Assembly (NCBI RefSeq): GCF_001975705.1
Contig: NZ_CP015093.1
Coordinates: 2,170,001 to 2,234,000, forward strand
From: Salipiger abyssi
GTDB taxonomy: Bacteria > Pseudomonadota > Alphaproteobacteria > Rhodobacterales > Rhodobacteraceae
DNA: 64,000 bases
Direction: 5' to 3'
Of this stretch, positions 1 to 64,000 are shown in pieces. Position 1 is the first letter of the stretch. The number at the start of each line of letters is the position of its first letter. Both the position numbers and the translations under genes were made by a program. The notes below the pieces were generated by a model. The model saw only the letters and a list, made by a program, of their open reading frames with translations. It made no database searches and was not told the DNA's origin.

Positions 1-193
1 GGCGCAGCTGCCCGCTCTCGATCAGGTGCACGATGAGCGTCAGGACGGCGGTGCTGTCCTTGCCACCAGACCAAGCGACAGCGACGTGGTCGTGATGATC
101 CCAGTAGGAGAGCAGCGACATGAGCGTCAGGTCGACGGCTTCTTCGTGGAGCATGCGGGCGCCACCTGAGAAAAGGGTACCGGCGCCTTTCAT
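1..193 (-). CDS. PP-loop ATPase, PAPS reductase-like (partial)
   Basis: Only the first 64 codons lie in the window; the gene runs off the left edge. The readable N-terminus carries the PP-loop signature VAWSGGKDSTA near residues 41-51, the nucleotide-binding motif of the PAPS reductase/DndC/ATP-sulfurylase superfamily, which adenylates a substrate or reduces activated sulfate. Phage copies are common and their substrate is usually unknown. The ATG overlaps the stop of the tiny upstream ORF (ATGA), so it is probably translationally coupled and belongs to the leftward early operon. Which family member it is cannot be decided from this fragment. Confidence 0.7.
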   Translation of the reverse strand, partial: MKGAGTLFSGGARMLHEEAVDLTLMSLLSYWDHHDHVAVAWSGGKDSTAVLTLIVHLIESGQLR

Positions 194-264
194 GCTGCTG
201 TCTCCTGCGCGAGGGCGTAGCCGCCCCACTGGTGGGCCGTGTCGGGGAGGTAGCACCACGTCAT
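190..264 (-). CDS. 24-residue coupled mini-ORF
   Basis: An ATG-to-TGA frame of 24 codons (MTWCYLPDTAHQW...) fits exactly between two genes of the leftward operon. Its ATG overlaps the stop of the upstream membrane protein gene (ATGA) and its stop overlaps the ATG of the PP-loop gene (ATGA). Perfect coupling at both ends suggests it is translated, perhaps mainly to carry ribosomes across the junction. No family is recognised, and there is little statistical power at this length. Confidence 0.4.
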   Translation of the reverse strand: MTWCYLPDTAHQWGGYALAQETAA

Positions 265-590
265 CCCTCCCACCCCACCGCCTTGATCAGCGCCGGCAAC
301 CAGTCGGTGACAGCGATCCACAGCACCGCCACGCCGCAAAGCGCCAGAATGGCGATCACGGCGAATGCGAACGGAGAACGCTCTGGCCGGTCGTGGTAGT
401 CGTTCCAGGCGCGCGAGCCGACCGATTGCGCCTCGTTCGGAACGGCCAGCGGGGGTAGGGTGCGCGGCGGTCGCAGTTCGTCATGCGGATATGCCTCCAT
501 GCCGGTGTTGCGGCAGATCTGCGCGATGTCCCAGCTCGTGGCGTTGGAGAGGTCGCGGCCAATGGCGGCGTGGAGTTGATCGTCGGTCAT
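261..590 (-). CDS. small phage protein with one C-terminal membrane segment
   Basis: A 109-residue protein. The N-terminal 70 residues are soluble and charged. One strong hydrophobic segment lies at about residues 73-95 (FAFAVIAILALCGVAVLWIA), followed by a short tail, so it is probably a tail-anchored inner-membrane protein. It is coupled by 4-bp ATGA overlaps to genes on both sides in the leftward early operon. Such small membrane proteins in early phage operons are often accessory (superinfection exclusion, host takeover), but nothing here assigns a function. Confidence 0.65.
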   Translation of the reverse strand: MTDDQLHAAIGRDLSNATSWDIAQICRNTGMEAYPHDELRPPRTLPPLAVPNEAQSVGSRAWNDYHDRPERSPFAFAVIAILALCGVAVLWIAVTDWLPALIKAVGWEG

Positions 591-943
591 TTGCAGGCCT
601 TCCGGAAAGCGGTGAGCGCCAGCCTCGCGGACGCATGCACATCCTCCGGCAGTCCGGCTCCGATGCAGTTCGTGAGCGCTTCATCCATAGCATCAGCGGC
701 CAGCAGCGCGGCCTCCATGTCTGGGACGCGGGAGATGCGATCTGCATTCGATGCGCCTTCCTGGATTCCGTCGTCATCAAGACCAGGAACGAAAACGATT
801 GGTGTCGAGTCCCCTTCTTGGTGGCGAATTTTAAACACCGTTCCGCCTGTCAGGGTGACTTTGTTTTGCGTTCCCTCAGGCCTCATCCACGGCCCCGGCG
901 TTCCCGCCTCGCGGTCGCGCTTGATGTCTTCGATCAGGCTCAT
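587..943 (-). CDS. Ead/Ea22-like phage accessory protein
   Basis: 118 residues starting MSLIEDIKRDREAGTPGPW. The 'TPGPW' motif near the N-terminus and the C-terminal helical stretch with alternating Ala/Asp/Asn are typical of the loosely defined Ead/Ea22 group of non-essential early phage proteins. No enzymatic motif is visible. It overlaps both neighbours by 4 bp and is part of the leftward operon. The family call is by general resemblance and is tentative; the coding call is firm. Confidence 0.65.
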   Translation of the reverse strand: MSLIEDIKRDREAGTPGPWMRPEGTQNKVTLTGGTVFKIRHQEGDSTPIVFVPGLDDDGIQEGASNADRISRVPDMEAALLAADAMDEALTNCIGAGLPEDVHASARLALTAFRKACK

Positions 944-1194
944 TTCGCACCGCCTTTCTCGCGGGCTTCGAGCATGGCGTCGGCCATTTCATAGGCAAAT
1001 TCCGCAGTAGACGTGACTTTCACTGCGCCATCAGGCTCGTAGGAAGCCAGCCAGCCAGCCAGCGCCTGACCGGCGAACCAGTCGCGCAAGTCCATGCCTT
1101 GATGATGGAAAGGGTAGTAGACGCCGCGCTCGTTCGGCTGGGATGTCGTCCCAGGGAATGCGGGGCCTCCGTTGTCGTTCTCTTGTGTCGGCAT
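940..1194 (-). CDS. conserved small phage protein (GMxLRDWFAGQAL family)
   Basis: 84 residues. It contains HHQGMDLRDWFAGQALAGW at about residues 31-49, a sequence signature seen in many siphovirus early regions that has no assigned role. The C-terminal part is a helical segment ending in KGGAK. It overlaps the next gene by 4 bp and abuts the gene upstream. Function unknown. Confidence 0.7.
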   Translation of the reverse strand: MPTQENDNGGPAFPGTTSQPNERGVYYPFHHQGMDLRDWFAGQALAGWLASYEPDGAVKVTSTAEFAYEMADAMLEAREKGGAK

Positions 1195-1595
1195 CAGAAA
1201 TCAATCTCCATGCTGGAAAGGGCGGCGCGGGTCGGGGCGATGAAGCCGTAATCCTTGCCATGCAGCCGGTGGAATTCGGCTCGTTTCTCGTGGAACAGGC
1301 TGTGACAGCCGTGTGGGCCACCGCAGAGCGGAATGGTGTCGCGGTCGCCGGACTTGACTCCGGCGCCGGGCAGGCGGGTGTACAGGCCGCGCTCGTTGAA
1401 GTCGGGCAGGTCTCGGCAGTGGTGCGCATCGGTCTGGCCGTGCTTCCCGCAAGCACAGCAGGACAGGGTCTTGACGCGGCGCATGTACTCCATATCAGCT
1501 TGCCCCTCGGCGCTGGCGCGGTGCTTGCGGCGCTTGTCGGACACGGGCTTGATCCTGGCCTTGGTGCGAAGGGCTGTCTTGCGGGCGAGGGTCAT
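1194..1595 (-). CDS. HNH/DUF968-like zinc-binding putative nuclease
   Basis: 133 residues with a very basic N-terminus. The core has CCACG at about residues 46-50, then DAHHCRDLPDF, and near residue 90 IPLCGGPHGCHSLFHEKR. Paired cysteines, an HH and a CH...H arrangement match the treble-clef HNH fold of DUF968/NinG-type proteins found beside ninB in lambdoid nin regions, where they are linked to recombination. The gene overlaps ninB by 4 bp. Nuclease activity is inferred from fold and context only. Confidence 0.7.
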   Translation of the reverse strand: MTLARKTALRTKARIKPVSDKRRKHRASAEGQADMEYMRRVKTLSCCACGKHGQTDAHHCRDLPDFNERGLYTRLPGAGVKSGDRDTIPLCGGPHGCHSLFHEKRAEFHRLHGKDYGFIAPTRAALSSMEIDF

Positions 1596-1996
1596 GCTGC
1601 CTGCCCCATGAACCCGCTCCGCTCAGCCTCTTTCCACTCAACGCCATGGCGCGAGCCGTACTCGTAAATCACTTCGATCAGATCGCGCATCTGCGCCACG
1701 GTGAGGCCCGAGCTGCGGAAGCCGACAGGAAAGGGGCCGGTGCCATCGAGGCCTTCGGCAAACTGGCACTGGTGGCCCAGCGAGTTCATGAACGCCGCCT
1801 TCCACGTCTCGCGCGTCCAGTTGCGCCCCTCCGGCTTGGCGGCGCACACATCCTGCAGCATTGCCCACATCTTCTTGTTCTGGGGCGGTGTCCGCGTCGG
1901 CTTGGTGATGCTGACCACGGCATTATCAGGCGCGACACGAAGGGCTTCGGCGGCATACGCGCGCTGGCTCTGGCCCACGAGGTGGATCATCGGCAT
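1592..1996 (-). CDS. ninB: NinB (Orf) recombination mediator
   Basis: 134 residues. The central block (TPPQNKKMWAMLQDV, then the region around RNWTRETWKAAFMNSLG and a C-terminal LTVAQMRDLIEVIYEYGSRHGVEW) matches the NinB/Orf family. In phage lambda that protein binds single-stranded DNA and replaces host RecFOR in loading recombinase. It sits directly downstream of a small coupled ORF and the Sak4-like ATPase, and upstream of an HNH protein, which makes a plausible phage homologous-recombination module. Start ATG 1996 overlaps the preceding stop by 1 bp. Confidence 0.85.
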   Translation of the reverse strand: MPMIHLVGQSQRAYAAEALRVAPDNAVVSITKPTRTPPQNKKMWAMLQDVCAAKPEGRNWTRETWKAAFMNSLGHQCQFAEGLDGTGPFPVGFRSSGLTVAQMRDLIEVIYEYGSRHGVEWKEAERSGFMGQAA

Positions 1997-2172
1997 CAGC
2001 CCGCGCCCCAGTTGACGGTGTAGCTGGCGACGATCTCGCGGACCCGCTCAAGCGGCAGGCAATGCTCGTGCGCCAACTCGGACATGATCCAATCAATGTC
2101 CGCTCCCTGTGGGGTGGCGTTGGCTCGGCGCTCGCGGATGATGTAGGCGTCGAAGAGGTCAGCGGCGGTCAT
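1996..2172 (-). CDS. 58-residue hypothetical protein between ATPase and ninB
   Basis: ATG at 2172, TGA at 1998-1996. The protein is mostly helical and acidic/basic mixed (DLFDAYIIRERRAN..., SELAHEHCLPLERVREIVAS). Its ATG overlaps the ATPase gene stop by 4 bp and its TGA overlaps the ninB start by 1 bp, so it is almost certainly translated in the recombination operon. A C-terminal helix-turn-helix-like segment (HCLPLERVREIVASYTV) is possible but weak. No family recognised. Confidence 0.6.
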   Translation of the reverse strand: MTAADLFDAYIIRERRANATPQGADIDWIMSELAHEHCLPLERVREIVASYTVNWGAG

Positions 2173-3071
2173 GCCGCATCCTTCCGTTCGGCGTATTCCT
2201 TGGCCTGCACATCGAAGGTCAGCCCCAGCGCCTTGGCGCGGGCGGCAACCATCTTCTTCACGTCAAGCCCAGCCTGAGAGGCGCGGCCCAGAACGCCGTT
2301 GATTTCGTCTGCGGACTGCATGTTCGGCAGCGTCTCGCGGAACCATTCAACCTCGGCCTGCCGCTCAATCTGTGCCTCGGACAGCGCGTTGAGCTTGCCC
2401 TTGATGGTGCTTATGATGTCGGCCAAGCAGGTCGGGGACGCATCGCTGGATGCTTCCGGCAGTGGCATGGTGCCGATGCCTGCCGGGTCTTTCCCGAAGG
2501 CGCTTTCTGTCGGGGAAAAGACAAGGTTGCGCTGGCGGTTGAAAATAGAAATTCGGGCGATCACGTCGCTGTCAGTCAATACGAGATCCTTGGACCCGCC
2601 AGCGATCTTCAGGCGCTCTTTGATAGCATCGCCATCGTGCTTTTCGTCCATGTGCGAGATCAAAACGACATCCTTACCGAAGGACCGGAGCATCTTCAGG
2701 TAGGCCCCGAACCGGGTGCCAAGCTGGCCCCAGCCCTGTTGGTTCAGCGCGCCGCCATAGCCAAGCTTGGGTGATGTGCGGATGATGTCGGCAGAGAGGC
2801 TATCCAGAGCCTTGCCCACGGTGTCGATAATGATGGTGTCGTGGTCGGCCACGTCTGCGGCGGTAATTTCCGCCACGTCGCGCCAGTCGGACACCTGAAC
2901 CACGTCCTTGCGGTTGACCGCCCGATGCGAGCCCTTATCAAAGTCCAGCATGAGGGGGCGGGATGCGGTAAAAGACAGGCTGGTCTTGCCAAGGCCGGGC
3001 TGCGAATAGATCGTGAAGCAAATGTTGCTCACTTCGATCACTTCGTCGGATTTGGTGATTTTCAGGGTCAT
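2169..3071 (-). CDS. RecA-like/Sak4-type phage ATPase
   Basis: 300 residues from the chosen start. Walker A is SQPGLGKTS at about residues 23-31 and a Walker B-like strand (DTIIIDTVGK) follows near residue 82; the layout is that of the AAA_24/Sak4 family, phage RecA-like proteins that help pair single-stranded DNA. An upstream in-frame ATG at 3083 exists, but GGAGGG lies just before ATG 3071, so the shorter start is preferred. It overlaps the upstream gene by 4 bp. Together with NinB it forms the recombination core of this phage. Confidence 0.8.
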   Translation of the reverse strand: MTLKITKSDEVIEVSNICFTIYSQPGLGKTSLSFTASRPLMLDFDKGSHRAVNRKDVVQVSDWRDVAEITAADVADHDTIIIDTVGKALDSLSADIIRTSPKLGYGGALNQQGWGQLGTRFGAYLKMLRSFGKDVVLISHMDEKHDGDAIKERLKIAGGSKDLVLTDSDVIARISIFNRQRNLVFSPTESAFGKDPAGIGTMPLPEASSDASPTCLADIISTIKGKLNALSEAQIERQAEVEWFRETLPNMQSADEINGVLGRASQAGLDVKKMVAARAKALGLTFDVQAKEYAERKDAA

Positions 3072-3316
3072 GATGCCCTCCATGTGCTTTTGGGCTTGCG
3101 AAGGTAGGCGAGGTATTCGCGGGCGGCAGCGGTGGCGCGGGCGTCAATGACCAGATCGGCCATTTCCTGACGGGCGAGTTCGTCATCGACGTGGACCAAG
3201 TCCCGGTCGCGGACCATCTGCGCGATGCAGCGCATTTCGCCGTTCGTCAGGTCATCAACGTTCCGGGTGCGAAGGCTGGCAAGCCATTCGGCGTCGTTCG
3301 AGTGATAGAGGGGCAT
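3068..3316 (-). CDS. 82-residue hypothetical protein
   Basis: Starts MPLYHSNDAEWLASLR and ends in a basic helix (YLAYLRKPKSTWR). It is predicted mostly helical, with no recognisable motif. The start at 3316 overlaps the stop of the 35-residue membrane ORF by 1 bp, and the stop overlaps the ATPase start by 4 bp. Position in a tightly coupled operon is the main evidence that it is real. Function unknown. Confidence 0.6.
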   Translation of the reverse strand: MPLYHSNDAEWLASLRTRNVDDLTNGEMRCIAQMVRDRDLVHVDDELARQEMADLVIDARATAAAREYLAYLRKPKSTWRAS

Positions 3317-3423
3317 CAGCAGGCTCCACAGGAGATGAAGACGGCGCGAAGGGTCTGCACCGCCAGGTGAATGAGGTATGCGCCCAAGAGCGCGGCGAGG
3401 ATGTGGGGGATGGCGCGGGTCAT
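3316..3423 (-). CDS. 35-residue single-pass membrane peptide
   Basis: ATG 3423 to TGA 3318-3316. The peptide MTRAIPHILAALLGAYLIHL... is one hydrophobic helix with a basic N-terminus and a Cys-containing tail (SCGAC), so it probably sits in the inner membrane. The ATG overlaps the upstream stop by 4 bp (ATGA) and the TGA overlaps the next ATG by 1 bp. It is too short for homology-based calls. Coupling on both sides supports translation. Confidence 0.5.
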   Translation of the reverse strand: MTRAIPHILAALLGAYLIHLAVQTLRAVFISCGAC

Positions 3424-3755
3424 GATCCGAGCCCCGTGCCACGGCAGACAAAGCAGCGGGCTTCGGTCCACTGGCCCCGGTCGTATTCTTCCATCTGCCA
3501 GCCCTGACCGTTGCAGGTGCGGCAGCGGTCGCCGGAGCAGCCACCGGATTCGATATGCGCCACGAGGCGAGGGGCAAGCGGGCGGCGCGGCTTGCGCTGA
3601 CGGGGGCCGATAAAGGCTTCCTGCGCCTCACGCTTGGCACGCTTTTCCGCATCGGCCTTGGCCCACACGAGGTCCGCCAGAGCCTTGCGCTGAGCGATGG
3701 CCTCCGGGGTCTGGTGGTATTTGCCACGAGGGTAGATCGGCGCTTCGTTCTGCAT
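3420..3755 (-). CDS. DnaJ-type zinc-finger phage protein
   Basis: 111 residues. The basic N-terminal half is rich in Ala/Lys/Arg. The C-terminal half has two CxxC knuckles, CRTCNGQGW and CFVCRGTG, plus an upstream CSGDRC, resembling the CxxCxGxG zinc-binding repeats of DnaJ. AGGAG lies about 8 nt upstream of ATG 3755. Small proteins of this type are common in phage early operons; a role in protein or nucleic-acid binding is plausible but not shown. Confidence 0.65.
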   Translation of the reverse strand: MQNEAPIYPRGKYHQTPEAIAQRKALADLVWAKADAEKRAKREAQEAFIGPRQRKPRRPLAPRLVAHIESGGCSGDRCRTCNGQGWQMEEYDRGQWTEARCFVCRGTGLGS

Positions 3756-3819
3756 GGCTTATGCTCCTGTGTGGAATGGCCCATGTGGCTGCGTCCGGCT
3801 GGCGGGCGCAGGAGATGGG

Positions 3820-4134
3820 TCAGGCGGCGCGGCAGCGCGGCTTAGTGGGTTGGTGGCGGTAGTGGTGGAAGGCGCTTGGGCGGTAATCGACCGTTCCGTA
3901 GCTGTCGGCGGTGCGTGCATCGGCGATGCCAAGATCAACTGCCGCTGCGTGCGCCTCGCGCATGGCCTTGTCGATTTCCATGCCAAGCCAGCTCTGGTCG
4001 GCGCTGACTTTCTGCGCCTGCTTCGGAGTCATGTCCTGAAGGCTCTTGTCGCTGAGCTTCATCTGCTGCTTGCGCATGCGCTTCAGGCTTTGCAGCTGCT
4101 TCGTCAGGCGGTTGAGGTCTTCAAGGTCCAGCAT
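3820..4134 (-). CDS. first gene of leftward operon, hypothetical
   Basis: 104 residues, N-terminally helical and likely coiled coil (LEDLNRLTKQLQSLKRMRKQQ), with a less ordered C-terminus. GGGAG lies about 8 nt before ATG 4134. It is the promoter-proximal gene of the leftward early operon, about 65 bp downstream of the candidate promoter at 4199-4227. No family recognised; in lambda the equivalent position carries gene N, but no N-like arginine-rich boxB-binding motif is obvious here. Confidence 0.55.
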   Translation of the reverse strand: MLDLEDLNRLTKQLQSLKRMRKQQMKLSDKSLQDMTPKQAQKVSADQSWLGMEIDKAMREAHAAAVDLGIADARTADSYGTVDYRPSAFHHYRHQPTKPRCRAA

Positions 4135-4198
4135 CTATCGTCTCCCATCCTTCCCCGCGATCCTCCGCACCGTGCGGGCTCTTCGGCGGTATGGGGAG

Positions 4199-4227
4199 AG
4201 TATGGTACAGAAAATATGTACCGTCAA
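4199..4227 (-). promoter_or_regulatory. leftward early promoter (PL-like) with embedded operator
   Basis: On the minus strand TTGACG (plus 4227-4222), a 17-bp spacer and CATACT (4204-4199) form a good sigma-70 promoter that reads into the leftward operon starting at 4134. The spacer is almost entirely occupied by the palindrome GGTACA-N7-TGTACC. The same geometry recurs at the rightward promoter 6122-6150. Confidence 0.7.
4204..4222. promoter_or_regulatory. repressor operator OL1 (19-bp palindrome)
   Basis: GGTACA, 7 bp, TGTACC: perfect 6-bp arms. It runs from the last base of the -35 box to the first base of the -10 box of the leftward promoter, so a bound dimer would exclude RNA polymerase. 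It matches the palindrome at 6127-6145 in both arm sequence and spacing. Confidence 0.75.
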
Positions 4228-4234
4228 GAGATGA

Positions 4235-4253
4235 TGTAAATAAAATATGTACT
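4235..4253. promoter_or_regulatory. probable second, weaker operator OL2
   Basis: TGTAAA, 7 bp, TGTACT: the right arm is perfect and the left arm matches 4 of 6. It starts 31 bp from OL1, about three helical turns, which would suit cooperative binding on one DNA face. The string AAAATATGTAC is shared exactly with OL1. Confidence 0.5.
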
Positions 4254-4254
4254 C

Positions 4255-4404
4255 ATGGCTCGCGCTGTCCGACTCACCATGCTACAGTGCCGGTGTCAGC
4301 GCGGTGCTGGCGGCAGCAGCAGCGACCAGTTTGATGGCGAGTTCCGAAGTGACGAAACGCGAGAATCGTCCCAGCATGGCAGAAATGGCCATGTGGGGGA
4401 TTGA
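4255..4404 (+). CDS. possible 49-residue leader ORF
   Basis: ATG at 4255 immediately right of OL2, running to TGA 4402-4404, one base before the ATG at 4406. The product (MARAVRLTMLQCRCQRG...) is Ser/Gly/Gln rich with no motif. Another frame of this stretch is open too and runs into the DUF2513 gene. The stretch may equally be untranslated leader; listed at low confidence because of the tight junction. Confidence 0.22.
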   Translation: MARAVRLTMLQCRCQRGAGGSSSDQFDGEFRSDETRESSQHGRNGHVGD

Positions 4405-4405
4405 T

Positions 4406-4762
4406 ATGCGCCGAGACGATGAACTCATCCGGAAGTACATGTTCGAGATGGAGGATGCGCCCGAGTGGGTGGTTTGGTTCATGCCGGATGAAGGCGACGA
4501 GGAGGGGGAAGCGAAATACTACCACCTCCGCCTCTTGGCCGATGAAGGTTTCCTGCAAGAGACCGGGCCGAACGGATGCAACTTTCGCATCACCAACGCG
4601 GGCCACGACTTCATCGGCATGATGCGTGACGAGGGCCTTTGGAAGCAGATGAAAATCCGCGCCAGTACGGTGGTCCCGCGTTACGGCCTGCGGCTGTTGT
4701 TCGAGGTCGGGAACGCAATTGTGCGCAACCGACTTGCGGAACTCGGTGTTCCGCTGGATTGA
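4406..4762 (+). CDS. DUF2513 family protein
   Basis: 118 residues. It begins MRRDDELIRKYMFEME and has HLRLLADEGFLQ near the middle and ITNAGHDFIGMMRDEGLW, which match the DUF2513 pattern (RDxDLIRxIL..., HLxLLxEAGLI, LTxxGHDFLDxIRDDxIW). The fold is thought to be a winged helix, but function is unknown. The frame is open further upstream to about 4247, but the family start and a GGGGGA about 5 nt upstream favour 4406. It lies alone on the plus strand inside the immunity region. Confidence 0.75.
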   Translation: MRRDDELIRKYMFEMEDAPEWVVWFMPDEGDEEGEAKYYHLRLLADEGFLQETGPNGCNFRITNAGHDFIGMMRDEGLWKQMKIRASTVVPRYGLRLLFEVGNAIVRNRLAELGVPLD

Positions 4763-4786
4763 AGCCTCCGGCGCGGTGCTGGCGGC

Positions 4787-4954
4787 ATGAAAAAGCCCGG
4801 CGCAATGGCCGAGCTTGGGGGTATTGGGTTGCTGAGGCGAAAACGATTTGAAGAGCGTGTAACGGGATTCGGCTGCGCTTACCTGCGCTTCACCGAGACG
4901 TGGACACTGTTCGGCCTGCCGGTCTGGCGGATCACGGGGTGGGAAAGGAGGTAA
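4787..4954 (+). CDS. 55-residue basic small protein
   Basis: ATG 4787 to TAA 4954. The reading is coherent and aromatic/basic (LLRRKRFEERVTGFG, YLRFTETWTLFGLPVWR), unlike a random frame. It follows DUF2513 by 24 bp on the same strand and overlaps the 3' end of the convergent gene at 4932 by 23 bp. No SD is obvious. No family recognised. Confidence 0.4.
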   Translation: MKKPGAMAELGGIGLLRRKRFEERVTGFGCAYLRFTETWTLFGLPVWRITGWERR

Positions 4955-5249
4955 GGAATGCCATGATTTCGTGGCGTAGAACAACCGCAACGATGCCGAG
5001 GACGTAAATCGTCAGCCACTTGTAATCGACCTTCGAGTCCAGCTTCGCTGAGATTGTTGCGAGCGTGACCTTGATGTCAGTGAGGTCGCTTTTGACCTCC
5101 CGCATATCCTTCTCCAAGTTTTCAACGCGCTTCTCAAGCATCTCAAATCCCGGTGGCTCCCCTCCATCATATGGTGGGTTCGGCGGGGGTGGCAATAGCC
5201 CCGAAGTTCGGTCGCGTAGCTGGACGACTTTCTTCTCAAACTCGCTCAT
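4932..5249 (-). CDS. coiled-coil, C-terminally membrane-anchored protein
   Basis: 105 residues: a short N-terminal helix, a Pro-rich stretch (LLPPPPNPPYDGGEPPGF, residues 18-35), a heptad-patterned coiled coil at about 36-72 (LEKRVENLEKDMREVKSDL), then one membrane helix at about 77-92 and a short tail. The layout resembles XhlA/hemolysin-type or superinfection-exclusion proteins that oligomerise at the inner membrane. It is expressed with the repressor-side genes, so a lysogenic role is plausible. Overlaps the upstream gene by 4 bp. Confidence 0.65.
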   Translation of the reverse strand: MSEFEKKVVQLRDRTSGLLPPPPNPPYDGGEPPGFEMLEKRVENLEKDMREVKSDLTDIKVTLATISAKLDSKVDYKWLTIYVLGIVAVVLRHEIMAFLTSFPTP

Positions 5250-5551
5250 CTGTCGTCGCCATCAAGTTTGGCATCCTTGGCCAATGACAATCCGACCTCA
5301 CTGAAAAGATCGGCGGCTTCCCGAATGCGGCGGCTAGCCTCGGTGGCCTGGTCGGAAAAGATCAGTTGCGGGTTCGCCTTCATCGCCAGCGCATACACAG
5401 CTATGTTGGCTTCTATTTGCGCAGCGATAGCGCCATAGACCATAGCAAGCTGGCGCAGGGTGGCGGGCTCATTGATTTCACCGAATTCATCGCGAATTGC
5501 TTCTGCAATGCCCCTTGCATCGAAGGCCTCATCATCAGATTTTTCGCTCAT
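5246..5551 (-). CDS. 101-residue hypothetical, repressor operon
   Basis: Acidic, helical protein (DEAFDARGIAEAIRDEFGEI ... SQATEASRRIREAADLF-like region). ATG 5551 is preferred; a GTG at 5554 is also possible, and GAGGAAGG lies just upstream. It overlaps the stop of the upstream small ORF and the start of the coiled-coil gene. No domain recognised. Confidence 0.6.
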   Translation of the reverse strand: MSEKSDDEAFDARGIAEAIRDEFGEINEPATLRQLAMVYGAIAAQIEANIAVYALAMKANPQLIFSDQATEASRRIREAADLFSEVGLSLAKDAKLDGDDR

Positions 5552-5676
5552 CACACCTTCCTCGCCAGATCCGCCGGCCAGTGCAGGCGGACGGGATGGG
5601 CGAGACTGGACTCGCCTTGACGCGCTGGGGCGTCAGTCAGTAGGGTGAACAAATGTGGAACATCGGGGGGATTCAT
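5551..5676 (-). CDS. 41-residue ORF downstream of repressor
   Basis: MNPPDVPHLFTLLTDAPARQ...ADLARKV, stop overlapping the next start by 1 bp. The frame is open upstream into the repressor gene, so the start is uncertain (5676 or 5694). Evidence is limited to coupling with the following gene. No function assigned. Confidence 0.35.
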   Translation of the reverse strand: MNPPDVPHLFTLLTDAPARQGESSLAHPVRLHWPADLARKV

Positions 5677-5734
5677 CAATTGGGCGCCTTGCATTTTTTC
5701 GTAGGTAGAGTGTTCCGCGCCATTGGTGTTGATC

Positions 5735-6067
5735 TCAATTTTGTGCTTGATCCAGTGCACTCGCTTCGTCTTCGAGCGCGGCGAAAAGCCGGTCTTGAAC
5801 ATCCCCAGGAAGCTGAGCGAACTCGCCGCAAATCATGAAATTCAGGTCAATTCGGTGCTCTCGGTACAGGTAGATCATGACCGATCTACCGGGGTAGGAT
5901 TGAGCATTTTCTGAGTTGCTGATTGCCGCCTTGGTGATCTTTGCGGCCTTGCCGAGTTCGGCTTGCCCAAGGCCGGCAGCGTTTCTCGCAGCCCGCAGAC
6001 GCAGGGCTGCGGCCTCCTTGCTGAAATCGCCCGTGCGCGCGAGCGCACTTTTTTCCTCGTAATTCAT
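5735..6067 (-). CDS. short XRE-family prophage repressor (CI-like)
   Basis: 110 residues. Helix-turn-helix of the XRE/Cro-CI type at about 23-77 (LRLRAARNAAGLGQAELGK, then ITKAAISNSENAQS). The C-terminus is short and contains no LexA/S24 peptidase domain (no Ala-Gly cleavage site, no Ser-Lys dyad region), so RecA-driven self-cleavage is not expected. An upstream in-frame start at 6133 would place the operators inside the gene, so ATG 6067 is chosen. The operators and position opposite a Cro-like gene identify it as the lysogenic repressor. Confidence 0.75.
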   Translation of the reverse strand: MNYEEKSALARTGDFSKEAAALRLRAARNAAGLGQAELGKAAKITKAAISNSENAQSYPGRSVMIYLYREHRIDLNFMICGEFAQLPGDVQDRLFAALEDEASALDQAQN

Positions 6068-6073
6068 GCGCGG

Positions 6074-6102
6074 TATTTTCGCATTGGTACAGGAATTGTG
6101 AA
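6074..6102 (-). promoter_or_regulatory. candidate repressor-maintenance promoter
   Basis: Minus strand TTCACA (plus 6102-6097), 17-bp spacer, AAAATA (6079-6074). Transcription would start at about the repressor ATG (6067), giving a leaderless or nearly leaderless mRNA, as known for lambda cI from PRM. OR2 overlaps its -35 and spacer. The match to consensus is moderate. Confidence 0.4.
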
Positions 6103-6104
6103 CG
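6086..6104. promoter_or_regulatory. operator OR2 (degenerate)
   Basis: GGTACA, 7 bp, TGAACG: perfect left arm, 4 of 6 in the right arm. It starts 41 bp from OR1, about four helical turns, and overlaps the candidate repressor promoter, consistent with autoregulation. Confidence 0.5.
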
Positions 6105-6121
6105 GACATAGTTTGTGCGGC

Positions 6122-6150
6122 TTGCAAGTACATAAGTTGTGTACTATCCT
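6122..6150 (+). promoter_or_regulatory. rightward early promoter (PR-like)
   Basis: TTGCAA (6122-6127), 17-bp spacer, TATCCT (6145-6150), reading into the Cro-like gene. The expected transcription start, about 7 nt after the -10, falls on ATG 6157, so the message may be leaderless. OR1 fills the spacer exactly as OL1 does at the leftward promoter. Confidence 0.65.
6127..6145. promoter_or_regulatory. repressor operator OR1 (19-bp palindrome)
   Basis: AGTACA, 7 bp, TGTACT with perfect 6-bp arms. Same length, arm consensus (RGTACA/TGTACY) and promoter position as OL1 at 4204-4222, although the 7-bp centres differ. Confidence 0.75.
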
Positions 6151-6156
6151 GCGGAC

Positions 6157-6399
6157 ATGATGACAGTTTCCGATATCTGCGATGCGCTTGGACGCAAGAA
6201 AATGGAGAGCCGCCTCGGGGTATCGAAGGCGGCGATCAGTAATGCTGTCTCAGACGGCGTCTTCCCCTCGGCTTGGTACGAGGTGATCTCAGACATGTGT
6301 CGCGAACACCGCATCGAGTGCCCGACGCCGATCTTCAATTTCCGGCGCCCGACCGATGCTGCCGCGCAAGCATCCCGCTCGCCTAAATCCGCCGCCTGA
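6157..6399 (+). CDS. Cro-like HTH regulator
   Basis: 80 residues from ATG 6157. The N-terminal region MTVSDICDALGRKKMESRLG followed by VSKAAISNAVSDG is a compact Cro-type helix-turn-helix (recognition helix SKAAISNAV). A GTG at 6139 lies within the operator and is rejected as start. It is divergent from the repressor and first in the rightward early operon, the classic Cro position. A disordered Ala/Ser/Pro tail follows. Confidence 0.7.
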   Translation: MMTVSDICDALGRKKMESRLGVSKAAISNAVSDGVFPSAWYEVISDMCREHRIECPTPIFNFRRPTDAAAQASRSPKSAA

Positions 6400-6473
6400 A
6401 CACGCATTTCCCATGCCTCAGACATGGGGGAACGCGCCGCAACCTTCCAGCTAACAAGCACGGACCCGTTCAC

Positions 6474-6947
6474 ATGAAAGCCTATCGAGCAGGAACAATC
6501 TCGGAAGCCGTCCAGAACGCCATTGAGGCGATCCCGGATCGCAAGCACCGTGAAGTCGCGGCCTTCCTTGGCATCAGCCCGGCAACGCTGTCGTTCGGCA
6601 TGGACCCGTCCGAGACCCGCCCCGGCGGTCTTGGCATCGCCTATGTGGACCGGCTTTGCGACAAGTGGCCGGAAGCCGCTGAGCAGATGGCGCTGCATTT
6701 CGGGGCGCGCGCGGGCGGAACCTTCCAGAAGATCGACAGCGCCTGCCCAGAACAGGCTCCGTGGCAGCACGTTGCGTGTCTGGCCAAGGAAACCTCGGAA
6801 GCCGTCGCGGCCATGTCTCAGGTCGAACACGGCGGCTGCGTTCACCAAACGCGGCGTGAGCTGCTTGAGGCGCGTGAAGCTATCGACGCTGCAATCCACG
6901 ATCTGGACGCCCGCCCCGTGGATCTGAAGCGGGGGAAGCGCGCATGA
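6474..6947 (+). CDS. CII-like phage regulatory protein
   Basis: 157 residues. The N-terminal part (ISEAVQNAIEAIPDRKHREV, AAFLGISPATLSFGM) is a helix-turn-helix like those in CII-type and phage regulatory proteins of Rhodobacterales phages. The C-terminus is helical and ends in a basic tail (DLKRGKRA). It is second in the rightward operon after Cro, where lambda has cII. The 74-bp gap before it contains a hairpin at 6410-6428. The CII role is inferred from position and HTH. Confidence 0.6.
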   Translation: MKAYRAGTISEAVQNAIEAIPDRKHREVAAFLGISPATLSFGMDPSETRPGGLGIAYVDRLCDKWPEAAEQMALHFGARAGGTFQKIDSACPEQAPWQHVACLAKETSEAVAAMSQVEHGGCVHQTRRELLEAREAIDAAIHDLDARPVDLKRGKRA

Positions 6948-7150
6948 CCTACCGCACCGACCTTCTCGGACGCCGCCCCGTCATGCGCCCCATTGAGAGG
7001 GCAGAGGCTGACGGCTGGGCCCAGCACAAGCGCGAGGCTCTGGGCGGCAAGACAATCGTCAGCATGAACGTCGCCGGCACGGGCAGCGCCTGCGAGAACA
7101 TCGTCCAGGTCAGCACCGCGCCCGCGCCGTGGGAGATCGGCCATGGGTAA
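6944..7150 (+). CDS. 68-residue hypothetical
   Basis: Starts MTYRTDLLGRRPVMRPIERA with a 4-bp overlap to the preceding gene, and overlaps the methyltransferase start by 8 bp. Basic N-terminus, no motif recognised. Coupling on both sides supports expression. Confidence 0.55.
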   Translation: MTYRTDLLGRRPVMRPIERAEADGWAQHKREALGGKTIVSMNVAGTGSACENIVQVSTAPAPWEIGHG

Positions 7151-7679
7151 GAGATCCAACTTTCGCCGACGCCCTCAGGATGCGTATGATACGCCGCCTG
7201 AGCCAGTGCTCCCGCTCATCCGGCACATTTCCCCCGGCGCCAGCTACCTGGAGCCCTGCGCGGGGCAATACGACCTGTGCGACCATCTCGGCGCGCATGG
7301 CCTGACCTGCATCGCGGCAACAGATATCGCGCCGCGCGACGGGCGTGTCCACAGGATGGATGCCCTGACGATCACGCCTGAGGACGCGGCGCAGACTGGG
7401 GCCGACTATATCATCACCAATCCGCCGTGGTCGCGCGAGATTTTGCACCCGATGATCGAGCTGTTCTCGGACGCGCTACCGACGTGGCTGCTGTTCGATG
7501 CCGACTGGATACAGACGGTTCAATCGGCGCCCTTCCAATGGCGCCTGCGCCGCGTGGTCTGCGTTGGTCGGGTCAAGTGGATTAAGGGCAGCAAGCACAC
7601 GGGCAAGGACAATGCCTCTTGGTATCTCTTCGATGCCAAAGGGACTGGTCCGGCTGAAATCTTCGGGAGGGTAGCATGA
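7143..7679 (+). CDS. orphan phage DNA methyltransferase-like protein
   Basis: 178 residues. YLEPCAGQYDLCDHL at about residues 36-50 is the SAM-binding motif I region. DYIITNPPWSREILH at about residues 88-102 contains the NPPW motif IV of N6-adenine or N4-cytosine amino-methyltransferases. It is shorter than restriction-associated enzymes and has no separate target-recognition domain and no neighbouring restriction gene, so it is an orphan; it might protect phage DNA from host restriction. Target sequence unknown. Confidence 0.7.
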   Translation: MGKRSNFRRRPQDAYDTPPEPVLPLIRHISPGASYLEPCAGQYDLCDHLGAHGLTCIAATDIAPRDGRVHRMDALTITPEDAAQTGADYIITNPPWSREILHPMIELFSDALPTWLLFDADWIQTVQSAPFQWRLRRVVCVGRVKWIKGSKHTGKDNASWYLFDAKGTGPAEIFGRVA

Positions 7680-7870
7680 GGTCGGTAACCAGAGAGGACG
7701 ACGATCGCCTTCTGGCGATGCTCGCCTTGCGCAGCAGCGGCAAGCGTCCGTCCGAGATCGCCGCCGGGTGCGGCCTGACCAGCCAATACGTCTCGACGGT
7801 CACGAACCGGGTCAGGCGGGACGACGAGGCACAAGAAGGCGCGGACCTTTCCGCAGCGTACTGGCCATGA
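7676..7870 (+). CDS. small HTH DNA-binding protein
   Basis: 64 residues. EDDDRLLAMLALRSSGKRP followed by SEIAAGCGLTSQYVSTVTNR is a sigma-70 region 4/LuxR-like helix-turn-helix with recognition helix TSQYVSTVTNRV. It overlaps the methyltransferase stop by 4 bp and the next ORF start by 4 bp. It may be a regulator or a DNA-bending accessory; nothing more can be said. Confidence 0.6.
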   Translation: MRSVTREDDDRLLAMLALRSSGKRPSEIAAGCGLTSQYVSTVTNRVRRDDEAQEGADLSAAYWP

Positions 7871-8055
7871 CCCACCTCCACAAATTCTCAGCCGCCACCC
7901 ATGCGCGCTGTTCCTGCGCATTCGGACGTCTCCCACGCGAACAGGGGCCGCGTGCGGCTGTTGAAGCCCCTGACCATTCCAGCGCGGCTGTTCCGCCTCT
8001 TCCCGTTGGGCCGCGTCAACTCGCCGGGGCTTCGGCCTCGGCGCTTTTCTTCTGA
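7867..8055 (+). CDS. 62-residue Pro/Ala-rich hypothetical
   Basis: ATG 7867 overlaps the previous stop by 4 bp. Low-complexity Pro/Ala/Arg/His composition (HLHKFSAATHARCSCAFG...). Evidence is mainly the ATGA junction; composition is close to what random GC-rich frames give, so the call is weak. Confidence 0.35.
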   Translation: MTHLHKFSAATHARCSCAFGRLPREQGPRAAVEAPDHSSAAVPPLPVGPRQLAGASASALFF

Positions 8056-8064
8056 GGTGATATG

Positions 8065-8499
8065 ATGGGAAAGACCTCAAGCATCACCGCCGAGACGCTT
8101 GCGCCAATCTGGGTCAATCGCGGCATCCCGACGCAGAAGGTGGCCGACATGCTCGGTATCGAGCGCACCACGCTAAGCTGGAAGCGCTCGGAACTCGGCA
8201 TCGCGCCGCGCGCCAAAGGTCGCGTACCGAAGGCAAGCGAAGACACCTTTCGACGCATGTGGCTGGCAGGGGTAAACGTGCGCGAGATGGTCGAGTTCTT
8301 CGGCTACCGCCACAAGCAGGCCATTCACAAGCGCCGCGACCGTCTCGGCCTCCCCCCGCGCCCAATGGGATCGAAGGGGAAGAGCATCACCCTGGCGCAA
8401 TTTCACGAGCAGGAAATCGCCCGTCGCATGTCGGCGCAGGCTGGCGGGCAGAAGATCCGCGCAGCCGGTGGCGAGGACCGCTCGAAGATGTGGAGCTAA
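8065..8499 (+). CDS. HTH-domain phage protein
   Basis: 144 residues. It has two helix-turn-helix-like stretches: IPTQKVADMLGIERTTLSWK (residues 21-40) and a second near VNVREMVEFFGYRHKQAIHK. The C-terminal third is basic. GAGG 7 nt upstream favours ATG 8065 over 8062. Paired HTH units suggest recognition of a bipartite site; it could be a recombination directionality or transcription factor. No precise family. Confidence 0.6.
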   Translation: MGKTSSITAETLAPIWVNRGIPTQKVADMLGIERTTLSWKRSELGIAPRAKGRVPKASEDTFRRMWLAGVNVREMVEFFGYRHKQAIHKRRDRLGLPPRPMGSKGKSITLAQFHEQEIARRMSAQAGGQKIRAAGGEDRSKMWS

Positions 8500-8543
8500 G
8501 CCCATGACCGCACCGATCATTACAGCAGAATGAGGGGGGGGCT

Positions 8544-9032
8544 ATGCCCAGACGAAATCCAAAGCCAGCTTGCCCTTCCGTTTCGAGGTCAATCCCGAAG
8601 CGTGTTCGCATCTATGTCTTCTCTCGTGATGGACAGCAATGCAGGTACTGTGGATGCGTCAATGGCCCGTTTCATCTGGACCACGTTCTGCCGTGGATTC
8701 GCGGAGGCGACCATAGCGCCGACAATCTCGTCGTTGCCTGTGAGCGATGCAATGTCGAGAAAAAGGATCGCACTCCAGAAGAGATGGGCTGGCAGCTTCG
8801 GCCAGTGGGGGCGGAGCCCGGGCCGGGAAGGCCCAAGAAAGTTGTTGAATTCAAGCCAAGGCCGCGCCCGAGATGGTTTGCCTTTGCCAAAGCAGCAGAG
8901 ATTTCTAGGATACTCTTCCTTGAGGCTCGCATCGAGCGCCGCAAGGCCCTCATTGCCGACGATCACGCCGAACGGCTGCGCATTCAGGACCGCTGCGTCA
9001 AGCGCATGGAGCGGGCAGGGAGGCTGAACTGA
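8544..9032 (+). CDS. HNH endonuclease
   Basis: 162 residues. The HNH core runs about residues 22-72: RIYVFSRDGQQCRYCG, then FHLDHVLPWIRGGDHSADNL and VACERCNVEKKDRTP. These are the two CxxC knuckles, the HxxDH box with catalytic histidine, and the Asn-containing helix. The C-terminal half is basic and probably contacts DNA. The domain order is like McrA-type nucleases found as free-standing phage HNH genes. It overlaps the DUF1064 gene by 1 bp. Confidence 0.85.
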   Translation: MPRRNPKPACPSVSRSIPKRVRIYVFSRDGQQCRYCGCVNGPFHLDHVLPWIRGGDHSADNLVVACERCNVEKKDRTPEEMGWQLRPVGAEPGPGRPKKVVEFKPRPRPRWFAFAKAAEISRILFLEARIERRKALIADDHAERLRIQDRCVKRMERAGRLN

Positions 9033-9427
9033 TGACCGAGCGCCTAACCCTCAGCGACCTTCGCCGCCACCTGGAGAGCCAGCAGGACCGCCGCAGAGTG
9101 CGCGGGACCAAGCGCAAGACTGTGGACGGCATCACGTTCGATTCCACCCGCGAGGCGAACAGATACGCGGAGCTGAAGCTGCTCGAAAAGACCGGCGACA
9201 TTGCGTCTCTTGAGCTGCAACCGCTGTTCGAGCTTCACGGCAAGAACGGCCCGATCATGACCGACAGCGGCCAGCAGCAGCGCGTCTATCACGCCGACTT
9301 TCGATACATCGACTGGCGCCTAAACGGCGTTTGGGTGGTCGAGGATGTGAAGGGCTTTGCAACGGACAAATACAAGCTCGTGCGCGCGATCCTCGCGGCG
9401 CAGGGCGTCGATATCGTGGAGGTGTGA
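9032..9427 (+). CDS. DUF1064 family, PD-(D/E)XK-type nuclease fold
   Basis: 131 residues. TVDGITFDSTREANRYAELK (residues 30-49) and the C-terminal VWVVEDVKGFATDKYKLVRA are the DUF1064 signatures. The E in the first helix, the D in YHADFRYI and the EDVKG motif make a PD-(D/E)XK active-site pattern. Likely a phage endonuclease or junction-type nuclease acting in replication or recombination; activity is inferred. Confidence 0.75.
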   Translation: MTERLTLSDLRRHLESQQDRRRVRGTKRKTVDGITFDSTREANRYAELKLLEKTGDIASLELQPLFELHGKNGPIMTDSGQQQRVYHADFRYIDWRLNGVWVVEDVKGFATDKYKLVRAILAAQGVDIVEV

Positions 9428-9627
9428 TGAGCGACGCAATCACCATCAAGCGCGCCGGAGAAACGCTAACCGTAGAGCCGGGCATGGTCGCCTTGGTTAT
9501 GCCCGTAGAGCGCGCCCATGCGGCCCGTGTGGCGATGTCTCCGCGCCTCGCCGGGGAGACAGAGAGCAATGCGACGAAATCAACCAGAAGGGCGATCTCA
9601 GTGGCGCTGGCGAGGGTGGGGAAATGA
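9427..9627 (+). CDS. 66-residue hypothetical
   Basis: ATG 9427 overlaps the DUF1064 stop by 1 bp; the protein starts MSDAITIKRAGETLTVEPGM and ends basic. It has a small beta-strand-rich N-terminus. No family recognised. Coupled to its upstream neighbour. Confidence 0.5.
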   Translation: MSDAITIKRAGETLTVEPGMVALVMPVERAHAARVAMSPRLAGETESNATKSTRRAISVALARVGK

Positions 9628-9672
9628 GTGGAAGTGCCTTTGAGAGCAGGGCGGTCTCCGCTAAAATGAAGC

Positions 9673-9706
9673 GGCCCGGAACGGCGTTGGAGCGCCAGAC
9701 CGGGCC
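9673..9706 (+). other. strong two-tier RNA hairpin before a small gene
   Basis: GGCCCGG (9673-9679) pairs perfectly with CCGGGCC (9700-9706), and an inner GGCG/CGCC stem can form in the loop. It is not followed by a U-run, so it is not a normal terminator. It ends 22 nt before a very strong Shine-Dalgarno (GGAGGTGA, 9729-9736). A regulatory or mRNA-stabilising leader structure is likely. Confidence 0.5.
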
Positions 9707-9740
9707 TAAAGCAAGCAACACCTGTAGAGGAGGTGATGAC

Positions 9741-9860
9741 ATGCCCTTTGAGCATGATTATGGCGATTCTGACGCCAATTTCAACGAGCACAAAACGGAA
9801 ACGTGGCAGAGCGTCGGCTCGCTTGCCGCGCGCATCGTCGGGAAGGCGGTGCAGAAGTGA
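9741..9860 (+). CDS. 39-residue small protein with very strong RBS
   Basis: MPFEHDYGDSDANFNEHKTE... from ATG 9741, preceded at ideal spacing by GGAGGTGA, the best ribosome site in this operon. A longer in-frame version from ATG 9624 (78 residues, overlapping the previous stop) is also open, but the hairpin at 9673-9706 and the RBS point to the short form. An acidic N-terminus and basic C-terminus are visible; function unknown. Its stop overlaps the helicase GTG start. Confidence 0.5.
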   Translation: MPFEHDYGDSDANFNEHKTETWQSVGSLAARIVGKAVQK

Positions 9861-11257
9861 CGGAACTGCGCGAAATGAACCAAGGCTCGGAGGCTGCGCC
9901 GCACTCTATCGAGGCGGAGCAGCAGCTTCTTGGGGCAATTCTCGTCGGCGCCTGTGGCGTCGATGTAGTGCTGAACAACGGCGGGACTGGATTATTCTAT
10001 GATCCTGTTCACGCCACCATCTACAAGGTCTGCGCCGGCCTTTCCTCTAAGGATCAACCGGTGACTCCCGTTACCGTCGCGGCTGCATATCCGACTGACC
10101 ACCTCGAGCCGCTTTCTCAGCTTGGCGGCAAAGGATATCTGGCGCGTCTTGCTGGATCCTCAGTATCTGGCAGTTTGGCTGAAAGCTACGCCGAGGTCTT
10201 GGGTGAGGCGAAGGCCAAGCGCGACATTATGGCGGTGGTGGACAAGGCCCGTGAGGAGCTGGCGGCTGGTGATGTTCCCGCCAGCGATATCGCATCCAAG
10301 ATTGAAGCGGCCATGTCTGTAACTGAAACCCGGTCAGTCAAGCCGGTAAGCATGGTTTCCGCCATCTCTGACGCGGTGCGTGAGAGTTTCGAGGCCTACG
10401 ATGGCATCACAGAGGGCCGCGTGGCATCTGGAATACCTGCTCTGGACCGCTTGGTCGGCGGATTCTATGCGGGAGATCTGTGGCTTCTTGGCGGACGCCC
10501 GTCGATGGGCAAGACCGGCGTCATGCTGTCGATCGCTCTCAACGCTGCCCGGTCAGGGCACCCGGTGATTATCGCATCTCTGGAAATGATTCCGCGCGCT
10601 CTAGCCGTCAGAGCGCTTTCTGAGCAAATGGCCCAGAACGGCAGCGCCGTGTCCTATGCGGACCTGCGGCAAGGCAAGTATTCAGACGCATCGGGCGAAG
10701 ACATGAAGCGAGCCGCGCTAATGTTGTCTGAGCTGCCGATCACATTCCTGCCGAAAGAATTCGCCAACACAAAACTTCTGGAATCTGGCGCCAGGACCAT
10801 TCTTCGGCGCTATCGTGACAGCCAAAAGCGTCCTCTTTTGCTAGTGGACTATGCTCAGCTTATGAGGTCGGACGCAAAGAGCAGATATGAGCAGATCACA
10901 GATGTTTCCCTGGCACTAAAGGGTCTGGCGATGCGCTTTGAAGTTCCGGTCATCGCTCTGTCGCAGTTATCACGCGGCGTTGAGAGCCGAGAAAACAAAA
11001 GACCGATTATGTCGGATCTGAGAGAGAGCGGGCAGCTAGAGCAGGACGCGGATGGCGTGATCTTCTGCTATCGCGACAGCTACTACATCGAACGAGAGAA
11101 GCCCGACCGCCACGACATAGATGCCGTGGCCGATTGGGAAGCGGCCACGCGTGAGGCTCACAACAGGCTTGAACTGATAGTTGCCAAGCAGCGTCAGGGC
11201 GAGATTGGAACGGCGCATGTGTTCTTCAACCCGACAATCAACAGAATTTGGGACTGA
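9857..11257 (+). CDS. DnaB-like replicative helicase
   Basis: 466 residues from GTG 9857 (ATG 9875 is an alternative). An N-terminal DnaB domain begins at about residue 15 (PHSIEAEQQLLGAILVG). The RecA-like helicase domain has Walker A GGRPSMGKT at about residues 212-220, Walker B LLLVDYAQLM, and a C-terminal ESGQLEQDADGVIFCYRD block. It would unwind the phage fork, loaded by the adjacent O-like initiator. Spacing to the next gene is 4 bp. Length is typical of phage DnaB proteins. Confidence 0.9.
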   Translation: MTELREMNQGSEAAPHSIEAEQQLLGAILVGACGVDVVLNNGGTGLFYDPVHATIYKVCAGLSSKDQPVTPVTVAAAYPTDHLEPLSQLGGKGYLARLAGSSVSGSLAESYAEVLGEAKAKRDIMAVVDKAREELAAGDVPASDIASKIEAAMSVTETRSVKPVSMVSAISDAVRESFEAYDGITEGRVASGIPALDRLVGGFYAGDLWLLGGRPSMGKTGVMLSIALNAARSGHPVIIASLEMIPRALAVRALSEQMAQNGSAVSYADLRQGKYSDASGEDMKRAALMLSELPITFLPKEFANTKLLESGARTILRRYRDSQKRPLLLVDYAQLMRSDAKSRYEQITDVSLALKGLAMRFEVPVIALSQLSRGVESRENKRPIMSDLRESGQLEQDADGVIFCYRDSYYIEREKPDRHDIDAVADWEAATREAHNRLELIVAKQRQGEIGTAHVFFNPTINRIWD

Positions 11258-11261
11258 GGCA

Positions 11262-11972
11262 ATGAGCATCGAAGCAATGAGCATCGCGTGGGAAAGTGAC
11301 CTGCCGGGAACCGACCGGCTCGTCCTTCTCGCTATCGCAGACCACATCGGGAAAAACGAACACAGCTTTCCGTCAAACTCTCGTCTGGTTGAGCGCACGG
11401 GGCTTGGTGAGCGGACAGTTCAAGGCGCGATCAAGCGGCTTGAGGGAGCGGGCTATCTCGTGGTCGGATGGCAGCAGGGGCCGCGTGGAACAAACACCTA
11501 TTCCGTCCGTCCATCTGGCGCAAAAACCCCCGCAGAAGATGCACCCCGCAGGAGCTGCGCCCCCGCAGCAGATTCGCCTCACCCCCGCAGGAGCTGCGCC
11601 CCTACCCCCGCAGGAGCTGCGGACGAACCCTCAAGGAACCCTAAAGAACCCTCAAGTGGCGATCCTGACCAATTTGAAGCATTCTGGAAGGAGTGCCCAC
11701 GCAAGGTCGGAAAGGGCAACGCAAGGCCAGCATTCAAGCGCGCGCTCAAGAAGGCTAGCGCAGAGCAGATCATCGAGGGGATGCGGCGCTTCGCCCGCGT
11801 CAACGCCGGGACGGATCCGCAGTATGTCGCCCACCCGACCACATGGCTGAACGGCGAAAGATGGGCGGATGACCTTCGACCTCGTGCCGTTTCTCAGCAA
11901 TCCAACGGAGGTCGCAAGAGTCACGTCCAGATCATGAAAGAGCGGCGATTGCTTCGGGAGGCAACCCAATGA
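11262..11972 (+). CDS. O-like replication initiator with HTH
   Basis: 236 residues. The N-terminal winged-helix region (LVLLAIADHIGKNEHSFPSN, TGLGERTVQGAIKRLEGAGY) resembles phage O/DnaD-type initiators. A Pro/Ala/Arg low-complexity linker follows (about residues 84-130), then a C-terminal domain (QFEAFWKECPRKVGKGNARP, with the WLN...W motif near the end) common in replication proteins that interact with helicase. GAGG precedes ATG 11262; a 15-bp tandem duplication makes a second ATG at 11277. The linker DNA contains iteron-like repeats, as the ori does inside lambda O. Confidence 0.75.
   Translation: MSIEAMSIAWESDLPGTDRLVLLAIADHIGKNEHSFPSNSRLVERTGLGERTVQGAIKRLEGAGYLVVGWQQGPRGTNTYSVRPSGAKTPAEDAPRRSCAPAADSPHPRRSCAPTPAGAADEPSRNPKEPSSGDPDQFEAFWKECPRKVGKGNARPAFKRALKKASAEQIIEGMRRFARVNAGTDPQYVAHPTTWLNGERWADDLRPRAVSQQSNGGRKSHVQIMKERRLLREATQ
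11528..11621. repeat. iteron-like repeats inside the initiator gene (candidate ori)
   Basis: Unit CCCCGCAGGAGCTGCGCCCC. Copies begin at 11528 (17/20 match), 11544 (20/20), 11561 (16/20), 11583 (20/20) and 11606 (first 16 bases exact). Start-to-start distances are 16, 17, 22 and 23 bp, none a multiple of 3, so copies fall in different codon phases and the protein repeats are not conserved: selection looks to be on the DNA. Each unit contains the dyad GCAG-N3-CTGC. The following 40 bp are richer in A/T. Confidence 0.6.
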
Positions 11973-12178
11973 CCACCGGACCAAGCACAGACACCATCGC
12001 CCGCAAGCGCCGCCGCAAGGCCCAGGTACGCCGCTGGCGTATGCTGCAAGAGACGATGAGGGATGAGCGTGAGATCCACGCAAGGATACGCGCCTCGGCA
12101 TGCAGCAAGGATCTGAAGGCGAAACGCTACGACGCGCTCATGGCGCGGTTTCAGGAGATCGAGGAGGGACGGGGATGA
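11969..12178 (+). CDS. 69-residue basic hypothetical
   Basis: Highly basic helix (ARKRRRKAQVRRWRMLQETM) followed by a second charged helix ending EIEEGRG. It overlaps the initiator stop and the next start by 4 bp. Nucleic-acid binding is plausible from charge alone. No family recognised. Confidence 0.55.
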   Translation: MTTGPSTDTIARKRRRKAQVRRWRMLQETMRDEREIHARIRASACSKDLKAKRYDALMARFQEIEEGRG

Positions 12179-12564
12179 GCCGTATCGAAGCACTCAAGGC
12201 GCTGCTGGCGAAGGTGGAGGCGGGATCAGCAGTCATGGGTGACGAAGGGTGGTTCCACCTCCCAATCACCGTCCTGGATAATGGTCAGATGCGCTCGCAC
12301 ATGGCGGTTGCATGGCGAGCCTATAACGGCTCCCTCGACGCCGCTAAAGCGCTGCACGAGGCCACTCTTGGAGACGGCTATATCAGCAACGGGTTCAAAT
12401 ACGTGATCTGGGGAAGTGGTACGGCTTTGGTCTGGCACGTCATCAACGGCCACGAGGGACGAGGAGAGGTGCTGGCGAAGGAGCTGCACGCGGTGTCCCA
12501 AGCCCGCGCATGGCTCATCGCAATCCTCAAGGCCCTGATCGCGATTGAGGAGAGCAAGGCATGA
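12175..12564 (+). CDS. 129-residue hypothetical phage protein
   Basis: MSRIEALKALLAKVEAGSAV begins a helical N-terminus. The middle has WHVINGHEGRGEVLAKELHA and AVAWRAYNGSLDAAKALHEA; the latter stretch ('AYNGSLDAAKALHEA') occurs in a family of short early phage proteins I know only as uncharacterised. Coupled by ATGA overlaps at both ends. Confidence 0.65.
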   Translation: MSRIEALKALLAKVEAGSAVMGDEGWFHLPITVLDNGQMRSHMAVAWRAYNGSLDAAKALHEATLGDGYISNGFKYVIWGSGTALVWHVINGHEGRGEVLAKELHAVSQARAWLIAILKALIAIEESKA

Positions 12565-12842
12565 GCATGGCAGACTTCGCACCCGGAGAGATCAAGATCG
12601 AGGGACGCGTGATGGACCACGCCCACGGCGCATGGGCTGGCATGCGCCCTCAGTGGTTCACCGCAACCCACATTCCCACAGGCTTCGCGGTGACGTGGCA
12701 CGAGCACTGCCATTCCGGAATGTCCCAGCACAGGCAGCGGGAGGCGGCTCTGGCCTGTCTGCGGTTGATGATTGACGAGATGCGTCCGGCGGAGCTGCCG
12801 ATGGTGCACCCGAACGAGCAGGGCAAGGAGCGGACAGGATGA
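12561..12842 (+). CDS. small protein resembling part of the RF-1 domain
   Basis: 93 residues. ATHIPTGFAVTW (residues about 34-45) followed by SGMSQHRQREAALACLRLMI (about 52-71) matches the segment after the catalytic loop in class I release factors (THxPTGIVV...RSQHxNRxxALxxLRxRL). The GGQ peptidyl-hydrolase motif itself is not present, so it is unlikely to terminate translation on its own. Phages carry such RF-like fragments; function unknown. ATGA overlaps on both sides. Confidence 0.6.
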   Translation: MSMADFAPGEIKIEGRVMDHAHGAWAGMRPQWFTATHIPTGFAVTWHEHCHSGMSQHRQREAALACLRLMIDEMRPAELPMVHPNEQGKERTG

Positions 12843-13462
12843 TCGAGGCAATTTCCGGGAAGGGCGTTCACAGGGCAAAAGCTCAATGCGACGAGTGCGA
12901 GCGCGAAGAGGTTGTCACATGTGATTACGTCAGGGGCGCAGGCGGTGATTGGGCTCCGAACGAAGGGCAGGTCAAGAAAAAGCTGACGGCCCACGGCTGG
13001 GCTGAGGTCAAGGGAAAGCTGCGCTGCCCGACATGCGAAGCAAGGAGAAAGGTGGTTCCGATGAAGCCGAAAGAGGCAGCCGCGCCCGCGCGGGAGATGA
13101 CCAAGTTCGAAAAGATCGAGATCGTGAAGTTGCTGGCGGATGTCTACGATCTGGACGCCGGCAGATACAAGAACGGCGATACCGACGAAACCGTTGCAGA
13201 CGTTCTCGGCGTCATGCCGGGATGGGTGGCCAATATCCGCGAGGCAGATTTCGGCCCGGACGGCGGAAACGAGAATATCGAGGATCTGGCGGCACGTCTC
13301 GGAGAGGCGGAAAAGAACCTGCAAGCCATTCTCGAAAGCGCGGCGCAGCAGCACGAAGCGGCGACGAAGAAAATGGCAGAGGTTTCCGCCATGTGCGTCG
13401 AACTGGACCGGATCAAGAAGGCAGTCGGGCCGCGCGCGATGCAGCGCGCAGGCGTGCGGTAG
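12839..13462 (+). CDS. zinc-ribbon and coiled-coil phage protein
   Basis: 207 residues. N-terminal zinc ribbon from CDECEREEVVTCDY (residues 17-30) and RCPTCEARRK near residue 62. The middle, from about residue 87, is helical (FEKIEIVKLLADVYDL) with TVADVLGVMPGWVANIREA resembling a small HTH. The C-terminal ~60 residues form a probable coiled coil. The combination of DNA-binding elements suggests a regulator or recombination accessory. No named family. Confidence 0.6.
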   Translation: MIEAISGKGVHRAKAQCDECEREEVVTCDYVRGAGGDWAPNEGQVKKKLTAHGWAEVKGKLRCPTCEARRKVVPMKPKEAAAPAREMTKFEKIEIVKLLADVYDLDAGRYKNGDTDETVADVLGVMPGWVANIREADFGPDGGNENIEDLAARLGEAEKNLQAILESAAQQHEAATKKMAEVSAMCVELDRIKKAVGPRAMQRAGVR

Positions 13463-13480
13463 CGACGGAAGGGGCAGGGA

Positions 13481-14122
13481 ATGACACAGGCATACACCAA
13501 GGCCGCCAAGCGCCGGGCCAAGAAGGCGCATACGGCTGATCTGCCAGAGCTGGCGCAGACGCCGCGTCGCGAGGCAAACGGCCGGAAGCAACGGACTGAT
13601 ACCGACCGCGACCCGAGCGCAGCGGCACTGGACGTCCGATGCCGGCACGCAGGCAGGGACGCCACCAGGGCAAACCGGCGAGACATGCGCGCGCAGTGGC
13701 ACGGCTGCGAGGCAGGTAGGGCGATGGCCAGCAAATCTGACAGTGAGGACGAGCGTCGAGATCTATGGGACGCAATCCAGCACATGCGCCGGACTGTCAC
13801 CGCCCATGATCGTGCCATCGGAGCCCCGAGCCGTCACGCGGTCTGCATGCGCCTTCTGACGCCAACCGACGAGATGAGCGCGGACGCCAGCACTCCCCCA
13901 GCCGATGATCGCACAGACGAAGACAAGGAGCGCTCCGCCACGCGCGCGCTGATGATCCTAGAGGGGTGGCTAGGTTACACCGACAAGGCCGCGGCAACTG
14001 AAGCAAAGCGGGTGATCCTAGAGGATAGCATGGCCCGCGACCTCACCGGCTTCATGTCCGCGCTCCGCTGCATCTCTGACGGGATCAAGGGTAAGCGCAT
14101 GGTGTGGCGCGGTAGAGGTTGA
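13481..14122 (+). CDS. last early-operon gene; candidate late regulator
   Basis: 213 residues: a very basic N-terminal third (AKRRAKKAH...), then an acidic/helical C-terminal part (RDLWDAIQHMRRTVTAHDRA, ATRALMILEGWLGYTDKAAA, DLTGFMSALRCISDGIKG). It is the last gene before a gene-poor stretch with terminator-like hairpins and the late genes, the place lambdoid phages put the Q antiterminator. That positional analogy is the only basis for suggesting late-gene control; no Q homology is seen. Confidence 0.55.
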   Translation: MTQAYTKAAKRRAKKAHTADLPELAQTPRREANGRKQRTDTDRDPSAAALDVRCRHAGRDATRANRRDMRAQWHGCEAGRAMASKSDSEDERRDLWDAIQHMRRTVTAHDRAIGAPSRHAVCMRLLTPTDEMSADASTPPADDRTDEDKERSATRALMILEGWLGYTDKAAATEAKRVILEDSMARDLTGFMSALRCISDGIKGKRMVWRGRG

Positions 14123-14471
14123 CAGACCATGGGTGCTGTGGTCAGATTGGCATAATCGCAAGATGTTGCGTTGATCGCCCGGCCTTGTGCTGGGCGTTTC
14201 GATTCACCGGGTTTCGGTTGGCATTGGAGTTGCTGGTCTGATCAACCAAGCGAAGCGGCTCTCATGGCGCAGGCGAATGCCGCACCCCACCAATGCCATC
14301 CCGAGCGCGGCGGCGTGATGACTGAGTCAGGTCTAAGGTTGATGTTCTGTGGTGACACGGGCAACCAGCTATAGCCTGGCGGTGGCGCTGGGCAGCCAAC
14401 ACCGTGCGGGTACGTGGGTTCGAATCCCTACTCACAATGCCGCGCTCAACAATCACATCAGGAGCCAGAGC
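14123..14471. other. gene-poor interval between early and late genes
   Basis: About 350 bp without a convincing ORF. It holds a terminator-like hairpin (14176-14196), several GC-rich short inverted repeats and, near 14420-14440, a tRNA T-arm-like string GGGTTCGAATCCC. No full cloverleaf could be drawn around it. In lambdoid phages this interval contains the late promoter and its terminator; I could not place a clear -35/-10 pair. Confidence 0.4.
14176..14196 (+). terminator. terminator-like hairpin before late region
   Basis: CGCCCGGC (14176-14183), 5-nt loop, GCTGGGCG (14189-14196): 8 bp including one G-U, followed by only TTTC. It could be a weak intrinsic terminator closing the early operon or the antitermination target ahead of the late genes. 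Confidence 0.4.
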
Positions 14472-14606
14472 ATGTGGGGCATCGCCTTTTCGCCGAACCC
14501 GCGTGAGTGGCGCCTTGGACGATGCGACGCCATCGAGGACAGCGGGCGCATCGTTGGCGTCTGGTGGTGCTGCGGCCCGGTTGCGATATGCTACGATTAC
14601 GAGTGA
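14472..14606 (+). CDS. 44-residue Trp/Cys-rich small protein
   Basis: ATG 14472 preceded by AGGAG at good spacing. The product MWGIAFSPNPREWRLGRCDA... contains GVWWCCGPVAICYDYE at its C-terminus, a coherent hydrophobic/aromatic end. No family recognised; the RBS and amino-acid pattern support a real small gene. Confidence 0.45.
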   Translation: MWGIAFSPNPREWRLGRCDAIEDSGRIVGVWWCCGPVAICYDYE

Positions 14607-14631
14607 TGCCATAAGGCGCATGAGCCTTCCG

Positions 14632-14733
14632 CCGCTGACCCGTGGTGGAATAGAAAATCCTCTGGGTCAGCGGGTGCGCCCATAGCGCCTAGGATAACGG
14701 GCCGCCAACGTCACCGGGCGGGATGCCCGCACC
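14632..14733 (+). ncRNA. structured, possibly tRNA-like RNA segment
   Basis: CCGCTGACCC (14632-14641) pairs perfectly over 10 bp with GGGTCAGCGG (14664-14673). Immediately after, GGTGCG (14673-14678) can pair with CGCACC (14728-14733), enclosing the hairpin CGGGC-GGGAT-GCCCG (14715-14729). Neither hairpin has a U-run. The arrangement recalls a degraded cloverleaf, but the T-loop consensus is absent. It may be leader RNA of the late operon. Confidence 0.3.
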
Positions 14734-14749
14734 TCACAGGATGGACAGC

Positions 14750-14899
14750 ATGGGTCGAATGTTCGGGCTACTGAGGAAAATCTTCGCGCGGCAGCCGCTC
14801 ATGCTGGTCGATGGCTACCAGGCAAATGGCGGCGGATTTCCTAAGCACTTGCCGAAAGGCTCCGTGAGCTGCGTTCGGCAGGGTCGCGGCGCTGATTGA
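14750..14899 (+). CDS. 49-residue small basic protein
   Basis: MGRMFGLLRKIFARQPLMLV... from ATG 14750, with AGGA 8 nt upstream (ATG 14741 also in frame). Basic amphipathic N-terminal helix and a Gly-rich C-terminus. It lies 24 bp before the HNH fusion gene. No family recognised. Confidence 0.4.
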   Translation: MGRMFGLLRKIFARQPLMLVDGYQANGGGFPKHLPKGSVSCVRQGRGAD

Positions 14900-14923
14900 C
14901 CGGCGGCGATAAAGGGTGATTCA

Positions 14924-15754
14924 ATGGCACGGCTCAAGACGGCAAGACCGCCCTTAGCTGCGTCCACCGGCAGGGCCATAACCAGGGCCGACAGTGAGCG
15001 CCGGCGCATGGTCACCCGCGACGAGGACCGGTCATGGCGCAGATGGTACCAGAGCGCACGGTGGCAGCGCTTGAGGCTTGAGGTTCTGACCGATGCGCTT
15101 TGGACCTGCTGCAAGACCGGGCGCATGCTGACCGGCGAGCACCCAGAGCCGCACAGCGCAGTCGTTGACCACATCAGGCCGCACAACGGAGACCCGGATC
15201 TGTTCTGGGATCGCGACAACCTTCAGGCGGTCACCAAGGAATGGCACGACAGCATCAAGCAGGCACGGGAGCGGGCTGACAAGGCGGCGGCGATCCATCC
15301 GAAGTGGCTCAAGCCTTCGCTGGTCCCGCTGACAATCGTCTGTGGGCCGGCATGCTCCGGCAAGACGACATGGGCTCAGGAGCAGGCCAGTCCCAGCGAT
15401 CTGATCATCGACCTTGACCGCATCGCCGCCGACATATCCGGAGAGCCGCTGCACGGCTGGTCCCGAGAGCGTTGGCTCAACGCAGCCCTGTGGCGCCGCA
15501 ACAACATGCTGGGCGACTTGTCCCGCAAAAGCGATCACCCGGCAGCATGGCTCATCGTCAGCGAGCCCAAGGCGAGACACCGGGAATGGTGGGCGCAAAC
15601 CCTGAAGCCCGAGCGGATCGTTGTGCTTGAGGTAGACGAGCCCGAGTGCATGAGGCGGGCAGAGGCCGAAGGGCGTGACCTGAATGCGACCGAGGCCACC
15701 GTGACCCGCTGGTGGGCCGAATATGACCGGCGGATCGGGGATGAGAGGCCATAG
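14924..15754 (+). CDS. HNH nuclease fused to a P-loop kinase domain
   Basis: 276 residues, two domains. The N-terminal HNH-like part (about 35-115) has WYQSARWQRLRLEVLTDALW, CCKTGRML, VVDHIRPHNGDPDLFWDRDN and LQAVTKEWHDSI, the pattern of HNH nucleases that sit next to terminase genes. The C-terminal part (about 130-276) has Walker A CGPACSGKTTW, then LIIDLDRIAADISG and an Arg-rich lid, like AAA_33 polynucleotide/nucleoside kinases. HNH proteins beside terminase can be needed for cos cleavage in HK97-like phages. The fused kinase could repair or modify DNA ends. Confidence 0.75.
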   Translation: MARLKTARPPLAASTGRAITRADSERRRMVTRDEDRSWRRWYQSARWQRLRLEVLTDALWTCCKTGRMLTGEHPEPHSAVVDHIRPHNGDPDLFWDRDNLQAVTKEWHDSIKQARERADKAAAIHPKWLKPSLVPLTIVCGPACSGKTTWAQEQASPSDLIIDLDRIAADISGEPLHGWSRERWLNAALWRRNNMLGDLSRKSDHPAAWLIVSEPKARHREWWAQTLKPERIVVLEVDEPECMRRAEAEGRDLNATEATVTRWWAEYDRRIGDERP

Positions 15755-15874
15755 AGGGGGGGTAGGTCAATATCTGTGACCTTTGCGTGGGTAACCCGCG
15801 CATCCCCCACATGCAGAGATTTTTTCCCCGTCTGGGGCTTGGAGGGTGCGCACTTGGTGCGCGCGAACTAAACC

Positions 15875-16438
15875 ATGGCCAAGAAAAAAACTGAGATCGA
15901 CTGGGCCGGGATCAAATCCGATTGGGAGAAATCCGATTGGAGTATCAGGCGCATAGCGGAGTGGTATCAGGTTTCTGATGGCGCAATCCGGAAGCGCGCC
16001 AAGCAGGAAGAATGGCCCGATAGGCCCAAGGGTACGCAGAAGCCGGTGCGCAACTCCGAACCTCCGAAGCGTGATCCGGTCATCATGGCTGGGGTCGATG
16101 CAACGGATCCGGACCAGATTGTGAGCCGGGGCAACAACCTGATCTTCCGGCTGCTTGATGAACTGGACGCGGCGACGACCCATCAGAGCGAGCTGGCTGA
16201 GCTGATCGAGGCGCACGAGGACGACCCGCGCCGCCGGGCCGCCATGATGAAGGCGGTGGAATTGCCGGGCCGCGCGAATGTGGTGAAGGCCCTGGCGACA
16301 GCGTTCAAGACGTGGAACGAGGCAAAGGCGCCGGAAGGGAAGAAGGCGCAGCGGCAGGCGAAGGCCGATGAGATTGCCTCGGGTGGCAAGTTCGCGCCCC
16401 GCGGCGGCCCCCGGCTGGCGGTGGATAACGGAAAATGA
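15875..16438 (+). CDS. terminase small subunit
   Basis: 187 residues. The N-terminal HTH (IDWAGIKSDWEKSDWSIRRI, AEWYQVSDGAIRKRAKQEEW) is the DNA-recognition domain of small terminases. A helical oligomerisation region follows, and the C-terminus is basic and flexible. It precedes the large subunit by one small coupled ORF. It would recognise the packaging site and load the large subunit. The 120-bp gap upstream may hold the cos/pac site or a late promoter. Confidence 0.8.
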   Translation: MAKKKTEIDWAGIKSDWEKSDWSIRRIAEWYQVSDGAIRKRAKQEEWPDRPKGTQKPVRNSEPPKRDPVIMAGVDATDPDQIVSRGNNLIFRLLDELDAATTHQSELAELIEAHEDDPRRRAAMMKAVELPGRANVVKALATAFKTWNEAKAPEGKKAQRQAKADEIASGGKFAPRGGPRLAVDNGK

Positions 16439-16692
16439 CGCCGGGGCCGATCACGCTGGTTCCGATGGACTGCGCCTGCGGTTCGTTGATGCGCTGGAAG
16501 CGGCACGGTTGGCCGTTCTCGGCACGCTGGCGACTGGAGTGCTTCTGCGGGCGGTGCGGCCCTTGGGCGGCATATCCCAAGACAGCGAAGGACAACCCAT
16601 TCGTGCGGCAGGTTGATGATTACCGCCGGCAAGCAATTCAGCCAGAGCCTTCGTCGCCATCCTCGCCGCCCCCGCAGAAGCCGATCCGCTGA
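16435..16692 (+). CDS. zinc-knuckle protein between terminase genes
   Basis: 85 residues with CACGSLMRW and ECFCGRCGPWAAYP (two CxC/CxxC-type pairs, likely zinc binding) and a Pro/Ser-rich C-terminus. It overlaps terS by 4 bp and terL by 1 bp. The position suggests it accompanies packaging; no family recognised. Confidence 0.6.
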   Translation: MTPGPITLVPMDCACGSLMRWKRHGWPFSARWRLECFCGRCGPWAAYPKTAKDNPFVRQVDDYRRQAIQPEPSSPSSPPPQKPIR

Positions 16693-18365
16693 TGCTTGAT
16701 TGGACGACAGCGTGCCCAGACTGGGAAGACAGGATCGTTGAGCGGCGCGGCCTGATCCCGTTTGCGCCGCTGTTCCCCGAGCAGGCCGATGATGCGCTCA
16801 GCGTGTTCAAGTCGCTGCGGGTGGTCGATCTTCCGGGCCAGCCGACATTCGGCGAGGTCAGCGAGCAGTGGGTTTTGGATTTCGTCGCGGCGATCTTCGG
16901 GGCGAACGATCCGGACACGGGCAACCAGTTGATCAGCGAGTTCTTCCTCGCGATCTCGAAGAAGAACACGAAATCGACGCTCGCGGCGGGGATCATGCTC
17001 ACCGCGCTGATCGTGAACTGGCGGCATGAGGAGGAATTGCTCATCCTCGCGCCAACGATTGAGGTTGCCGGGAATAGCTTCAAGCCTGCGGCCGCGATGG
17101 TCAGGGCGGATCCGGAGCTGGATGCTCTGCTGCATGTGCAAGATCACCTGCGGACGATCACGCACCGGACCACTAAGGCCGCGCTGAAGGTCGTGGCGGC
17201 GGACACCGACACGGTTTCGGGCAAGAAATCAGGGCGCATCCTGATTGACGAGCTTTGGGTGTTTGGAAAGCGGGCCAACGCGGACGCGATGCTGCGCGAG
17301 GCGACCGGCGGGCTGGTGTCGAGGCCGGAGGGCTTCATCATCTACCTGACGACGCAATCGGACGCGCCCCCGGCGGGCGTGTTTCGAGACAAATTGGATT
17401 ACGCGCGGGGCGTGAGAGACGGCGAGATCGAGGACAAGCAGTTTCTGCCGGTCATCTACGAGTTCCCCAAGGCGATGCTGGACGATGACGCGTTCCTGCG
17501 CCCTGAAAATTTCTACGTCACCAACCCCAACATGGGGCGGTCGGTATCGCGCGACTGGCTTGAGCGCGAGATGGGAAAAGAGCTGGCAAAGGACGCCAGC
17601 ACGCGGGCGACGTTCTTCGCCAAGCACCTGAACGTCGAGATCGGCATGAACCTTCGGGCGAACCGATGGACGGGTGCCGATTTCTGGGATGCGCGGAAAG
17701 AGCCGGGTCTTGATCTGGACGAGCTTCTGCGGCGGTGTGAGGTCGCGGCGGTTGGCATCGACGGCGGCGGGCTTGATGACCTGTTCGGGCTGTCGGTGAT
17801 CGGTCGAGAGGTCGAGACGCGCAACTGGCTGGCATGGTCGCATGCCTGGTGCCATCGGGGCGTGTTGGAGCGGCGCAAGTCGATTGCATCCCGGCTGCGG
17901 GATTTCGAACGCGAGGGCAGCCTGACCATCGTCGGGGACGACCTGGAAGACATTTCGCAGATCGTGGACACGATCATGCGGGTGAAGCAGGCGGGGATCC
18001 TCGGATGCGTCGGCGTTGACCCGGCGGGGCTCGGCTCCCTGATTGAGGCCATGGCGGAGATCGAGGTCACGCAAGAAAGCGGGCTGCTGCTCGGTGTGTC
18101 GCAAGGCATCTGGATGATGAATGCCATCAAGACCGCAGAGCGGAAGCTGGCGAACGGCACACTTCGGCACGACGGATCGGCGCTGATGTCGTGGTGCGTC
18201 GGCAATATCAAGATCGAGCCCACCGCTACGGCGATCCGGGCAACCAAGGCCAACGCCGGGGACGCGAAGATCGACCCGGCGATGGCGCTATTCGATGCGG
18301 TTCAGGTGATGAGCAAGAACCCGGAGCCTCAGCGGGAAGCTGAATACCAAGTTCATTTTGTCTGA
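16692..18365 (+). CDS. terL: terminase large subunit (HK97-type)
   Basis: 557 residues. ATPase domain: a Walker A-like AISKKNTKSTLAAGI at about 93-107, Walker B followed by Glu in GRILIDELWVFGKR. The nuclease domain begins with VAAVGIDGGGLDDLFGL (catalytic Asp) and includes VGVDPAGLGSLIEA and the late Asp in GDAKIDPAMALFDA. This is the motor that packages DNA into proheads and cuts it. The length is typical. The next gene starts 13 bp downstream. Confidence 0.92.
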   Translation: MLDWTTACPDWEDRIVERRGLIPFAPLFPEQADDALSVFKSLRVVDLPGQPTFGEVSEQWVLDFVAAIFGANDPDTGNQLISEFFLAISKKNTKSTLAAGIMLTALIVNWRHEEELLILAPTIEVAGNSFKPAAAMVRADPELDALLHVQDHLRTITHRTTKAALKVVAADTDTVSGKKSGRILIDELWVFGKRANADAMLREATGGLVSRPEGFIIYLTTQSDAPPAGVFRDKLDYARGVRDGEIEDKQFLPVIYEFPKAMLDDDAFLRPENFYVTNPNMGRSVSRDWLEREMGKELAKDASTRATFFAKHLNVEIGMNLRANRWTGADFWDARKEPGLDLDELLRRCEVAAVGIDGGGLDDLFGLSVIGREVETRNWLAWSHAWCHRGVLERRKSIASRLRDFEREGSLTIVGDDLEDISQIVDTIMRVKQAGILGCVGVDPAGLGSLIEAMAEIEVTQESGLLLGVSQGIWMMNAIKTAERKLANGTLRHDGSALMSWCVGNIKIEPTATAIRATKANAGDAKIDPAMALFDAVQVMSKNPEPQREAEYQVHFV

Positions 18366-18378
18366 CGGAGGGCGACAC

Positions 18379-18969
18379 ATGGATCGCGCATTCTCGACGC
18401 TCGAAATCAAGGAGCTGGACGACGATTCCGGCACTATCACCGGCATCGCCAGCACCCCGACGCCTGACCGGATGGATGACGTCGTGCTGCCGCTTGGGGC
18501 CAAGTTCCAACTGCCGATTCCGCTGCTGTGGCAGCACAATCATGGCGACCCGATTGGTCATGTCACGGAGGCGACCGTGACGGCCAAGGGTATCGAGGTG
18601 GTCGCAAAGGTCGCGCTCGGGGTGACCGATGAGATCGACCGGTATTGGAGGCTGATGAAGGCCGGGCTGGTGCGTGGCTTATCCATCGGTTTCCGGGGCC
18701 TCAAGGTGGCTCAGATCGAGGGCACCTGGGGTGTCGAGTTTCAGGAATGGGAATGGCTCGAGTTGAGCGCCGTGACCATTCCGGCGCAAGCGGAGGCGAG
18801 CATCGCCACCATCAAAGAATTCGCGGCCAAGCCCGAACAGGCCGCCGCACTTGTCCAGCCTGCACCCCCGCCTGCCGCGTCCGGCAAGAAGGCGGTGGTG
18901 GTCAAGCTGAACGATCCCGCCCGCGTCCGGGCAAAGCCGTTCGTGATCAACAAGATCCATACCGGCTAG
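18379..18969 (+). CDS. HK97-family prohead protease
   Basis: 196 residues. LPIPLLWQHNHGDPIGHV supplies the catalytic histidine region and GLVRGLSIGFRGLKV the catalytic serine, as in the U35/S78 herpesvirus-like fold. The C-terminus is Ala/Pro/Lys-rich. GGAGGG just upstream selects ATG 18379 over an earlier in-frame start. It should trim the capsid protein's delta domain during maturation. Confidence 0.88.
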   Translation: MDRAFSTLEIKELDDDSGTITGIASTPTPDRMDDVVLPLGAKFQLPIPLLWQHNHGDPIGHVTEATVTAKGIEVVAKVALGVTDEIDRYWRLMKAGLVRGLSIGFRGLKVAQIEGTWGVEFQEWEWLELSAVTIPAQAEASIATIKEFAAKPEQAAALVQPAPPPAASGKKAVVVKLNDPARVRAKPFVINKIHTG

Positions 18970-19033
18970 TCCACGCGGGAAACCGCATACTCCGGCCCCT
19001 AGGACAGGGCGTTTTCGATAATGGAGCCAACCA

Positions 19034-20452
19034 ATGGCAACCTACGCAGAGCAGATCGCTGCGTTTGAGGCGAAGCGCGCCTCGAATGTCGCGGCCATGA
19101 AGTCCCTGATGGATGAAGCATCCGAGAAGGGCGAAACCCTCGACGCCGAGGCACAGGATCAGTTCGATGAGCTGCAGGCCGAAAATGAGTCGGTCGACAA
19201 GCACCTGACCCGCCTGAAGTCGATGCAGTCGCTCGACGCTCAGACCGCCAAGCCGGTCTCCGGCGACACGGAAAAATCGGCGTCCGAGAGCCGCACCCCG
19301 ACCGTCCACGCCAAGGCCAAGCCCCCCAAGGCGGCGCCGGGTGTTGCCTTCGCCCGCGTGGCCAAGGTCAAGGCGCTGTCCCGTCTCGACGGGGAAACCC
19401 CTCGCGAGGTCGCAAAGGCCCTCTATGGCGAGGACAGCGAAGTCTTCGGTCACTTCGTCAAGGCCGCAGTCGGTGCCGCAAACGCGGGCAGTGCGCCCTG
19501 GGCTGGCAACCTGATCACGGACGGCGGCGCTTTTGCCGACTTCGTGGAGTTCCTGCGCCCCATGACCATCCTCGGCAAGTTCGGCACCGGGAACATCCCT
19601 GGCCTGCGCCGCATCCCGTTCGATGTTCCAATCCTCGTGCAGGAAACCGGCGGCACGGGCTACTGGGTCGGGGAAGGGAAGGCCAAGCCGCTGACCTCGT
19701 GGACCACCAGCCGCACCAAGCTGGAGCCGCTGAAGGTTGCGACCATCGCGGCGGTCACCGAGGAAATGCTGCGCCGGTCTTCGGTCGATGCGGACATGTG
19801 GATCCGGGACGAACTGGCCTCGGCGGTTTCGGCTCGCATCGACACCACCTTCATCGACCCGGCGGCTGCGGCGGTGGCGGGCGTGGCGCCGGCCTCGCTG
19901 ACCAACGGCGTGACCCCGATCCTGTCGAGCGGCAACGATGCCGATGCGGTGCGCACCGACATGCGGGCTCTGGCCGCCGGCTTCCGTGCCGTGAACAACA
20001 CCACGGCGGGCGCGGTCTGGATCATGCCGGAAACCACCGCCGAAGCGCTGTCGATGATGATGAACCCGCTCGGCCAGCCCGAGTTCTCGGGCATCACCGC
20101 AGAAGGCGGCACCTTCCTCGGCAAGCCGGTGATCACCTCGGAGTACGTCCCGAGCGATTACGAGGCGGACAGCGGCGGCAACCCCGGTGTGACCGGCGCC
20201 GTTGTGGCATTGGTCAAGGCGTCCGACGTGTTCTTCGCGGATGAGGGCGGCGTTGCCGTGGACTTCTCGCGCGAGGCATCGCTGGAGATGGCCGACAACC
20301 CGACCACCGCGAGCGACACCCCGACCGGCGGCAGCATGGTCTCGATGTTCCAGACGAACAGCGTGGCCTTCCGCGCCGAGCGCGCGCTCAACTGGGCCAA
20401 GCGCCGAGCGGCATCGGTCCAGGTGCTGGGCAACGTCAACTGGGGCGACTGA
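19034..20452 (+). CDS. HK97-like major capsid protein
   Basis: 472 residues. The N-terminal ~110 residues are helical/coiled coil (IAAFEAKRASNVAAMKSLMD), acting as the delta scaffold, followed by a Lys/Ala linker likely cleaved by the upstream protease. The HK97 fold follows (GTGYWVGEGKAKPLTSWTTS; AVWIMPETTAEALSMMMNPL; FLGKPVITSEYVP). Its gene lies before, not after, the portal gene, which is unusual. Confidence 0.92.
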   Translation: MATYAEQIAAFEAKRASNVAAMKSLMDEASEKGETLDAEAQDQFDELQAENESVDKHLTRLKSMQSLDAQTAKPVSGDTEKSASESRTPTVHAKAKPPKAAPGVAFARVAKVKALSRLDGETPREVAKALYGEDSEVFGHFVKAAVGAANAGSAPWAGNLITDGGAFADFVEFLRPMTILGKFGTGNIPGLRRIPFDVPILVQETGGTGYWVGEGKAKPLTSWTTSRTKLEPLKVATIAAVTEEMLRRSSVDADMWIRDELASAVSARIDTTFIDPAAAAVAGVAPASLTNGVTPILSSGNDADAVRTDMRALAAGFRAVNNTTAGAVWIMPETTAEALSMMMNPLGQPEFSGITAEGGTFLGKPVITSEYVPSDYEADSGGNPGVTGAVVALVKASDVFFADEGGVAVDFSREASLEMADNPTTASDTPTGGSMVSMFQTNSVAFRAERALNWAKRRAASVQVLGNVNWGD

Positions 20453-20459
20453 TCCCACG

Positions 20460-20484
20460 GGGCTGGGCTGTAATGGCCCGGCCC
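20460..20484 (+). terminator. hairpin after capsid gene
   Basis: GGGCTGGGC (20460-20468), 7-nt loop, GCCCGGCCC (20476-20484), 9 bp with one G-U, followed by TTCTC. A partial terminator here would raise capsid mRNA relative to downstream genes, as often seen in siphoviruses. Confidence 0.5.
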
Positions 20485-20504
20485 TTCTCAATATGAGGTG
20501 AGCC

Positions 20505-20750
20505 ATGAAGAAAAGCAGCGGATACATGACCCGAGCGCTGGCGCACCGAGACCCGCGCTTTGCCCGGATCCTCGGGAATCTCGGCTATGAGGGGCGCGAC
20601 ATGCGTGCAGCGTCCGAGCCGGAAGACACCCCCGATGAGATGGCCGCACTGCGCGCCGAATATGAAGCCGTGATCGGCAAAAGGCCGTTCTACGGTTGGG
20701 ATGCCGAAACGCTGCGCGCCAAGATCTCCGAGCATGAGGCTGAAGACTGA
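20505..20750 (+). CDS. 81-residue head-region protein
   Basis: MKKSSGYMTRALAHRDPRFA... with EMAALRAEYEAVIGKRPFYG and the WDAETLRAKISEHE C-terminal helix. The C-terminal 'Y/F-x-G-W-x-x-x-x-L' arrangement is like small capsid-associated proteins carrying an HeH/LEM-like motif. Overlaps the next ORF by 1 bp. Function unknown, probably structural or assembly-linked. Confidence 0.6.
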   Translation: MKKSSGYMTRALAHRDPRFARILGNLGYEGRDMRAASEPEDTPDEMAALRAEYEAVIGKRPFYGWDAETLRAKISEHEAED

Positions 20751-20908
20751 TGGTCTTCTACCTCGCCTGTGCCTTCTTCTTCGTCGCTGTCGGGCTCTCC
20801 ACGGGGGCCGTGTGGCTCCTCTGTGGCGCTGCCTGGGCGATGCTGGCGGGTGCGGCGTGGGCGGCGCTTTGCGCCACGGTTCTGTTCAGGGGTGGCGTGA
20901 ATGGCTAA
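20750..20908 (+). CDS. 52-residue two-helix membrane protein
   Basis: ATG 20750 overlapping the preceding TGA, TAA 20906-20908 overlapping the portal start. Almost entirely hydrophobic: YLACAFFFVAVGLSTGAVWL and GAAWAMLAGAAWAALCATVL form two membrane helices. A small holin-like or accessory membrane protein inserted between capsid and portal genes; its role is unknown. Confidence 0.6.
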   Translation: MVFYLACAFFFVAVGLSTGAVWLLCGAAWAMLAGAAWAALCATVLFRGGVNG

Positions 20909-22271
20909 CGCACTCACGGCGGCGGTCGCGCGCGGGCTGAGCCGGACCAAAGCTCTGTCATCCATCCCCAGCAATCGCGGCGGCTGGATGCCGATCATGG
21001 AGAGCTATGCCGGAGCATGGCAGCAGAACGTTGAGGTCGATGCGCGCGGCGTCTTGGCGAACCCGTTCATCTTCCGCTGCCAAGCTATGATCGCGCGGGA
21101 CATTTCCAAGCTGCGCGTGAAGCTGATGACGAAGGACGGCGCGATCTGGAAGGAAACGACCAGCGCGGCGTTCTCGCCGGTCCTGCGCAAGCCAAACGCC
21201 TATCAGACGCGCAACCAGTTCTGGGAGAGCTATTTCCTGTCGAAGCTGTCGCGGGGCAACACCTATGTCTTGAAGCAGCGTGACGCGCGCCGGGTGGTGA
21301 CCCGGCTGCATGTGCTGGACCCCCAGCGCGTGACACCGCTTGTCAGCGATAGCGGCGAAGTGTTCTATCAGCTTGCGACGGATAATCTCGCGAGCCTTGA
21401 GGTTGATGTGACGGTCCCGGCATCGGAGATCATCCACGACCGCTGGAATTGCCTGTTTCACCCGCTGGTGGGGTTGTCCCCAATCTGGGCAAACGGTGTG
21501 GCAGCCACGCAGGCGCAGAAAATCAGCGAGAGTAGCACGCAGTTTTTCGCGAACCAGTCGCGCCCCGGCGGTATCCTGTCGGCGCCGGGCAAAATCAGCG
21601 ACGAGACGGCGGCGCGGCTCAAGGCCGCGTTCGAGACGAATTACTCGGGCGAGAACGCGGGCAAGATCGCGGTTGTCGGGGATGGCCTGAGCTTCAACCC
21701 GCTGACCGTGGCGGCTGATGACGCGCAGCTTGTGGAGCAGCTCAAGTGGACCTCGGAAACGATTGCCACGACCTTCGGCATTCCGCACTACAAGATTGGC
21801 CTCGGGGCGATGCCCACGGCGAACAATCTTGAGGCATTGAACGTCGAATATTATTCGCAGACCCTGCAAGGACTGATCGAGGACGCCGAAAGCTGTCTCA
21901 ACGAGGCGCTGGGGCTGGACGAGAACACCACGCGATCTGAGTTCGACCTTGACGGCCTTCTGCGCATGGATTCCGCCACGCAGATGGAGACGCTGAAAAC
22001 GGGCGTCGGGGCCGGTATCATCGCGCCGAACGAAGGCCGGGCGAAGTTCGGCTATGGCCCGGTCGCGGGCGGCGAAATGCCGTACCTCCAACAGCAGAAC
22101 TACAGCCTTGAGGCGCTGGCAAAGCGGGACGCGCAGCCGGACCCGTGGGGCGCCGGCCAGCCGGCGCGGCCCGCCGCGCCGGAAGCTGACGACGAAGCCG
22201 GCGAAATGGCGGAGCGCGCTTTCGTGGCCGAAACGCTCTTGGCGATGCGCAAGGCAATGGAGGCGGCATGA
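20901..22271 (+). CDS. HK97-family portal protein
   Basis: 456 residues. Typical portal blocks: DARGVLANPFIFRCQAMIAR, RGNTYVLKQRD, VPASEIIHDRWN, QFFANQSRPGGILSAPGKIS, ETIATTFGIPHYKIG and the C-terminal Ala/Pro-rich tail. It would form the dodecameric DNA channel and packaging motor dock. It overlaps the membrane ORF by 8 bp and the collagen-like gene by 4 bp. Confidence 0.92.
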   Translation: MANALTAAVARGLSRTKALSSIPSNRGGWMPIMESYAGAWQQNVEVDARGVLANPFIFRCQAMIARDISKLRVKLMTKDGAIWKETTSAAFSPVLRKPNAYQTRNQFWESYFLSKLSRGNTYVLKQRDARRVVTRLHVLDPQRVTPLVSDSGEVFYQLATDNLASLEVDVTVPASEIIHDRWNCLFHPLVGLSPIWANGVAATQAQKISESSTQFFANQSRPGGILSAPGKISDETAARLKAAFETNYSGENAGKIAVVGDGLSFNPLTVAADDAQLVEQLKWTSETIATTFGIPHYKIGLGAMPTANNLEALNVEYYSQTLQGLIEDAESCLNEALGLDENTTRSEFDLDGLLRMDSATQMETLKTGVGAGIIAPNEGRAKFGYGPVAGGEMPYLQQQNYSLEALAKRDAQPDPWGAGQPARPAAPEADDEAGEMAERAFVAETLLAMRKAMEAA

Positions 22272-23200
22272 TCGACCCGCAAGTATTTGGCGCAGAGTTG
22301 GCCGGTATCGTGAAAGGGGCTGTTGCGCCACTTCTGGCCCGAATTGACGCGCAGGCAAAGCAGATCGAAGCCCTTGAGCGCGCGGCGGAAGCCCATAGGG
22401 AGCCGCAGGACGGCAAGGACGGGCGCGACGGTGCCGATGCCGACCCGGAACAGGTTGCCGCTCTGGTGGCCGAGAAAATGGCCCCGCAGCTTGAGGCGAT
22501 GCAGGCCGCGATTGACGCAATATCGGAAGCGCCAGAGTTGCCGGACATTCCGGGGATGATCTCTGATGCCGTGGCGAAGGCTGTGGCCGAGATCCCCTCG
22601 CCGAAAGACGGCAAGGACGGCACCAGCGTGACGCCGGAAGACGTGATGCCAGCGCTCGAAAAACGAGTGGACGAACACCTCGCCAGCATCCCCGCGCCCA
22701 AGGATGGTCGCGACGGAATCGACGGCAAGGACGGAGCGCCGGGCGAGCGCGGCGAGAAGGGCGAGCCGGGTGCTGATGGCGTCGGCATGGCGGGCGCGCT
22801 GATTGACCGCAACGGCGAGCTGCACCTGACCATGACGGATGGCAAGGCCCTGGCCTTGGGCGCGGTCGTGGGCAAAGACGGCGCACCGGGCCGGGATGGC
22901 GCGGACGGGCTCGGCTTCGAGGATCTGGAATTCATCGCCGACGAGCAGGGGCGACCTCTGGCGAAGTTCCAGCGCGGCGACGTGGTGAAGACCTTCCGCC
23001 TGCCGTGCATCATCGACCGGGGGCCGTACAAGGCCGCAGGGAGCTATCAGAAGGGCGACGCCGTGAGCTTTGGCGGCTCGCTTTGGATCGCGCAGGGAGA
23101 CACCGCTGAGCGCCCGGAGAGCGGCGCAGGCTGGCGTCTGGCGGTCAAGAAGGGCCGGGACGGTCGCAGCGCCGAGAAGGTGAAGGTTGGCGATGCCTGA
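22268..23200 (+). CDS. collagen-like protein with carbohydrate-binding C-terminus
   Basis: 310 residues: N-terminal coiled coil ([20 protein letters not shown]), then scattered GxY triplets ([26 protein letters not shown]) forming short collagen-like stretches that probably trimerise, and at about 255-300 a chitin-binding type 5/12-like module ([32 protein letters not shown]). Surface-exposed decoration or head fibre is likely. Its location between portal and head-tail connector suggests a head-neck fibre. Confidence 0.65.
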
Positions 23201-23525
23201 GCTTTGCACCCTCGAAGAGGCCAAGCGCGCCCTGCGGATCGCCCCCGAAGATGACAGCCACGACGACGAGCTGCGCGATCTCATCCCCGATGCGTCGGGC
23301 GCAGTGATTGACTACCTGTCCGGTCGCGCCGCGGTGGTTCTGCTCTTAGACGAGAACGGTGATCTGACCGTGGATAGTGTGGTCCCTAAGCCCGTAAAGC
23401 GGGCCGCGCTCATCGTGCTTGAGCATCTGTTCGAAGCAGATGATGAGCTCAAGAGGGCGCCGGGTGGGCTGCCGTACAGGGCGGAAATGCTGCTGTACCG
23501 CTATGCCGATCCGCCGCTTGCGTGA
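23193..23525 (+). CDS. head-tail connector (gp6-like)
   Basis: 110 residues. [20 protein letters not shown] and [19 protein letters not shown] are the N-terminal signature of HK97 gp6-like connectors, with a C-terminal helix ([20 protein letters not shown]). ATG 23193 overlaps the preceding stop by 8 bp. It forms the ring beneath the portal. Confidence 0.8.
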
Positions 23526-23534
23526 GGTGGCAGG

Positions 23535-23906
23535 ATGCAGATCACGAGGGCAAAAAAGCGACCGGCGGCAAGGCTCCGCGAGCGCGTGACGTTCGACTAT
23601 CCCACGAAATCGTCTGACGGCACGGGCGGGGTCGAAATCGGGTGGAGCGATGAGCCCGAAAGCATCACGCGGGCGGCAGAATTCATCTACTCGCGCGGCT
23701 CTGAGGCTGTAGAGGCCGCAAGGCTGACGGGGCGGTCCATCTACAAGATCAAGGTCCGTTCGGACAGTCAGACGCGAGCGATTAATGCGACCTACCGAAT
23801 GAGGGACCGGCGGCGGGCCGGTGATCCGTACAACATCCGAGAGGTAGACGCGATCACCGACCGGGCTTGGGTGTATATCGTGGTCGAGGGCGGGGTGGCG
23901 GTCTAG
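23535..23906 (+). CDS. head closure protein (gp7/SPP1 gp16-like)
   Basis: 123 residues, beta-rich: LRERVTFDYPTKSSDGTGG, AEFIYSRGSEAVEAARLTGR, YRMRDRRRAGDPYNIREV. This is the pattern of phage head-tail adaptor/closure proteins that seal the packaged capsid. It is the last head gene before the immI-like cassette. Confidence 0.8.
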   Translation: MQITRAKKRPAARLRERVTFDYPTKSSDGTGGVEIGWSDEPESITRAAEFIYSRGSEAVEAARLTGRSIYKIKVRSDSQTRAINATYRMRDRRRAGDPYNIREVDAITDRAWVYIVVEGGVAV

Positions 23907-23937
23907 ACGTGATGCGCTGGCGGCGGGAGATGGCGGC

Positions 23938-24357
23938 TTAGGGGTCGTCTGGCGGGTTCTCAACTACCCATGGGTCGAACACGCTGTGAAGCCATTCATA
24001 CATGGTTCCGATGGTTATGCCGGTCAGTTGAGAGGAGTCTCTTTGGATTCCATTCACCAAAGAAATCGGGTCTTGAACCCCATGAACGTCTCTTATGTAC
24101 CTCATAAGGTTGAAATAATCGTCTTTCAGTCGAGCCCCAACACGGCTTGGTGAAAACGTCACGGCTGCCGCGCACGCCAGCATCAAGTCATCGTCAGCCG
24201 TGATGGGCGCCGGAAACTTCTCTTCGAGCACTGCGACGATCTCGCTGTTCATTGAACGACCATTGGCCTCAGCGGCGAGCTTGATCCGGTCCCGCATCCC
24301 GTCTGGAAGGCGGAGCATGTAGCGGTCTTTGAACTGGTGCTGGTCATTGTCGGACAT
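23938..24357 (-). CDS. Arc/Mnt-family ribbon-helix-helix repressor
   Basis: 139 residues. Residues about 8-42 (FKDRYMLRLPDGMRDRIKLA, EANGRSMNSEIVAVLEEK) are an Arc-type ribbon-helix-helix; the remaining ~95 residues are an extra C-terminal domain absent from Arc. It is transcribed against the morphogenetic operon and divergently from an antirepressor, like mnt in the P22 immI region. Three palindromic sites lie between the two genes. Confidence 0.8.
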   Translation of the reverse strand: MSDNDQHQFKDRYMLRLPDGMRDRIKLAAEANGRSMNSEIVAVLEEKFPAPITADDDLMLACAAAVTFSPSRVGARLKDDYFNLMRYIRDVHGVQDPISLVNGIQRDSSQLTGITIGTMYEWLHSVFDPWVVENPPDDP

Positions 24358-24360
24358 GAT

Positions 24361-24432
24361 TGCCCAGTGGGCATTTTTTAAGTGTTGACACAATCCCTAC
24401 CCAGTGGGCATAAGACATGCACCCACTGGGCA
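24361..24432. promoter_or_regulatory. three palindromic operators of the immI-like cassette
   Basis: TGCCCAGTGGGCA (24361-24373, perfect 6-bp arms), TACCCAGTGGGCA (24398-24410) and CACCCACTGGGCA (24420-24432). All share CCCA-S-TGGGCA. The middle site lies in the spacer of the rightward promoter and the last lies just downstream of it, so RHH binding would block antirepressor transcription. Confidence 0.75.
24385..24414 (+). promoter_or_regulatory. antirepressor promoter
   Basis: TTGACA (24385-24390), 18-bp spacer, CATAAG (24409-24414). The -35 is consensus, the -10 weak. It would drive the antirepressor at 24446 independently of the late operon. Confidence 0.6.
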
Positions 24433-24445
24433 TAAGGAGTGTGAA

Positions 24446-25021
24446 GTGACAAATATCGTGACCGTGGACTTCAGGGGAGACACCCTGTTCGGTTTTCAGG
24501 AGGGCGATCATATCTTCGTCGCCCTTCGTCCCATCGTAGAGGCGATGGGAATGGACTGGTCTGGACAGCTTCAGCGGGTGAAGCGTGACCCAATCTTGTC
24601 CGAAGGTGTGGGTATCATGCCCACACCTTTCGGGCGTGGCGGCGACCAAGAGGCGGTTTGCATCAAGCTCGACCTTCTCAATGGCTGGCTCTTCACCATC
24701 GACACGAACCGGATCAAGGACGACTCGGTGCGCCAGAAGGTGCTGACCTACCAGCGCGAGTGCTACCGGGTGCTTCACGACCATTTCGCCGGCAAGGCGA
24801 AGCACCAAGGGGGGGGCTTGGCGGACGACGAGGATCTGGCGCAGAGCCGGGGAAGCAAGCTTTCGCAAATCAAAGAGGTCCGTATGATCTTCGGCGCGGA
24901 AGCGGCTGCGCAGCTCTACCTACAGTTCGGCTTCGAGATTGTTCCCGCCATGATCGACCGGACCCGACAGCCTACCCTTTTCGACTATGATCAGATCAAA
25001 TCCGTTGGGACAAACGCATGA
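24446..25021 (+). CDS. P22-type antirepressor (Ant N-domain)
   Basis: 191 residues from GTG 24446 (AAGGAG 6 nt upstream). The N-terminal domain, FRGDTLFGFQEGDHIFVALR to VLTYQRECYRVLHDHF, is the P22_AR_N family; P22 Ant inactivates several phage repressors by direct binding. The C-terminal region (KLSQIKEVRMIFGAEAAAQL) is short. It probably antagonises the XRE repressor of this or a superinfecting phage. It overlaps the second RHH gene by 4 bp. Confidence 0.82.
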   Translation: MTNIVTVDFRGDTLFGFQEGDHIFVALRPIVEAMGMDWSGQLQRVKRDPILSEGVGIMPTPFGRGGDQEAVCIKLDLLNGWLFTIDTNRIKDDSVRQKVLTYQRECYRVLHDHFAGKAKHQGGGLADDEDLAQSRGSKLSQIKEVRMIFGAEAAAQLYLQFGFEIVPAMIDRTRQPTLFDYDQIKSVGTNA

Positions 25022-25197
25022 CACAGCTGCGCACGATGACCGACCGCTACATGCTCCGACTCCCCGACGGCTGGAGAGACACGATCAAATCGGAAGCAGG
25101 AAAGGCTCATCATTCGATGAACAGCGAAATCCTGAACGCGATACAAACCGCCATGCGCATCAAGGGGGTGCAGCTTGAAGCGCCCGCCCAAAAGTAA
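25018..25197 (+). CDS. second Arc-like ribbon-helix-helix protein
   Basis: 59 residues, ATG 25018 to TAA 25197, close to the size of P22 Arc (53). TDRYMLRLPDGWRDTIKSEA and HHSMNSEILNAIQTAMRIK give the RHH strand and two helices; the DRYMLRLPDG block is nearly identical to the divergent RHH at 23938. Co-transcribed with the antirepressor, it would feed back on the shared operators, as Arc does for ant in P22. Confidence 0.75.
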   Translation: MTQLRTMTDRYMLRLPDGWRDTIKSEAGKAHHSMNSEILNAIQTAMRIKGVQLEAPAQK

Positions 25198-25261
25198 AGC
25201 CGCCGGGACGGCCATCCCGACGGCTTCGATGAATTCCACCCACGAAGATAGGAAATTCCCT

Positions 25262-25603
25262 ATGAATATGCTTGATCGCCGCGGCTTTTTCAAGTCCGCA
25301 TCCGCCGCGCTCGCGGCAACCGCAACCCCGGCGCTGGCCTTCCAGGCGCCGATCACCGAAACGCCGGACCACCCCGACTGGTGGAAGCGCATTGTCGAGG
25401 TCATCGACCATCTTGAGGCAGCGGACCCGCACGAGATGCACCTGTCCATCGCGGCCAAGGCGTTCGCTGCCAACGAAATCCGCAAGGCGCTGGATATGCC
25501 GCAGCGCAACGAGAAGCTGGTGAGCGAATACCGCGATGCCACAGCGATCTTCATCGCCAACGGCAAGCGGCGGGAATCCGCGCTCACGGGAGGGCTGGTC
25601 TGA
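25262..25603 (+). CDS. Tat-signal accessory protein
   Basis: 113 residues. MNMLDRRGFFKSASAALAAT is a twin-arginine signal (RRGFFK, then a hydrophobic stretch ending near ALAF), predicting export of a folded protein. The mature part (DHPDWWKRIVEVIDHLEAAD ... AAKAFAANEIRKALDMPQRN) is helical with no recognised domain. An AGGAA lies about 9 nt upstream. An earlier TTG in frame is possible. It is coupled to the next antirepressor gene by a 1-bp overlap. Confidence 0.6.
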   Translation: MNMLDRRGFFKSASAALAATATPALAFQAPITETPDHPDWWKRIVEVIDHLEAADPHEMHLSIAAKAFAANEIRKALDMPQRNEKLVSEYRDATAIFIANGKRRESALTGGLV

Positions 25604-26364
25604 TGGGTATCGTTCCGTTCAACTTCGACGGCGCGCCGATCCGCGTGCTGGAAATCAGCGGCGACCCGTGGTTCGTCGGCAAGGATGTGGCTGGTGCGCT
25701 TGGATATAGCAACCCGCAGAAAGCCCTGCGCGATCATTGCCGGAAGGCACAAGATGTAGGGGGTGAACGAAACGTTCACCCCTCCGATCTGGACCCGCAG
25801 ACCAAGATCATCCCGGAGGGCGACGTGTACCGCCTGATCGTCCGGTCCAAGCTCCCGTCCGCCGAACGCTTCGAGGCTCTGGTGATGGACGAGATCCTGC
25901 CGACGATCCGCAAGACCGGCGGCTACGGGGCGCAACAAGCCGCGACCATCGACCTGTCCGACCCGTCGCAACTGGTGCCGCTGCTGACCAGCTACGCGCA
26001 GCGGACACAGGTCGCAGAGGCCAAGGTGACAGAGATGACGCCGAAGGCCGAGGCGTTCGACCGGCTGGACACGGCAGAAGGGGATTTGACTGTCCGCCCG
26101 GCGGCGAAGGTTCTGAACTATCCGGAGCGAAAGCTGACGCGCTGGATGGAGTTGAACCGCTGGGCCTTCCGGCAGAACGGTCGCGGGCCGCTTCAAGCCT
26201 ACGTCGATAAGCGCAACGTTGGGTATCTCTCCCACAGGCTGCGCCACTTCGATGACCCGAAGACCGGGGAGCCGAAGGTCGAGGTCACGTTGATGATCAC
26301 GCCTAAGGGTCTGGCAAAGCTCGCAAAGGTACTGCCGAAGGAGGGCGGCGCGGCGCTGCACTAA
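25603..26364 (+). CDS. Bro-N antirepressor with C-terminal ANT-like domain
   Basis: 253 residues. Bro-N domain at about 5-105 (VLEISGDPWFVGKDVAGALG ... KALRDHCRKA ... LPSAERFEALVMDEILPTIR). The C-terminal KilAC/ANT-like domain is at about 130-250 (KAEAFDRLDTAEGDLTVRPA, AKVLNYPERKLTRWMELNRW). Such proteins act as antirepressors or regulators in temperate phages. This is the second antirepressor of the cassette; hairpins follow. Confidence 0.8.
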   Translation: MGIVPFNFDGAPIRVLEISGDPWFVGKDVAGALGYSNPQKALRDHCRKAQDVGGERNVHPSDLDPQTKIIPEGDVYRLIVRSKLPSAERFEALVMDEILPTIRKTGGYGAQQAATIDLSDPSQLVPLLTSYAQRTQVAEAKVTEMTPKAEAFDRLDTAEGDLTVRPAAKVLNYPERKLTRWMELNRWAFRQNGRGPLQAYVDKRNVGYLSHRLRHFDDPKTGEPKVEVTLMITPKGLAKLAKVLPKEGGAALH

Positions 26365-26370
26365 GTGAAA

Positions 26371-26409
26371 ACCTCAGGCAACTGAGGTGGCAGGGGCGGG
26401 AGACCGCCC
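26371..26409. terminator. paired GNRA-loop hairpins, likely bidirectional terminator
   Basis: ACCTCAG-GCAA-CTGAGGT (26371-26388), then GGGCGG-GAGA-CCGCCC (26394-26409). Both stems are perfect and both loops are GNRA tetraloops. They lie between the convergent Bro-N and signal-peptide genes and probably isolate the cassette from the late transcripts. Confidence 0.5.
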
Positions 26410-26416
26410 TTGCCTA

Positions 26417-26683
26417 TCACTCTTCGCATGCTTTGGAATAAAGCAAGGTGACGAGTACCGCGTCCATGGCCATTTGCCCGGGATCGACGGTAACGGGGTT
26501 TTTGGCGTAGGCATCACAGGCCCCGCTTTCCTCTGAGGTGCAGACTTCCGAAATAGCGGCAAGCGCGGCCATAGCTTGGCTGAGCGTATCTGCGTTCCGC
26601 AAAAGGGCATTGCACGGATCGAGGTCTTGCGCTGCGGCGGGAATTGCCAAGCAGGTGGCGGCCATGATGGCGGCTAGTCTCAT
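26417..26683 (-). CDS. small Sec-secreted Cys-containing protein
   Basis: 88 residues. MRLAAIMAATCLAIPAAAQD is a Sec signal peptide with likely cleavage after AAA or AQ. The mature part is about 68 residues with four cysteines (DPCNALL, EVCTSEESGACD, SKACEE), suggesting two disulfides in the periplasm. GGAGG about 6 nt before ATG 26683 supports the start. Opposite strand to the late genes, so it is a moron probably expressed in the lysogen. Confidence 0.7.
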   Translation of the reverse strand: MRLAAIMAATCLAIPAAAQDLDPCNALLRNADTLSQAMAALAAISEVCTSEESGACDAYAKNPVTVDPGQMAMDAVLVTLLYSKACEE

Positions 26684-26711
26684 CGAATCCTCCAATATCT
26701 GAGAGGCCAGA

Positions 26712-27125
26712 ATGTCGGCATTTGAAGCGGTGCAAAAGGCGATTTTCGACGCGCTGGTGGCAGACGCTGCGCTCGGCGCGCTGGTCAGTGACCGCATTTT
26801 CGACGGAAGACCTGCTGACGCGGCGTTCCCGAACATCACCTTCGGCCCGGCTCAGTCGATCTATGACGAGGTCGATTGCATCGACGGGGAAGAGCATTTC
26901 TTCCAGATCGACGTGTGGGACCGCTCGCAGGGACGGGTGATCAATGCTAAGCGGATCGCGGACGCGGTCAAGGCGGCGCTGCACGGGGCTGACCTGAGCC
27001 TGACAGACCCGTATGCGCTGGCGGTGATCGAGGTGACGCAGATGCGGGTGATGCAAGACCCGGACGGGGTCACGGCGCATGGGGTTCTTTCGGTGAGGGC
27101 GCTAGTCGAATGGTCCGCAACGTAG
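26712..27125 (+). CDS. tail completion protein (DUF3168)
   Basis: 137 residues. AVQKAIFDALVADAALGALV, then DRIFDGRPADAAFPNITFGP and FFQIDVWDRSQGRVINAKRI match DUF3168 (gp17-like tail terminator). It resumes the morphogenetic order interrupted by the immI-like cassette. Overlaps the next gene by 16 bp. Confidence 0.85.
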   Translation: MSAFEAVQKAIFDALVADAALGALVSDRIFDGRPADAAFPNITFGPAQSIYDEVDCIDGEEHFFQIDVWDRSQGRVINAKRIADAVKAALHGADLSLTDPYALAVIEVTQMRVMQDPDGVTAHGVLSVRALVEWSAT

Positions 27126-27571
27126 AAAAGTTTCAGAAGCGAATGCGCGCGATTCCGCTGCGGGTTCGCCTAGAGGTCATCAAGCAGCTTGAGAAAGAAG
27201 CCGACAAGGTGGTCAAGCTGATGCGAGCCATGGCGCCGAAGGACACTGGCGCTGGCGCTGAAAGCATCGGCTGGACGTGGGGAGACGCGCCGAAGGGTGC
27301 GATCACAGTCGGTAAGGTTGCGGACAACGAATACGACCGTATCGCCATCAAGATCTACGCTGGCGGTGGCGATCAGTTTTACATGAAGTTTCAGGAGTTC
27401 GGCACGAAGCGCCAAAAGAAAAACTCCCTGAAATCACAAGAGTTCGGCACGGTGGACATGCCCGCTAACCCGTTCTTCTTTCCAGTTTGGCGCGCTGAAA
27501 AGCGTCGTGTGAAGGCCAACCTTCGCTCGGCAGTTCGGCGCGGCATCAAGAAGGCCCAAACAAAGGGCTGA
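27110..27571 (+). CDS. HK97 gp10-like head-tail/tail protein
   Basis: 153 residues. RLEVIKQLEKEADKVVKLMR, APKDTGAGAESIGW, FQEFGTKRQKK and MPANPFFFPVWRAEKRR are the HK97-gp10_like signatures. It acts at the head-tail joint. Encoded overlapping the DUF3168 gene. Confidence 0.85.
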   Translation: MVRNVEKFQKRMRAIPLRVRLEVIKQLEKEADKVVKLMRAMAPKDTGAGAESIGWTWGDAPKGAITVGKVADNEYDRIAIKIYAGGGDQFYMKFQEFGTKRQKKNSLKSQEFGTVDMPANPFFFPVWRAEKRRVKANLRSAVRRGIKKAQTKG

Positions 27572-27649
27572 GCCCATATCCCGCCCTTGGGCAAGGTGGG
27601 CCTGTCCGCTTATTCCCATCAACTCTTTCACATCAACTGGAGCTATCCC

Positions 27650-28108
27650 ATGGCAAAGGCGACTACCGCAAAGTACGAGCAGATGATCCTTGAGGTCGAA
27701 TGGACCGATGGGAGCGATACCTACACCAATGTCTGCGGACTGGTGGACGTAACGATCAACCGCACTTCCAACATCGACACTTCCGAAATCCCTGACTGCA
27801 CTGATGAGAGCAAGCCGCTGTCGATCGAACGGCAGGTGCGCTCCCAGGAGGTTACCGTTTCCGCTTCTGGCGTCTGGGCGCTGTCCTCGCACCAGAACAT
27901 GCTGGCATGGTGGCGGGCCGGAACGACTCTCAATGTGCGGCTGCGCAACGCCAAGGTCGAGAGTGATGGCGCGACCGACGACATTTACGCAGAGAGCGGT
28001 CCGGCTATCCTCGTTTCGCTGAACAACGGTCGGACGAAAGGCCAGAAGGTCAGCGCCGAGGTCGAGATCCAGTTCGACGGCGTGCCCGCGACTGCGCTGG
28101 TGGTCTGA
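27650..28108 (+). CDS. major tail tube protein
   Basis: 152 residues from ATG 27650 (GGAG upstream). Beta-rich: ILEVEWTDGSDTYTNVCGLV, DTSEIPDCTDESKPLSIERQ, VSASGVWALSSHQNMLAWWR, GQKVSAEVEIQFDGVPATAL. Pattern and position before the tail chaperone pair fit the tube protein. 1-bp overlap to the chaperone. Confidence 0.8.
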   Translation: MAKATTAKYEQMILEVEWTDGSDTYTNVCGLVDVTINRTSNIDTSEIPDCTDESKPLSIERQVRSQEVTVSASGVWALSSHQNMLAWWRAGTTLNVRLRNAKVESDGATDDIYAESGPAILVSLNNGRTKGQKVSAEVEIQFDGVPATALVV

Positions 28109-28497
28109 TGCAGCCGGTTCGACTGGCATGGGTGGGGGGCGAGCATGACTTCGCCCTCCCGATTGGCGCGCTCCGATCCCTTCAAGACGTTCGCGATTGC
28201 GGCCCGGAAGAGCTGTTCAATCGCTTTCGCGCGGGATCATGGCAGGCTGACGACGCGATCCAGACGCTGCGCTGGGGCCTTGCCGGCGGCGGCAGCATGA
28301 CACCCAGCGAAGCGGCGCAATTCGTAACGCCGCTTTTCGATCTGCACCCCCTCATGACGTTCAAGCTGCCGTGCCTGAAGATGATGCACCATGCGCTTTT
28401 CGGCCCCGAGGGTGACCCGGTGGGGGAGGTGCAGGGGGTGACGGCGACAGCCCCGGAAAATGGCGCTTCTCAAAGCTCTACGGAAACGGGGCGGTAG
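28108..28497 (+). CDS. tail assembly chaperone, upstream part (GTA gp10-like)
   Basis: 129 residues. VRLAWVGGEHDFALPIGALR and DCGPEELFNRFRAGSWQADD match the gene-transfer-agent gp10/tail chaperone family that coats the tape measure. Its 3' end overlaps 82 bp of another open frame with coding character, so a -1 frameshift product like lambda G-GT is expected. Confidence 0.8.
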   Translation: MQPVRLAWVGGEHDFALPIGALRSLQDVRDCGPEELFNRFRAGSWQADDAIQTLRWGLAGGGSMTPSEAAQFVTPLFDLHPLMTFKLPCLKMMHHALFGPEGDPVGEVQGVTATAPENGASQSSTETGR

Positions 28498-28661
28498 TCG
28501 GCTTCACCCCTGAACAGGTGGACCGGATGAGTCTGTGGGAATTGCTCGCGTGCCTTGACGGCTATGCGGGTGCGCATGGCGGCAAGAAGCCGCCCGGCGG
28601 CGGTGGCGGCGGTGACATAAGCGAGGATCGCATGCGCGATCTCGGGATCGAGGGCTTCTGA
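28416..28661 (+). CDS. tail assembly chaperone -1 frameshift extension
   Basis: Open -1 frame from 28416 to TGA 28661. Its conserved-looking core (KWRFSKLYGNGAVVGFTPEQ, VDRMSLWELLACLDGY) starts well before the first ATG in frame (28527), so it is best explained as a fusion tail made by -1 slippage. Candidate slip sites are the G5 runs at 28422-28426 and 28434-28438, where the zero-frame GGG codon can re-pair. The end is Gly-rich then DISEDRMRDLGIEGF. The stop overlaps the tape measure start. Confidence 0.65.
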   Translation, partial: PGGGGAGGDGDSPGKWRFSKLYGNGAVVGFTPEQVDRMSLWELLACLDGYAGAHGGKKPPGGGGGGDISEDRMRDLGIEGF

Positions 28662-31600
28662 TGGCTGAAACAGTAGCAGACGACGCGATGCTCGTCGAAA
28701 TGGGCTTGACGGAGCGGGAATATCTCCAGGCCCTCAAGCGGATCGAGCAGCAGACTGTGCGCTCTGCGAAGAAAGCGGAAACCGCGTTCAAGGCCGCGAA
28801 CAAGAACACGGCGCGCAGCTTCGACACCGCGAACAAGAGCGCATCCAAGTTTTCGAGCCATGGGCTGCGGCAGACCACCATGCAGCTTTCGCAGGTGGCG
28901 CAGCAGGGGGCGGCGACGGGCAATTACCTGCAAGCCCTCGCGATCCAGCTTCCTGACCTTGCGCTCGGGCTTGGTACGGTCGGTATCGCTGCGGGTGCAC
29001 TTGTCGGCGCGCTGGCGCCGATGGCGCTGGAAATGCTTCAAACCGGAGATGCGTCCAAGGAGCTTGAGGACGCGATGGACGACCTTGCGGATGCGGTGAA
29101 GCGCGTGCAGTCGGCGCAGTCGGATTTGTCCATGTCGCCGCTGGATCTGCGGGTTGAGTATGGCGAGCTGGATCAGGCGGCACGCAGAATTCAGGAGATT
29201 GAAGCGGGAATCGCGAACATGCGTGCGACCCGAGAGCTGAACAATGCGACTTCGCAGGTTGCCGAAGGGATGGGCTTGGGGCCGGTCTTCACGCAAGACC
29301 CCCGCGCGGTGGCGGATAGCATTGCGGCGGTTCAGAGCCTTCGGGAAGAGCGCGCAAGGCTCGACAGCAGCGTTTCCCAGATGAGCGACCGCGAGTTCGC
29401 GGCGGCAAACGCTCGGGTGCGCGAAATCCAAGACGAGATCAAGGCCTTGCGCGAAGTCGAAAAAGGCGTCGGATCACTGGCCGAAAGTCTCGGGCTGACA
29501 GAGGATCAGGCGCGGCAGGTTGCCGTCCAGTTTGCCGAGATTGGCGAAATGGAGGACATGCGCACCAGAGCTGAGGCAATGGAGCAGCTTGCCAGCTTCA
29601 TCTTTGCATCTTCGCAGAACCTCTCCGAAGCGGACAGCAAGGCGAGCGCGCTCTATGACAGCCTGTTACGCGCAGCAGAGGCCGCTCTCCAACTTTCCAA
29701 GGCTGACGTTGGCAAGGGCCTTGAGGGCAGCGCGGACGCTTCGGCCCGCGCCCAAGCCCGCGTCCGCAAGGAATACGCCCGCACCACCGCCGAGCTGGAA
29801 AAGCTGGCGAAGGACCGCGAGACGGCAGAGGCCGGGCTTGCGAAAGCGATGGAAGACGGCGCTGACGATGCTGCCGCAGCCTTCCGCGAGGCAATCGACA
29901 CCATCGACGCCGAGGTGTCCGGCCTGATCGGCGCAGAGCGGTCTATCAAGGATATGACAGACGAGCTGGACGCCCTGACCAAGGGCCTTGATCTGGTCGA
30001 GTTCGACGGCGAGGACGCGGTGCGCGCGGCCATCGAGGAAATGCGCAAGCAGCTTGAGGAAGCCGAAAAGGGCGTGGACAAGCTGAACGGTGCCGATCTG
30101 AAAAAGCTGGAAACCGGCTTTTCCGGGCTGCTGTCCTTCATGGATCGCTTTCTGTCAAAGATCGGCATGGCAGCCGATGAGCTTGGCGACCTCAAGGTGC
30201 CGACGGCGGGCGAGTTCGAAGCCCGCTATGTGCAGCGTGCCGTATCGGGCGCGGGCAGTGCAGATGAGGAGCTTGTGCGCGCGGTCGTTGCCGTCGCAGA
30301 TCAACTCGGGATCGCGGCGAAAGACCTTCTGACGGTCATGAGCTACGAGACTGGCGGGACGTTCAGCACGTCCATTGCGAACCCGACGACCGGAGCAACT
30401 GGCCTTATCCAGTTCATGCCGGACAATCTGAAGCGGTACGGCGTGAATGCGCAGAGCAGCATCACGGATCAGGTTATTGCCTCGGGGCAATACCTTGCCG
30501 ATGCGGGCGTGAAGGCGGGAGATAACCTGCTCCGCATCTACGCCGCGATCAACGCTGGATCGCCGGATAAGATCTATGCCTCTGACGCCAAGAATGGGGG
30601 CGCCCCTGGCACCGTGCTCGACAAGGTGCAAGGTCAAATGAGCGCTCACGAAGCCCGCGCCACGGGTCTTCTTGCCGCCTATGGCGGTGCGGTCGAGGAG
30701 GAAACGAAAGCGATCAGTGATCGCGAGAAGGCGCTGAAGGAGGAAATCAAGACCCGCAAAGAAAACCTGCGCGTGCGCGAGGACTTGGTTGCCGCGGCAC
30801 AGCGCAGCACCACGGACGCTGAGCTTGAGGAGCAGCTTGTCGGGAAGAGCGCGGAAGAGCAGGCCCGGCTGCGCACCGAGTACATGCTCACGCAGCAGGC
30901 CAAACGCGATGGGATCGACCTCAACGAGAAGCTGGCAGGATCTGAAAAGACGGTCGCGGAAGAGATCCGCGCAACAGCTGCTGCGGTCGGGGAATACGTC
31001 GCGGAGAGTGAACGGCGGCAGGCGGCTCTCGACAAGACCGCTGAGAAGACCGCATTTCTGGCCCAGACGCAGGAGCAGCTTGAAAGCGGTATTGCCCGCG
31101 CGATTGTCGCCGGGGAAGGGTTTGCGGACGTTCTGGCGAACATCGCGCAGATGCTGGCAGAGGCGGCATTGCAGGCGGCGCTGTTTGGAAGTGGTCCCTT
31201 CGGCTCCGGCGGCGGTCTTTTTGGTGGGATTACCTCGGCGATCTTTGGCGGTTTTTCGAGCGGCGGATACACCGGGCCGGGCGGCAAGTACCAACCTGCT
31301 GGCGTAGTGCACAAGGGTGAGGTTGTGTGGTCCCAGAGTGACGTGTCTCGGGCTGGCGGGGTTTCTGCGGTCGAGGCTATGCGACTCGGGCGCCCTGGGT
31401 ACGCCTCTGGTGGGATAGTGGGAGGCCTGAGTGGCGCCATGGTTCCTGTGGGGGCTCTGAACCGACCCGTGATTGGCGCTTCTGATGCCGGTGGTGGCGG
31501 CTTCCAATTCTCGCAAAGGATCATCAATCAGTCGGGCGTCAAGATCGAGACACGCGAGCGCGAGACACCGGCAGGTCGGGTTCAGGATATGATCATCTCT

Positions 31601-31690
31601 GATGCCGTGAGCAGGGGAATGACCGCACCGGGCGGCAAGGCCAAGCGTCTTCTGGACGCTCGCGCGCCGCAGGGCATTACGCGCCGATGA
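28661..31690 (+). CDS. tail tape measure protein with embedded lysozyme-like domain
   Basis: 1009 residues. Long helical/coiled-coil regions throughout and a hydrophobic stretch near 110-130 (LGLGTVGIAAGALVGALAPM). At about 543-660 a lysozyme-like transglycosylase domain is embedded: LTVMSYETGGTFSTSIANPT (catalytic Glu), ATGLIQFMPDNLKRYGV. The Gly-rich C-terminus has SGGYTGPGGKYQPAGVVHKG, a motif common to tape measure ends. It sets tail length and may locally cut peptidoglycan during injection. Confidence 0.9.
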   Translation: MAETVADDAMLVEMGLTEREYLQALKRIEQQTVRSAKKAETAFKAANKNTARSFDTANKSASKFSSHGLRQTTMQLSQVAQQGAATGNYLQALAIQLPDLALGLGTVGIAAGALVGALAPMALEMLQTGDASKELEDAMDDLADAVKRVQSAQSDLSMSPLDLRVEYGELDQAARRIQEIEAGIANMRATRELNNATSQVAEGMGLGPVFTQDPRAVADSIAAVQSLREERARLDSSVSQMSDREFAAANARVREIQDEIKALREVEKGVGSLAESLGLTEDQARQVAVQFAEIGEMEDMRTRAEAMEQLASFIFASSQNLSEADSKASALYDSLLRAAEAALQLSKADVGKGLEGSADASARAQARVRKEYARTTAELEKLAKDRETAEAGLAKAMEDGADDAAAAFREAIDTIDAEVSGLIGAERSIKDMTDELDALTKGLDLVEFDGEDAVRAAIEEMRKQLEEAEKGVDKLNGADLKKLETGFSGLLSFMDRFLSKIGMAADELGDLKVPTAGEFEARYVQRAVSGAGSADEELVRAVVAVADQLGIAAKDLLTVMSYETGGTFSTSIANPTTGATGLIQFMPDNLKRYGVNAQSSITDQVIASGQYLADAGVKAGDNLLRIYAAINAGSPDKIYASDAKNGGAPGTVLDKVQGQMSAHEARATGLLAAYGGAVEEETKAISDREKALKEEIKTRKENLRVREDLVAAAQRSTTDAELEEQLVGKSAEEQARLRTEYMLTQQAKRDGIDLNEKLAGSEKTVAEEIRATAAAVGEYVAESERRQAALDKTAEKTAFLAQTQEQLESGIARAIVAGEGFADVLANIAQMLAEAALQAALFGSGPFGSGGGLFGGITSAIFGGFSSGGYTGPGGKYQPAGVVHKGEVVWSQSDVSRAGGVSAVEAMRLGRPGYASGGIVGGLSGAMVPVGALNRPVIGASDAGGGGFQFSQRIINQSGVKIETRERETPAGRVQDMIISDAVSRGMTAPGGKAKRLLDARAPQGITRR

Positions 31691-32115
31691 CCTACCCGAC
31701 ATTTCCAACAGACTTGCCGCCACCGATGCCTGAAGAGAATGGCAGCCAGCTTTTCGATGCGCGGCGAATGACAACCTTCGATGCAGGTCCGCCAAAATCT
31801 TCTCTGCGCCATGCAATGGTGCCGCGCACGGTGCGCATGTCTTTCCACCTGCTTACATGGCAGGTCCACGCTTTCAACAGGTTCTATCAGGATACCTGCC
31901 GATATGGATCGGTCATGTTTTGGATGCGTGACTACCGAGTTGATGGAAAGCCGCTGCTGACCTCTGACGGCACGCCCCGGCTCAATTCGCAGGGCGTGCC
32001 GCTGTTGGCGTCGAAGGTGATGCTCTGTGCGTGGGGTGATGAGCCGCCGGTGTTCAGCGGTCCCGTGGTGCGCAGGCAAAACGCTGTCTTTGAAGTCGTG
32101 GAGATGCCCGCATGA
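31687..32115 (+). CDS. distal tail / tail tip protein
   Basis: 142 residues. Contains DARRMTTFDAGPPKSSLRHA, HAFNRFYQDTCRYGSVMFWM and AWGDEPPVFSGPVVRRQNAV. Position right after the tape measure is where tail tip/distal tail proteins lie. ATGA overlaps on both sides. No named family. Confidence 0.65.
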   Translation: MTYPTFPTDLPPPMPEENGSQLFDARRMTTFDAGPPKSSLRHAMVPRTVRMSFHLLTWQVHAFNRFYQDTCRYGSVMFWMRDYRVDGKPLLTSDGTPRLNSQGVPLLASKVMLCAWGDEPPVFSGPVVRRQNAVFEVVEMPA

Positions 32116-32624
32116 GCCGCCCGAGCGCCAGATACCGCCGCGACCAAGCCGCATCGCAGTCGAGCGACCCCAAGGTTGCCCTGTTCGAGTTCAGTCACCC
32201 GGATCTGCCCGAGCCGATCCGGCTGTGTTCTGCCGCCATCGAGGTCATCAGCCGCGATCCGCGCACCTATGGCATCCGGTCGGCCTGGCGGGGCGAGGTG
32301 GCAGCCTACCAGCATGTGGCCTGCGGTGTGACGTTGCCCGGTGACCAGCCGGACGCGCCGGCGGCGGTGTCCCTGACCTTCGACCTGTTCGACGCATCGC
32401 TGCCGGAGCTGCTGCGGTCCTTCTCGACCCGCGCGGACTGTCGCGTGGCGCTGGTCATGGCGAGCGCGCCGGATGTGGTTGAGGCACAGTGGGGGCCGCT
32501 TGACCTCGTGTCGGCTCAGATCGGGGACCGCATCGTTATCAGCGCCAACCGCAAGCGCATTGAGGAGGAGGGCGCGCCCTTCCTGCGTTTCACTCGCACC
32601 ATGTTTCCGGGCCTCTATCGGTGA
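32112..32624 (+). CDS. DUF1833 tail protein
   Basis: 170 residues. VALFEFSHPDLPEPIRLCSA and AAVSLTFDLFDASLPELLRS with the C-terminal FLRFTRTMFPGLYR fit DUF1833, found in tail tip operons of siphoviruses and GTAs. It overlaps the NlpC/P60 gene, which begins with GTG. Confidence 0.75.
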   Translation: MSRPSARYRRDQAASQSSDPKVALFEFSHPDLPEPIRLCSAAIEVISRDPRTYGIRSAWRGEVAAYQHVACGVTLPGDQPDAPAAVSLTFDLFDASLPELLRSFSTRADCRVALVMASAPDVVEAQWGPLDLVSAQIGDRIVISANRKRIEEEGAPFLRFTRTMFPGLYR

Positions 32625-33022
32625 GCTTCTCATCATTCGTCGGCATCCCGCATGTTGACCTCGGACGGGATCGCAGCGGCGCCGACTGCTGGGGTCTGCT
32701 GCGCCTCGTTTATGCCGAGGATCTCGGGATTACGCTGCCGAGCCTGCTCGAGGACTACGCCACCTGCGCTGACCACGCTGTCATCGCCGCGCTGATGGCC
32801 AAGCATGAGCAGGCCGGGCCGTGGCGCCCGGTGGAGCAAATCCAGCCCTATGACCTCCTGCGCTTTCGAGTGGGGCGGCACGACGCGCATGTGGCGGTGG
32901 CAGTGGACCGGCGCCGCATGCTCCACGCGCACGCCGGTCGCCACGCGGTGATCGTGCCCCGCAACACCCCAGAATGGCGCGACCGGTTCACCGGCGCTTT
33001 CCGACATGAGGCCATGCTTTGA
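32621..33022 (+). CDS. NlpC/P60-type tail peptidase
   Basis: 133 residues from GTG 32621. RSGADCWGLLRLVYAED carries the catalytic cysteine; RHDAHVAVAVDRRRMLHAHA contains the catalytic histidine (DAHVAV). Tail-associated NlpC/P60 enzymes cleave peptidoglycan peptides during DNA entry. It overlaps the TTG start of the host-specificity gene by 4 bp. Confidence 0.85.
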   Translation: MSFSSFVGIPHVDLGRDRSGADCWGLLRLVYAEDLGITLPSLLEDYATCADHAVIAALMAKHEQAGPWRPVEQIQPYDLLRFRVGRHDAHVAVAVDRRRMLHAHAGRHAVIVPRNTPEWRDRFTGAFRHEAML

Positions 33023-36000
33023 CCGCAGTCCTTAAATACGATCCGATCAGCAGCCAGCCTGAGCATGTTGGTGACTTCGACGGGCTGAGCGTGGCGCAAC
33101 TGGTCGATGCTGTTCTGCCCGGCGCTGCGCCTGAGCAACTGGACCGCACGCGGGTGCTGCTGGCGCACCGTGACACGCTGGTGATGGTGCCGCAGGATGC
33201 CTGGGCACGGGTGTATCCTCACGCGGGCACGCGGGTGCTGATCCGCACCGCCAGTGGCGATCCGGTCTCGGTTGGGGCGTGGCTGTCCTCAGCCATAGGT
33301 CAGTCGTTTTATTTGGCCACCGGTGCCTCGCTCGGCGGTGCAGCGCTTAACGCGATCCTCGTGGCCGGCGCATTGGCCACCACTGGCCTGCTGGTCGCGG
33401 CTATGGGCGCGTTGATGCCGAAACCGCAGCAGCCCGGAGAGCAGAAGCGCAAGAACAGCTACGCCGCCACCGGCTGGCAGAATGATGCGCCTAGCGAGGA
33501 CCAATGTGTGCCGGTGCCGATGGGCGAGATCCGGGTGGCGCCGTTCTACGCGATGTTTCCCACCAACTACGTGGTGGGAGATGACCTATATATCAGCGCC
33601 ATGTTCTGCCTTGGCGTCGGGCCGCTCAACATCTCGGACATGCGCTTTGGAGATGCATCGGTGGACGATTACCAAGATGTCCAGATCGAGACGCGCAGCG
33701 GTCTGCCGGATGATGTGCCTTTCACGCTGATCCGCAAGCAGTATGTGCCGGAAGACGATGCGTCCGGGTCGGAGTTGCAGCAGCCGGAGGCTCCGCTCGA
33801 TCAGCAGGGCGAACCTATCGAGGGCGAGCCGGAAGAAGAGCAGCCGCAGGTCTACGGCATCGCCAGCCGCGCCACTGGCGTGCGGGTGATCTTCGCGTGG
33901 CGCTCCGGCCTCTATTACCAAAAATCGGACGGCGACACGGGTTACACCACTGTGACCCTGCGCATTGACCAGCGCCGCCGTGGCACGGAAACATGGTCTG
34001 AGGTGGTCACGCTCGAATACCGCAACAACCAGCTAAAGGGCTTCTTCCGCCAGTACGAATGGGATCTTCCGGACCGTGAGCGTTGGGAGGTTCGGATCAC
34101 CAACCTGACAACCAAGGACGGCGGGACGCAGCGCCAGAACACCACCCATATTCATGCGCTCTACAGCATCCGGCCCGAGTACCCGATTGCCACGGATACC
34201 CCGCTGGCGCTGGTCGCGATCAACGCCAAGTCACAGAGCCAGCTCGACGGAACGATCGACAGCTTCAACGCGCTGGTCAGCCGTCCGGTCCAGTCGTGGG
34301 ACGGCTCGGCATGGTCCGAGGCCGTGAGCGATAACCCGGCGGACCTCTACCGCTATGCCCTACAATCAGGCATCCATCCCTACCCGGTGGCGGACGAGGC
34401 GGCCAACCTCGAAGAGATCGAGGAATTTGCCGAGTTCTGCACCACGCAGGGGCTGACCTTCAATGGCGACATTCGCGAGCAGGTGTCTCTGGGGCAGCTG
34501 CTGTCCACGATCTGCGCTGCCGGGCGCGGCGCACCGCATCATGACGGGGCGCAGTGGGGCGTCATCATCGACCGGCCCGCTAACGTGGTGGATCATATCT
34601 CGCCGGTCAGCTCGTGGGGCTTCGAGGCCGATCTGGAATGGCCCGAGTTCCCGCACGCCGTCTGGTTCGAGTTCCAGGACGCCGCCTTCGACCATGAGCC
34701 GGAAACGGTCTACGTCCTCTGGCCGGGACACACCGGGTCGGTGACGCTGACTGAGCAGTGGGAGGTGCCAGGCAAGACCAACCGAACCGAAGCCATGCGC
34801 GAGGTCTATCGGCGCATGCTGGAGGCCATCTACCGCCGCGAGCGCTTCTACGCTCTTCAGGAGGGGCCGGTGCGCCCGGCGCGGCGCGGCGACACGGTGC
34901 TGCTGTCCCAGCCCATCCTGCGCGAGACGCAAGGGTCAGGCCGGATCGTCGCCGTGCGCGACAAGCTGGTGGTGCTCAATAACGCCGTCACGATGGTTGA
35001 GGGGCAATCCTACGTCCTGCGCACCGTTGAGCATGGTGAGGATGAGGATGGGCCGTTCAGCGCCTCGCTGGCCTACCCGGTGATGACGGTGCCAGGGGAG
35101 ACCCGGACGCTTTACGTGACCGGTGACGATGTGCCGTCCGTCGCGCCGCTGGTGGACGGTGAGCCGGATCTGCGCCCGATGTTCGTGTTCGGCCCGGTTG
35201 GCGAGGAGGGTTTCCACTGCCGGGTGGTGGACATCGAGCCGGCGGAGGATATGGCGGTGCGCCTGTCCCTGACCCTAGCGGCGGAAGAGATCGACGCGCT
35301 GGTCGAGGCCTGGGAGCCGGAGGAGTGGTCGCCGATCAGCGGGGTGATCCTGCCGGATTTCCCCGTCACGCTGCCGCCGCTCTTCTGGGGCATCGCCACC
35401 GATGCGCCCGATGTGCCCTTCGGCACGGTCGAATGCCTCGTGCGCGTTTCTGCGCGCGAAGATCCGGCGGAAACCGGCACGCTGCGCGCGATCACCGTGG
35501 AGCATCGTCTGGCCGGAGAAACAACCTGGCAAGCCGCAACGATCCACGGGCCTTCAGGAGCTGTCACCCTTACCTATAACTTGTCGGATCAGATCGAGCT
35601 GCGCCTTGTTGGAGTATCAGCCGGCGGGTCACTTGGGCCGTACAGCGATGCGATTGCATTCACTGTCGGCGATGAATTTGCCCCGCCTTCAGATGCGCCA
35701 GATGTGGGCTCGATCACCGCCGTGTCCGGGCTCGGTCATGTGGCCTTCCAAATCGCTATTGATGAGGGCAGCACTCTGGTGATCTTCAGAACGCCAGATG
35801 GTGACGCATTTGATGTGGTCGCTGACGAGATCGACCGAATTGCGGTGCGCGCCGGGCAGACCCTGTCCTATACCGATGGCGACAGCACCCGCATGTCGAT
35901 CATCGCCGATATCGGCGGGTCGTGGAGCGCCGGCGGCGGCTGGGTTATCTCTGGTAACAGTGCCAGCCACACGCCAGGCAGCGCCTCCAACTTGGAAATT

Positions 36001-36342
36001 TCCGCCGACCTTGAGGCAAGCGAAACCTATAGAGGCGCGGTGACCGTATCGGGGCGCACCGCCGGAAATATCACAGTCAAGCTGACCGGCGGGCAATCGG
36101 CCTCCACCGGCGCGATTTCTGAAAATGGCCAAACGCTGGTCGCGCTTGTCGCTGGCTTTGGCGATGACCGAGTCGAGATCGTCGCATCGGCTGACTTTGA
36201 CGGCAGCGTCTCAGGCGTTTCGCTTTACCGCGAGACGGCAGCCTGTGCCCCGCAGGGCGCGCAAGACTACCGGTTTGCAGTTCTCAACGACGACGACCTT
36301 GGCTCGGACGTTTCCGGGCAAATCACCACCACCATCATTTGA
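33019..36342 (+). CDS. TipJ/gpJ-like host specificity (central fibre) protein
   Basis: 1107 residues. A TTG start at 33019 is inferred from tight coupling. The N-terminal part has a hydrophobic region (AALNAILVAGALATTGLLVA) at about 110-130, then gpJ-like domains (ENSYAATGWQNDAPSE-type block; WRSGLYYQKSDGDTGYTTVT; FNALVSRPVQSWDGSAW; FAEFCTTQGLTFNGDIR). The C-terminal 350 residues contain a fibronectin-III-like part and a galactose-binding-like sandwich (NLEISADLEASETYRGAVTV). It forms the tail tip and receptor-binding hub. Confidence 0.88.
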   Translation: MTAVLKYDPISSQPEHVGDFDGLSVAQLVDAVLPGAAPEQLDRTRVLLAHRDTLVMVPQDAWARVYPHAGTRVLIRTASGDPVSVGAWLSSAIGQSFYLATGASLGGAALNAILVAGALATTGLLVAAMGALMPKPQQPGEQKRKNSYAATGWQNDAPSEDQCVPVPMGEIRVAPFYAMFPTNYVVGDDLYISAMFCLGVGPLNISDMRFGDASVDDYQDVQIETRSGLPDDVPFTLIRKQYVPEDDASGSELQQPEAPLDQQGEPIEGEPEEEQPQVYGIASRATGVRVIFAWRSGLYYQKSDGDTGYTTVTLRIDQRRRGTETWSEVVTLEYRNNQLKGFFRQYEWDLPDRERWEVRITNLTTKDGGTQRQNTTHIHALYSIRPEYPIATDTPLALVAINAKSQSQLDGTIDSFNALVSRPVQSWDGSAWSEAVSDNPADLYRYALQSGIHPYPVADEAANLEEIEEFAEFCTTQGLTFNGDIREQVSLGQLLSTICAAGRGAPHHDGAQWGVIIDRPANVVDHISPVSSWGFEADLEWPEFPHAVWFEFQDAAFDHEPETVYVLWPGHTGSVTLTEQWEVPGKTNRTEAMREVYRRMLEAIYRRERFYALQEGPVRPARRGDTVLLSQPILRETQGSGRIVAVRDKLVVLNNAVTMVEGQSYVLRTVEHGEDEDGPFSASLAYPVMTVPGETRTLYVTGDDVPSVAPLVDGEPDLRPMFVFGPVGEEGFHCRVVDIEPAEDMAVRLSLTLAAEEIDALVEAWEPEEWSPISGVILPDFPVTLPPLFWGIATDAPDVPFGTVECLVRVSAREDPAETGTLRAITVEHRLAGETTWQAATIHGPSGAVTLTYNLSDQIELRLVGVSAGGSLGPYSDAIAFTVGDEFAPPSDAPDVGSITAVSGLGHVAFQIAIDEGSTLVIFRTPDGDAFDVVADEIDRIAVRAGQTLSYTDGDSTRMSIIADIGGSWSAGGGWVISGNSASHTPGSASNLEISADLEASETYRGAVTVSGRTAGNITVKLTGGQSASTGAISENGQTLVALVAGFGDDRVEIVASADFDGSVSGVSLYRETAACAPQGAQDYRFAVLNDDDLGSDVSGQITTTII

Positions 36343-36352
36343 GGCAAACACC

Positions 36353-38968
36353 ATGGCAGATGGCATTCGCGTCACCGACGAGGCGGCGCTACCGGATTTT
36401 GACGCCGTATCCGGCGACTTCGAGGGCAGCTCCGGGCGCATTTCGCGGGCCACCCTTGCCATGGGGCTTGTGAACACAGGATTGATCACATCCTCGTCGC
36501 GGATGCGCAGCGAACGCTACGAAGGGTCGCCGCCGCCGAACCCCATAACCCTGCCAGTTGCCCCCGCCAATGATGATGCTGTCATCGTGCTAGCCGGCGG
36601 CAGTTATCAGCCACGCACGGAATGGACGCGGGATGGCACAGAACTGACCATGGTCGATGGCTGGCCCGACGGGATCACGCATGTCGATGTGCTGATTTGG
36701 GAGGGCGTGATCAGCACGGCCAGTGCGGCCAGCACCACATTCGAGGCGGGTGACAGCCTGGAGGACCGGTATCCCATGCCCCCGTTCGCTGGGCGCGACC
36801 AGCTTGTCAGCTGGTGGGGCGTTGCGGGCAACCGTGATGCTGTCCCCGTGGGCAAGGTGTTTAGCGACGGGTACAAGCAGTATATGAAGATGCCTGCTGG
36901 CCACCCACGTTACGGGACCAACCCCATAACCGACCTGCCGGGTGTTTGCCCTGTGGGCCTCTGGGATTTGGGTCATTTTGGCGCCGACTATACAGGCACG
37001 GTCGATAGCACCGCGATCATTCAGGCCGCCATCACAGCCGCCGCTGGCACCAAGCTGCATTCGACCGGAGCGGCGCTGCGCATGGATGGCACTGCCGTGA
37101 TTTCAGCGCACGGTCAGGAGATCGCGTTCGGAGCAACACGGATCGACGCGACCGCGTTCACCGGCTGGCTGGCTGTGGCGGGCGATGGGTGGAATACGGG
37201 GCGTGTACGAGCACCCGTTGAGGTGCGCGGTCAGGAAGGCCCAAGCACGGTACTTTCTGCGGATACAGGGCGTCGGGCGACCGCGATCACCGTGGCCTCG
37301 GCGGCGGGAATCAGTGCGGGCGATCAGGCGTTCATTCAAAGCGACGGAGAGCGCTGGTACACCCTGTCGGGCAAAGAGATCTATAAGGGCGAGCCCGTCA
37401 GAATTACCGATGTGACCGGCAATACCCTCACTCTCGACCGACCGCTGCGCTTCGAGTACGACGCGACCTCCCACACCGTAACGGTCGATACGTACACGCC
37501 CGCACGTGACGTGCGCATCAGCGGCGGCATCTGGCAGGGCGGCGGCGTTCGGCAGGCGATGGCCAACGGGTTTGGGCCGGCGGCACTCTTTGCTGAGGGA
37601 TACTACAACTGCACGTTCGAGCCCGTTTACGTGGAGGGCTTTCAGGGTCGCGCAATCCATTTCAAGGACGGACAGAGAGCCTCTGCTATCAACACAACTT
37701 TGCGGGGTCACACCGATGCATACGGGCCAGTGACCGAGGATCTCGACAGTGGGTTCTACGGCGTATGGTTCGAGAGATCCGCCATATGCAAGGCGGACGG
37801 GATCACCGGCATCCGGCTGCGTCATGTGGTGGACGGGAATGACAGCTTTGACGTGATCTGCGACAACATCACGCCTCTCGACAACCATGCCGCAGCCTAC
37901 ACCTGCCATGAGGGATGCGGTGACTGGACGTTTCGTGCTGGGTGCCTTGCAGACCAGATTTCTCACTATGCCATGCAGTGGCGCGGTGGTGACGTGACAT
38001 TGCAGGGGGTGCCATGGCAGTCTGACGTTGCCGCTGCGAGCGAGTTCGGCTTCACTGTTATTGACGGCGGAGTCGGGGACATGACGCGGGTTATCACACT
38101 CGATGGCGCGCAGATCAGCGCGAACTATGCGGCGGTCTTCGTAAATATTCCGGAGGTCGAGCTTCGCCTGTTGCCCGGAACCGTCCTGAGATCAACGCGC
38201 GTCGATAGCTCGCCGCTCACAGTCGGCAGCCCCAACATGACCTTGCTGTCCGCTCGCGGCGTCACCCTCATCACCCAGGGTGACAGCTGCATAGAGATCA
38301 CCGCAGGCGCTCTTTCTGACGGCGATGTGGTGGACATTCAGGACTGCACTCTCGACGGGTATACAGGCGCGGGCGTGCGCAACTACTCGGATGCGACCAA
38401 GGCGCACATGGTCGTCAAGAACAACCATGTGCGCCCTGCAAACCCTGCCGCAGAGATCCTGACTTATGATAATCTGAACAGCGTGGATAGCGGCTCGGGT
38501 CGTGGCTACGTGATCTCAGGCCCGAACTATGGAGCCGATGGCGAGGTATGGGGCATCGCCACGAATGCAAACCGCTGGACGCCTGCGCTCGTGACAGACG
38601 ATGTCACTGATTTTTCCTACGGATTTGCCACCCGTGGGCAGTGGGAGCGTGTCAGCAGCAACTGCATCAAATTCAGCGGACGGGTGAGCCTGACCGGGCT
38701 AAACACGTCGACTGGCAATATCCAGATCGACCTATCGGATATCGGCTTGCCGTTTGCGACATACGTTGATGGGTCGGCGTCGCTTGAGATCTATGCCTAT
38801 GCGGCTGCGGGTACGCGGTTCGGGTTACAGATTGAGGACGACGCCAGCGGACGGATTACACTGCTGCGCTATCCGGCGGCTGCCACGACGCCGGTCAGCG
38901 CGGATGTGTCTGACCTCACCGCAACCACCACGATAAAATTCTCTGGCCACATCTTTCTGGGGGCGTAA
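36353..38968 (+). CDS. tailspike with pectate-lyase-like beta-helix
   Basis: 871 residues from ATG 36353 (GAGG 8 nt upstream). The N-terminus is an attachment domain. At about 205-230, GLWDLGHFGADYTGTVDSTA and IIQAAITAA match the opening of right-handed beta-helix (pectate lyase superfamily) tailspikes. Repeated beta-helix rungs follow to about residue 700, then a C-terminal beta-sandwich (SFGFATRG-type, IKFSGRVSLTGLNT) probably trimerises. Likely binds or degrades a surface polysaccharide. Confidence 0.82.
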   Translation: MADGIRVTDEAALPDFDAVSGDFEGSSGRISRATLAMGLVNTGLITSSSRMRSERYEGSPPPNPITLPVAPANDDAVIVLAGGSYQPRTEWTRDGTELTMVDGWPDGITHVDVLIWEGVISTASAASTTFEAGDSLEDRYPMPPFAGRDQLVSWWGVAGNRDAVPVGKVFSDGYKQYMKMPAGHPRYGTNPITDLPGVCPVGLWDLGHFGADYTGTVDSTAIIQAAITAAAGTKLHSTGAALRMDGTAVISAHGQEIAFGATRIDATAFTGWLAVAGDGWNTGRVRAPVEVRGQEGPSTVLSADTGRRATAITVASAAGISAGDQAFIQSDGERWYTLSGKEIYKGEPVRITDVTGNTLTLDRPLRFEYDATSHTVTVDTYTPARDVRISGGIWQGGGVRQAMANGFGPAALFAEGYYNCTFEPVYVEGFQGRAIHFKDGQRASAINTTLRGHTDAYGPVTEDLDSGFYGVWFERSAICKADGITGIRLRHVVDGNDSFDVICDNITPLDNHAAAYTCHEGCGDWTFRAGCLADQISHYAMQWRGGDVTLQGVPWQSDVAAASEFGFTVIDGGVGDMTRVITLDGAQISANYAAVFVNIPEVELRLLPGTVLRSTRVDSSPLTVGSPNMTLLSARGVTLITQGDSCIEITAGALSDGDVVDIQDCTLDGYTGAGVRNYSDATKAHMVVKNNHVRPANPAAEILTYDNLNSVDSGSGRGYVISGPNYGADGEVWGIATNANRWTPALVTDDVTDFSYGFATRGQWERVSSNCIKFSGRVSLTGLNTSTGNIQIDLSDIGLPFATYVDGSASLEIYAYAAAGTRFGLQIEDDASGRITLLRYPAAATTPVSADVSDLTATTTIKFSGHIFLGA

Positions 38969-38971
38969 CCC

Positions 38972-40099
38972 ATGCAGCTTATCAACGTAGCCGCCGTCGA
39001 TTTCAGCACCGGTGTTCAGGTCGGCGCCCCGGAAAGTGTGTTCTTCTCGAATGCCACCGTGCCTGACGGAAAAGCTCCTTTTGCCGCCGCCAGAGCGCCC
39101 AGGGCCTTTTTTGGTGACGCCATGGGATTTTCGGGGGCGACGGCTGGGAATAACACCACGACGGTGTCTCAGCTCACGGACAATACCGTGTTCGATGGCA
39201 CCGAGGATCTGGAATACTTTGCCAACAATGCCACCATCGTCGTGGCCACGGATTACGGCATTGCGGGTGCATTTGCCGCCACAAGCAAAAACACGACCTC
39301 TGGCGACAAAACGATAACCATCGCATCCCATATGGCCAATCATGATACGGACGGCCCCGGGTGGGCACTGTACCTGGACGCCGTGCGCATGCCCGGGGCC
39401 GGGTCCGTCTGGGGTGGGGAGCTGCAAGTCGGCAACAAAGGGATTAGCCCTACCGCTGGCGACGGCGCACCCGGCATCACGCCTCACGGGCGCTTTTTGT
39501 CGGGCTCCACGCGCGGCCTGACCATTGGCAGTGGCGCAGACCCCAACGTGCACGCGACCTCCTACCCGGTGGACGTGGCGCTCTATATCGCGCCGAACGG
39601 TTCCACGTTTTACAATGGCATCACGTTTGGGCCGGGTGCGCTGGAGCCGTGGGCAGACGGCGGTCGCCGGGCCATCAACATGCAGGCGAATGGCACGCGG
39701 ATGAGCTGGTTCACCGCTGGCGCCGCGCCCGGAAGCCCCTATGAGCAATTCTACATCGCTGCGAACATGACCGGTGCGGCCAGCTCGCGTATGGGCATGC
39801 GCGCCAATGATAGCGGTCTTTCGTTTTTGAATGACGCTGAGCATCCGTTCTTTTTTCTCAACAACGGGGTCGGGTCCGTAGCGCTGAACTATGTGGCGAT
39901 TGGCGCGGCCGGGACAGGGAGCCCTGCCCGGATCTATGTTGATGGCGTCGATGACGACGCAGACCTTTTGCTTGATCCGGCTGGCGCAGGGCACGTGCGT
40001 ATGGGCTCCTATGCAGCGCTGGCAGGCGAGACGGCGAGCGGCACTCTTACGATCAAGGACGCGAACGGGGTGCTGCGCAAGCTCTCCGTCGTATCCTAA
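38972..40099 (+). CDS. tail fibre / receptor-binding protein
   Basis: 375 residues. The middle has TTSGDKTITIASHMANHDTD and GWALYLDAVRMPGAGSVWGG. The C-terminus (GAGHVRMGSYAALAGETASG, TLTIKDANGVLRKLSVVS) is the 'IxIxDxxGxxRKLAV' end found in many phage tail fibres. Three base pairs after the tailspike, so probably co-assembled. Confidence 0.7.
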   Translation: MQLINVAAVDFSTGVQVGAPESVFFSNATVPDGKAPFAAARAPRAFFGDAMGFSGATAGNNTTTVSQLTDNTVFDGTEDLEYFANNATIVVATDYGIAGAFAATSKNTTSGDKTITIASHMANHDTDGPGWALYLDAVRMPGAGSVWGGELQVGNKGISPTAGDGAPGITPHGRFLSGSTRGLTIGSGADPNVHATSYPVDVALYIAPNGSTFYNGITFGPGALEPWADGGRRAINMQANGTRMSWFTAGAAPGSPYEQFYIAANMTGAASSRMGMRANDSGLSFLNDAEHPFFFLNNGVGSVALNYVAIGAAGTGSPARIYVDGVDDDADLLLDPAGAGHVRMGSYAALAGETASGTLTIKDANGVLRKLSVVS

Positions 40100-40139
40100 T
40101 ATCCCCCCCTGAAACCTCCCCCCGAAGAAAGGAAGTACC

Positions 40140-40460
40140 ATGAAAATCGACTTCGATCAGCCGATCACCAATCTCGACGGCACACCGTTGGTCATGTTCC
40201 CGCCCGTCCTCGACGCGGACGGCTCCGAGGTCCGTCCGGCTGTCGAGGCGACGCTGGGCCGCTATGTCGGCCATATCGTCAACACAACCCGCGAGGCCGA
40301 GTCGTCGTCGCTGGAGCGAGGCAAGCTGGCAATGCGGATCTATGGCGGTGGCGAAGTCGAGGTGACAGCCGAGGAGCTGACGCTTATGCGCCGCATCGTG
40401 ACCAACAATGGCATGCCCTGCAACGCTGTCTACATTGCACACAATCTGCTGGAGGTCTGA
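40140..40460 (+). CDS. 106-residue protein after tail fibre
   Basis: MKIDFDQPITNLDGTPLVMF ... AVEATLGRYVGHIVNTTREA ... AEELTLMRRIVTNNGMPCNA. GAAAGGAAG lies just upstream. This acidic/helical small protein after tail fibre genes is common in alphaproteobacterial phages; a chaperone or assembly role is possible. Followed by a strong terminator. Confidence 0.65.
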   Translation: MKIDFDQPITNLDGTPLVMFPPVLDADGSEVRPAVEATLGRYVGHIVNTTREAESSSLERGKLAMRIYGGGEVEVTAEELTLMRRIVTNNGMPCNAVYIAHNLLEV

Positions 40461-40544
40461 TCGTCTCGACCGTTCGAACGGCCATTGGCGCTCCCTTCAC
40501 TGGCCGGCCTGACGCCGGCAGCACCTTCAATCGGCATGACACGA

Positions 40545-40567
40545 CCCGCCGCCGGCGGGCTTTTTTT
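40545..40567 (+). terminator. intrinsic terminator T1
   Basis: CCCGCC-GCC-GGCGGG stem (40545-40559), then C and seven T (40561-40567). It lies immediately before the GTG start of the membrane protein at 40580. Confidence 0.85.
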
Positions 40568-40579
40568 ATGAGGATTCCC

Positions 40580-41218
40580 GTGACAGATCCGGATGGACGA
40601 TACATTCCGCCGAAAAAGTGGGTGGCGCAGCGCTTCGTCACCAAATTTGCCGATTGGGTCATCATTGGTGTGATCGGGTTCCTGGCTGTCGCATTTGTCG
40701 AGCCGGTTCGCGAGCGGGCGCTCGCAATCTGGAACACGCCAACCTCGATGACACAGATCAGCGAGAACCTGGTCAATCTCTCGGATCGCCTCGACGTGGT
40801 GTCGGTCGAGGTGCGACGCTTGAAGCAGCCGGAAACGGTGTTCGAGATGAGCACCTACAACACCCGGCCAGTCGAAGGCTATTGCGTGTCCGGCCAGCCT
40901 TGCACGATCAATGTGCGGATCCGCCGTCTGCAAGACGCGCTTTCCTGCCGCATCGTGCCGGGCAGTATCCAGTGGGGCTTCATCAATCCGCGCGCCGACA
41001 CCTTCGTTTCTGCGCGCCGGATGGACAGGCCGTCTGGCCGCAATGTCGGGGTGTCCTGGGAGGATATCACGATCCGTCTCATGACGCCGCCGAACCTTGA
41101 ACCAGAGGCGTATTTCACGTTCGAGGCCTTCTATACCGAGTGCCCCGGCATGGGCGGCGGTGACGATCCGATCAGCTTCAACAGCCCGCGTGACCTGTTC
41201 GAGATTCGCGCGGAATAG
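40580..41218 (+). CDS. membrane-anchored coiled-coil protein
   Basis: 212 residues from GTG 40580, with GAGGA 6-7 nt upstream; an in-frame ATG at 40568 directly abuts the terminator U-run and lacks an RBS. One membrane helix at about 26-46 (DWVIIGVIGFLAVAFVEPV), a coiled coil (ISENLVNLSDRLDVVSVEVR), then a beta-rich domain with four cysteines. Probably an inner-membrane protein with a periplasmic or cytoplasmic domain; lysis or exclusion role possible, unknown. Confidence 0.65.
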   Translation: MTDPDGRYIPPKKWVAQRFVTKFADWVIIGVIGFLAVAFVEPVRERALAIWNTPTSMTQISENLVNLSDRLDVVSVEVRRLKQPETVFEMSTYNTRPVEGYCVSGQPCTINVRIRRLQDALSCRIVPGSIQWGFINPRADTFVSARRMDRPSGRNVGVSWEDITIRLMTPPNLEPEAYFTFEAFYTECPGMGGGDDPISFNSPRDLFEIRAE

Positions 41219-41243
41219 ACCTTGCGCCAAATCGACCACCACC

Positions 41244-41269
41244 GCCCGGCCATCGCGCCGGGCTTTTTT
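41244..41269 (+). terminator. intrinsic terminator T2
   Basis: GCCCGGC (41244-41250), 6-nt loop, GCCGGGC (41257-41263), followed by six T. Placed between the membrane protein and the next small gene. Confidence 0.85.
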
Positions 41270-41332
41270 ATGCGCGCTTCGGCGCATCGCCTGCCCGAGC
41301 GTCAACGGGCATAGCAGAAGAAAGATCGAAAC

Positions 41333-41611
41333 ATGCAGAACGCACCCTTTACCATCAAGCACATCACTCCGGATGGAGATACGTTTCTCTGTCCCGCCGC
41401 GATCATCACATGCATAGGATCTCCGATCCCAGGGGGACCGGCGCGTGGCATTGCCCTGCCACCGAAAAAGATCGAATTCGATATGGGGCGCGGTGACGGC
41501 CTCAAAGGCTCGGTGTCGACGGGCGTCGTCTACGTTCTCAACCAGAATGGGAAGACCGTCGATACCTATCACTTTCCCTTGACCGAGGCTGAACAAGCCA
41601 GCGAGGCATAG
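41333..41611 (+). CDS. 92-residue hypothetical
   Basis: MQNAPFTIKHITPDGDTFLC ... ARGIALPPKKIEFDMGRGDG ... VVYVLNQNGKTVDTYHFPLT. Predicted small beta-barrel-like protein, no motif. Flanked on both sides by intrinsic terminators, so it forms its own transcriptional segment in the late region. Confidence 0.55.
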   Translation: MQNAPFTIKHITPDGDTFLCPAAIITCIGSPIPGGPARGIALPPKKIEFDMGRGDGLKGSVSTGVVYVLNQNGKTVDTYHFPLTEAEQASEA

Positions 41612-41731
41612 CTGCGGCCAGATGTGAGATGGGTTGCGGCCCCTTCGGAGAATCCTTCCGGGTATCTCATCCCCATGCACGCATGGGGATTGTCCGCGTC
41701 GGGGCCGCATCCAACATTACGAAACTTTTCC

Positions 41732-41759
41732 AAGCCAAGCCATAGCGCTTGGCTTTTTT
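41732..41759 (+). terminator. intrinsic terminator T3
   Basis: AAGCCAAGC (41732-41740), 6-nt loop, GCTTGGCTT (41747-41755), T-run to 41759. It ends 14 bp before the endolysin start; the RBS GGGAG lies between. Confidence 0.85.
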
Positions 41760-41773
41760 CATGGGAGATGACC

Positions 41774-42418
41774 ATGCGACGAGCTGAAATTTGTATTCCG
41801 CGCATCCTCGAGCACGAGGGTGGATATGTGAACCATCCGAACGACCCAGGCGGCGCGACGAACAGGGGGGTGACCATCGGCACGCTTCGGCGTCTCGGGA
41901 TGGATCTCGATGGCGACGGTGACATTGACATCGCTGATCTGAAGGCGCTGTCAGAGGCGGATGCGATAAAGGTTTACAAGGCGTTCTACTGGGACAAGGT
42001 GAGCGCTGATCTTCTGCCGATTGGCATCGACTATGCTGTTGCCGATTTCGCGGTCAACAGTGGCCCAGGCCGTGCCGCGAAATATCTCCAGCGGCTTCTG
42101 AGCGTCACTCAAGACGGCGATATCGGTCCCATTACCCTGTCTGCTGCTGCGAAATCGGACCCGGCGACGCTTGTCGTCGATCTGTGCGACGCGCGTCTGA
42201 GATTCATGCGCGGCCTGTCGATCTGGAAGACCTTCGGGCGAGGCTGGACGGCGCGCGTCGAGGGGGTCGAGAGCGCGGCGCTCGCGGACATTGCAGAGGC
42301 GCGGCTACCGGAACCGGACGCGCCGCCCGCCAATCCGGCGCCCGCCGGCGATGAAGTAGAGCGCCAGCGGCGTGCGATGCTCTCGGCGCGCAATATCCTG
42401 GACGCGGCACTCCAGTGA
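41774..42418 (+). CDS. endolysin, glycoside hydrolase family 108
   Basis: 214 residues. ILEHEGGYVNHPNDPGGATN at residues 11-30 is the GH108 N-acetylmuramidase signature; Glu15 of the EGG motif is the expected catalytic acid. VTIGTLRRLGMDLDGDGDID and YWDKVSADLLPIGIDYAVAD continue the domain, and VTQDGDIGPITLSAAA is a peptidoglycan-binding-3-like part. No signal peptide is seen, so release depends on a holin. Start 41774 is chosen because GGGAG lies 6 nt upstream. Confidence 0.9.
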   Translation: MRRAEICIPRILEHEGGYVNHPNDPGGATNRGVTIGTLRRLGMDLDGDGDIDIADLKALSEADAIKVYKAFYWDKVSADLLPIGIDYAVADFAVNSGPGRAAKYLQRLLSVTQDGDIGPITLSAAAKSDPATLVVDLCDARLRFMRGLSIWKTFGRGWTARVEGVESAALADIAEARLPEPDAPPANPAPAGDEVERQRRAMLSARNILDAALQ

Positions 42419-42705
42419 TCAAGGCAACCCATTACCGCGACCGAAACACTTTCCTCGCGGATCGTAAGGCCGGATCGTTCTGGATCGGCGATCCGGACGA
42501 GAACGGCTCGCAGAACTTCATCTTTTTCTGCCCGTGCGGATGCGAGGCCAAGCTCGTCCTCACAGTCGGCAACGGCTTCAAGCCGCGCTACGGCCCGAGC
42601 TGGTGCTGGAACGGCAGCACCTCTGAGCCTGAGCTGAGCCCCTCTGTGAACTGGGAGGGGCACTGGCACGGCTGGTTGCGCGGGGGCTCCTGGCGCCCGT
42701 GCTGA
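42415..42705 (+). CDS. DUF6527-like protein
   Basis: 96 residues from GTG 42415, overlapping the endolysin stop. FFCPCGCEAKLVLTVGNG, SWCWNGSTSEPELSPSVNWE and a C-terminal HWHGWLRGGSW are the zinc-knuckle and 'WxWNGxxxxPxxSPS' motifs I associate with DUF6527, often next to endolysins in alphaproteobacterial phages. Function unknown; perhaps lysis-associated. Confidence 0.65.
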   Translation: MIKATHYRDRNTFLADRKAGSFWIGDPDENGSQNFIFFCPCGCEAKLVLTVGNGFKPRYGPSWCWNGSTSEPELSPSVNWEGHWHGWLRGGSWRPC

Positions 42706-42778
42706 ACCTCATCACCGACTGGTGCCTGTCGCCGGTCTTCTTTGCGGCGCTGCCGCTTATTCATGAAAGGATATGACC

Positions 42779-42961
42779 ATGACCCTGCTTCAGGGCAAGA
42801 AAACCTATATCGTGGCGCTGATCATCGTGGCGCTCGTCATTGTGGAAAAGGTGCTCGGGATCGAAATCCCCGGCGTCGAAATCGGGGATGACTGGCTGCT
42901 GATCGTGCTGAATGGCCTCGGCCTCGGCTCGTTGCGCGCTGGCATCGCGAAGGGCTTCTGA
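42779..42961 (+). CDS. holin-like small membrane protein
   Basis: 60 residues. MTLLQGKKTYIVALIIVALV gives a first membrane helix; DDWLLIVLNGLGLGSLRAGI gives a second. Basic N-terminus. The AAAGG 8 nt upstream favours ATG 42779 over 42773. Its size, two helices and position beside the endolysin fit a class II-type holin or anti-holin; not proven. Confidence 0.6.
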   Translation: MTLLQGKKTYIVALIIVALVIVEKVLGIEIPGVEIGDDWLLIVLNGLGLGSLRAGIAKGF

Positions 42962-43077
42962 CGAGATCCCCGGCATGCCGCCGGGGCTGACGGGCCGGGC
43001 CGTCTCATTCACCATCCCGGAAGTGCCCGGATGGGCATGCAAGGACCTGCAATGGGTTCTGTGGTTCCCCAACCAGA

Positions 43078-43107
43078 CCTCGCGCGGCGCTGCTGCGCGG
43101 GGTTTTT
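43078..43107 (+). terminator. intrinsic terminator T4
   Basis: CCTCGCGC (43078-43085), 9-nt loop, GCGCGGGG (43095-43102), followed by five T. It closes the holin segment. Confidence 0.75.
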
Positions 43108-43139
43108 CTGTGCTTGCGGAACAGCCTTTCGTTCAGCAT

Positions 43140-43325
43140 ATGTTCTGTATGGTCTATGCGATGGGATTCCGCGTCGTCGTGCGCGATGAGGGCGGCAAGA
43201 TCGTCCGAGATGAGCCGGCGGAACACTTCGCCGCCGCCAAGCCGATCTATGACGATATCGAGCCTGAGAGCGGCCAGACCGTCGCGCTCCAGCATGGGAT
43301 TAGGGTCGTGCTGTCGAAGGGGTGA
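43140..43325 (+). CDS. last phage gene, 61-residue hypothetical
   Basis: MFCMVYAMGFRVVVRDEGGK ... AKPIYDDIEPESGQTVALQH. The C-terminal half looks like a compact beta protein. The frame is open upstream across terminator T4, so the start could differ (43140, 43161 or a GTG at 43110); no SD is clear. Probably the last prophage gene. Confidence 0.4.
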   Translation: MFCMVYAMGFRVVVRDEGGKIVRDEPAEHFAAAKPIYDDIEPESGQTVALQHGIRVVLSKG

Positions 43326-43519
43326 GGGGCCTGGAATTGGCTTGGAGCTCTGGTTTCCAATTCTTCGTAAGCCATTGAAGACCCTTTGCCTTCATGGTTT
43401 CCTATTTCTCGAAAAATACTTTCTTTTTCAGCTTTTCTTTCGGTCCTGCCGGGATCGCCACGCGCCATTTTGGCGATGAGCGCCGCGTCCAATTCCTCGC
43501 CGGCCTTCCGGCAGGTGCC
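43326..43519. other. prophage-chromosome junction region (attR expected)
   Basis: 194 bp with no convincing gene between the last phage-type ORF and the host methyltransferase. It contains an inverted repeat GAATTGG (43334-43340)/CCAATTC (43357-43363) and an A/T-rich patch (43400-43440) that contrasts with the GC-rich flanks. No tRNA gene is present. The core att sequence cannot be defined without the left end. Confidence 0.4.
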
Positions 43520-44161
43520 CTATCCGTTCTTGCGCGCGACGCCCCAGCCGATTGCAGGGTATTCGCGGATATGGCTGTAGCCCAGATGCGGTAGCAGCGT
43601 GTCCCAGGCAAGCCGCACGGTCTTTGCGCTGCGCTCGTCTTCGGAATAGGCGTTCATCGTCTCCGGATTTTTCCGGTGATAGGCCGAGCCCGCCATCGAC
43701 CAGTTCATGTCGTCCAGCACCAGCAGGCCGCCCGGTTTCAGCAGCATGTCGACCAACACCACGCCAAAGCCGGTACGGTCCCATTGATGGCCGCCGTCGA
43801 AGTAGCACAGATCGAATTGCGGACGGGGCTGGCTGTTGATCATGCGTTGCAGCTCCCATGTGTAGGAGCGCTCCGCGAAACGTGGGGTGATGCGCCTTTC
43901 CAGCCCGGTTGATTTCATCAGGTCGAAGATATTGGGCGAGCGGTCGCGGGCCGTGGCCTTGTCGATGGTGACCAGCCTGCCAGAGCCGAAATCCTCGAGC
44001 ATTGCGCCAATATAGACGCTGCTCTTACCCTGGTAAAACCCGATCTCGAGGATCTCCCGCGCCTCGTATTCGCGCAGGATCGACCGGAGGAGCGCGGCTC
44101 GGCTTTCATCCATGTAGGGGATGTCGGAAAATGTCCGGGTGACAAGATCGAATGTGCTCAT
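43520..44161 (-). CDS. class I SAM-dependent methyltransferase
   Basis: 213 residues from ATG 44161. ILEIGFYQGKSSVYIGAML is the SAM-binding motif I; FDLCYFDGGHQWDRTGFGVV and LLKPGGLLVLDDMNWSMAG complete a Methyltransf_24/CmcI-like domain. The substrate is not evident; such proteins methylate small molecules or sugars. It reads toward the prophage and is the first host gene at the right border. Confidence 0.75.
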   Translation of the reverse strand: MSTFDLVTRTFSDIPYMDESRAALLRSILREYEAREILEIGFYQGKSSVYIGAMLEDFGSGRLVTIDKATARDRSPNIFDLMKSTGLERRITPRFAERSYTWELQRMINSQPRPQFDLCYFDGGHQWDRTGFGVVLVDMLLKPGGLLVLDDMNWSMAGSAYHRKNPETMNAYSEDERSAKTVRLAWDTLLPHLGYSHIREYPAIGWGVARKNG

Positions 44162-44343
44162 GGGGTAAATAATCACGCTGCTTCAGTCGGTTCTCCGGGA
44201 CTATGGCACGCGGTCTTGGAGAGCGAAACCCGTCGGAGCGGGCATGGGTCGCTGCGCTCTTTCCGCCGATCTGCACAAGCCGGCTTGCCGCGCCCGAGCC
44301 GAGGCGACAGACTGGCGGCAACGAAAAAATCGGAGGCAGAACG

Positions 44344-45591
44344 ATGCAGGTGAAACGGCGGTTTTTGGTGATGGGCGGTGCGGCGGCGGTGCTGCTCGCG
44401 GGGTGCGGCGGCGGCGCGCCGGTATCCGTGGCAGCAGGAGGTCTGCCGCGGGATCTGCGGCCGCAGCCAAACGCCGGCTACGACGCCTGGGTGGCGGCGT
44501 TCCGGGGCCGGGCGCAGGCGCGGGGCATTGACGCCGCGACGCTCGATACCGCGTTTCGCGGTGCTGGATTCCTGCCCGGCGTGGTTGAGCGTGACCGCAG
44601 TCAGACGGAATTCACACGCACGCTCGAGGATTACTTTGCTATCGCTGCCTCGGAGCAGAAGGTGGCGCAGGGACGGGCGGAGCTGCGCCGCAATGCCGGG
44701 CTGCTGGGCGAGATCGAAGCGCGCTACGGCGTGCCGTCCGAGGTGGTGACGGCGGTCTGGGGCATGGAGAGCAATTACGGCACCCGGCGTGGTGATATCC
44801 CCGTCGTCTCAGCGGCCTCGACGCTGGCCTATGACGGGCGGCGGGGCGCGTTCTTCGAGTCGCAGCTGATGGCGGCGCTACGCATCCTGCAACGCGGCGA
44901 CACCACCGCCTCGCGCCTCACCGGCAGCTGGGCCGGGGCGATGGGGCACACGCAGTTCATTCCCACCACCTATCAGGAATACGCCGTCGATTTCCGTGGC
45001 GACGGGCGGCGCGATATCTGGTCCGAAGATCCCACCGACGGGCTGGCCTCGACGGCGAATTACCTGTCGCGCAGCGGCTGGCGGCGAGGCGAGCCCTGGG
45101 GCTTGGAGGTGCGTCTACCGGACGGGTTCGATGCCGGGCTCACCGGGCGCGGCACGCGCCGCGCGGGCGCCGACTGGGCGGCGCTCGGTGTGCGCCCGGC
45201 GGGCGGCGGATCGCTTCCGGGCGGCAGCGGCTCGATCCTTGCGCCTTCGGGCACCGGCGGGCCGGCCTTCCTGGTTTTCCGGAATTTCAACGTGATCCTG
45301 CGCTACAACAACGCCGAGAAATACGGGCTGGGTGTCGGGCATCTGTCCGACCGTATCGCCGGGGCGGGGCCGCTGCGCGGCAGTTTCCCGCCGGATCGCT
45401 ACGGTTTCACCATCGACGACCGCAAGGAGCTGCAATCGCTGCTGACGCGCGCGGGCTTTGACACAGGCGGTGCCGACGGTGTGTTCGGCAGCAAGACAGA
45501 GGCCGCCATCCAGGGTTATCAGGCACGGTCGGGCCTGCCGGTTACCGGCACGCCCTCGCGCGATCTGCTGCTGCGGCTGCGGCGCGGCTGA
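44344..45591 (+). CDS. lytic murein transglycosylase (MltB-like lipoprotein)
   Basis: 415 residues. Lipoprotein signal with lipobox LLAG-C21. SLT_2 domain at about 45-330: AVWGMESNYGTRRGDIPVVS carries the catalytic Glu142; GSWAGAMGHTQFIPTTYQEY and LASTANYLSRSGWRRGEPWG are family blocks. The C-terminal peptidoglycan-binding-1 domain (LQSLLTRAGFDTGGADGVFG) occupies about 358-412. It cleaves glycan strands to anhydro-muropeptides at the outer membrane. Transcribed away from the methyltransferase. Confidence 0.88.
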   Translation: MQVKRRFLVMGGAAAVLLAGCGGGAPVSVAAGGLPRDLRPQPNAGYDAWVAAFRGRAQARGIDAATLDTAFRGAGFLPGVVERDRSQTEFTRTLEDYFAIAASEQKVAQGRAELRRNAGLLGEIEARYGVPSEVVTAVWGMESNYGTRRGDIPVVSAASTLAYDGRRGAFFESQLMAALRILQRGDTTASRLTGSWAGAMGHTQFIPTTYQEYAVDFRGDGRRDIWSEDPTDGLASTANYLSRSGWRRGEPWGLEVRLPDGFDAGLTGRGTRRAGADWAALGVRPAGGGSLPGGSGSILAPSGTGGPAFLVFRNFNVILRYNNAEKYGLGVGHLSDRIAGAGPLRGSFPPDRYGFTIDDRKELQSLLTRAGFDTGGADGVFGSKTEAAIQGYQARSGLPVTGTPSRDLLLRLRRG

Positions 45592-45604
45592 GCGCCGCCG
45601 TGTC

Positions 45605-48520
45605 TCAGACGAAGAGATCGGTGTCGGCGGTGTCGTAGACATCGCCGGGCTGTCCCTCGCTGAGCAGATCGGCGGCGCTGTCGTCGTGATCCAGCGCATT
45701 GTCCGGCGGTGGCATATCCACGGTTTTTGCCACGGCGTCCGTCTCGTCGCTATCGGTCCAGACCGTTCCGCCCTGGGTGATCGTCACATCGGAGACCTCG
45801 CCGCGCAGCGCCGTCAACTCGGGATCGCTGGACGCCCCCAGCATGTTTGAAACGCGCTCCACATCGGCGGGAACACTCCCGTCTCCCTCGGCGATCTGCA
45901 CGCCGTCCTTGTCGATATACATCAGGCCGCCTTCATCCACGCCGACCGTCCATGTGGCGGTCTCGCCATTGACCAGCGCGTCTTCGGCGACGATGTAGGA
46001 CACTGTATCGCCCTGCATGATCTCGAAATACACGGCGCTGCTCGGGCCGAGCTGACCGAAGGAAATACGGTCGTCGCCCTCGCCGCCGAACTCGAAGACC
46101 CGCTGGCTGCCGCCAGCGCCGATATCGTCGAAGCGCACATTGGCCTCGAACTCGAAGGCGCCGTCGATCTGCGGTAGGTCCGGGGCGATCAGAGGGTCGG
46201 GCATGTAGGGCGCCGGATCTTCCGGATCGTCCGCGGGCAGCGTTTCGGTGGTTCCGTCGTCATGCCAGACGGTCTCGCCCTGGGTGATGCTGACATCCGT
46301 GATCTCGCCCTGAAGCGGGGTCAGGTCGGGGTTCTCGGACTCGCCCAGAAGATTGCTGTCGCGCTCGACATCGGCGGGCACCACGCCATCGCCCTCGGCG
46401 ACCTGCTCACCGTCCTTGTCGATATACATGAAGCCGGTTTCGTCCACGCCGACCGTCCATGTTGCGGTCTCGCCCTCGACCAGAACGTCCTCGGCAACGA
46501 TATAGGAGGTCGTGCCGCCCTGGGCGATCTCGAAATAGACCGCCTGGCTCGGGCCGAGCTGACCGAAGGAAATGCTGCTGTCGCTGCCGGCGAATTCAAA
46601 CACGCGCTGGCTGCCGCCGGCGCCGATATCGTCGAAGCGCACGGTGGCCTCGAATTCGAAGGCGCCGTCGATCTGCGGCGGCTCGGCGTAGGAGGCGGGA
46701 TCGGTCGGATCGACAGGATCGGTGGGGTCCGTCGGGTCCACAGGGTCGACCGGGTCGGTGGGATCCGCCGGATCGGCCGGGCTCGTCGTTCCGTCATCGT
46801 GCCACACGGTCTCGCCCTGGGCGATGCTGACATCCGTGATCTCGCCCTGAAGCGGGGTCAGTTCGGGATTGCCGGACTGGCCGAGCAGGGCCGAGTCGCG
46901 TTCGATATCGGTGGGCACCACGCCATCGCCCTCGGCAACCTGCACGCCGTCCTTGTCGATATACATGAAGCCGGTCTCGTCGACGCCGACCGTCCAGGTG
47001 GCGGTCTCGCCCTCCACAAGCGCGTCCTCGGCGACGATCAGCGAGGTGGTACCGTCCTGCACGATCTCGAACAGCACCGCCGTGCTGGGGCCGAGCTGGC
47101 CGAAAGAGATGCTGGTGCCATTGCCGGAAAACTCAAACACGCGCTGGCTGCCGCCGGCGCCGATATCGTCGAAGCGCACGGTGGCCTCGAATTCGAAAGC
47201 GCCGTCGATCTGCGGCAGATCCGTACCGGGCACGGGGTCGGTGGGATCGGTCGGGTCAGTGGGATCCGTGGGATCGGTCGGGTCCACAGGGTCTGTCGGA
47301 TCGGTGGGATCGACCGGATCGGTGGGCGTGCCGGCCAGTGGAATGCCGATGGCGGCGAGTTGCTCGGGGCTCTGCACATCCGCGACGCTGACGCCGGTCA
47401 GGGTGATCGCCTCGCCCCAGGGAAAGCGCAGCACCGCATCGCCGGAGCCGTCGCCCACGGTGTCGGTGACGGTGACATGATCGGTGTCCACCGGGTTGCC
47501 GTCCCAGTCGGTGAGCTCGGAGACGTCGAGCATGTCGTGGCTGGCGTAGCTGCCATCGGCCTCCAGCGTCGGCACCTCGAACCCGTCCACCGTGTCGAGC
47601 CCGCCGAGATCGGCCAGTGCTACGGTATCGTCGCCGGCGCCCAGCAGGATATTGTTCACGGCATCGTATTGCAGCGTATAGGTGCCGTCGGTCACGGTGC
47701 CGGTCTGCGGATTGCCCGAGCGCATGTCGATGCGCAGCCCGTCGGTGACGGCGGAGAGGTCGAGCAGGTCGCCATTGACCTCGTCGACATCCTCGGCATC
47801 CACGGTGTCGTTGCCAAAGCCGTTCTCGATATGGAACGTGTCGTCGCCATAGCCGCCCCAGAGGTAATCGTCGCCGGCGCCGCCATAGAGCGCATCATTG
47901 GCATAGGAACCGCGCATCCAGTCGTTGCCCGCGCCGCCATAGATCGTGTCGTCGCCCTCGTTGCCTTCGAGGTGATCGTCGCCATCGCCGCCGCTGACAT
48001 AATCGTTGCCGTATTCGCCATAGATCGAGTCGTTGCCCGCGCCGCCGGTGAGGCTGTCGCCATCCTCGTTGCCATAGACGACATCGTCGCCGTTGCCGCC
48101 TTCGACCGTGTCGGCGCCGGATCCGGCAAAGACCGAGTCGTTGCCCGCGCCGCCGCGCATCTCGTCGTCGCCGGCATCGCCGAGCAGACGGTCGTCTCCG
48201 CCCATCCCGTCGATCGTGTCGTCGCCATCGCCGCCGTCGAGCGTATCGTCGCCCTCGCCGCCGGTGAGCACTTCGAAATAGCTGTAATGGGTCGGGCCGC
48301 TCAGATAGGCGTCGGCGCCGCCATTGACCGAGCTGTCGCCGACGATGAAGCCTGAACTGCCGTCGAAGATGGTCAGAAAGGCCGCATCCTCGTCAAAACT
48401 CACGTGGAAATGTGCCGGAAGTTCGGAAAAATCCAACGTGTGCCCCTCGGAGGACTCGCTGAGCCCGCTCCAGAAACCGGGGTCGTTCCAGTTGGATGAA
48501 GTCACCAGATAAGTTGTCAT
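45605..48520 (-). CDS. RTX calcium-binding protein with three lectin-like repeats
   Basis: 971 residues, strongly acidic. At about 86-230 there are a dozen GGxGxDxLxGG nonapeptides (GGEGDDTLDGGDGDDTIDG...), the calcium-binding roll of type I-secreted proteins. After a linker of PTDPTDP repeats come three ~140-residue LamG/concanavalin-like units, each beginning IDGAFEFEA and ending near a TVW, separated by further PTDP linkers. No Sec signal. Probably exported by a type I system encoded elsewhere; likely an adhesin or surface protein. Function unproven. Confidence 0.8.
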   Translation of the reverse strand: MTTYLVTSSNWNDPGFWSGLSESSEGHTLDFSELPAHFHVSFDEDAAFLTIFDGSSGFIVGDSSVNGGADAYLSGPTHYSYFEVLTGGEGDDTLDGGDGDDTIDGMGGDDRLLGDAGDDEMRGGAGNDSVFAGSGADTVEGGNGDDVVYGNEDGDSLTGGAGNDSIYGEYGNDYVSGGDGDDHLEGNEGDDTIYGGAGNDWMRGSYANDALYGGAGDDYLWGGYGDDTFHIENGFGNDTVDAEDVDEVNGDLLDLSAVTDGLRIDMRSGNPQTGTVTDGTYTLQYDAVNNILLGAGDDTVALADLGGLDTVDGFEVPTLEADGSYASHDMLDVSELTDWDGNPVDTDHVTVTDTVGDGSGDAVLRFPWGEAITLTGVSVADVQSPEQLAAIGIPLAGTPTDPVDPTDPTDPVDPTDPTDPTDPTDPTDPVPGTDLPQIDGAFEFEATVRFDDIGAGGSQRVFEFSGNGTSISFGQLGPSTAVLFEIVQDGTTSLIVAEDALVEGETATWTVGVDETGFMYIDKDGVQVAEGDGVVPTDIERDSALLGQSGNPELTPLQGEITDVSIAQGETVWHDDGTTSPADPADPTDPVDPVDPTDPTDPVDPTDPASYAEPPQIDGAFEFEATVRFDDIGAGGSQRVFEFAGSDSSISFGQLGPSQAVYFEIAQGGTTSYIVAEDVLVEGETATWTVGVDETGFMYIDKDGEQVAEGDGVVPADVERDSNLLGESENPDLTPLQGEITDVSITQGETVWHDDGTTETLPADDPEDPAPYMPDPLIAPDLPQIDGAFEFEANVRFDDIGAGGSQRVFEFGGEGDDRISFGQLGPSSAVYFEIMQGDTVSYIVAEDALVNGETATWTVGVDEGGLMYIDKDGVQIAEGDGSVPADVERVSNMLGASSDPELTALRGEVSDVTITQGGTVWTDSDETDAVAKTVDMPPPDNALDHDDSAADLLSEGQPGDVYDTADTDLFV
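45759..46177 (-). repeat. tandem repeat unit 3 of RTX gene
   Basis: C-terminal copy of a ~415-bp unit. It encodes the third lectin-like domain (IDGAFEFEANVRFDDIGAGG to TVW). More diverged from copies 1 and 2 than those are from each other. Confidence 0.75.
46265..46677 (-). repeat. tandem repeat unit 2 of RTX gene
   Basis: 413-bp copy, near identical to unit 1 at DNA level (for example the shared stretch around GTCGAAGCGCACGGTGGCCT). Such identity allows copy-number change by recombination. Confidence 0.8.
46803..47215 (-). repeat. tandem repeat unit 1 of RTX gene
   Basis: 413-bp N-proximal copy of the lectin-like unit, preceded by a long PTDPTDP linker whose DNA (GGATCGGTCGGGTCAGTGG-like) is itself a microrepeat. 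Confidence 0.8.
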
Positions 48521-48648
48521 AGAGCTGCCAATCGTGTCTGTGGCGGCCTCTTATGCGGAGGTCGTCTGCCCGAATATCGTCGTTCTCCTCCTGCAAAGGC
48601 GGGATGTGAAGGCGAATTATTGACGATATTAAGGCAATTTGACCGAAT

Positions 48649-48673
48649 CCCGGCGCCAGAGGGCGGCGCCGGG
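48649..48673 (-). terminator. hairpin between RND operon and RTX gene
   Basis: CCCGGCGCC (48649-48657), 7-nt loop, GGCGCCGGG (48665-48673), perfect 9-bp stem just after the RND stop. No U-run in either direction, so it may stabilise the 3' end or act as a factor-assisted terminator. Confidence 0.45.
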
Positions 48674-48678
48674 GCGTT

Positions 48679-51600
48679 TCAGGTCTTGAAGATGCGGTAG
48701 ATCGCGGGAATCACCAGCACCGTCAGCGCGGTCGAGCTGAGCAGCCCGAAGAGCAGAGAGATCGCCAGACCCTGAAAGATCGGGTCCGCCAGAATCACCG
48801 CCGCGCCGATCATCGCCGCGATGGCGGTGAGCAGGATCGGCTTGAACCGCGTCGCGCCGGCCTCGATCAGCACATCCACCGTGACCTTGCCCTCCGGGTC
48901 GGCGTGGCGGATGAAATCCACCAGCAGGATCGAGTTGCGTACGATGATGCCGGCCAGCGCGATGAAGCCGATCATCGACGTGGCCGAGAACGGCGCGCCA
49001 AAGAGCCAGTGCCCCAGCATGATGCCGAGGAAGGTCAGCGGCACCGGCGTCAGGATCACCAGCGGCAGGCGGAAGCTGCCGAACTGCGCCACCACCAGGA
49101 TATAGATCCCCAGCAGCGCCACGCCGAAGGCCGCGCCCATGTCGCGGAAGGTGACCCAGGTCACCTCCCATTCGCCATCCCAGAGCAGGGTGACATGCTC
49201 GGTGCTCTCCGGCTGACCGTGCAGCGAGATCTGGGGCTTTGTGCCCTCCTCCCACTCCATCGCGTCGAGCCGGTCGGCCACCGCGAGCATGCCGTAGAGC
49301 GGCGCTTCGAAATCGCCGGCCAGCTCGCCCTGCACCATGATCACGTCATAGCCGTTGCGGCGGTAGATCGGGTAGGAGGCGCGCTCCGCCTCGATCTCCA
49401 CCACATCGCCCAGTTCCACCACGCCGCGCCCGCCGGGCAGGGCGTTGGCCGGCACCGGGGTCGAGAGCGCCTCGCTGTCCAGCACGCGCTGCGCCTTGTC
49501 GCGGGCGATGACGATGGGGATCGGCCGGCGGCCCCCGCCGCGATGCGAATAGCCCACGGTAACGCTGCCATTGAGCAGTTGCAGCGTTTGCAGCGCGTCG
49601 GCCTCCTGCACCTGGAAGAAATCCAGCTCCGACGGGGCAAGCACGGCGCGCAGGCGCGGCGGGCGGATGCCGTAATTGTCGTCCACATCGACCACATAGG
49701 GCACCTCGTCAAAGGCCGCGCGGATCTTTTCCGCAGCCAGGCGGCGGGTCTCGGCATCGGGGCCGTAGACCTCGGCCAGCAGAGTCGAGATCACCGGCGG
49801 GCCGGGGGGCGGCTCGACCACTTTCAGCACCGTGCCCTCGGGCAGATCGAGCGCGGCCAGCATGCCGCGCAGCTCCAGCGCGATCTCGTGGCTGGCGCGG
49901 TCGCGCTTGGCCTTGGGCAGCAGGTTGAGCTGCACATCGCCCATCTCCGGCCCCTGACGCAGGTAGTAATGCCGTACCAGCCCGTTGAAGTTGAAGGCCG
50001 AGGCCGCGCCCGCATGGGTCTGGGCCGAGATCACCTCGGGCAGCTCCATGGCGATGCGGGCGGCCTGCTGCGCCACCGCGTCGGTCGCCTCGACCGATGA
50101 GCCTTCGGGCAGGTCGACCATGACCGAGAGCTCGGACTTGTTGTCGAAGGGCAGCAGCTTGACCGTCACGTCCTTGGTATAGAGCGCGGCGAGCGAGCCG
50201 AAGCTGAGCACGATCACCACCAGCAGAAAGATCCACGACACCGATTTGCGCGCCAGGATCGGGCGGGCGAAGCGGGCGTAGAAGCGGCCCATCGGGCTGA
50301 ACTGCTTATGCGCTGTGCCCTCGCCATGGCCCGTCATGGGCGCCTTGCCCGCCACCTTGAGCATCAGCCAGGGCGTGATGATCACCGCGACGAAAAAGGA
50401 AAAGATCATCGCGGCAGAGGCGTTTGCCGGGATCGGCGACATATAGGGCCCCATGAGCCCGCTCACGAAGAGCATGGGCAGCAGCGCCACCACCACGGTC
50501 AGCGTCGCGACGATCGTGGGGTTGCCGACCTCGGCCACCGCCTCGATCGCCGCCGTGGCGCGGGATTTGCCCGGGTGCATGGCCCAGTGGCGGGCGATGT
50601 TCTCGATCACAACGATGGCGTCGTCCACGAGGATGCCGATGGAGAAGATCAGCGCGAAGAGCGACACGCGGTTCAGCGTGTAGCCCATGAAATTCGCCGC
50701 AAAGAGCGTGAGCAGGATGGTGACGGGGATGACGATGGCGACCACCACCGCCTCGCGCCAGCCGATGGTGACCAGCACCAGCGCCACGATGGAGAGCGTG
50801 GCCAGCCCGAGGTGAAAGAGCAGCTCGTTGGCCTTTTCATCGGCGGTCTCGCCGTAATCGCGGGTCACCTCCACATGCACGGAAGCGGGGATGATGCTGC
50901 CGTGCATCTCCTCGACCTGATGCAGAATGCTCTCCGCCACCACCACGGCGTTCGATCCCGCCCGCTTGGCCACCGCCAGCGACACGGCGGGCATGCGGCG
51001 GATCTCGCCATTCTCGCGGGTGAGCGTCGCGACGTGCTGCTCGTCGAGATCGCCGACCAGCTCCACATCGGCGACATCGCGGACATAGATCGTGCGCCCG
51101 TCGCGCGCGGTCAGCTCCAGATTGCCGATCTCTTCCGGTGTGGTGAGGGTCTTGCCGATCACCAGCCCGACCTGCTGGCCGCCGTCGCGCAGCGTGCCGG
51201 CGGGGGAGGCGGTGTTGGCGCCCTCGATCTTGCCGGCGAGCTGTTGCAGCGTCACGCCGTAAAGCGCCAGCCGCTCCGGGTCGGGCGCGATGCGCAGCGC
51301 CTCGTCGGTGGCGCCGATCACATAGGTCAGGCCCACATCCGGCGTGCGCGCCAGCCGCACCTCGACCTCGCGGGCGATGCGGGTGAGATCGGCGGCGGTG
51401 ACCGTGTCCTCTCCGGGTTGCGGCGAAAAGGTCAGCGTGACGATGGCCACGTCGTTGATGCCCCGGCCCACCACCAGCGGCTCGGGAATGCCCACGGGGA
51501 TGCGGTCGAGATTGGCCATGATCTTGTCGCGCACCCGCAGGATGGCGGTATCGGCGCTGACCCCGACCTCGAAGCGCGCGGTGACCATGGCCTGATCGTC

Positions 51601-51897
51601 GCGGGTGTCGGAATAGACATGCTCGACCTGGTCGATGCCCTTGACGATGGTCTCCAGCGGTTCGGTGATCAACTTCACAGCGTCCTCGGCGCGCAGCCCG
51701 GCGGCCTGCACATGGATATCCACCAGCGGCACCGAGATCTGCGGCTCTTCCTCGCGCGGGAGCGAGACCAGCGCGATCATCCCCACCGCCAGCGAGGCGA
51801 GCAGGAAGAGCGGCGTCAGCGGCGAGCGGATGAAGGCGCGGGTCAGCCGTCCGGCAAGCCCGAGCGCGCCTTCGGGAGTGTCGTCCTGCTCACTCAT
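48679..51897 (-). CDS. RND-type efflux transporter, inner-membrane pump
   Basis: 1072 residues. First membrane helix near 30-47 (LTPLFLLASLAVGMIALVSL); the proton-relay region VSLFALIFSIGILVDDAIVV carries the conserved Asp pair; large periplasmic porter loops lie between TM1/2 and TM7/8; the C-terminal half ends with SLLFGLLSSTALTVLVIPAIYRI. The sequence is of the AcrB/MMPL-related RND family but with unusual periplasmic segments (EGSSVEATDAVAQQAARIAM). It works with the adaptor encoded directly upstream; no outer-membrane channel gene is nearby. The substrate is not predictable. Confidence 0.85.
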   Translation of the reverse strand: MSEQDDTPEGALGLAGRLTRAFIRSPLTPLFLLASLAVGMIALVSLPREEEPQISVPLVDIHVQAAGLRAEDAVKLITEPLETIVKGIDQVEHVYSDTRDDQAMVTARFEVGVSADTAILRVRDKIMANLDRIPVGIPEPLVVGRGINDVAIVTLTFSPQPGEDTVTAADLTRIAREVEVRLARTPDVGLTYVIGATDEALRIAPDPERLALYGVTLQQLAGKIEGANTASPAGTLRDGGQQVGLVIGKTLTTPEEIGNLELTARDGRTIYVRDVADVELVGDLDEQHVATLTRENGEIRRMPAVSLAVAKRAGSNAVVVAESILHQVEEMHGSIIPASVHVEVTRDYGETADEKANELLFHLGLATLSIVALVLVTIGWREAVVVAIVIPVTILLTLFAANFMGYTLNRVSLFALIFSIGILVDDAIVVIENIARHWAMHPGKSRATAAIEAVAEVGNPTIVATLTVVVALLPMLFVSGLMGPYMSPIPANASAAMIFSFFVAVIITPWLMLKVAGKAPMTGHGEGTAHKQFSPMGRFYARFARPILARKSVSWIFLLVVIVLSFGSLAALYTKDVTVKLLPFDNKSELSVMVDLPEGSSVEATDAVAQQAARIAMELPEVISAQTHAGAASAFNFNGLVRHYYLRQGPEMGDVQLNLLPKAKRDRASHEIALELRGMLAALDLPEGTVLKVVEPPPGPPVISTLLAEVYGPDAETRRLAAEKIRAAFDEVPYVVDVDDNYGIRPPRLRAVLAPSELDFFQVQEADALQTLQLLNGSVTVGYSHRGGGRRPIPIVIARDKAQRVLDSEALSTPVPANALPGGRGVVELGDVVEIEAERASYPIYRRNGYDVIMVQGELAGDFEAPLYGMLAVADRLDAMEWEEGTKPQISLHGQPESTEHVTLLWDGEWEVTWVTFRDMGAAFGVALLGIYILVVAQFGSFRLPLVILTPVPLTFLGIMLGHWLFGAPFSATSMIGFIALAGIIVRNSILLVDFIRHADPEGKVTVDVLIEAGATRFKPILLTAIAAMIGAAVILADPIFQGLAISLLFGLLSSTALTVLVIPAIYRIFKT

Positions 51898-52858
51898 CGC
51901 GCGTCACCACGCGATCGCCGGCGCGTAGCCCGGTGAGGATCTCGCGGAACGGCGTGCCGTCCTGCTCGACGGTCTCGCCGGGCACGACGACGCGCGCGAG
52001 CGGGCCGTCCGGGGTTTCGACGGTCACGAAATCGAGCCCGCCGGCGCGGGTGAGGGCGCTTTCGGGCACCAGCAGCGCCTCGCGCGTGCCGACCGGCAGT
52101 CGTACCGGCACACGCCGCCCGACAAAGCGCGCGTCGAGCCCCTCGACCTCCACATCCGCCTGCAAGCGCCCGCCCTGGATCAGCGGGTAGAGCTTGACCA
52201 GCCGCCCGGTGCGCGTGCCCTCGGCGCCGGTGATGACGATCTCGTCGCCCTCGGCAAGATCGCCCGCATGGCGTTCGGGCACGCTGAGCCGCAGGAAGGT
52301 GCCGCCACCGCCGATCTCGGCCACGCTTTCGCCCATGGTCACCACCGAGCCGCGCGACAGCGGCACCGAGAGCACGATGCCCGCAGCCGGCGCCAGTACC
52401 GCGCCCTCGGAGATCTGCTGCTCGACCACCAGCCGCTGTGCCTGAAGGTTGGAGATGTTCGAGGTGATCACATCGACATTGGTCTGCAATTGCTCGTGGG
52501 TCTGCGTCGTGATCACGCCGCGTTCGAGCAGCGCGTTGCCCCGGGTCAGCTCCGATTGCGCCGTGGTGAGCTGGGCGCGCGCCGCTTCGAGCTGGGCGTC
52601 GAGCGAGTCGATCTGGAATTGCAGCTTGTCGTCCTCGATCCGGGCGAGCTGCTGGCCGGCCTCGACGCGGTCGCCTTCGGTGACCGTCAGTTCCTCGATG
52701 GTGCCGCCGATGCGGGCGCGGGCGGGGATCTGCACGCGGGATTCGATCTGCCCGAAGACGGATTTCCACATGGTGACGGGTTGCGGGGAGATCTCAAGCG
52801 TCTCGGCGGAGAGGGCCGAGGCGAAGAGCGTGGCGCAAAGAGCGATCAGGGCGCGCAT
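51890..52858 (-). CDS. RND efflux periplasmic adaptor subunit
   Basis: 322 residues. A Sec signal (MRALIALCATLFASALSAE) precedes a lipoyl-like domain (IGGTIEELTVTEGDRVEAGQ), a coiled-coil hairpin (QIDSLDAQLEAARAQLTTAQ, SNISNLQAQRLVVEQQ), then beta-barrel and membrane-proximal domains. It overlaps the pump gene by 8 bp. It lacks a lipobox. Short compared with AcrA (about 400). Confidence 0.85.
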   Translation of the reverse strand: MRALIALCATLFASALSAETLEISPQPVTMWKSVFGQIESRVQIPARARIGGTIEELTVTEGDRVEAGQQLARIEDDKLQFQIDSLDAQLEAARAQLTTAQSELTRGNALLERGVITTQTHEQLQTNVDVITSNISNLQAQRLVVEQQISEGAVLAPAAGIVLSVPLSRGSVVTMGESVAEIGGGGTFLRLSVPERHAGDLAEGDEIVITGAEGTRTGRLVKLYPLIQGGRLQADVEVEGLDARFVGRRVPVRLPVGTREALLVPESALTRAGGLDFVTVETPDGPLARVVVPGETVEQDGTPFREILTGLRAGDRVVTRDE

Positions 52859-52996
52859 CGGAACCTCTTCTGTTCGGCGGGCGGGAAGGCCCGCGACTCA
52901 ATTCGGCATTCATGTATTTTATTTGGAATATGTAAAGCCGGAACGGATGGTGCGAGTATTCCGGATTCGGAGTGTGTGGGGAAGGGGCGGGTGTGT

Positions 52997-53241
52997 GGTG
53001 GGCAGATTGCCCACCCTACGCGTGCCAAACCGGAACGAGCCGCGTCATCGCCGGCCCGTGGGGTGGCGAGCTTCCCTCGGAACCTCTCGATTTATCCCGG
53101 CCAAGTCCGAAAGATCTCGACACACAGCACTGGTGTCACCAAATCGCCAGCCCGGGGGACGGGCCGGCGATGGCGCGGCGGCCTTCGGCCTTGTCCCGCG
53201 CCCGCGCAACGCTCCACCTTAGGATGGGCAATCTGCCCACC
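52997..53241. repeat. REP/BIME-like nested palindromic element
   Basis: Outer ends are inverted copies of one 24-bp palindromic unit: GGTGGGCAGATTGCCCACC at 52997 and its reverse complement ending at 53241 (flanked by CCTACG/CTTAGG). Inside, CATCGCCGGCCCGT (53046-53059) pairs perfectly with ACGGGCCGGCGATG (53159-53172). The 245-bp block fills most of the 389-bp gap between the efflux and deformylase genes and contains no supported ORF. The architecture fits a paired REP (REPIN/BIME). Confidence 0.65.
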
Positions 53242-53247
53242 CCCCCC

Positions 53248-53742
53248 TTACCGCGCCTTTTTCGCCCGGCGCAGCAGCATGTCGCGCTTGGTCTTGCTCA
53301 GGTGATCGAAATACATACGCCCGTTCAGGTGGTCGATCTGATGCTGCACCGAGGTCGCCCAGAGCCCGACGAAATCGCGCTCTTCGATCTCGCCCTCGGC
53401 ATTCATGAAGCGCACAGTCACCGCGCGCGGGCGCTCGATCTTGGCCCAGACGCCGGGCAGGTTGGGGCTGGCCTCGTCATGGGCGCGCAGCTTGATCGAG
53501 GCGTGCAGGATCTCGGGATTGGCCATGCGCACCGCTTGGCCGCGCTCCTCGGAGGCATCGACCACCGCCAGCCGCAGCATCACGCCGATCTGCGGCGCGC
53601 CCATGCCGACGCCGGGCATCGCCTCCATCGTGTCGATCATGTCCTGCCAGACCGCGCGCACCTCGTCGGTGATCGCCGCGACCGGCGCGGCAGGGCTGCG
53701 CAGGCGCTTGTCGGGCCAGGGCAGGCAGGGGCGCACGCTCAT
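53248..53742 (-). CDS. degenerate third peptide deformylase paralogue
   Basis: 164 residues. Motif 1 survives as PGVGMGAPQIG, but motif 2 reads DEASPNLPG where active enzymes have EGCLS, so the metal-binding cysteine is missing. Motif 3 reads QHQIDH instead of HExxH, so the catalytic Glu is Gln. It is therefore probably inactive as a deformylase yet has an intact reading frame. Its ATG overlaps the preceding deformylase gene by 4 bp. Confidence 0.8.
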   Translation of the reverse strand: MSVRPCLPWPDKRLRSPAAPVAAITDEVRAVWQDMIDTMEAMPGVGMGAPQIGVMLRLAVVDASEERGQAVRMANPEILHASIKLRAHDEASPNLPGVWAKIERPRAVTVRFMNAEGEIEERDFVGLWATSVQHQIDHLNGRMYFDHLSKTKRDMLLRRAKKAR

Positions 53743-54236
53743 CGTTGCGCCTCGTAGTCCCGCATCAGCCGCGCCGCGACCTCCGGGTCGAGCCGGTCGA
53801 AATGCACCAGCCCGTCGAGATGGTCGTATTCGTGCTGCGCGATCACCGCCTCGGCGCCTTCGAAGACACGCTCCTGCGCGGCGCCGGTCAGGTCGGTGAA
53901 GCCCATCCGCACGCGCGTCGCGCGGGTGACCCGCGCGGTGACGCCGGGGATCGAGAGACAGCCTTCGTCGCCGGCTTGGGTCTCGCCCGACACCTCGAGA
54001 ATATGCGGGTTGATCAGCGCGAGCGGGGTCATGTCTCCGTCCTTCCAGCCCGCATCCATGACAAAGACCCGGCTCAGCACCCCGACCTGCGGCGCCGCCA
54101 GCCCGCGCCCGGGGGCGGCATACATGGTCTCGAACATGTCGGTGATCAGATCGCCGAGCGAGGCCGGGTCGGCGACCTCGGCACAGGGCTGTTTCAACCG
54201 GGGATCGGGCCAGAGAAGGATGTCGCGCAGGGCCAT
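53739..54236 (-). CDS. def: peptide deformylase, second copy
   Basis: 165 residues. All three motifs are intact: PGRGLAAPQVG, DEGCLSIPG and QHEYDHLDG. It removes the N-formyl group from nascent proteins using a metal held by Cys and two His. It is 13 bp downstream of the first copy, in one transcription unit with it and the degenerate third copy. Confidence 0.9.
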   Translation of the reverse strand: MALRDILLWPDPRLKQPCAEVADPASLGDLITDMFETMYAAPGRGLAAPQVGVLSRVFVMDAGWKDGDMTPLALINPHILEVSGETQAGDEGCLSIPGVTARVTRATRVRMGFTDLTGAAQERVFEGAEAVIAQHEYDHLDGLVHFDRLDPEVAARLMRDYEAQR

Positions 54237-54249
54237 CAGACCGCCACCG

Positions 54250-54780
54250 TCATGCGCGCGCGCGCTCGCGCTTCAGCTTGACCATCTTGCGGGTGATCAT
54301 CTGGCGCTTGAGCGGCTTGAGATAGTCGATGAAGAGCTTGCCGTCGAGGTGGTCGATCTCGTGCTGCACGCAGGTCGCCCAGAGCCCGTCGAATGTCTCG
54401 GCATGCAGCTTGCCGTCGCGGTCGAGCCATTCCACATCGACAACCTTCGGACGCTCGACCTCGGCATATTGGTCGGGGATCGACAGGCAGCCCTCTTCGT
54501 AGACATTGCGCTCGTCCGAGCTGGCCAGCACGCGCGGGTTGAACATCACCAGCGGGCGCGGATCCTCGCCATTGTCGGGCTTGGCGCAATCCAGCACGAT
54601 CAGCCGCGACAGCACGCCGATCTGCGGCGCCGCCAGCCCGATGCCGGGCGCCTCGTACATGGTTTCCAGCATGTCGTCGGCCAGAACGCGCAGATCGTCC
54701 GACAGATCGGGCACAGGATCGCAGAGCTTTTTCAGCCGCGGATCGGGGTGGATGAGAATGGGCCGCTTCATGCACATCAT
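54250..54780 (-). CDS. def: peptide deformylase, primary copy
   Basis: 176 residues, standard length. PGIGLAAPQIG, YEEGCLSIPDQ and QHEIDHLDGKLF are the canonical motifs. First in the tandem trio and most similar to housekeeping Def of alphaproteobacteria. In many bacteria def is followed by fmt; no fmt is present in this stretch. Confidence 0.93.
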   Translation of the reverse strand: MMCMKRPILIHPDPRLKKLCDPVPDLSDDLRVLADDMLETMYEAPGIGLAAPQIGVLSRLIVLDCAKPDNGEDPRPLVMFNPRVLASSDERNVYEEGCLSIPDQYAEVERPKVVDVEWLDRDGKLHAETFDGLWATCVQHEIDHLDGKLFIDYLKPLKRQMITRKMVKLKRERARA

Positions 54781-54877
54781 CTAGGCATATGCGCCGCTTT
54801 GCGCAAGCAGGTGGGGGTTGCGCTCGCCGCCCGGCGCGCTAGCGTTCGCGCGCAAACAGTTGAGAGGACGCGCCCCC

Positions 54878-56056
54878 ATGACCAGCCGCTTCGACGAGGT
54901 GATCGACCGCATCGGCACCCATTCCGCAAAATGGGACAAGATGGAGTCGCTGTTCGGCGTCTCGCCGGATGGCGGTCTGCCGATGTGGGTGGCCGATATG
55001 GATTTCCGCCCGCCCGCCTGCGTCCAAGAGGCGCTGCAAAAGATGCTCGATCACGGCGTCTATGGCTATTTCGGCGACGATGCCGCCTATCTCGACGCGA
55101 TCGGCTGGTGGATGAAGGAACGCCACGGCTGGGAGGTCGACCCGGCCTCGGTCTTCACCACCCACGGGCTGGTGAACGGCACCGGGCTCTGCATCGACGC
55201 CTATACCGCGCCGGGCGACGGGGTGGTGCTGTTCACGCCGGTCTATCACGCCTTTCATCGGGTCATTCGCTCGGCGGGGCGCGAGGTGGTCGAATGCCCG
55301 CTGGTGCTGCGCGACGGCCGTTACGAGATGGATTTCGACGCCTATGACGCGATGATGACCGGCAAGGAGCGTCTGGTCGTCCTGTGCTCGCCGCACAACC
55401 CCGGCGGCCGGGTCTGGAGCCGGGCCGAGCTCAAGGGCGTGGCCGAGTTCGCCAAGCGTCACGACCTCATTCTGGTCTCGGACGAGATTCACCACGATCT
55501 GGTGATGCCCGGGCAGAAACACCTGCCCATGGCGCTGGCGGATGACGGCGTGAGCGAGCGTCTGGTGATGATGACCGCCAGCACCAAGACCTTCAATATC
55601 GCGGGCGCCCATACCGGCAATGTCATTATCGCCGACCCGGATCTGCGCGCGCGCTTTGCCGAGCGCATGGGGGGGCTGGGGATTTCGCCCAATTCCTTCG
55701 GCCTGCACATGGCGACGGCGGCCTATTCGCCCGAAGGCGCGGCCTGGGTCGACGAGCTGACCGCCTATCTCGACGGCAACCGGCGGCTTTTCGACGAGAT
55801 GGTGAACGCGATCCCGGGGCTGCGCTCCATGCCGCTGGAGGCGACCTATCTCGCCTGGGTGGATTTCGCCGGCACCGGCATGAGCGCCGAGGAGTTCACG
55901 ACGCGGGTCGAGACGGAGGCGCGGATCGCGGCGAACCAGGGTCCGGCCTTCGGGCAGGGCGGCGAGAGCTTCCTGCGCTTCAACTTCGCGACGCCGCGGG
56001 CGCGGGTCGAGGAGGCGGGCGCGCGGCTGCAAAAGGCCTTTGCCGATCTTCAGTGA
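54878..56056 (+). CDS. PLP-dependent aminotransferase, PatB/MalY family
   Basis: 392 residues from ATG 54878 (an earlier in-frame codon exists without RBS). LPMWVADMDFRPP and YGYFGDD near the N-terminus, LCSPHNPGGRVWSRAELKGV, and STKTFNIAGAHTG (PLP-binding lysine in 'TKTFN') identify a MalY/PatB-type C-S beta-lyase, which cleaves cystathionine or other cysteine conjugates. Divergent from the deformylase trio. Confidence 0.88.
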   Translation: MTSRFDEVIDRIGTHSAKWDKMESLFGVSPDGGLPMWVADMDFRPPACVQEALQKMLDHGVYGYFGDDAAYLDAIGWWMKERHGWEVDPASVFTTHGLVNGTGLCIDAYTAPGDGVVLFTPVYHAFHRVIRSAGREVVECPLVLRDGRYEMDFDAYDAMMTGKERLVVLCSPHNPGGRVWSRAELKGVAEFAKRHDLILVSDEIHHDLVMPGQKHLPMALADDGVSERLVMMTASTKTFNIAGAHTGNVIIADPDLRARFAERMGGLGISPNSFGLHMATAAYSPEGAAWVDELTAYLDGNRRLFDEMVNAIPGLRSMPLEATYLAWVDFAGTGMSAEEFTTRVETEARIAANQGPAFGQGGESFLRFNFATPRARVEEAGARLQKAFADLQ

Positions 56057-56072
56057 GGGGCGGTACACGTTG

Positions 56073-56118
56073 CCGGGCGCGCGCTGCGCGCCGGTGAGTA
56101 TTTGCCGGAAAGATGAAA
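56073..56118. terminator. convergent terminator with Rhodobacterales-type motif
   Basis: A GC hairpin (CCGGGCGCGC...GCGCGCCGG, 56073-56094, one bulge) is followed by GGTGAGTATTTGCCGGAAAG and ATGAA. I recall close variants of this motif in many Rhodobacterales intergenic regions. It sits between convergent genes, so it probably terminates both. Confidence 0.45.
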
Positions 56119-56131
56119 GCGCCCGCGCCGG

Positions 56132-56752
56132 TTACTGCCGGGGCGGGCGGCTCTTGTAGACGGGCAGGTGCCAGCCGAAAGCGATGGTGCCGCCGCGCAG
56201 CACGAAGGTGAGGATGGCGCCGATCAGCGCCGCCGGGCCGGGCTCCATCCCCGAGCCATGGGCGGCGAGCAGGGCGCCGGCGCCGCCGAGCGCGCAGGTG
56301 GCGTAGGGCTCGCCCTGTTTCAGCAGCAGCGGCACCTCGTTGGCCACCACGTCGCGCATCAGCCCGCCCATGCAGCCGGTCATCACCCCCATGACCAGCA
56401 CCACCGGCGCGCCGGCGCCGTCGCGCAGGGCGATGCCGGCACCGGCGGCCACGGCCACGGAAAGCGCTGCCGCGTCGAGCCAGAGCAGCGCGCGGTAGCG
56501 GCTTTCCAGAAGATGCGCGGTGAAGAAGACGAGGGTGGCCGCACCGCAGGCCACCGCCAGATAGGCCGGATCGGCGATCCACAGGATCTCGCGGTCGAGC
56601 AGCAGGTCGCGCAGCGTGCCGCCGCCGAGCGCGGTGAGGCAGGCGAGGAAGGCAAAGCCGACGATATCGAGCTGCGCGCGGCTGGCCACCAGCGCGCCGG
56701 TCAGGGCGAATATCAGGACGGAGGCGTAATCGAGCAGGTCGAGCGGGGTCAT
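56132..56752 (-). CDS. TRIC/UPF0126 family membrane protein
   Basis: 206 residues, seven membrane helices. The duplicated domain has GGGTLRDLLLDREILWIADP (copy 1) and GGLMRDVVANEVPLLLKQGE (copy 2), the two GGxxRD motifs of the trimeric intracellular cation channel-like family. Start at MTPLDLLDYAS (56752). Last gene of the ispH operon. Ion selectivity of bacterial members is generally potassium-like; not shown here. Confidence 0.85.
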   Translation of the reverse strand: MTPLDLLDYASVLIFALTGALVASRAQLDIVGFAFLACLTALGGGTLRDLLLDREILWIADPAYLAVACGAATLVFFTAHLLESRYRALLWLDAAALSVAVAAGAGIALRDGAGAPVVLVMGVMTGCMGGLMRDVVANEVPLLLKQGEPYATCALGGAGALLAAHGSGMEPGPAALIGAILTFVLRGGTIAFGWHLPVYKSRPPRQ

Positions 56753-56765
56753 GGCGCCCCCTGCG

Positions 56766-57230
56766 TCACTTTCCGTTGCCCGGCTTGAAGGGCGCCATGC
56801 CGGCGCGGGCCAGCTCGTCGGCGCGTTCGTTCTCCGGGTGGCCGGCATGGCCCTTGACCCATTCCCAGGTCACCGAATGGCGTTTCTGCGCCTCGTCGAG
56901 ACGCTGCCAGAGCTCGGCATTCTTCACCGGTTTCTTGGCGGCGGTCTTCCAGCCGTTGCGCTTCCAGCCGTGGATCCAGCCGGTGACGCCATTCTTCACA
57001 TAGGCGCTGTCGGTGATCACGGTGATGGTCGAGGGGCGCGACAGCGATTCCAGCGCGTTGATCGCCGCCAGCAGCTCCATCCGGTTGTTGGTGGTCTCGG
57101 CCTCGCCGCCCTTGAGCTCGCGCTCCTTGACGATGCTGTCGCCGTCCATGGCGCGCAGCAGGGCGCCCCAGCCACCGGGGCCGGGATTTCCGGAGCAGGC
57201 TCCGTCGGTATAGGCATATAGCTCAGGCAT
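56766..57230 (-). CDS. rnhA: ribonuclease HI
   Basis: 154 residues with all catalytic residues in place: Asp9 ([11 protein letters not shown]), Glu52 ([10 protein letters not shown]), Asp74 ([11 protein letters not shown]), His128 ([11 protein letters not shown]) and Asp138 (ERADELA). It degrades RNA in RNA-DNA hybrids. It overlaps the upstream methyltransferase gene by 8 bp. Confidence 0.95.
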
Positions 57231-57810
57231 GGGCGGTGACGCTTATCCAGTCCGAGGCGGTGCCGTCAAGCCCGGTTCCCGAGCCGCGCGTCACCTGTGT
57301 GACGGTGAGCCCGGCGGCGGCGAGCAGGGCGCGCAGCTCGGCCTCGGTGTAATAGGTGTAGAACCGTCCGAGCCGGTCGCGTTTCTCGCCCGTGCCTTCC
57401 TTGAGCGTGAGTCCGAGCAGCCCGCCGGGCTTCAGTGCCCGGGCGATGGCGGCGAGGTGGCGGGGCATGTAGGCGCGGGGCGCGTGCAGCAGGCTGAAGC
57501 TGGCCCAGATGCCGTCATAGGCGCTCTCTGCCGTCAGATCGTCGAAACTGCCCTGCCGTGCCGACACGCCGGGGCGGGCGGCGGCGAGGCGGACCATCTC
57601 GGCTGAGGCGTCGAGCGCCTCGACGGTGCAGCCCTGCGCCGCCATATGCGCCGCGTCGAGCCCCGGGCCGCAGCCGAAATCCAGCACATGCGCGGCCTCG
57701 GGCAGGGCGGTCACGAAGGCGCGGAGCGTCGGATAGGGCTCTTGCCGTGCCATATCGGCGTAATCGGCGGCGCGGGTCTCGTAGACGCGCAGGGTCTCGT
57801 CGTCGCTCAC
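57223..57810 (-). CDS. class I SAM methyltransferase (Methyltransf_25/UbiE-like)
   Basis: 195 residues from GTG 57810. [20 protein letters not shown] is motif [21 protein letters not shown] is motif II; a helical lid and [20 protein letters not shown] follow. Substrate unknown. Coupled to DUF3429 (4-bp overlap) and rnhA in the ispH operon. Confidence 0.8.
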
Positions 57811-58262
57811 CGGAACACCCCCACGAGCAGGCAGGCGATGACCGCCAGTGTCATCGGCAGGCGCAGCCGCATCCACCAGCCGGGCGCCAGCCCCCAGCGC
57901 CAGAACTGCCAGTCGAGCGCCAGCAGGCCGAGATAGCCGAAGATCAGGTTCATCGCCGCCGAGACCGGTCCGCCGCCGGCCATGAAGAATGCCCAGAGCG
58001 CCGGGATGACCGAGAGCGCATAGCAGATCGCCGCCTGTTCGGCGCGCGCCTTGGTGGCAAAGCCCCAGAGCACGCCGGACATGAAGGCGAGGATGACCTG
58101 ACCGTAATTCAGCTGCACATAGGGCGCGACGAAGCGGCCCCCGAGGGTGCTGTAGGCGAGGTCATAGGCCGGGTCGATCAGCAGGGTGGCGACGCCCCAG
58201 AGGAAGGGCAGCAGCCCCGCAATGGCGAGGAGCAGCGCGCTGCGCGGGATCGGGGCGGTCAT
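57807..58262 (-). CDS. DUF3429 membrane protein
   Basis: 151 residues with about five membrane helices (LLLAIAGLLPFLWGVATLLI, LNYGQVILAFMSGVLWGFAT, AICYALSVIPALWAFFMAGG, LIFGYLGLLALDWQFWRWGL, and a C-terminal helix). The FMSGVLWG block is characteristic of DUF3429. Function unknown. Sits between lysE and the methyltransferase with 4-bp overlaps. Confidence 0.8.
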   Translation of the reverse strand: MTAPIPRSALLLAIAGLLPFLWGVATLLIDPAYDLAYSTLGGRFVAPYVQLNYGQVILAFMSGVLWGFATKARAEQAAICYALSVIPALWAFFMAGGGPVSAAMNLIFGYLGLLALDWQFWRWGLAPGWWMRLRLPMTLAVIACLLVGVFR

Positions 58263-58873
58263 GCGCGCTCCATTGCGAGGCGCCCGGCGAGCAGTGCGAA
58301 GATCGCCGCAAAGGACCGGTTGAGCCAGCGCATGGCACGCTCGCTGCCGAGCAGCCAGTCGCGGGCGCGGGCGGCGAAGAGCCCGTAGAGCACGAAGACC
58401 GCAAAGGTCATCGCCATGAAGACGCCGCCCAGCAGCAGCATCTCGGCATTGGCGCTGGCCGGGTTGCCCGACAGGAAGGGCGGCAGCAGCGCGAGAAAGA
58501 ACAGCGACAGCTTGGGGTTGAGGATATTGAGCAGCGCGCCGCGCTTGGCGGTGCGGGGGCCGGTCTCGGACCGTTGCGAGGCGGTGACCGCGAGCGCCCC
58601 GGTGGAGCGCAGCGCCTGAAACGCCAGCCAGAGCAGGTAGGCGGCACCGGCGAGCTTCACGGTGGTGAAGAGCAGGGCGGAGGTGTGCAGCAGCGCCGCC
58701 AGCCCCAGCATCGCCGCCAGCAGATGCGGCACGATCCCGAAGGTGCAGCCGAGCGCCGCCCAGATCGCGGCGCGGCGGCCCTGACCCAGCCCGATGGCCA
58801 GCGTATAGACGACGCCCGCGCCGGGGGCGAGCACCACGACCAGCGCGGTCAGCAGGAACTGCGCCGAGATCAT
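58259..58873 (-). CDS. LysE/RhtB family exporter
   Basis: 204 residues, six membrane helices. [20 protein letters not shown] near the N-terminus and [20 protein letters not shown] are LysE-family signatures for amino-acid or related metabolite export. The start at 58873 overlaps the ispH stop by 4 bp. Substrate unknown. Confidence 0.85.
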
Positions 58874-59820
58874 GCGGGAACCCTCAGCACGCGCGGCACC
58901 TTGAATTCCACGTTTTCCTGTGCGGTTTCCACCATCTTCACCTCCACGTCGTAGCGCTCCCGGAACGCGTCGATCACCTCGTCGATCAGCACCTCGGGGG
59001 CCGAGGCGCCGGCGGTCACGCCGACCGAGCGGATGCCGTCGAGCGCGCGCCAGTCGATATTGTCGGCGCGCTGCACAAGCTGGGCATAGGCGCAACCGGC
59101 CTTGCGGGCGACCTCGACCAGCCGTTTCGAATTCGACGAGTTGGGCGCGCCCACCACGAGCAGCGCGTCACAGTCCGGTGCGATGGCCTTGACCGCCTCC
59201 TGCCGGTTGGTGGTGGCGTAGCAGATGTCTTCCTTGTGCGGGCCGATGATCTGCGGAAAGCGCGCCTTCAGCGCCGCGACGATGTCGACCGTGTCATCGA
59301 CCGAGAGCGTGGTCTGGGTGACGAAGGCCAGCCGCGCCGGATCGCGCACCTCGACCTGCGCCACATCGGCCACGGTCTCGACCAGCAGCACCTCGCCTTC
59401 GGGAAGCTGGCCCATGGTGCCGATGGTCTCGGGGTGGCCGGCATGGCCGATCATGATCATCTGCAAGCCGTTCTCGTGATGCCGTGCGGCCTCGATATGG
59501 ACCTTGGAGACCAGCGGGCAGGTGGCATCCACATAGACCATCTCGCGCCGCGCCGCCTCGTCAGGCACCGCCTTTGGCACGCCATGGGCGGAAAAGATCA
59601 CCGGTCGGTCGAGCGGGCATTCCTCCAGCTCCTCGACAAAGACCGCGCCCTTGGCGCGCAGCCCGTCGACGACGAATTTGTTATGCACGATCTCGTGCCG
59701 CACATAGACCGGGGCGCCCCATTTCTCGAGCGCCATCTCGACGATCTTGATCGCCCGGTCGACGCCGGCGCAGAACCCGCGCGGCGCGGCAAGGTGAAGG
59801 GTGAGCGGGGGCTTGGTCAT
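58870..59820 (-). CDS. ispH: HMBDP reductase IspH
   Basis: 316 residues from ATG 59820. [20 protein letters not shown] (first Fe-S cysteine, Cys17), [12 protein letters not shown] (second) and [20 protein letters not shown] with the CxY region around [10 protein letters not shown] (third) match IspH. It makes IPP and DMAPP from HMBPP in the MEP pathway, with a [4Fe-4S] cluster. First gene of the operon that continues with lysE, DUF3429, methyltransferase, rnhA and TRIC. Confidence 0.95.
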
Positions 59821-59900
59821 GACGGTCTCCTGTTGTGCCAACAGGTAAGGCCAAGAGGCGCTCAGGTCCAGTGGTGCGGACGCGGCGCGATGACGGGGGA

Positions 59901-61973
59901 TCAGTCGCGCGGGATGCCGTATTGCTTGATCTTGCGGTAGAGCGTCGGGCGCGAGATCCCGAGCCGCGCGGCGACCCGGGTGAGATTGCCCTTTTCGGCA
60001 GCCATGGCGCGGCGGATGGCCATGGCCTCGACATTCTCCAGATTGACCGCGCTGTCGCCGCTGTCGAAGCCCGAGACCGAAAAGCCCAGCCCGTCCGGCG
60101 TCTCCAGAATCTCGCCCGGCAGGTCCGTCAGCCCGACCTCGCCGGTGGTCTTCAGCAGGTGCAGCCGTTCCACCAGATTGCGCAGCTCGCGCACATTGCC
60201 CGGCCAGCGATAGCGTTGCAGCCGGTCGAGCACCTGCGGCGAGAAGCGCAGCGGCGCGTTGTCGAAGCGCTGTCCGAAGGCGAGGTTGAAATGCTCCAGC
60301 AGCGCCAGCACATCGGTGCCGCGCTCGCGCAGGGGCGGCACCTCGATGGCGACGATGCCGATACGGTAGAACAGATCGCGGCGGAAGCGCCCGGTCTCCA
60401 CATCGTCGCGCAGGTTGCGGTTGGTCATCGCCACGAGCTGCACATTGACCGGACGCCTGGCGCTGTCGCCGATCCGGTAGACCGCCCTCTGCTCCAGCGC
60501 GCGCAGCAGATAGGGCTGCAATTCCAGCGGCATGTCGCCGATCTCGTCAAGGCAGAGCACGCCGCCATCGGCCTGTTCGAACTTGCCCGCCTTGCCGCCG
60601 CGCAACGCGCCGGTAAAGGCGCCCTCCACATGGCCGAACAGCTCGGCGCCGATCAGCTCCTTGGAGATCGCGGCGCAGTTCACCGTCACATAGGCGGCAT
60701 CCTTGCGTGTCAGGCGGCTGTGGACCAGCCGCGCGAAAAGCTCCTTGCCGGTGCCGGTCTCGCCCTGGATCAGCACCGTGACCCCGGCGGTGGCGGCGCG
60801 TTCGGCAAGCTCGATGGATTCCAGCATCTTCGGCGCGTTGCCGATAATGACGATCTCGTCCTCCTGCACGTTCGGCCTGGGGGTGATGCGCACCGTTTCC
60901 TCCTGCCGGACGCGCGGGCTGGGGCTGGGGCTGGGCTTGAGGAACAGCGCCGCGCCGCGCAGCCGACCCTCGTACTCCAGCCGCTCGATCCCGTCCGCTT
61001 CGATTTCCGGCGGCAGCGCGGCGGCGATATCGCCGTCGCTCATGCCCGCACTTAGCGTCAGAAGCTGCTTGCCCACCGCCAGCTCCGGGCGGGGCAGGTG
61101 CAGCCGCGCGTCGAGCCCGCGCCGGTAGAGAATGCGCCCGACCTTGTCGAGCAGCAGCACGCCGTTGCCCGGTCGGCTGACATCGGAATTCAGAAACGCC
61201 TCGAGCAGCACCGTGCGCTCCTCGCGCTGCTGCTCGGCGAGCGCGATCTCGATCTCGCGCGCGGCGGCGACCACCAGCGCGATATTGTGCCGGCGAAAGA
61301 TGGCGGGCGGGCCGGAGAGATCCACCACCCCGATCACCGACCGGTCGAACGGATCGAAGATCGGCACGCCGGCGCAGGTCCAGCTCTGCACGCCCTGGCA
61401 GAAGTGCTCGGCGGCGTGCACATAGGTCGGCTTGCCGGTCTTGAGCGCGGTGCCGATGCCGTTGGTGCCGATGGCGTCCTCGTTCCAGATCCCGCCGATT
61501 TCGAGATGGATCTCCTGCCCCTCGTCGAGCACCGAGTGATCGCCGATGGCGTCGATGATCACCCCGTCCTTGTCGGTCAGGATCAGGATCGCATTGGCCT
61601 CGGCCAGATGCGGGGCGAGCCGGGAAAACGCGGCGCGGGCGGCGCGGCGCAGGCAGGCGTTGCGCCGGCGCAGCCTGTGCAGATCGTCCTCGGCCTCGAT
61701 CTTGCGCGAGTGCTGTTTCTTGGCATCGACGCCGAGATTCAGGCTGCGCTGCCAGGACTGCGCGATCTCGCTGCGCACCGGCGAGGCCTCGGGATCGGCC
61801 AGCGCCTGACCGCTGACGATGTCTTCCCAGGCCTGCCGGGTCTGATCCTCGCGATACTCCGCGATGGCGGGATCGGGGGACGATGAGCCCCCGGGTTTAT
61901 GCTGGCGTTGGAAATAGCTTGTGCGGCCCATACGTAGCTCGGAATCCAAACCTTGCTCTGTCACGGATGTCAT
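59901..61973 (-). CDS. sigma-54-dependent Fis-family activator (AcoR-like)
   Basis: 690 residues. N-terminal AcoR-like module with a GAF domain at about 115-250 ([20 protein letters not shown]). AAA+ domain at about 375-600: Walker [29 protein letters not shown] containing the GAFTGA loop that contacts sigma-54, and [21 protein letters not shown]-terminal Fis-type [23 protein letters not shown]. It activates an unlinked sigma-54 promoter in response to a small ligand; no target operon is adjacent. Confidence 0.9.
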
Positions 61974-62004
61974 GGCGCCCGGGCCGGGCGGCCCGGAGGC
62001 CGTC

Positions 62005-62481
62005 TCAGCTCAGGCCGAGATGCTGCGCGATGCCGGCGGCAAGCTGTTTTTCGCCGAAATCGCGCGTGATCTGGGTGCCGTCGAGCTCGGCAAGCGCGCC
62101 GGAAACCTCCTCGGGCAGCGGCGAGAAGAAGCCGTTTTCGGCGGTGGCGAGCACGAAACGGGGGGCGGGAAAGCTGCCGCGAATCTCCCCCAGAAGGTGC
62201 AACTGCCGGCCGCTGCGCTTGTCCGCCAGAACCACCCGGTTGTTGAGGCTGACCTTCACATAGGGTTCCGGGTCGGAGGCATCGCGCGCGCCGCCCAGGT
62301 CATGGATGATCAAGCCCTTGGGCTGCGGCGGTTTTTGCGCCTTTTGCTGCTGCATGGCGGTGTAGCCGCCGCCGCTGATCTGATCGGCGAGCTTTCGGAT
62401 GACCTGCGCATTTTCAGCGATCATGCGCTTTGCGCGCACATCCTCTGAGCGCGGTCCGTCACGCTTCGAAAAAATGTCCAA
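62005..62481 (-). CDS. conserved hypothetical, divergent from oxyR
   Basis: 158 residues starting MDIFSKRDGPRSEDVRAKRM. N-terminal helix with a charged stretch, then a beta-rich half (PKGLIIHDLGGARDASDPEP, YVKVSLNNRVVLADKRSGRQ). No known domain recognised. The divergent arrangement with oxyR would allow OxyR control, but no OxyR box was verified. Confidence 0.65.
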   Translation of the reverse strand: MDIFSKRDGPRSEDVRAKRMIAENAQVIRKLADQISGGGYTAMQQQKAQKPPQPKGLIIHDLGGARDASDPEPYVKVSLNNRVVLADKRSGRQLHLLGEIRGSFPAPRFVLATAENGFFSPLPEEVSGALAELDGTQITRDFGEKQLAAGIAQHLGLS

Positions 62482-62730
62482 TTGTCTTCCTCCCTGCCTA
62501 AAAGATTACCAGACGACAAACCTTTTGCCTATGTCATTTTGCGTGTCAGCCGGGTTGCCGGAGGCGCTGCGGGCCTTGCTGCACTGCAAAATCGGATGTT
62601 TTGCAGAGCGCCGGAGCGGCGCGGCGACGCCCCGGGCGAGGGGGCGTGCGAGGGTATTGGGCGGGCCCTCTGGCAAAGCCGATCCATGCGGCCTATTTCG
62701 TGACTCACACCGCTCTGATAAGTTTCTCAA
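62482..62730. promoter_or_regulatory. oxyR divergent intergenic region
   Basis: 249 bp with no ORF. It contains the perfect inverted repeat CTGCAAAA (62584-62591)/TTTTGCAG (62599-62606), a candidate operator or hairpin. Promoters for both genes must lie here; I could not fix -35/-10 boxes or an ATAG-type OxyR site. Confidence 0.4.
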
Positions 62731-63663
62731 ATGGCAAACCTCACCCTGAAACAGCTTCGCTATTTCGACGCACTGGCGCTGCACAAGCATTTCGGTCGTG
62801 CCGCCTCGGCCTGCTCGATCACCCAGCCGGCGCTCTCGCTCCAGATCAAGGAGCTGGAGGCCGAGCTGGGCGTGACGCTCTTCGAGCGCGGCCCGCGCCA
62901 GGTGCGGCTGACCCATGTTGGCGAGGAATTCGCCCCCCGCGCCCGCGAGATCCTGCGCGCGCTCGACGAGCTGGGCGATCTCGCCCGCGCCTCCAAGGAC
63001 CATTTCGTCGGGCGGCTGCGCATCGGTGTCATTCCCACCATCGCCCCCTACCTGCTGCCCTCGCTGATCCGGCGCCTGAGCGAGCTTTATCCCGGGCTCG
63101 ACATCCATATGCGCGAGACCCTGACCAGCCGGCTGATCGCGGAGCTGTCCGAGGGCCGGCTGGATGCGGCCATCGTCGCGCTGCCGGTCTCGGAACCCTC
63201 GCTGACCGAGGTGGCGCTCTTCAACGAGGATTTCGTGCTGATCCGCCCCAGCGAGGATGCCGGCAGCCCGGTTCCCTCGCGCGAGAAGCTGCGCGAGATG
63301 CGTCTGCTGCTGCTGGAGGAGGGGCACTGCTTCCGCGATCAGGCGCTTTCGTTCTGCAAGGTGCAGTCGGCGCTCCCGCGCGAGATGCTGGACGGCAGTT
63401 CGCTGTCGACGCTGGTGCAGATGGTGGCGGCGGGGATCGGGGTGACGCTGATCCCGGAAATGGCGGTTCCGGTCGAGACCCGCGCCACCGCCGTTTCCGT
63501 CTCGCGCTTTGTCGGCGCGCAGCCGGCGCGCACCGTGGGCATGGTCTGGCGCAACAGCTCGCCATTGGCCGAGCGGCTGACCGAGATCGCCGGGGTGGTG
63601 CGCGAATGCGGGCTCATGATGGCCGCCGAGGCCGGGCGCCTGCCGGACCCGGCGCCCGGCTGA
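62731..63663 (+). CDS. oxyR: OxyR, LysR-type hydrogen peroxide sensor
   Basis: 310 residues. LysR HTH at about 4-62 (TLKQLRYFDALALHKHFGRA, ACSITQPALSLQIKELEAEL). The effector domain contains EEGHCFRDQALSFCK with Cys200 and Cys209, matching the spacing and context of redox Cys199/Cys208 in E. coli OxyR, so it should form the regulatory disulfide. No katG or ahpCF is adjacent, unlike many alphaproteobacteria. Confidence 0.92.
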   Translation: MANLTLKQLRYFDALALHKHFGRAASACSITQPALSLQIKELEAELGVTLFERGPRQVRLTHVGEEFAPRAREILRALDELGDLARASKDHFVGRLRIGVIPTIAPYLLPSLIRRLSELYPGLDIHMRETLTSRLIAELSEGRLDAAIVALPVSEPSLTEVALFNEDFVLIRPSEDAGSPVPSREKLREMRLLLLEEGHCFRDQALSFCKVQSALPREMLDGSSLSTLVQMVAAGIGVTLIPEMAVPVETRATAVSVSRFVGAQPARTVGMVWRNSSPLAERLTEIAGVVRECGLMMAAEAGRLPDPAPG

Positions 63664-63725
63664 TGGACAGGCGGCGGCTTTGTTCCTAAGCTGAGCGCCC
63701 GGTGGTGGAGAAGAGGGGCAGGCCC

Positions 63726-64000
63726 ATGTGTCAGGTCTTTACGGGGCAGGATCCGCAGCGCTACGCCTCGGAGACGCGGCGGCTGCGACTGAACGGTCAG
63801 AGCACCAGCATCCGGCTGGAAAACGCCTTTTGGGCCATCCTCGACGAGATCGCCGCGCGCGAGGGCGTCAGCACGCCCGCCTTCCTGTCGACCCTGCATG
63901 CGGAGGTGCTGGAGCAGCGCGGCGAGCCGGAAAACTTCACCTCGCTGCTGCGCTGCGCCTGTCTTGCCTTTGTCGAGACGGCGCCCGACCGGGCGCAGCG
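63726..64000 (+). CDS. ribbon-helix-helix domain protein (partial)
   Basis: 91 codons before the window ends. RRLRLNGQSTSIRLENAFWA and ILDEIAAREGVSTPAFLSTL form an RHH_4-type domain (strand, then two helices). GAGGGGC upstream of ATG 63726. Short proteins of this type are common in Rhodobacterales chromosomes and are presumed DNA-binding regulators. The C-terminus is outside the window. Confidence 0.8.
   Translation, partial: MCQVFTGQDPQRYASETRRLRLNGQSTSIRLENAFWAILDEIAAREGVSTPAFLSTLHAEVLEQRGEPENFTSLLRCACLAFVETAPDRAQ

Follow-up and report, generated by a model that had tools for sequence, protein, structure and literature searches.

A block of repressor and antirepressor genes among structural genes

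What kind of control system lies among the particle-building genes of a Salipiger abyssi prophage? The gap between its head closure and tail terminator genes is filled by a self-contained antirepressor block (23938-26683), which we analyzed within a 64-kb stretch of DNA (the window). The flanking genes were assigned to Phage_HCP and Tail_completion_gp17 by Pfam, and to head closure and tail terminator by PHROG; particle-building genes therefore lie on both sides of the block, a late-operon placement as in P22 immI. All the genes and sites listed in a first-pass annotation of this DNA were recovered at its coordinates by Pfam, PHROG and the sequence itself (Table 1). The start of ant1 is better placed at GTG 24446, after AAGGAG, and the start of arc2 overlaps the ant1 stop (ATGA). 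These two arc genes are the only Arc-family genes in the whole 5.26 Mb genome.

Table 1. Genes and sites of the block, with their positions in the window
Feature	Position	Strand	Basis or detail
arc1, long Arc/Mnt-type ribbon-helix-helix (RHH) repressor, 139 aa	23938..24357	-	Pfam Arc 6.6e-15
operator 1	24363..24373	+	CCCAGTGGGCA
promoter	24385..24414	+	TTGACA (24385-24390), 18 nt, CATAAG (24409-24414)
operator 2	24400..24410	+	overlaps promoter -10
operator 3	24422..24432	+	sequence match
ant1, P22_AR_N antirepressor (by family)	24446..25021	+	Pfam 1.1e-31
arc2, short Arc-type RHH, 59 aa	25018..25197	+	Pfam Arc 8e-10
predicted sar-like antisense RNA with hairpin	25189..25262	-	conserved promoter and hairpin
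hairpin directly 3' of arc2 stop	about 25198-25225		within predicted sar-like RNA
Tat-signal-like small protein, 113 aa	25262..25603	+	RRGFF motif; Pfam TAT_signal below cut-off
predicted P_sar-like promoter, TTGAAA-17-CATATT	25265..25293	-	predicted start near 25258
ant2, Bro-N + ANT (KilAC) antirepressor (by family)	25603..26364	+	Pfam 1.2e-23 and 4.2e-20
terminator-like hairpin for opposite-strand gene	26371..26388	-	terminator scan
signal-peptide-like protein, 88 aa, without family	26417..26683	-	sequence

The block is an immI-type "ant moron", a mosaic variant of a known principle. Like P22 immI (mnt, arc, sar, ant; X01916), it combines divergent genes for a long (Mnt-like) and a short (Arc-like) RHH protein, the latter second in its operon, a promoter with operators between them, a P22_AR_N-type antirepressor gene, a late-operon position, and a hairpin with a predicted antisense RNA after arc. 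Unlike P22 immI, it carries ant1 before arc2 and, after arc2, genes for a Tat-like protein and for a Bro-N/KilAC antirepressor, so that an arc gene separates the promoter from ant2 but not from ant1; it also has three operators of one sequence and no Rfam sar match. The block has its own promoter and is missing from the equivalent site of a related, independent viral contig (L064), where the head closure, gp10-like and tail terminator genes are contiguous and the cassette sits elsewhere.

The location had been thought new, which does not hold. P22 immI itself is located within the late operon (PMC8022706, PMC2629481). Comparable sites are found with a small tail protein gene on one side and the tape measure gene on the other (L064, L066), 3' of the tape measure gene (L069), 3' of head morphogenesis genes (G088, G386), between the tail chaperone and tape measure genes (Paracoccus phage vB_PyeM_Pyei1), and a few genes away from the major tail protein (Salmonella phage SPN3UB).

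Operators and their recognition by the long Arc

Three palindromes of one sequence surround the TTGACA promoter. We found CCCASTGGGCAT in three copies genome-wide, all of them in the block, while the reversed control gave 0. Apart from the annotated CCCA-S-TGGGCA operators, the 64-kb window has no exact CCCASTGGGCA site; with two mismatches allowed, there is no excess of this motif in the window. The three-site set was matched by none of 40 shuffles. The promoter, for which TTGACA-18-CATAAG is the best reading, agrees with the consensus at 10 of 12 positions, the scale being that of E. coli and the host an alphaproteobacterium; it was missing from the list of the scan tool because the tool requires a T at -10 position 6. 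At the promoter, TTGACACAAT fits the element TTGAC[GA]C[AC]A, common to 20 of 29 related regions.

The same layout recurs with other sequences. Among 29 distinct divergent Arc pairs, 12 have a three-operator arrangement equalled by 0 of 40 shuffles, and the strict triple is absent in 9. L064 has nearly identical operators, with one mismatch in two of the three, in the same layout.

Residues 9 and 11 of the long Arc follow positions 2-3 of the operator half-site: K with I or V goes with GG (7/7), and K with M goes with GT (5/5). The mutual information between residues and operators was reached by 0 of 20,000 permutations (21 of the 29 regions being usable), a value that, like the Fisher values, is overstated since the loci are related. 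Out of sample, the residue code fits position 2 of Pyei1 and fails at position 3. Arc1 shares 43% identity over 126 aa with the long Arc of a same-genus genome (G088), and the DNA-contact strand differs between them. Since changes at the contact positions of the long Arc go together with changes of operator bases from locus to locus, this protein is probably the one that recognizes the palindromes; for the short Arc, we only infer operator binding.

A predicted sar-like element after arc2

A hairpin and a predicted antisense promoter occupy the position of the sar RNA of P22, where Rfam RF00262 spans exactly arc stop+1 to ant start-1. The same Rfam model gave no match in the window, nor in L006 and L064-L068. 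Of 20 modules, 12, P22 among them, have an antisense promoter that starts at +55 to +76 after arc2 and matches the E. coli consensus at 8 or more of 12 positions; the other 8 score below 8. At that position, such a promoter was present in 0 of 11 integrase-type Arc pairs and 0 of 58 other ORF starts. In the hairpin alignment, 91.9% of cells are paired and 9 of 11 pairs are changed on both sides (compensatory); none of 500 shuffles was as good, on each of five measures. The conserved promoter and hairpin together point to a sar-like RNA. The genes that follow belong to different families (Tat-like, Rha, KilAC, P22 ant) and keep the element at equal distance.

Alternatively, the hairpin could serve the sense RNA only, as an attenuator or a processing site, and conserved coding at the start of the next gene could account for the match to an antisense promoter. 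The symmetry of the hairpin would suit this, as would the -35 match, which falls in codons, and ATGAATATG, which is common to several following genes. We consider it rather unlikely, since the constant distance holds across these families, AAT is the second codon in 9 of 16 cases vs 4 of 121 control ORFs, in the window it is the antisense strand that has a U-rich tract 3' of the stem, and the P22 sar RNA is known at this very place.

Returning to the sar-like RNA, we built a model (R1) trained on 8 loci, the window among them. On Pyei1 it gives a match at the expected place (E 4.2e-6), and it also finds a sar-like element in a Klebsiella phage. It missed L004, L042, L043, L066, L069, L072, L073 and P22, and gave no match after the short Arc of SPN3UB. 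It also gave matches at chance level elsewhere; one of them (L042 5208, E 0.55) ranks above the true L067 match. The two weakest genome matches have no Arc gene nearby, and we discarded them as terminators matched by chance. Sar-type antisense control may be widespread in Arc/antirepressor modules.

Related modules in other phages

As P22_AR_N was found in just 3 of 385 class genomes, arc2 was used as the survey anchor instead. The order arc1, three operators and ant1-arc2-ant2 is found again in Pseudodonghicola flavimaris IC7 (G138/L062), in a module known from a 3489-base contig only. The Arc-like gene 3' of ant1 and the second antirepressor gene, both pointed out in the first-pass annotation, are thus real and shared. 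The combination had been called new; the exact set is a mosaic variant, its principle is known, and its order recurs. In P. flavimaris, Arc2 is 81% identical, whereas ant1 encodes a Bro-N protein, ant2 a Rha/KilAC protein, and the operators read GTCCTWAGGAC. The C-terminal module of Ant1 recurs in a Bro-N protein of this species (37% over 76 aa, 2e-15 in a single comparison); a search of 50,697 phage records for it gave 0 matches at E 0.01.

Pyei1 (p52-p57, MK291445) likewise has Arc|Arc, a Rha/KilAC gene, a Tat-like gene (p57, by eye) and a sar-like element; unlike the block, it has no ant1 before arc2, other operators, and tail sheath and baseplate genes (contractile tail). SPN3UB (gp19-gp22) and Klebsiella phage KP12 share Arc|Arc followed by antirepressor-type genes, annotated Rha and KilA and adjacent in KP12, and downstream of the short Arc both a hairpin and an antisense promoter are predicted, but no P22_AR_N or Tat-like gene is annotated in the stretches read. 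Plasmid records gave no DNA match to the cassette and three weak arc2 matches. P1-type KilAC antirepressors have the ANT/KilAC domain, as Ant2 does; in P1, control is by c4 RNA and is not known to involve Arc.

RHH proteins are common antitoxins, and HicA/HicB-like genes (by eye) adjoin the module in G088, as a toxin-antitoxin-like or anti-defence module with RHH antitoxins might have it. We dropped this identity as highly improbable: PADLOC had 0 matches among 8 proteins scanned, and the downstream genes belong to antirepressor families.

Proposed mechanism and reach

The immI-like reading is strengthened by the operator covariation and the sar-like element. We estimate at about three in four the probability that the block entered the late operon as a moron and is an antirepressor module of the immI type, which acts as follows. 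In the lysogen, the long Arc would sit on the three operators, keeping the rightward promoter off and limiting its own synthesis. Upon entry of the DNA into a cell without Arc1, or upon loss of Arc1, this promoter would fire and Ant1, Arc2, the Tat-like protein and Ant2 would be made, until the build-up of Arc2 shuts it. The sar-like RNA would start where the gene following arc2 begins, end at the arc2 stop, and damp translation of the Tat-like gene as well as of ant2, which is coupled to it, sparing ant1, which is upstream. The antirepressors, whose action we infer from their families, would inactivate XRE/CI-type repressors of their own or of a resident prophage.

On balance, we lean towards a broader view, in which the three-layer control of P22 (Mnt-like, Arc-like, sar) is a widespread mobile chassis of alpha- and gammaproteobacterial phages, with an RHH-operator code and exchangeable payloads, namely Tat-signal proteins and antirepressors whose N-terminal domains belong to four or more families (P22_AR_N, Bro-N, Rha, KilA-N). 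If so, the classic peculiarity of one Salmonella phage would become a comparative system, with many natural pairs of Arc and operator in which specificity follows two residues, and with a set of predicted antisense RNAs beyond Rfam. It would also suggest how phages silence antirepressors in the middle of a late operon, and would show that antirepressor domains, Arc heads and signal peptides are swapped at sharp borders.

Exported-like proteins

The annotated Tat signal is weak by Pfam, TAT_signal scoring 15.9 bits against a cut-off of 22.7, but the RRGFF motif is present. The Tat family of other cassettes was matched in 67 of 380 genomes at E<=0.01, with 25 matches below 1e-5, and in prophage regions L108, L109, L115 and L118 its genes adjoin other regulators (by eye XRE). 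We do not claim the protein of the block for this family, as its mature part gives E 1.1 with a leave-one-out profile (same test: L065 no match, L037 E 82). An AlphaFold2 structure for the family (4 sequences, mean pLDDT 54.8) was too poor to use.

The recurrence of Tat-family genes beside other regulators would also fit a relic block, or a moron for lysogenic conversion that serves the exported-like proteins with the antirepressors as passengers, and a mature part that is not demonstrably of the family would fit decay. This seems improbable to us, given that the ORFs are open, their starts are coupled, and antirepressor genes are retained while their N-terminal domains are swapped. In an antirepressor module, the exported-like proteins might perhaps act in exclusion, by analogy with sieA of the P22 moron. 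The opposite-strand signal-peptide-like protein had no match in Pfam, PHROGs, NCBIfam or PADLOC at the limits used; the hairpin assigned to its gene comes from a scan that finds 10 terminator-like sites in 10 kb vs 7.6 expected. The Tat-like protein shares 36 of its first 39 residues with its G088 counterpart.

Gene content and local control of the cassette

The cassette holds the genes and sites that the first-pass annotation had listed: a divergent Arc gene (arc1), three operators, a promoter, the antirepressor-type gene ant1, a second Arc gene (arc2), a Tat-signal gene, ant2 and an opposite-strand gene for an exported-like protein. Our sequence reading confirmed this content, and Pfam searches identified both Arc genes, ant1 and ant2 (see table). 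Terminase, capsid, portal, major tail and tape measure genes surround the cassette (PHROGs). Its circuit is local. The operator CCCASTGGGCAT occurs three times in the whole genome, always in the cassette (reversed control, 0), and the genome's two Arc-family genes are both found there. ant1 and arc2 overlap at stop and start, and the Tat-like gene shares one base with ant2; judging from this layout, translational coupling within the cassette is likely. From their protein families, we infer an antirepressor role for ant1 and ant2, and an XRE-like gene is, by position only, a candidate target.

Cassette features and further positions (window coordinates unless a locus is named)
Feature	Position	Assignment or context	Basis
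Cassette	23938-26683		sequence reading
Cassette flanks		head closure gene and tail terminator gene	Pfam
arc1		Arc	Pfam
Cassette promoter		TTGACA-18-CATAAG	sequence
ant1	start best at GTG 24446	P22_AR_N	Pfam
arc2		Arc	Pfam
ant2		Bro-N and ANT/KilAC	Pfam
Stretch shared with G088 (host's genus)	25185-25377	84% DNA identity; arc2 end, hairpin, leader, signal peptide	
XRE-like gene	5735-6133	candidate antirepressor target	by eye
Collagen-like (G-x-y repeat) protein	22268-23200	between the genes for portal and head-tail adaptor	by eye
Three neighbouring minus-strand ORFs	53248-54780	resemble peptide deformylases	by eye
HicA/HicB-like pair	L107 (locus of G088) 11920-12536	adjoins antirepressor module	by eye
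Arc pair, KilA-N gene, Tat-family gene	L073 (compared locus) 5969-8261	near apparent tail-fibre and ejection-protein genes	flanks by eye
Second, weak match of RNA model R1	L130 (Klebsiella phage KP12) 2449-2518	E 0.037; just 5' of gene annotated KilA	

Related modules, their location and mosaicism

A search of 248 family genomes with ant1 gave two matches, its own genome and a Pseudodonghicola flavimaris contig of 3489 bases (G138). There, arc1 diverges across three GTCCTWAGGAC sites from a Bro-N ant1, arc2 and a Rha/KilAC ant2. In the viral contigs L064, L065 and L066, arc1 diverges from arc2, which is followed by Tat-like and Rha/KilAC-like genes in varying order. The L064 operators are almost those of the window (two of the three each carry a single mismatch) and are arranged alike, but L064 lacks ant1. 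In G088, of the host's own genus, arc1 diverges from arc2, a Tat-like gene and an antirepressor gene; this module belongs to a different phage and has a head morphogenesis gene, itself adjoined by HicAB-like genes (by eye), on one side and tail genes on the other.

Antirepressor modules as late-operon morons are already known for P22-like phages. The available text of PMC2629481 describes an "ant moron" of mnt, arc, sar, ant and sieA, and states that morons are absent elsewhere in P22-like morphogenetic clusters. In Paracoccus phage Pyei1 the module sits between the tail chaperone and tape measure genes, and in Salmonella phage SPN3UB it is a few genes away from the major tail protein gene. 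The location of the cassette, proposed as new in the first-pass annotation, is thus not novel. By eye, the L065 module lies between ssb-like and terminase genes and that of L037 lies 3' of a lysis-like gene; the L073 arrangement resembles the P22 ant-moron position. The deposited Pyei1 annotation already lists Arc and KilAC genes. The accessible part of the Pyei1 paper (PMC6536676) treats lysogeny control via XRE CI/Cro repressors only, without the words KilAC or antirepressor, and the latter word is also absent from that of a Rhodobacteraceae prophage survey (PMC8224337).

By sequence comparison, module parts are swapped near domain borders. Between the window and G088, arc1 products are 43% identical over 126 aa, with the tail most alike and the contact strand different. 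The Tat-like proteins share 36 of 39 N-terminal residues, with no similarity reported beyond, and ant2 and the G088 antirepressor share a KilAC part (31% over 140 aa). The N-terminal domain is Bro-N in ant2 and Rha-like in the G088 protein (judging by its resemblance to proteins of L006 and L064). The C-terminal module of ant1 is common to P22_AR_N and Bro-N proteins.

Arc pairs and covariation with their operators

Matches to arc2 were found in 31 of 390 genomes of the order. Two divergent Arc ORFs are present in 27 of 29 loci (L008-L036), the remaining two being near contig ends, and each pair has one long-tailed and one short-tailed member. By the genes 3' of the short Arc (by eye), the pairs form an antirepressor/Tat-like class and an integrase class. 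By eye, many genomes from the order of the host have a divergent pair of this kind, often with TTGACGCAAT, just upstream of integrase-like genes (L038, L040, L041, L044, L045, L047-L049, L051-L053, L055 and L056).

For the operator survey, 42 regions were reduced to 29 by merging near-identical ones; pairs more than 200 bases apart and one duplicate frame were excluded. TTGAC[GA]C[AC]A is present in 20 of the 29 and any TTGAC in 26. In 12 regions no shuffle out of 40 matched the strict three-palindrome set; 1-2 did so in four regions and 3-9 in another four, and the set is missing in nine of the 29.

The palindrome at a fixed distance from TTGAC was then compared by script with the long-Arc residues aligned with Arc 9 and 11, which we take from Arc/Mnt work to be DNA-contact residues. 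Twenty-one of 29 regions were usable, including a mis-parsed L070 row; five with weak palindromes and three without TTGAC were dropped. At half-site positions 2-3, GG accompanied K with I or V (7/7), GT accompanied K+M (5/5) and AT accompanied Q+M (2/2). Single regions paired Q+T with AT, Q+V with AC and H+R with CG. R+M went with GC in one region and AC in two (the window and L064, whose right half-site is GC). The association amounts to 2.17 bits, reached by 0 of 20,000 permutations, which ignore kinship of loci. Out of sample, Pyei1 (Q, M; half-sites TAG) agrees with the residue code at position 2 and disagrees at position 3. R and M are present in both Arcs of the window, so the three operators may also be sites for arc2. 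We found no description of this covariation in the part of the open-licence PMC literature covered.

A predicted sar-like element after arc2

According to Rfam, P22 sar is a 68-nt minus-strand RNA filling the gap between arc and ant, with its start on the ant side. In the window, the gap between arc2 and the Tat-like gene is 64 nt and folds as a hairpin at the arc2 stop. This hairpin has z < -2 in 10 of 14 modules (L066, -1.6; L063, L069 and L004, near 0). Across 15 aligned sequences, 91.9% of the cells of its 11-pair helix are paired and both sides have changed in 9 pairs. None of 500 shuffles reached any of five measures and slid controls reached at most 55.3%, statistics that are favoured because the structure was derived from these same sequences.

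A predicted antisense promoter with its start 55-76 nt 3' of arc2 and a score of at least 8 of 12 was found in 12 of 20 modules, P22 among them, in 0 of 11 integrase-type pairs scored (three more were left unscored) and in 0 of 58 other window ORF starts (greedy picks, a few of them cassette ORFs or ORFs on the wrong strand). Fisher tests of these comparisons, ignoring kinship of loci, gave 5e-10 and 0.99. L064, L067 and L068 score 7; L042, L069, L073, L004 and L063 (integrase type) score 6 or less. The hairpin is also present in SPN3UB and KP12, whose antisense promoters have predicted starts at +72 and +69, respectively. Although the genes 3' of the element are from different families, 9 of 16 have AAT as second codon, compared with 4 of 121 control ORFs.

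The RNA model R1, trained on eight loci including the window, was searched in 647 kb. Besides the window, it matched L053 (8e-8), L063 (3.5e-6), L064 (2.5e-4), L065 (0.009) and L067 (0.67), always at or overlapping the arc2 3' end. Six more matches (E 0.19-4.6) are on the other strand of the window and L063 or in chance places, one of which (L042 5208, E 0.55) ranks above L067. This search gave no match at L004, L042, L043, L066, L069, L072, L073 or P22. R1 also matched Pyei1 (E 4.2e-6; 18.5 kb searched) and KP12 (E 8.7e-4; 22.7 kb), the latter search giving no match at the arc2-end place of SPN3UB. Eight of 292 genomes had matches with E<=1e-3. Five of these are training loci and one is L053; the other two are weak, and we rejected them as they have no adjoining Arc genes. 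The covered portion of open-licence PMC literature yielded no description of a sar-like RNA outside P22-like phages. Generality of the sar-like/Arc module beyond P22 is a testable claim.

Exported-like proteins

By analogy with sieA, one might guess that the exported-like proteins would exclude other phages. Members of the small Tat-signal family (L042, L107, L113, L108, L109, L115, L118) gave nothing above cut-off in Pfam (2 scanned) or NCBIfam (4 scanned). They lie in prophage regions, either 3' of an Arc pair or next to an XRE-like gene. With E<=0.01 as the limit, the family was found in 67 of 380 genomes, and 25 matches fall below 1e-5.
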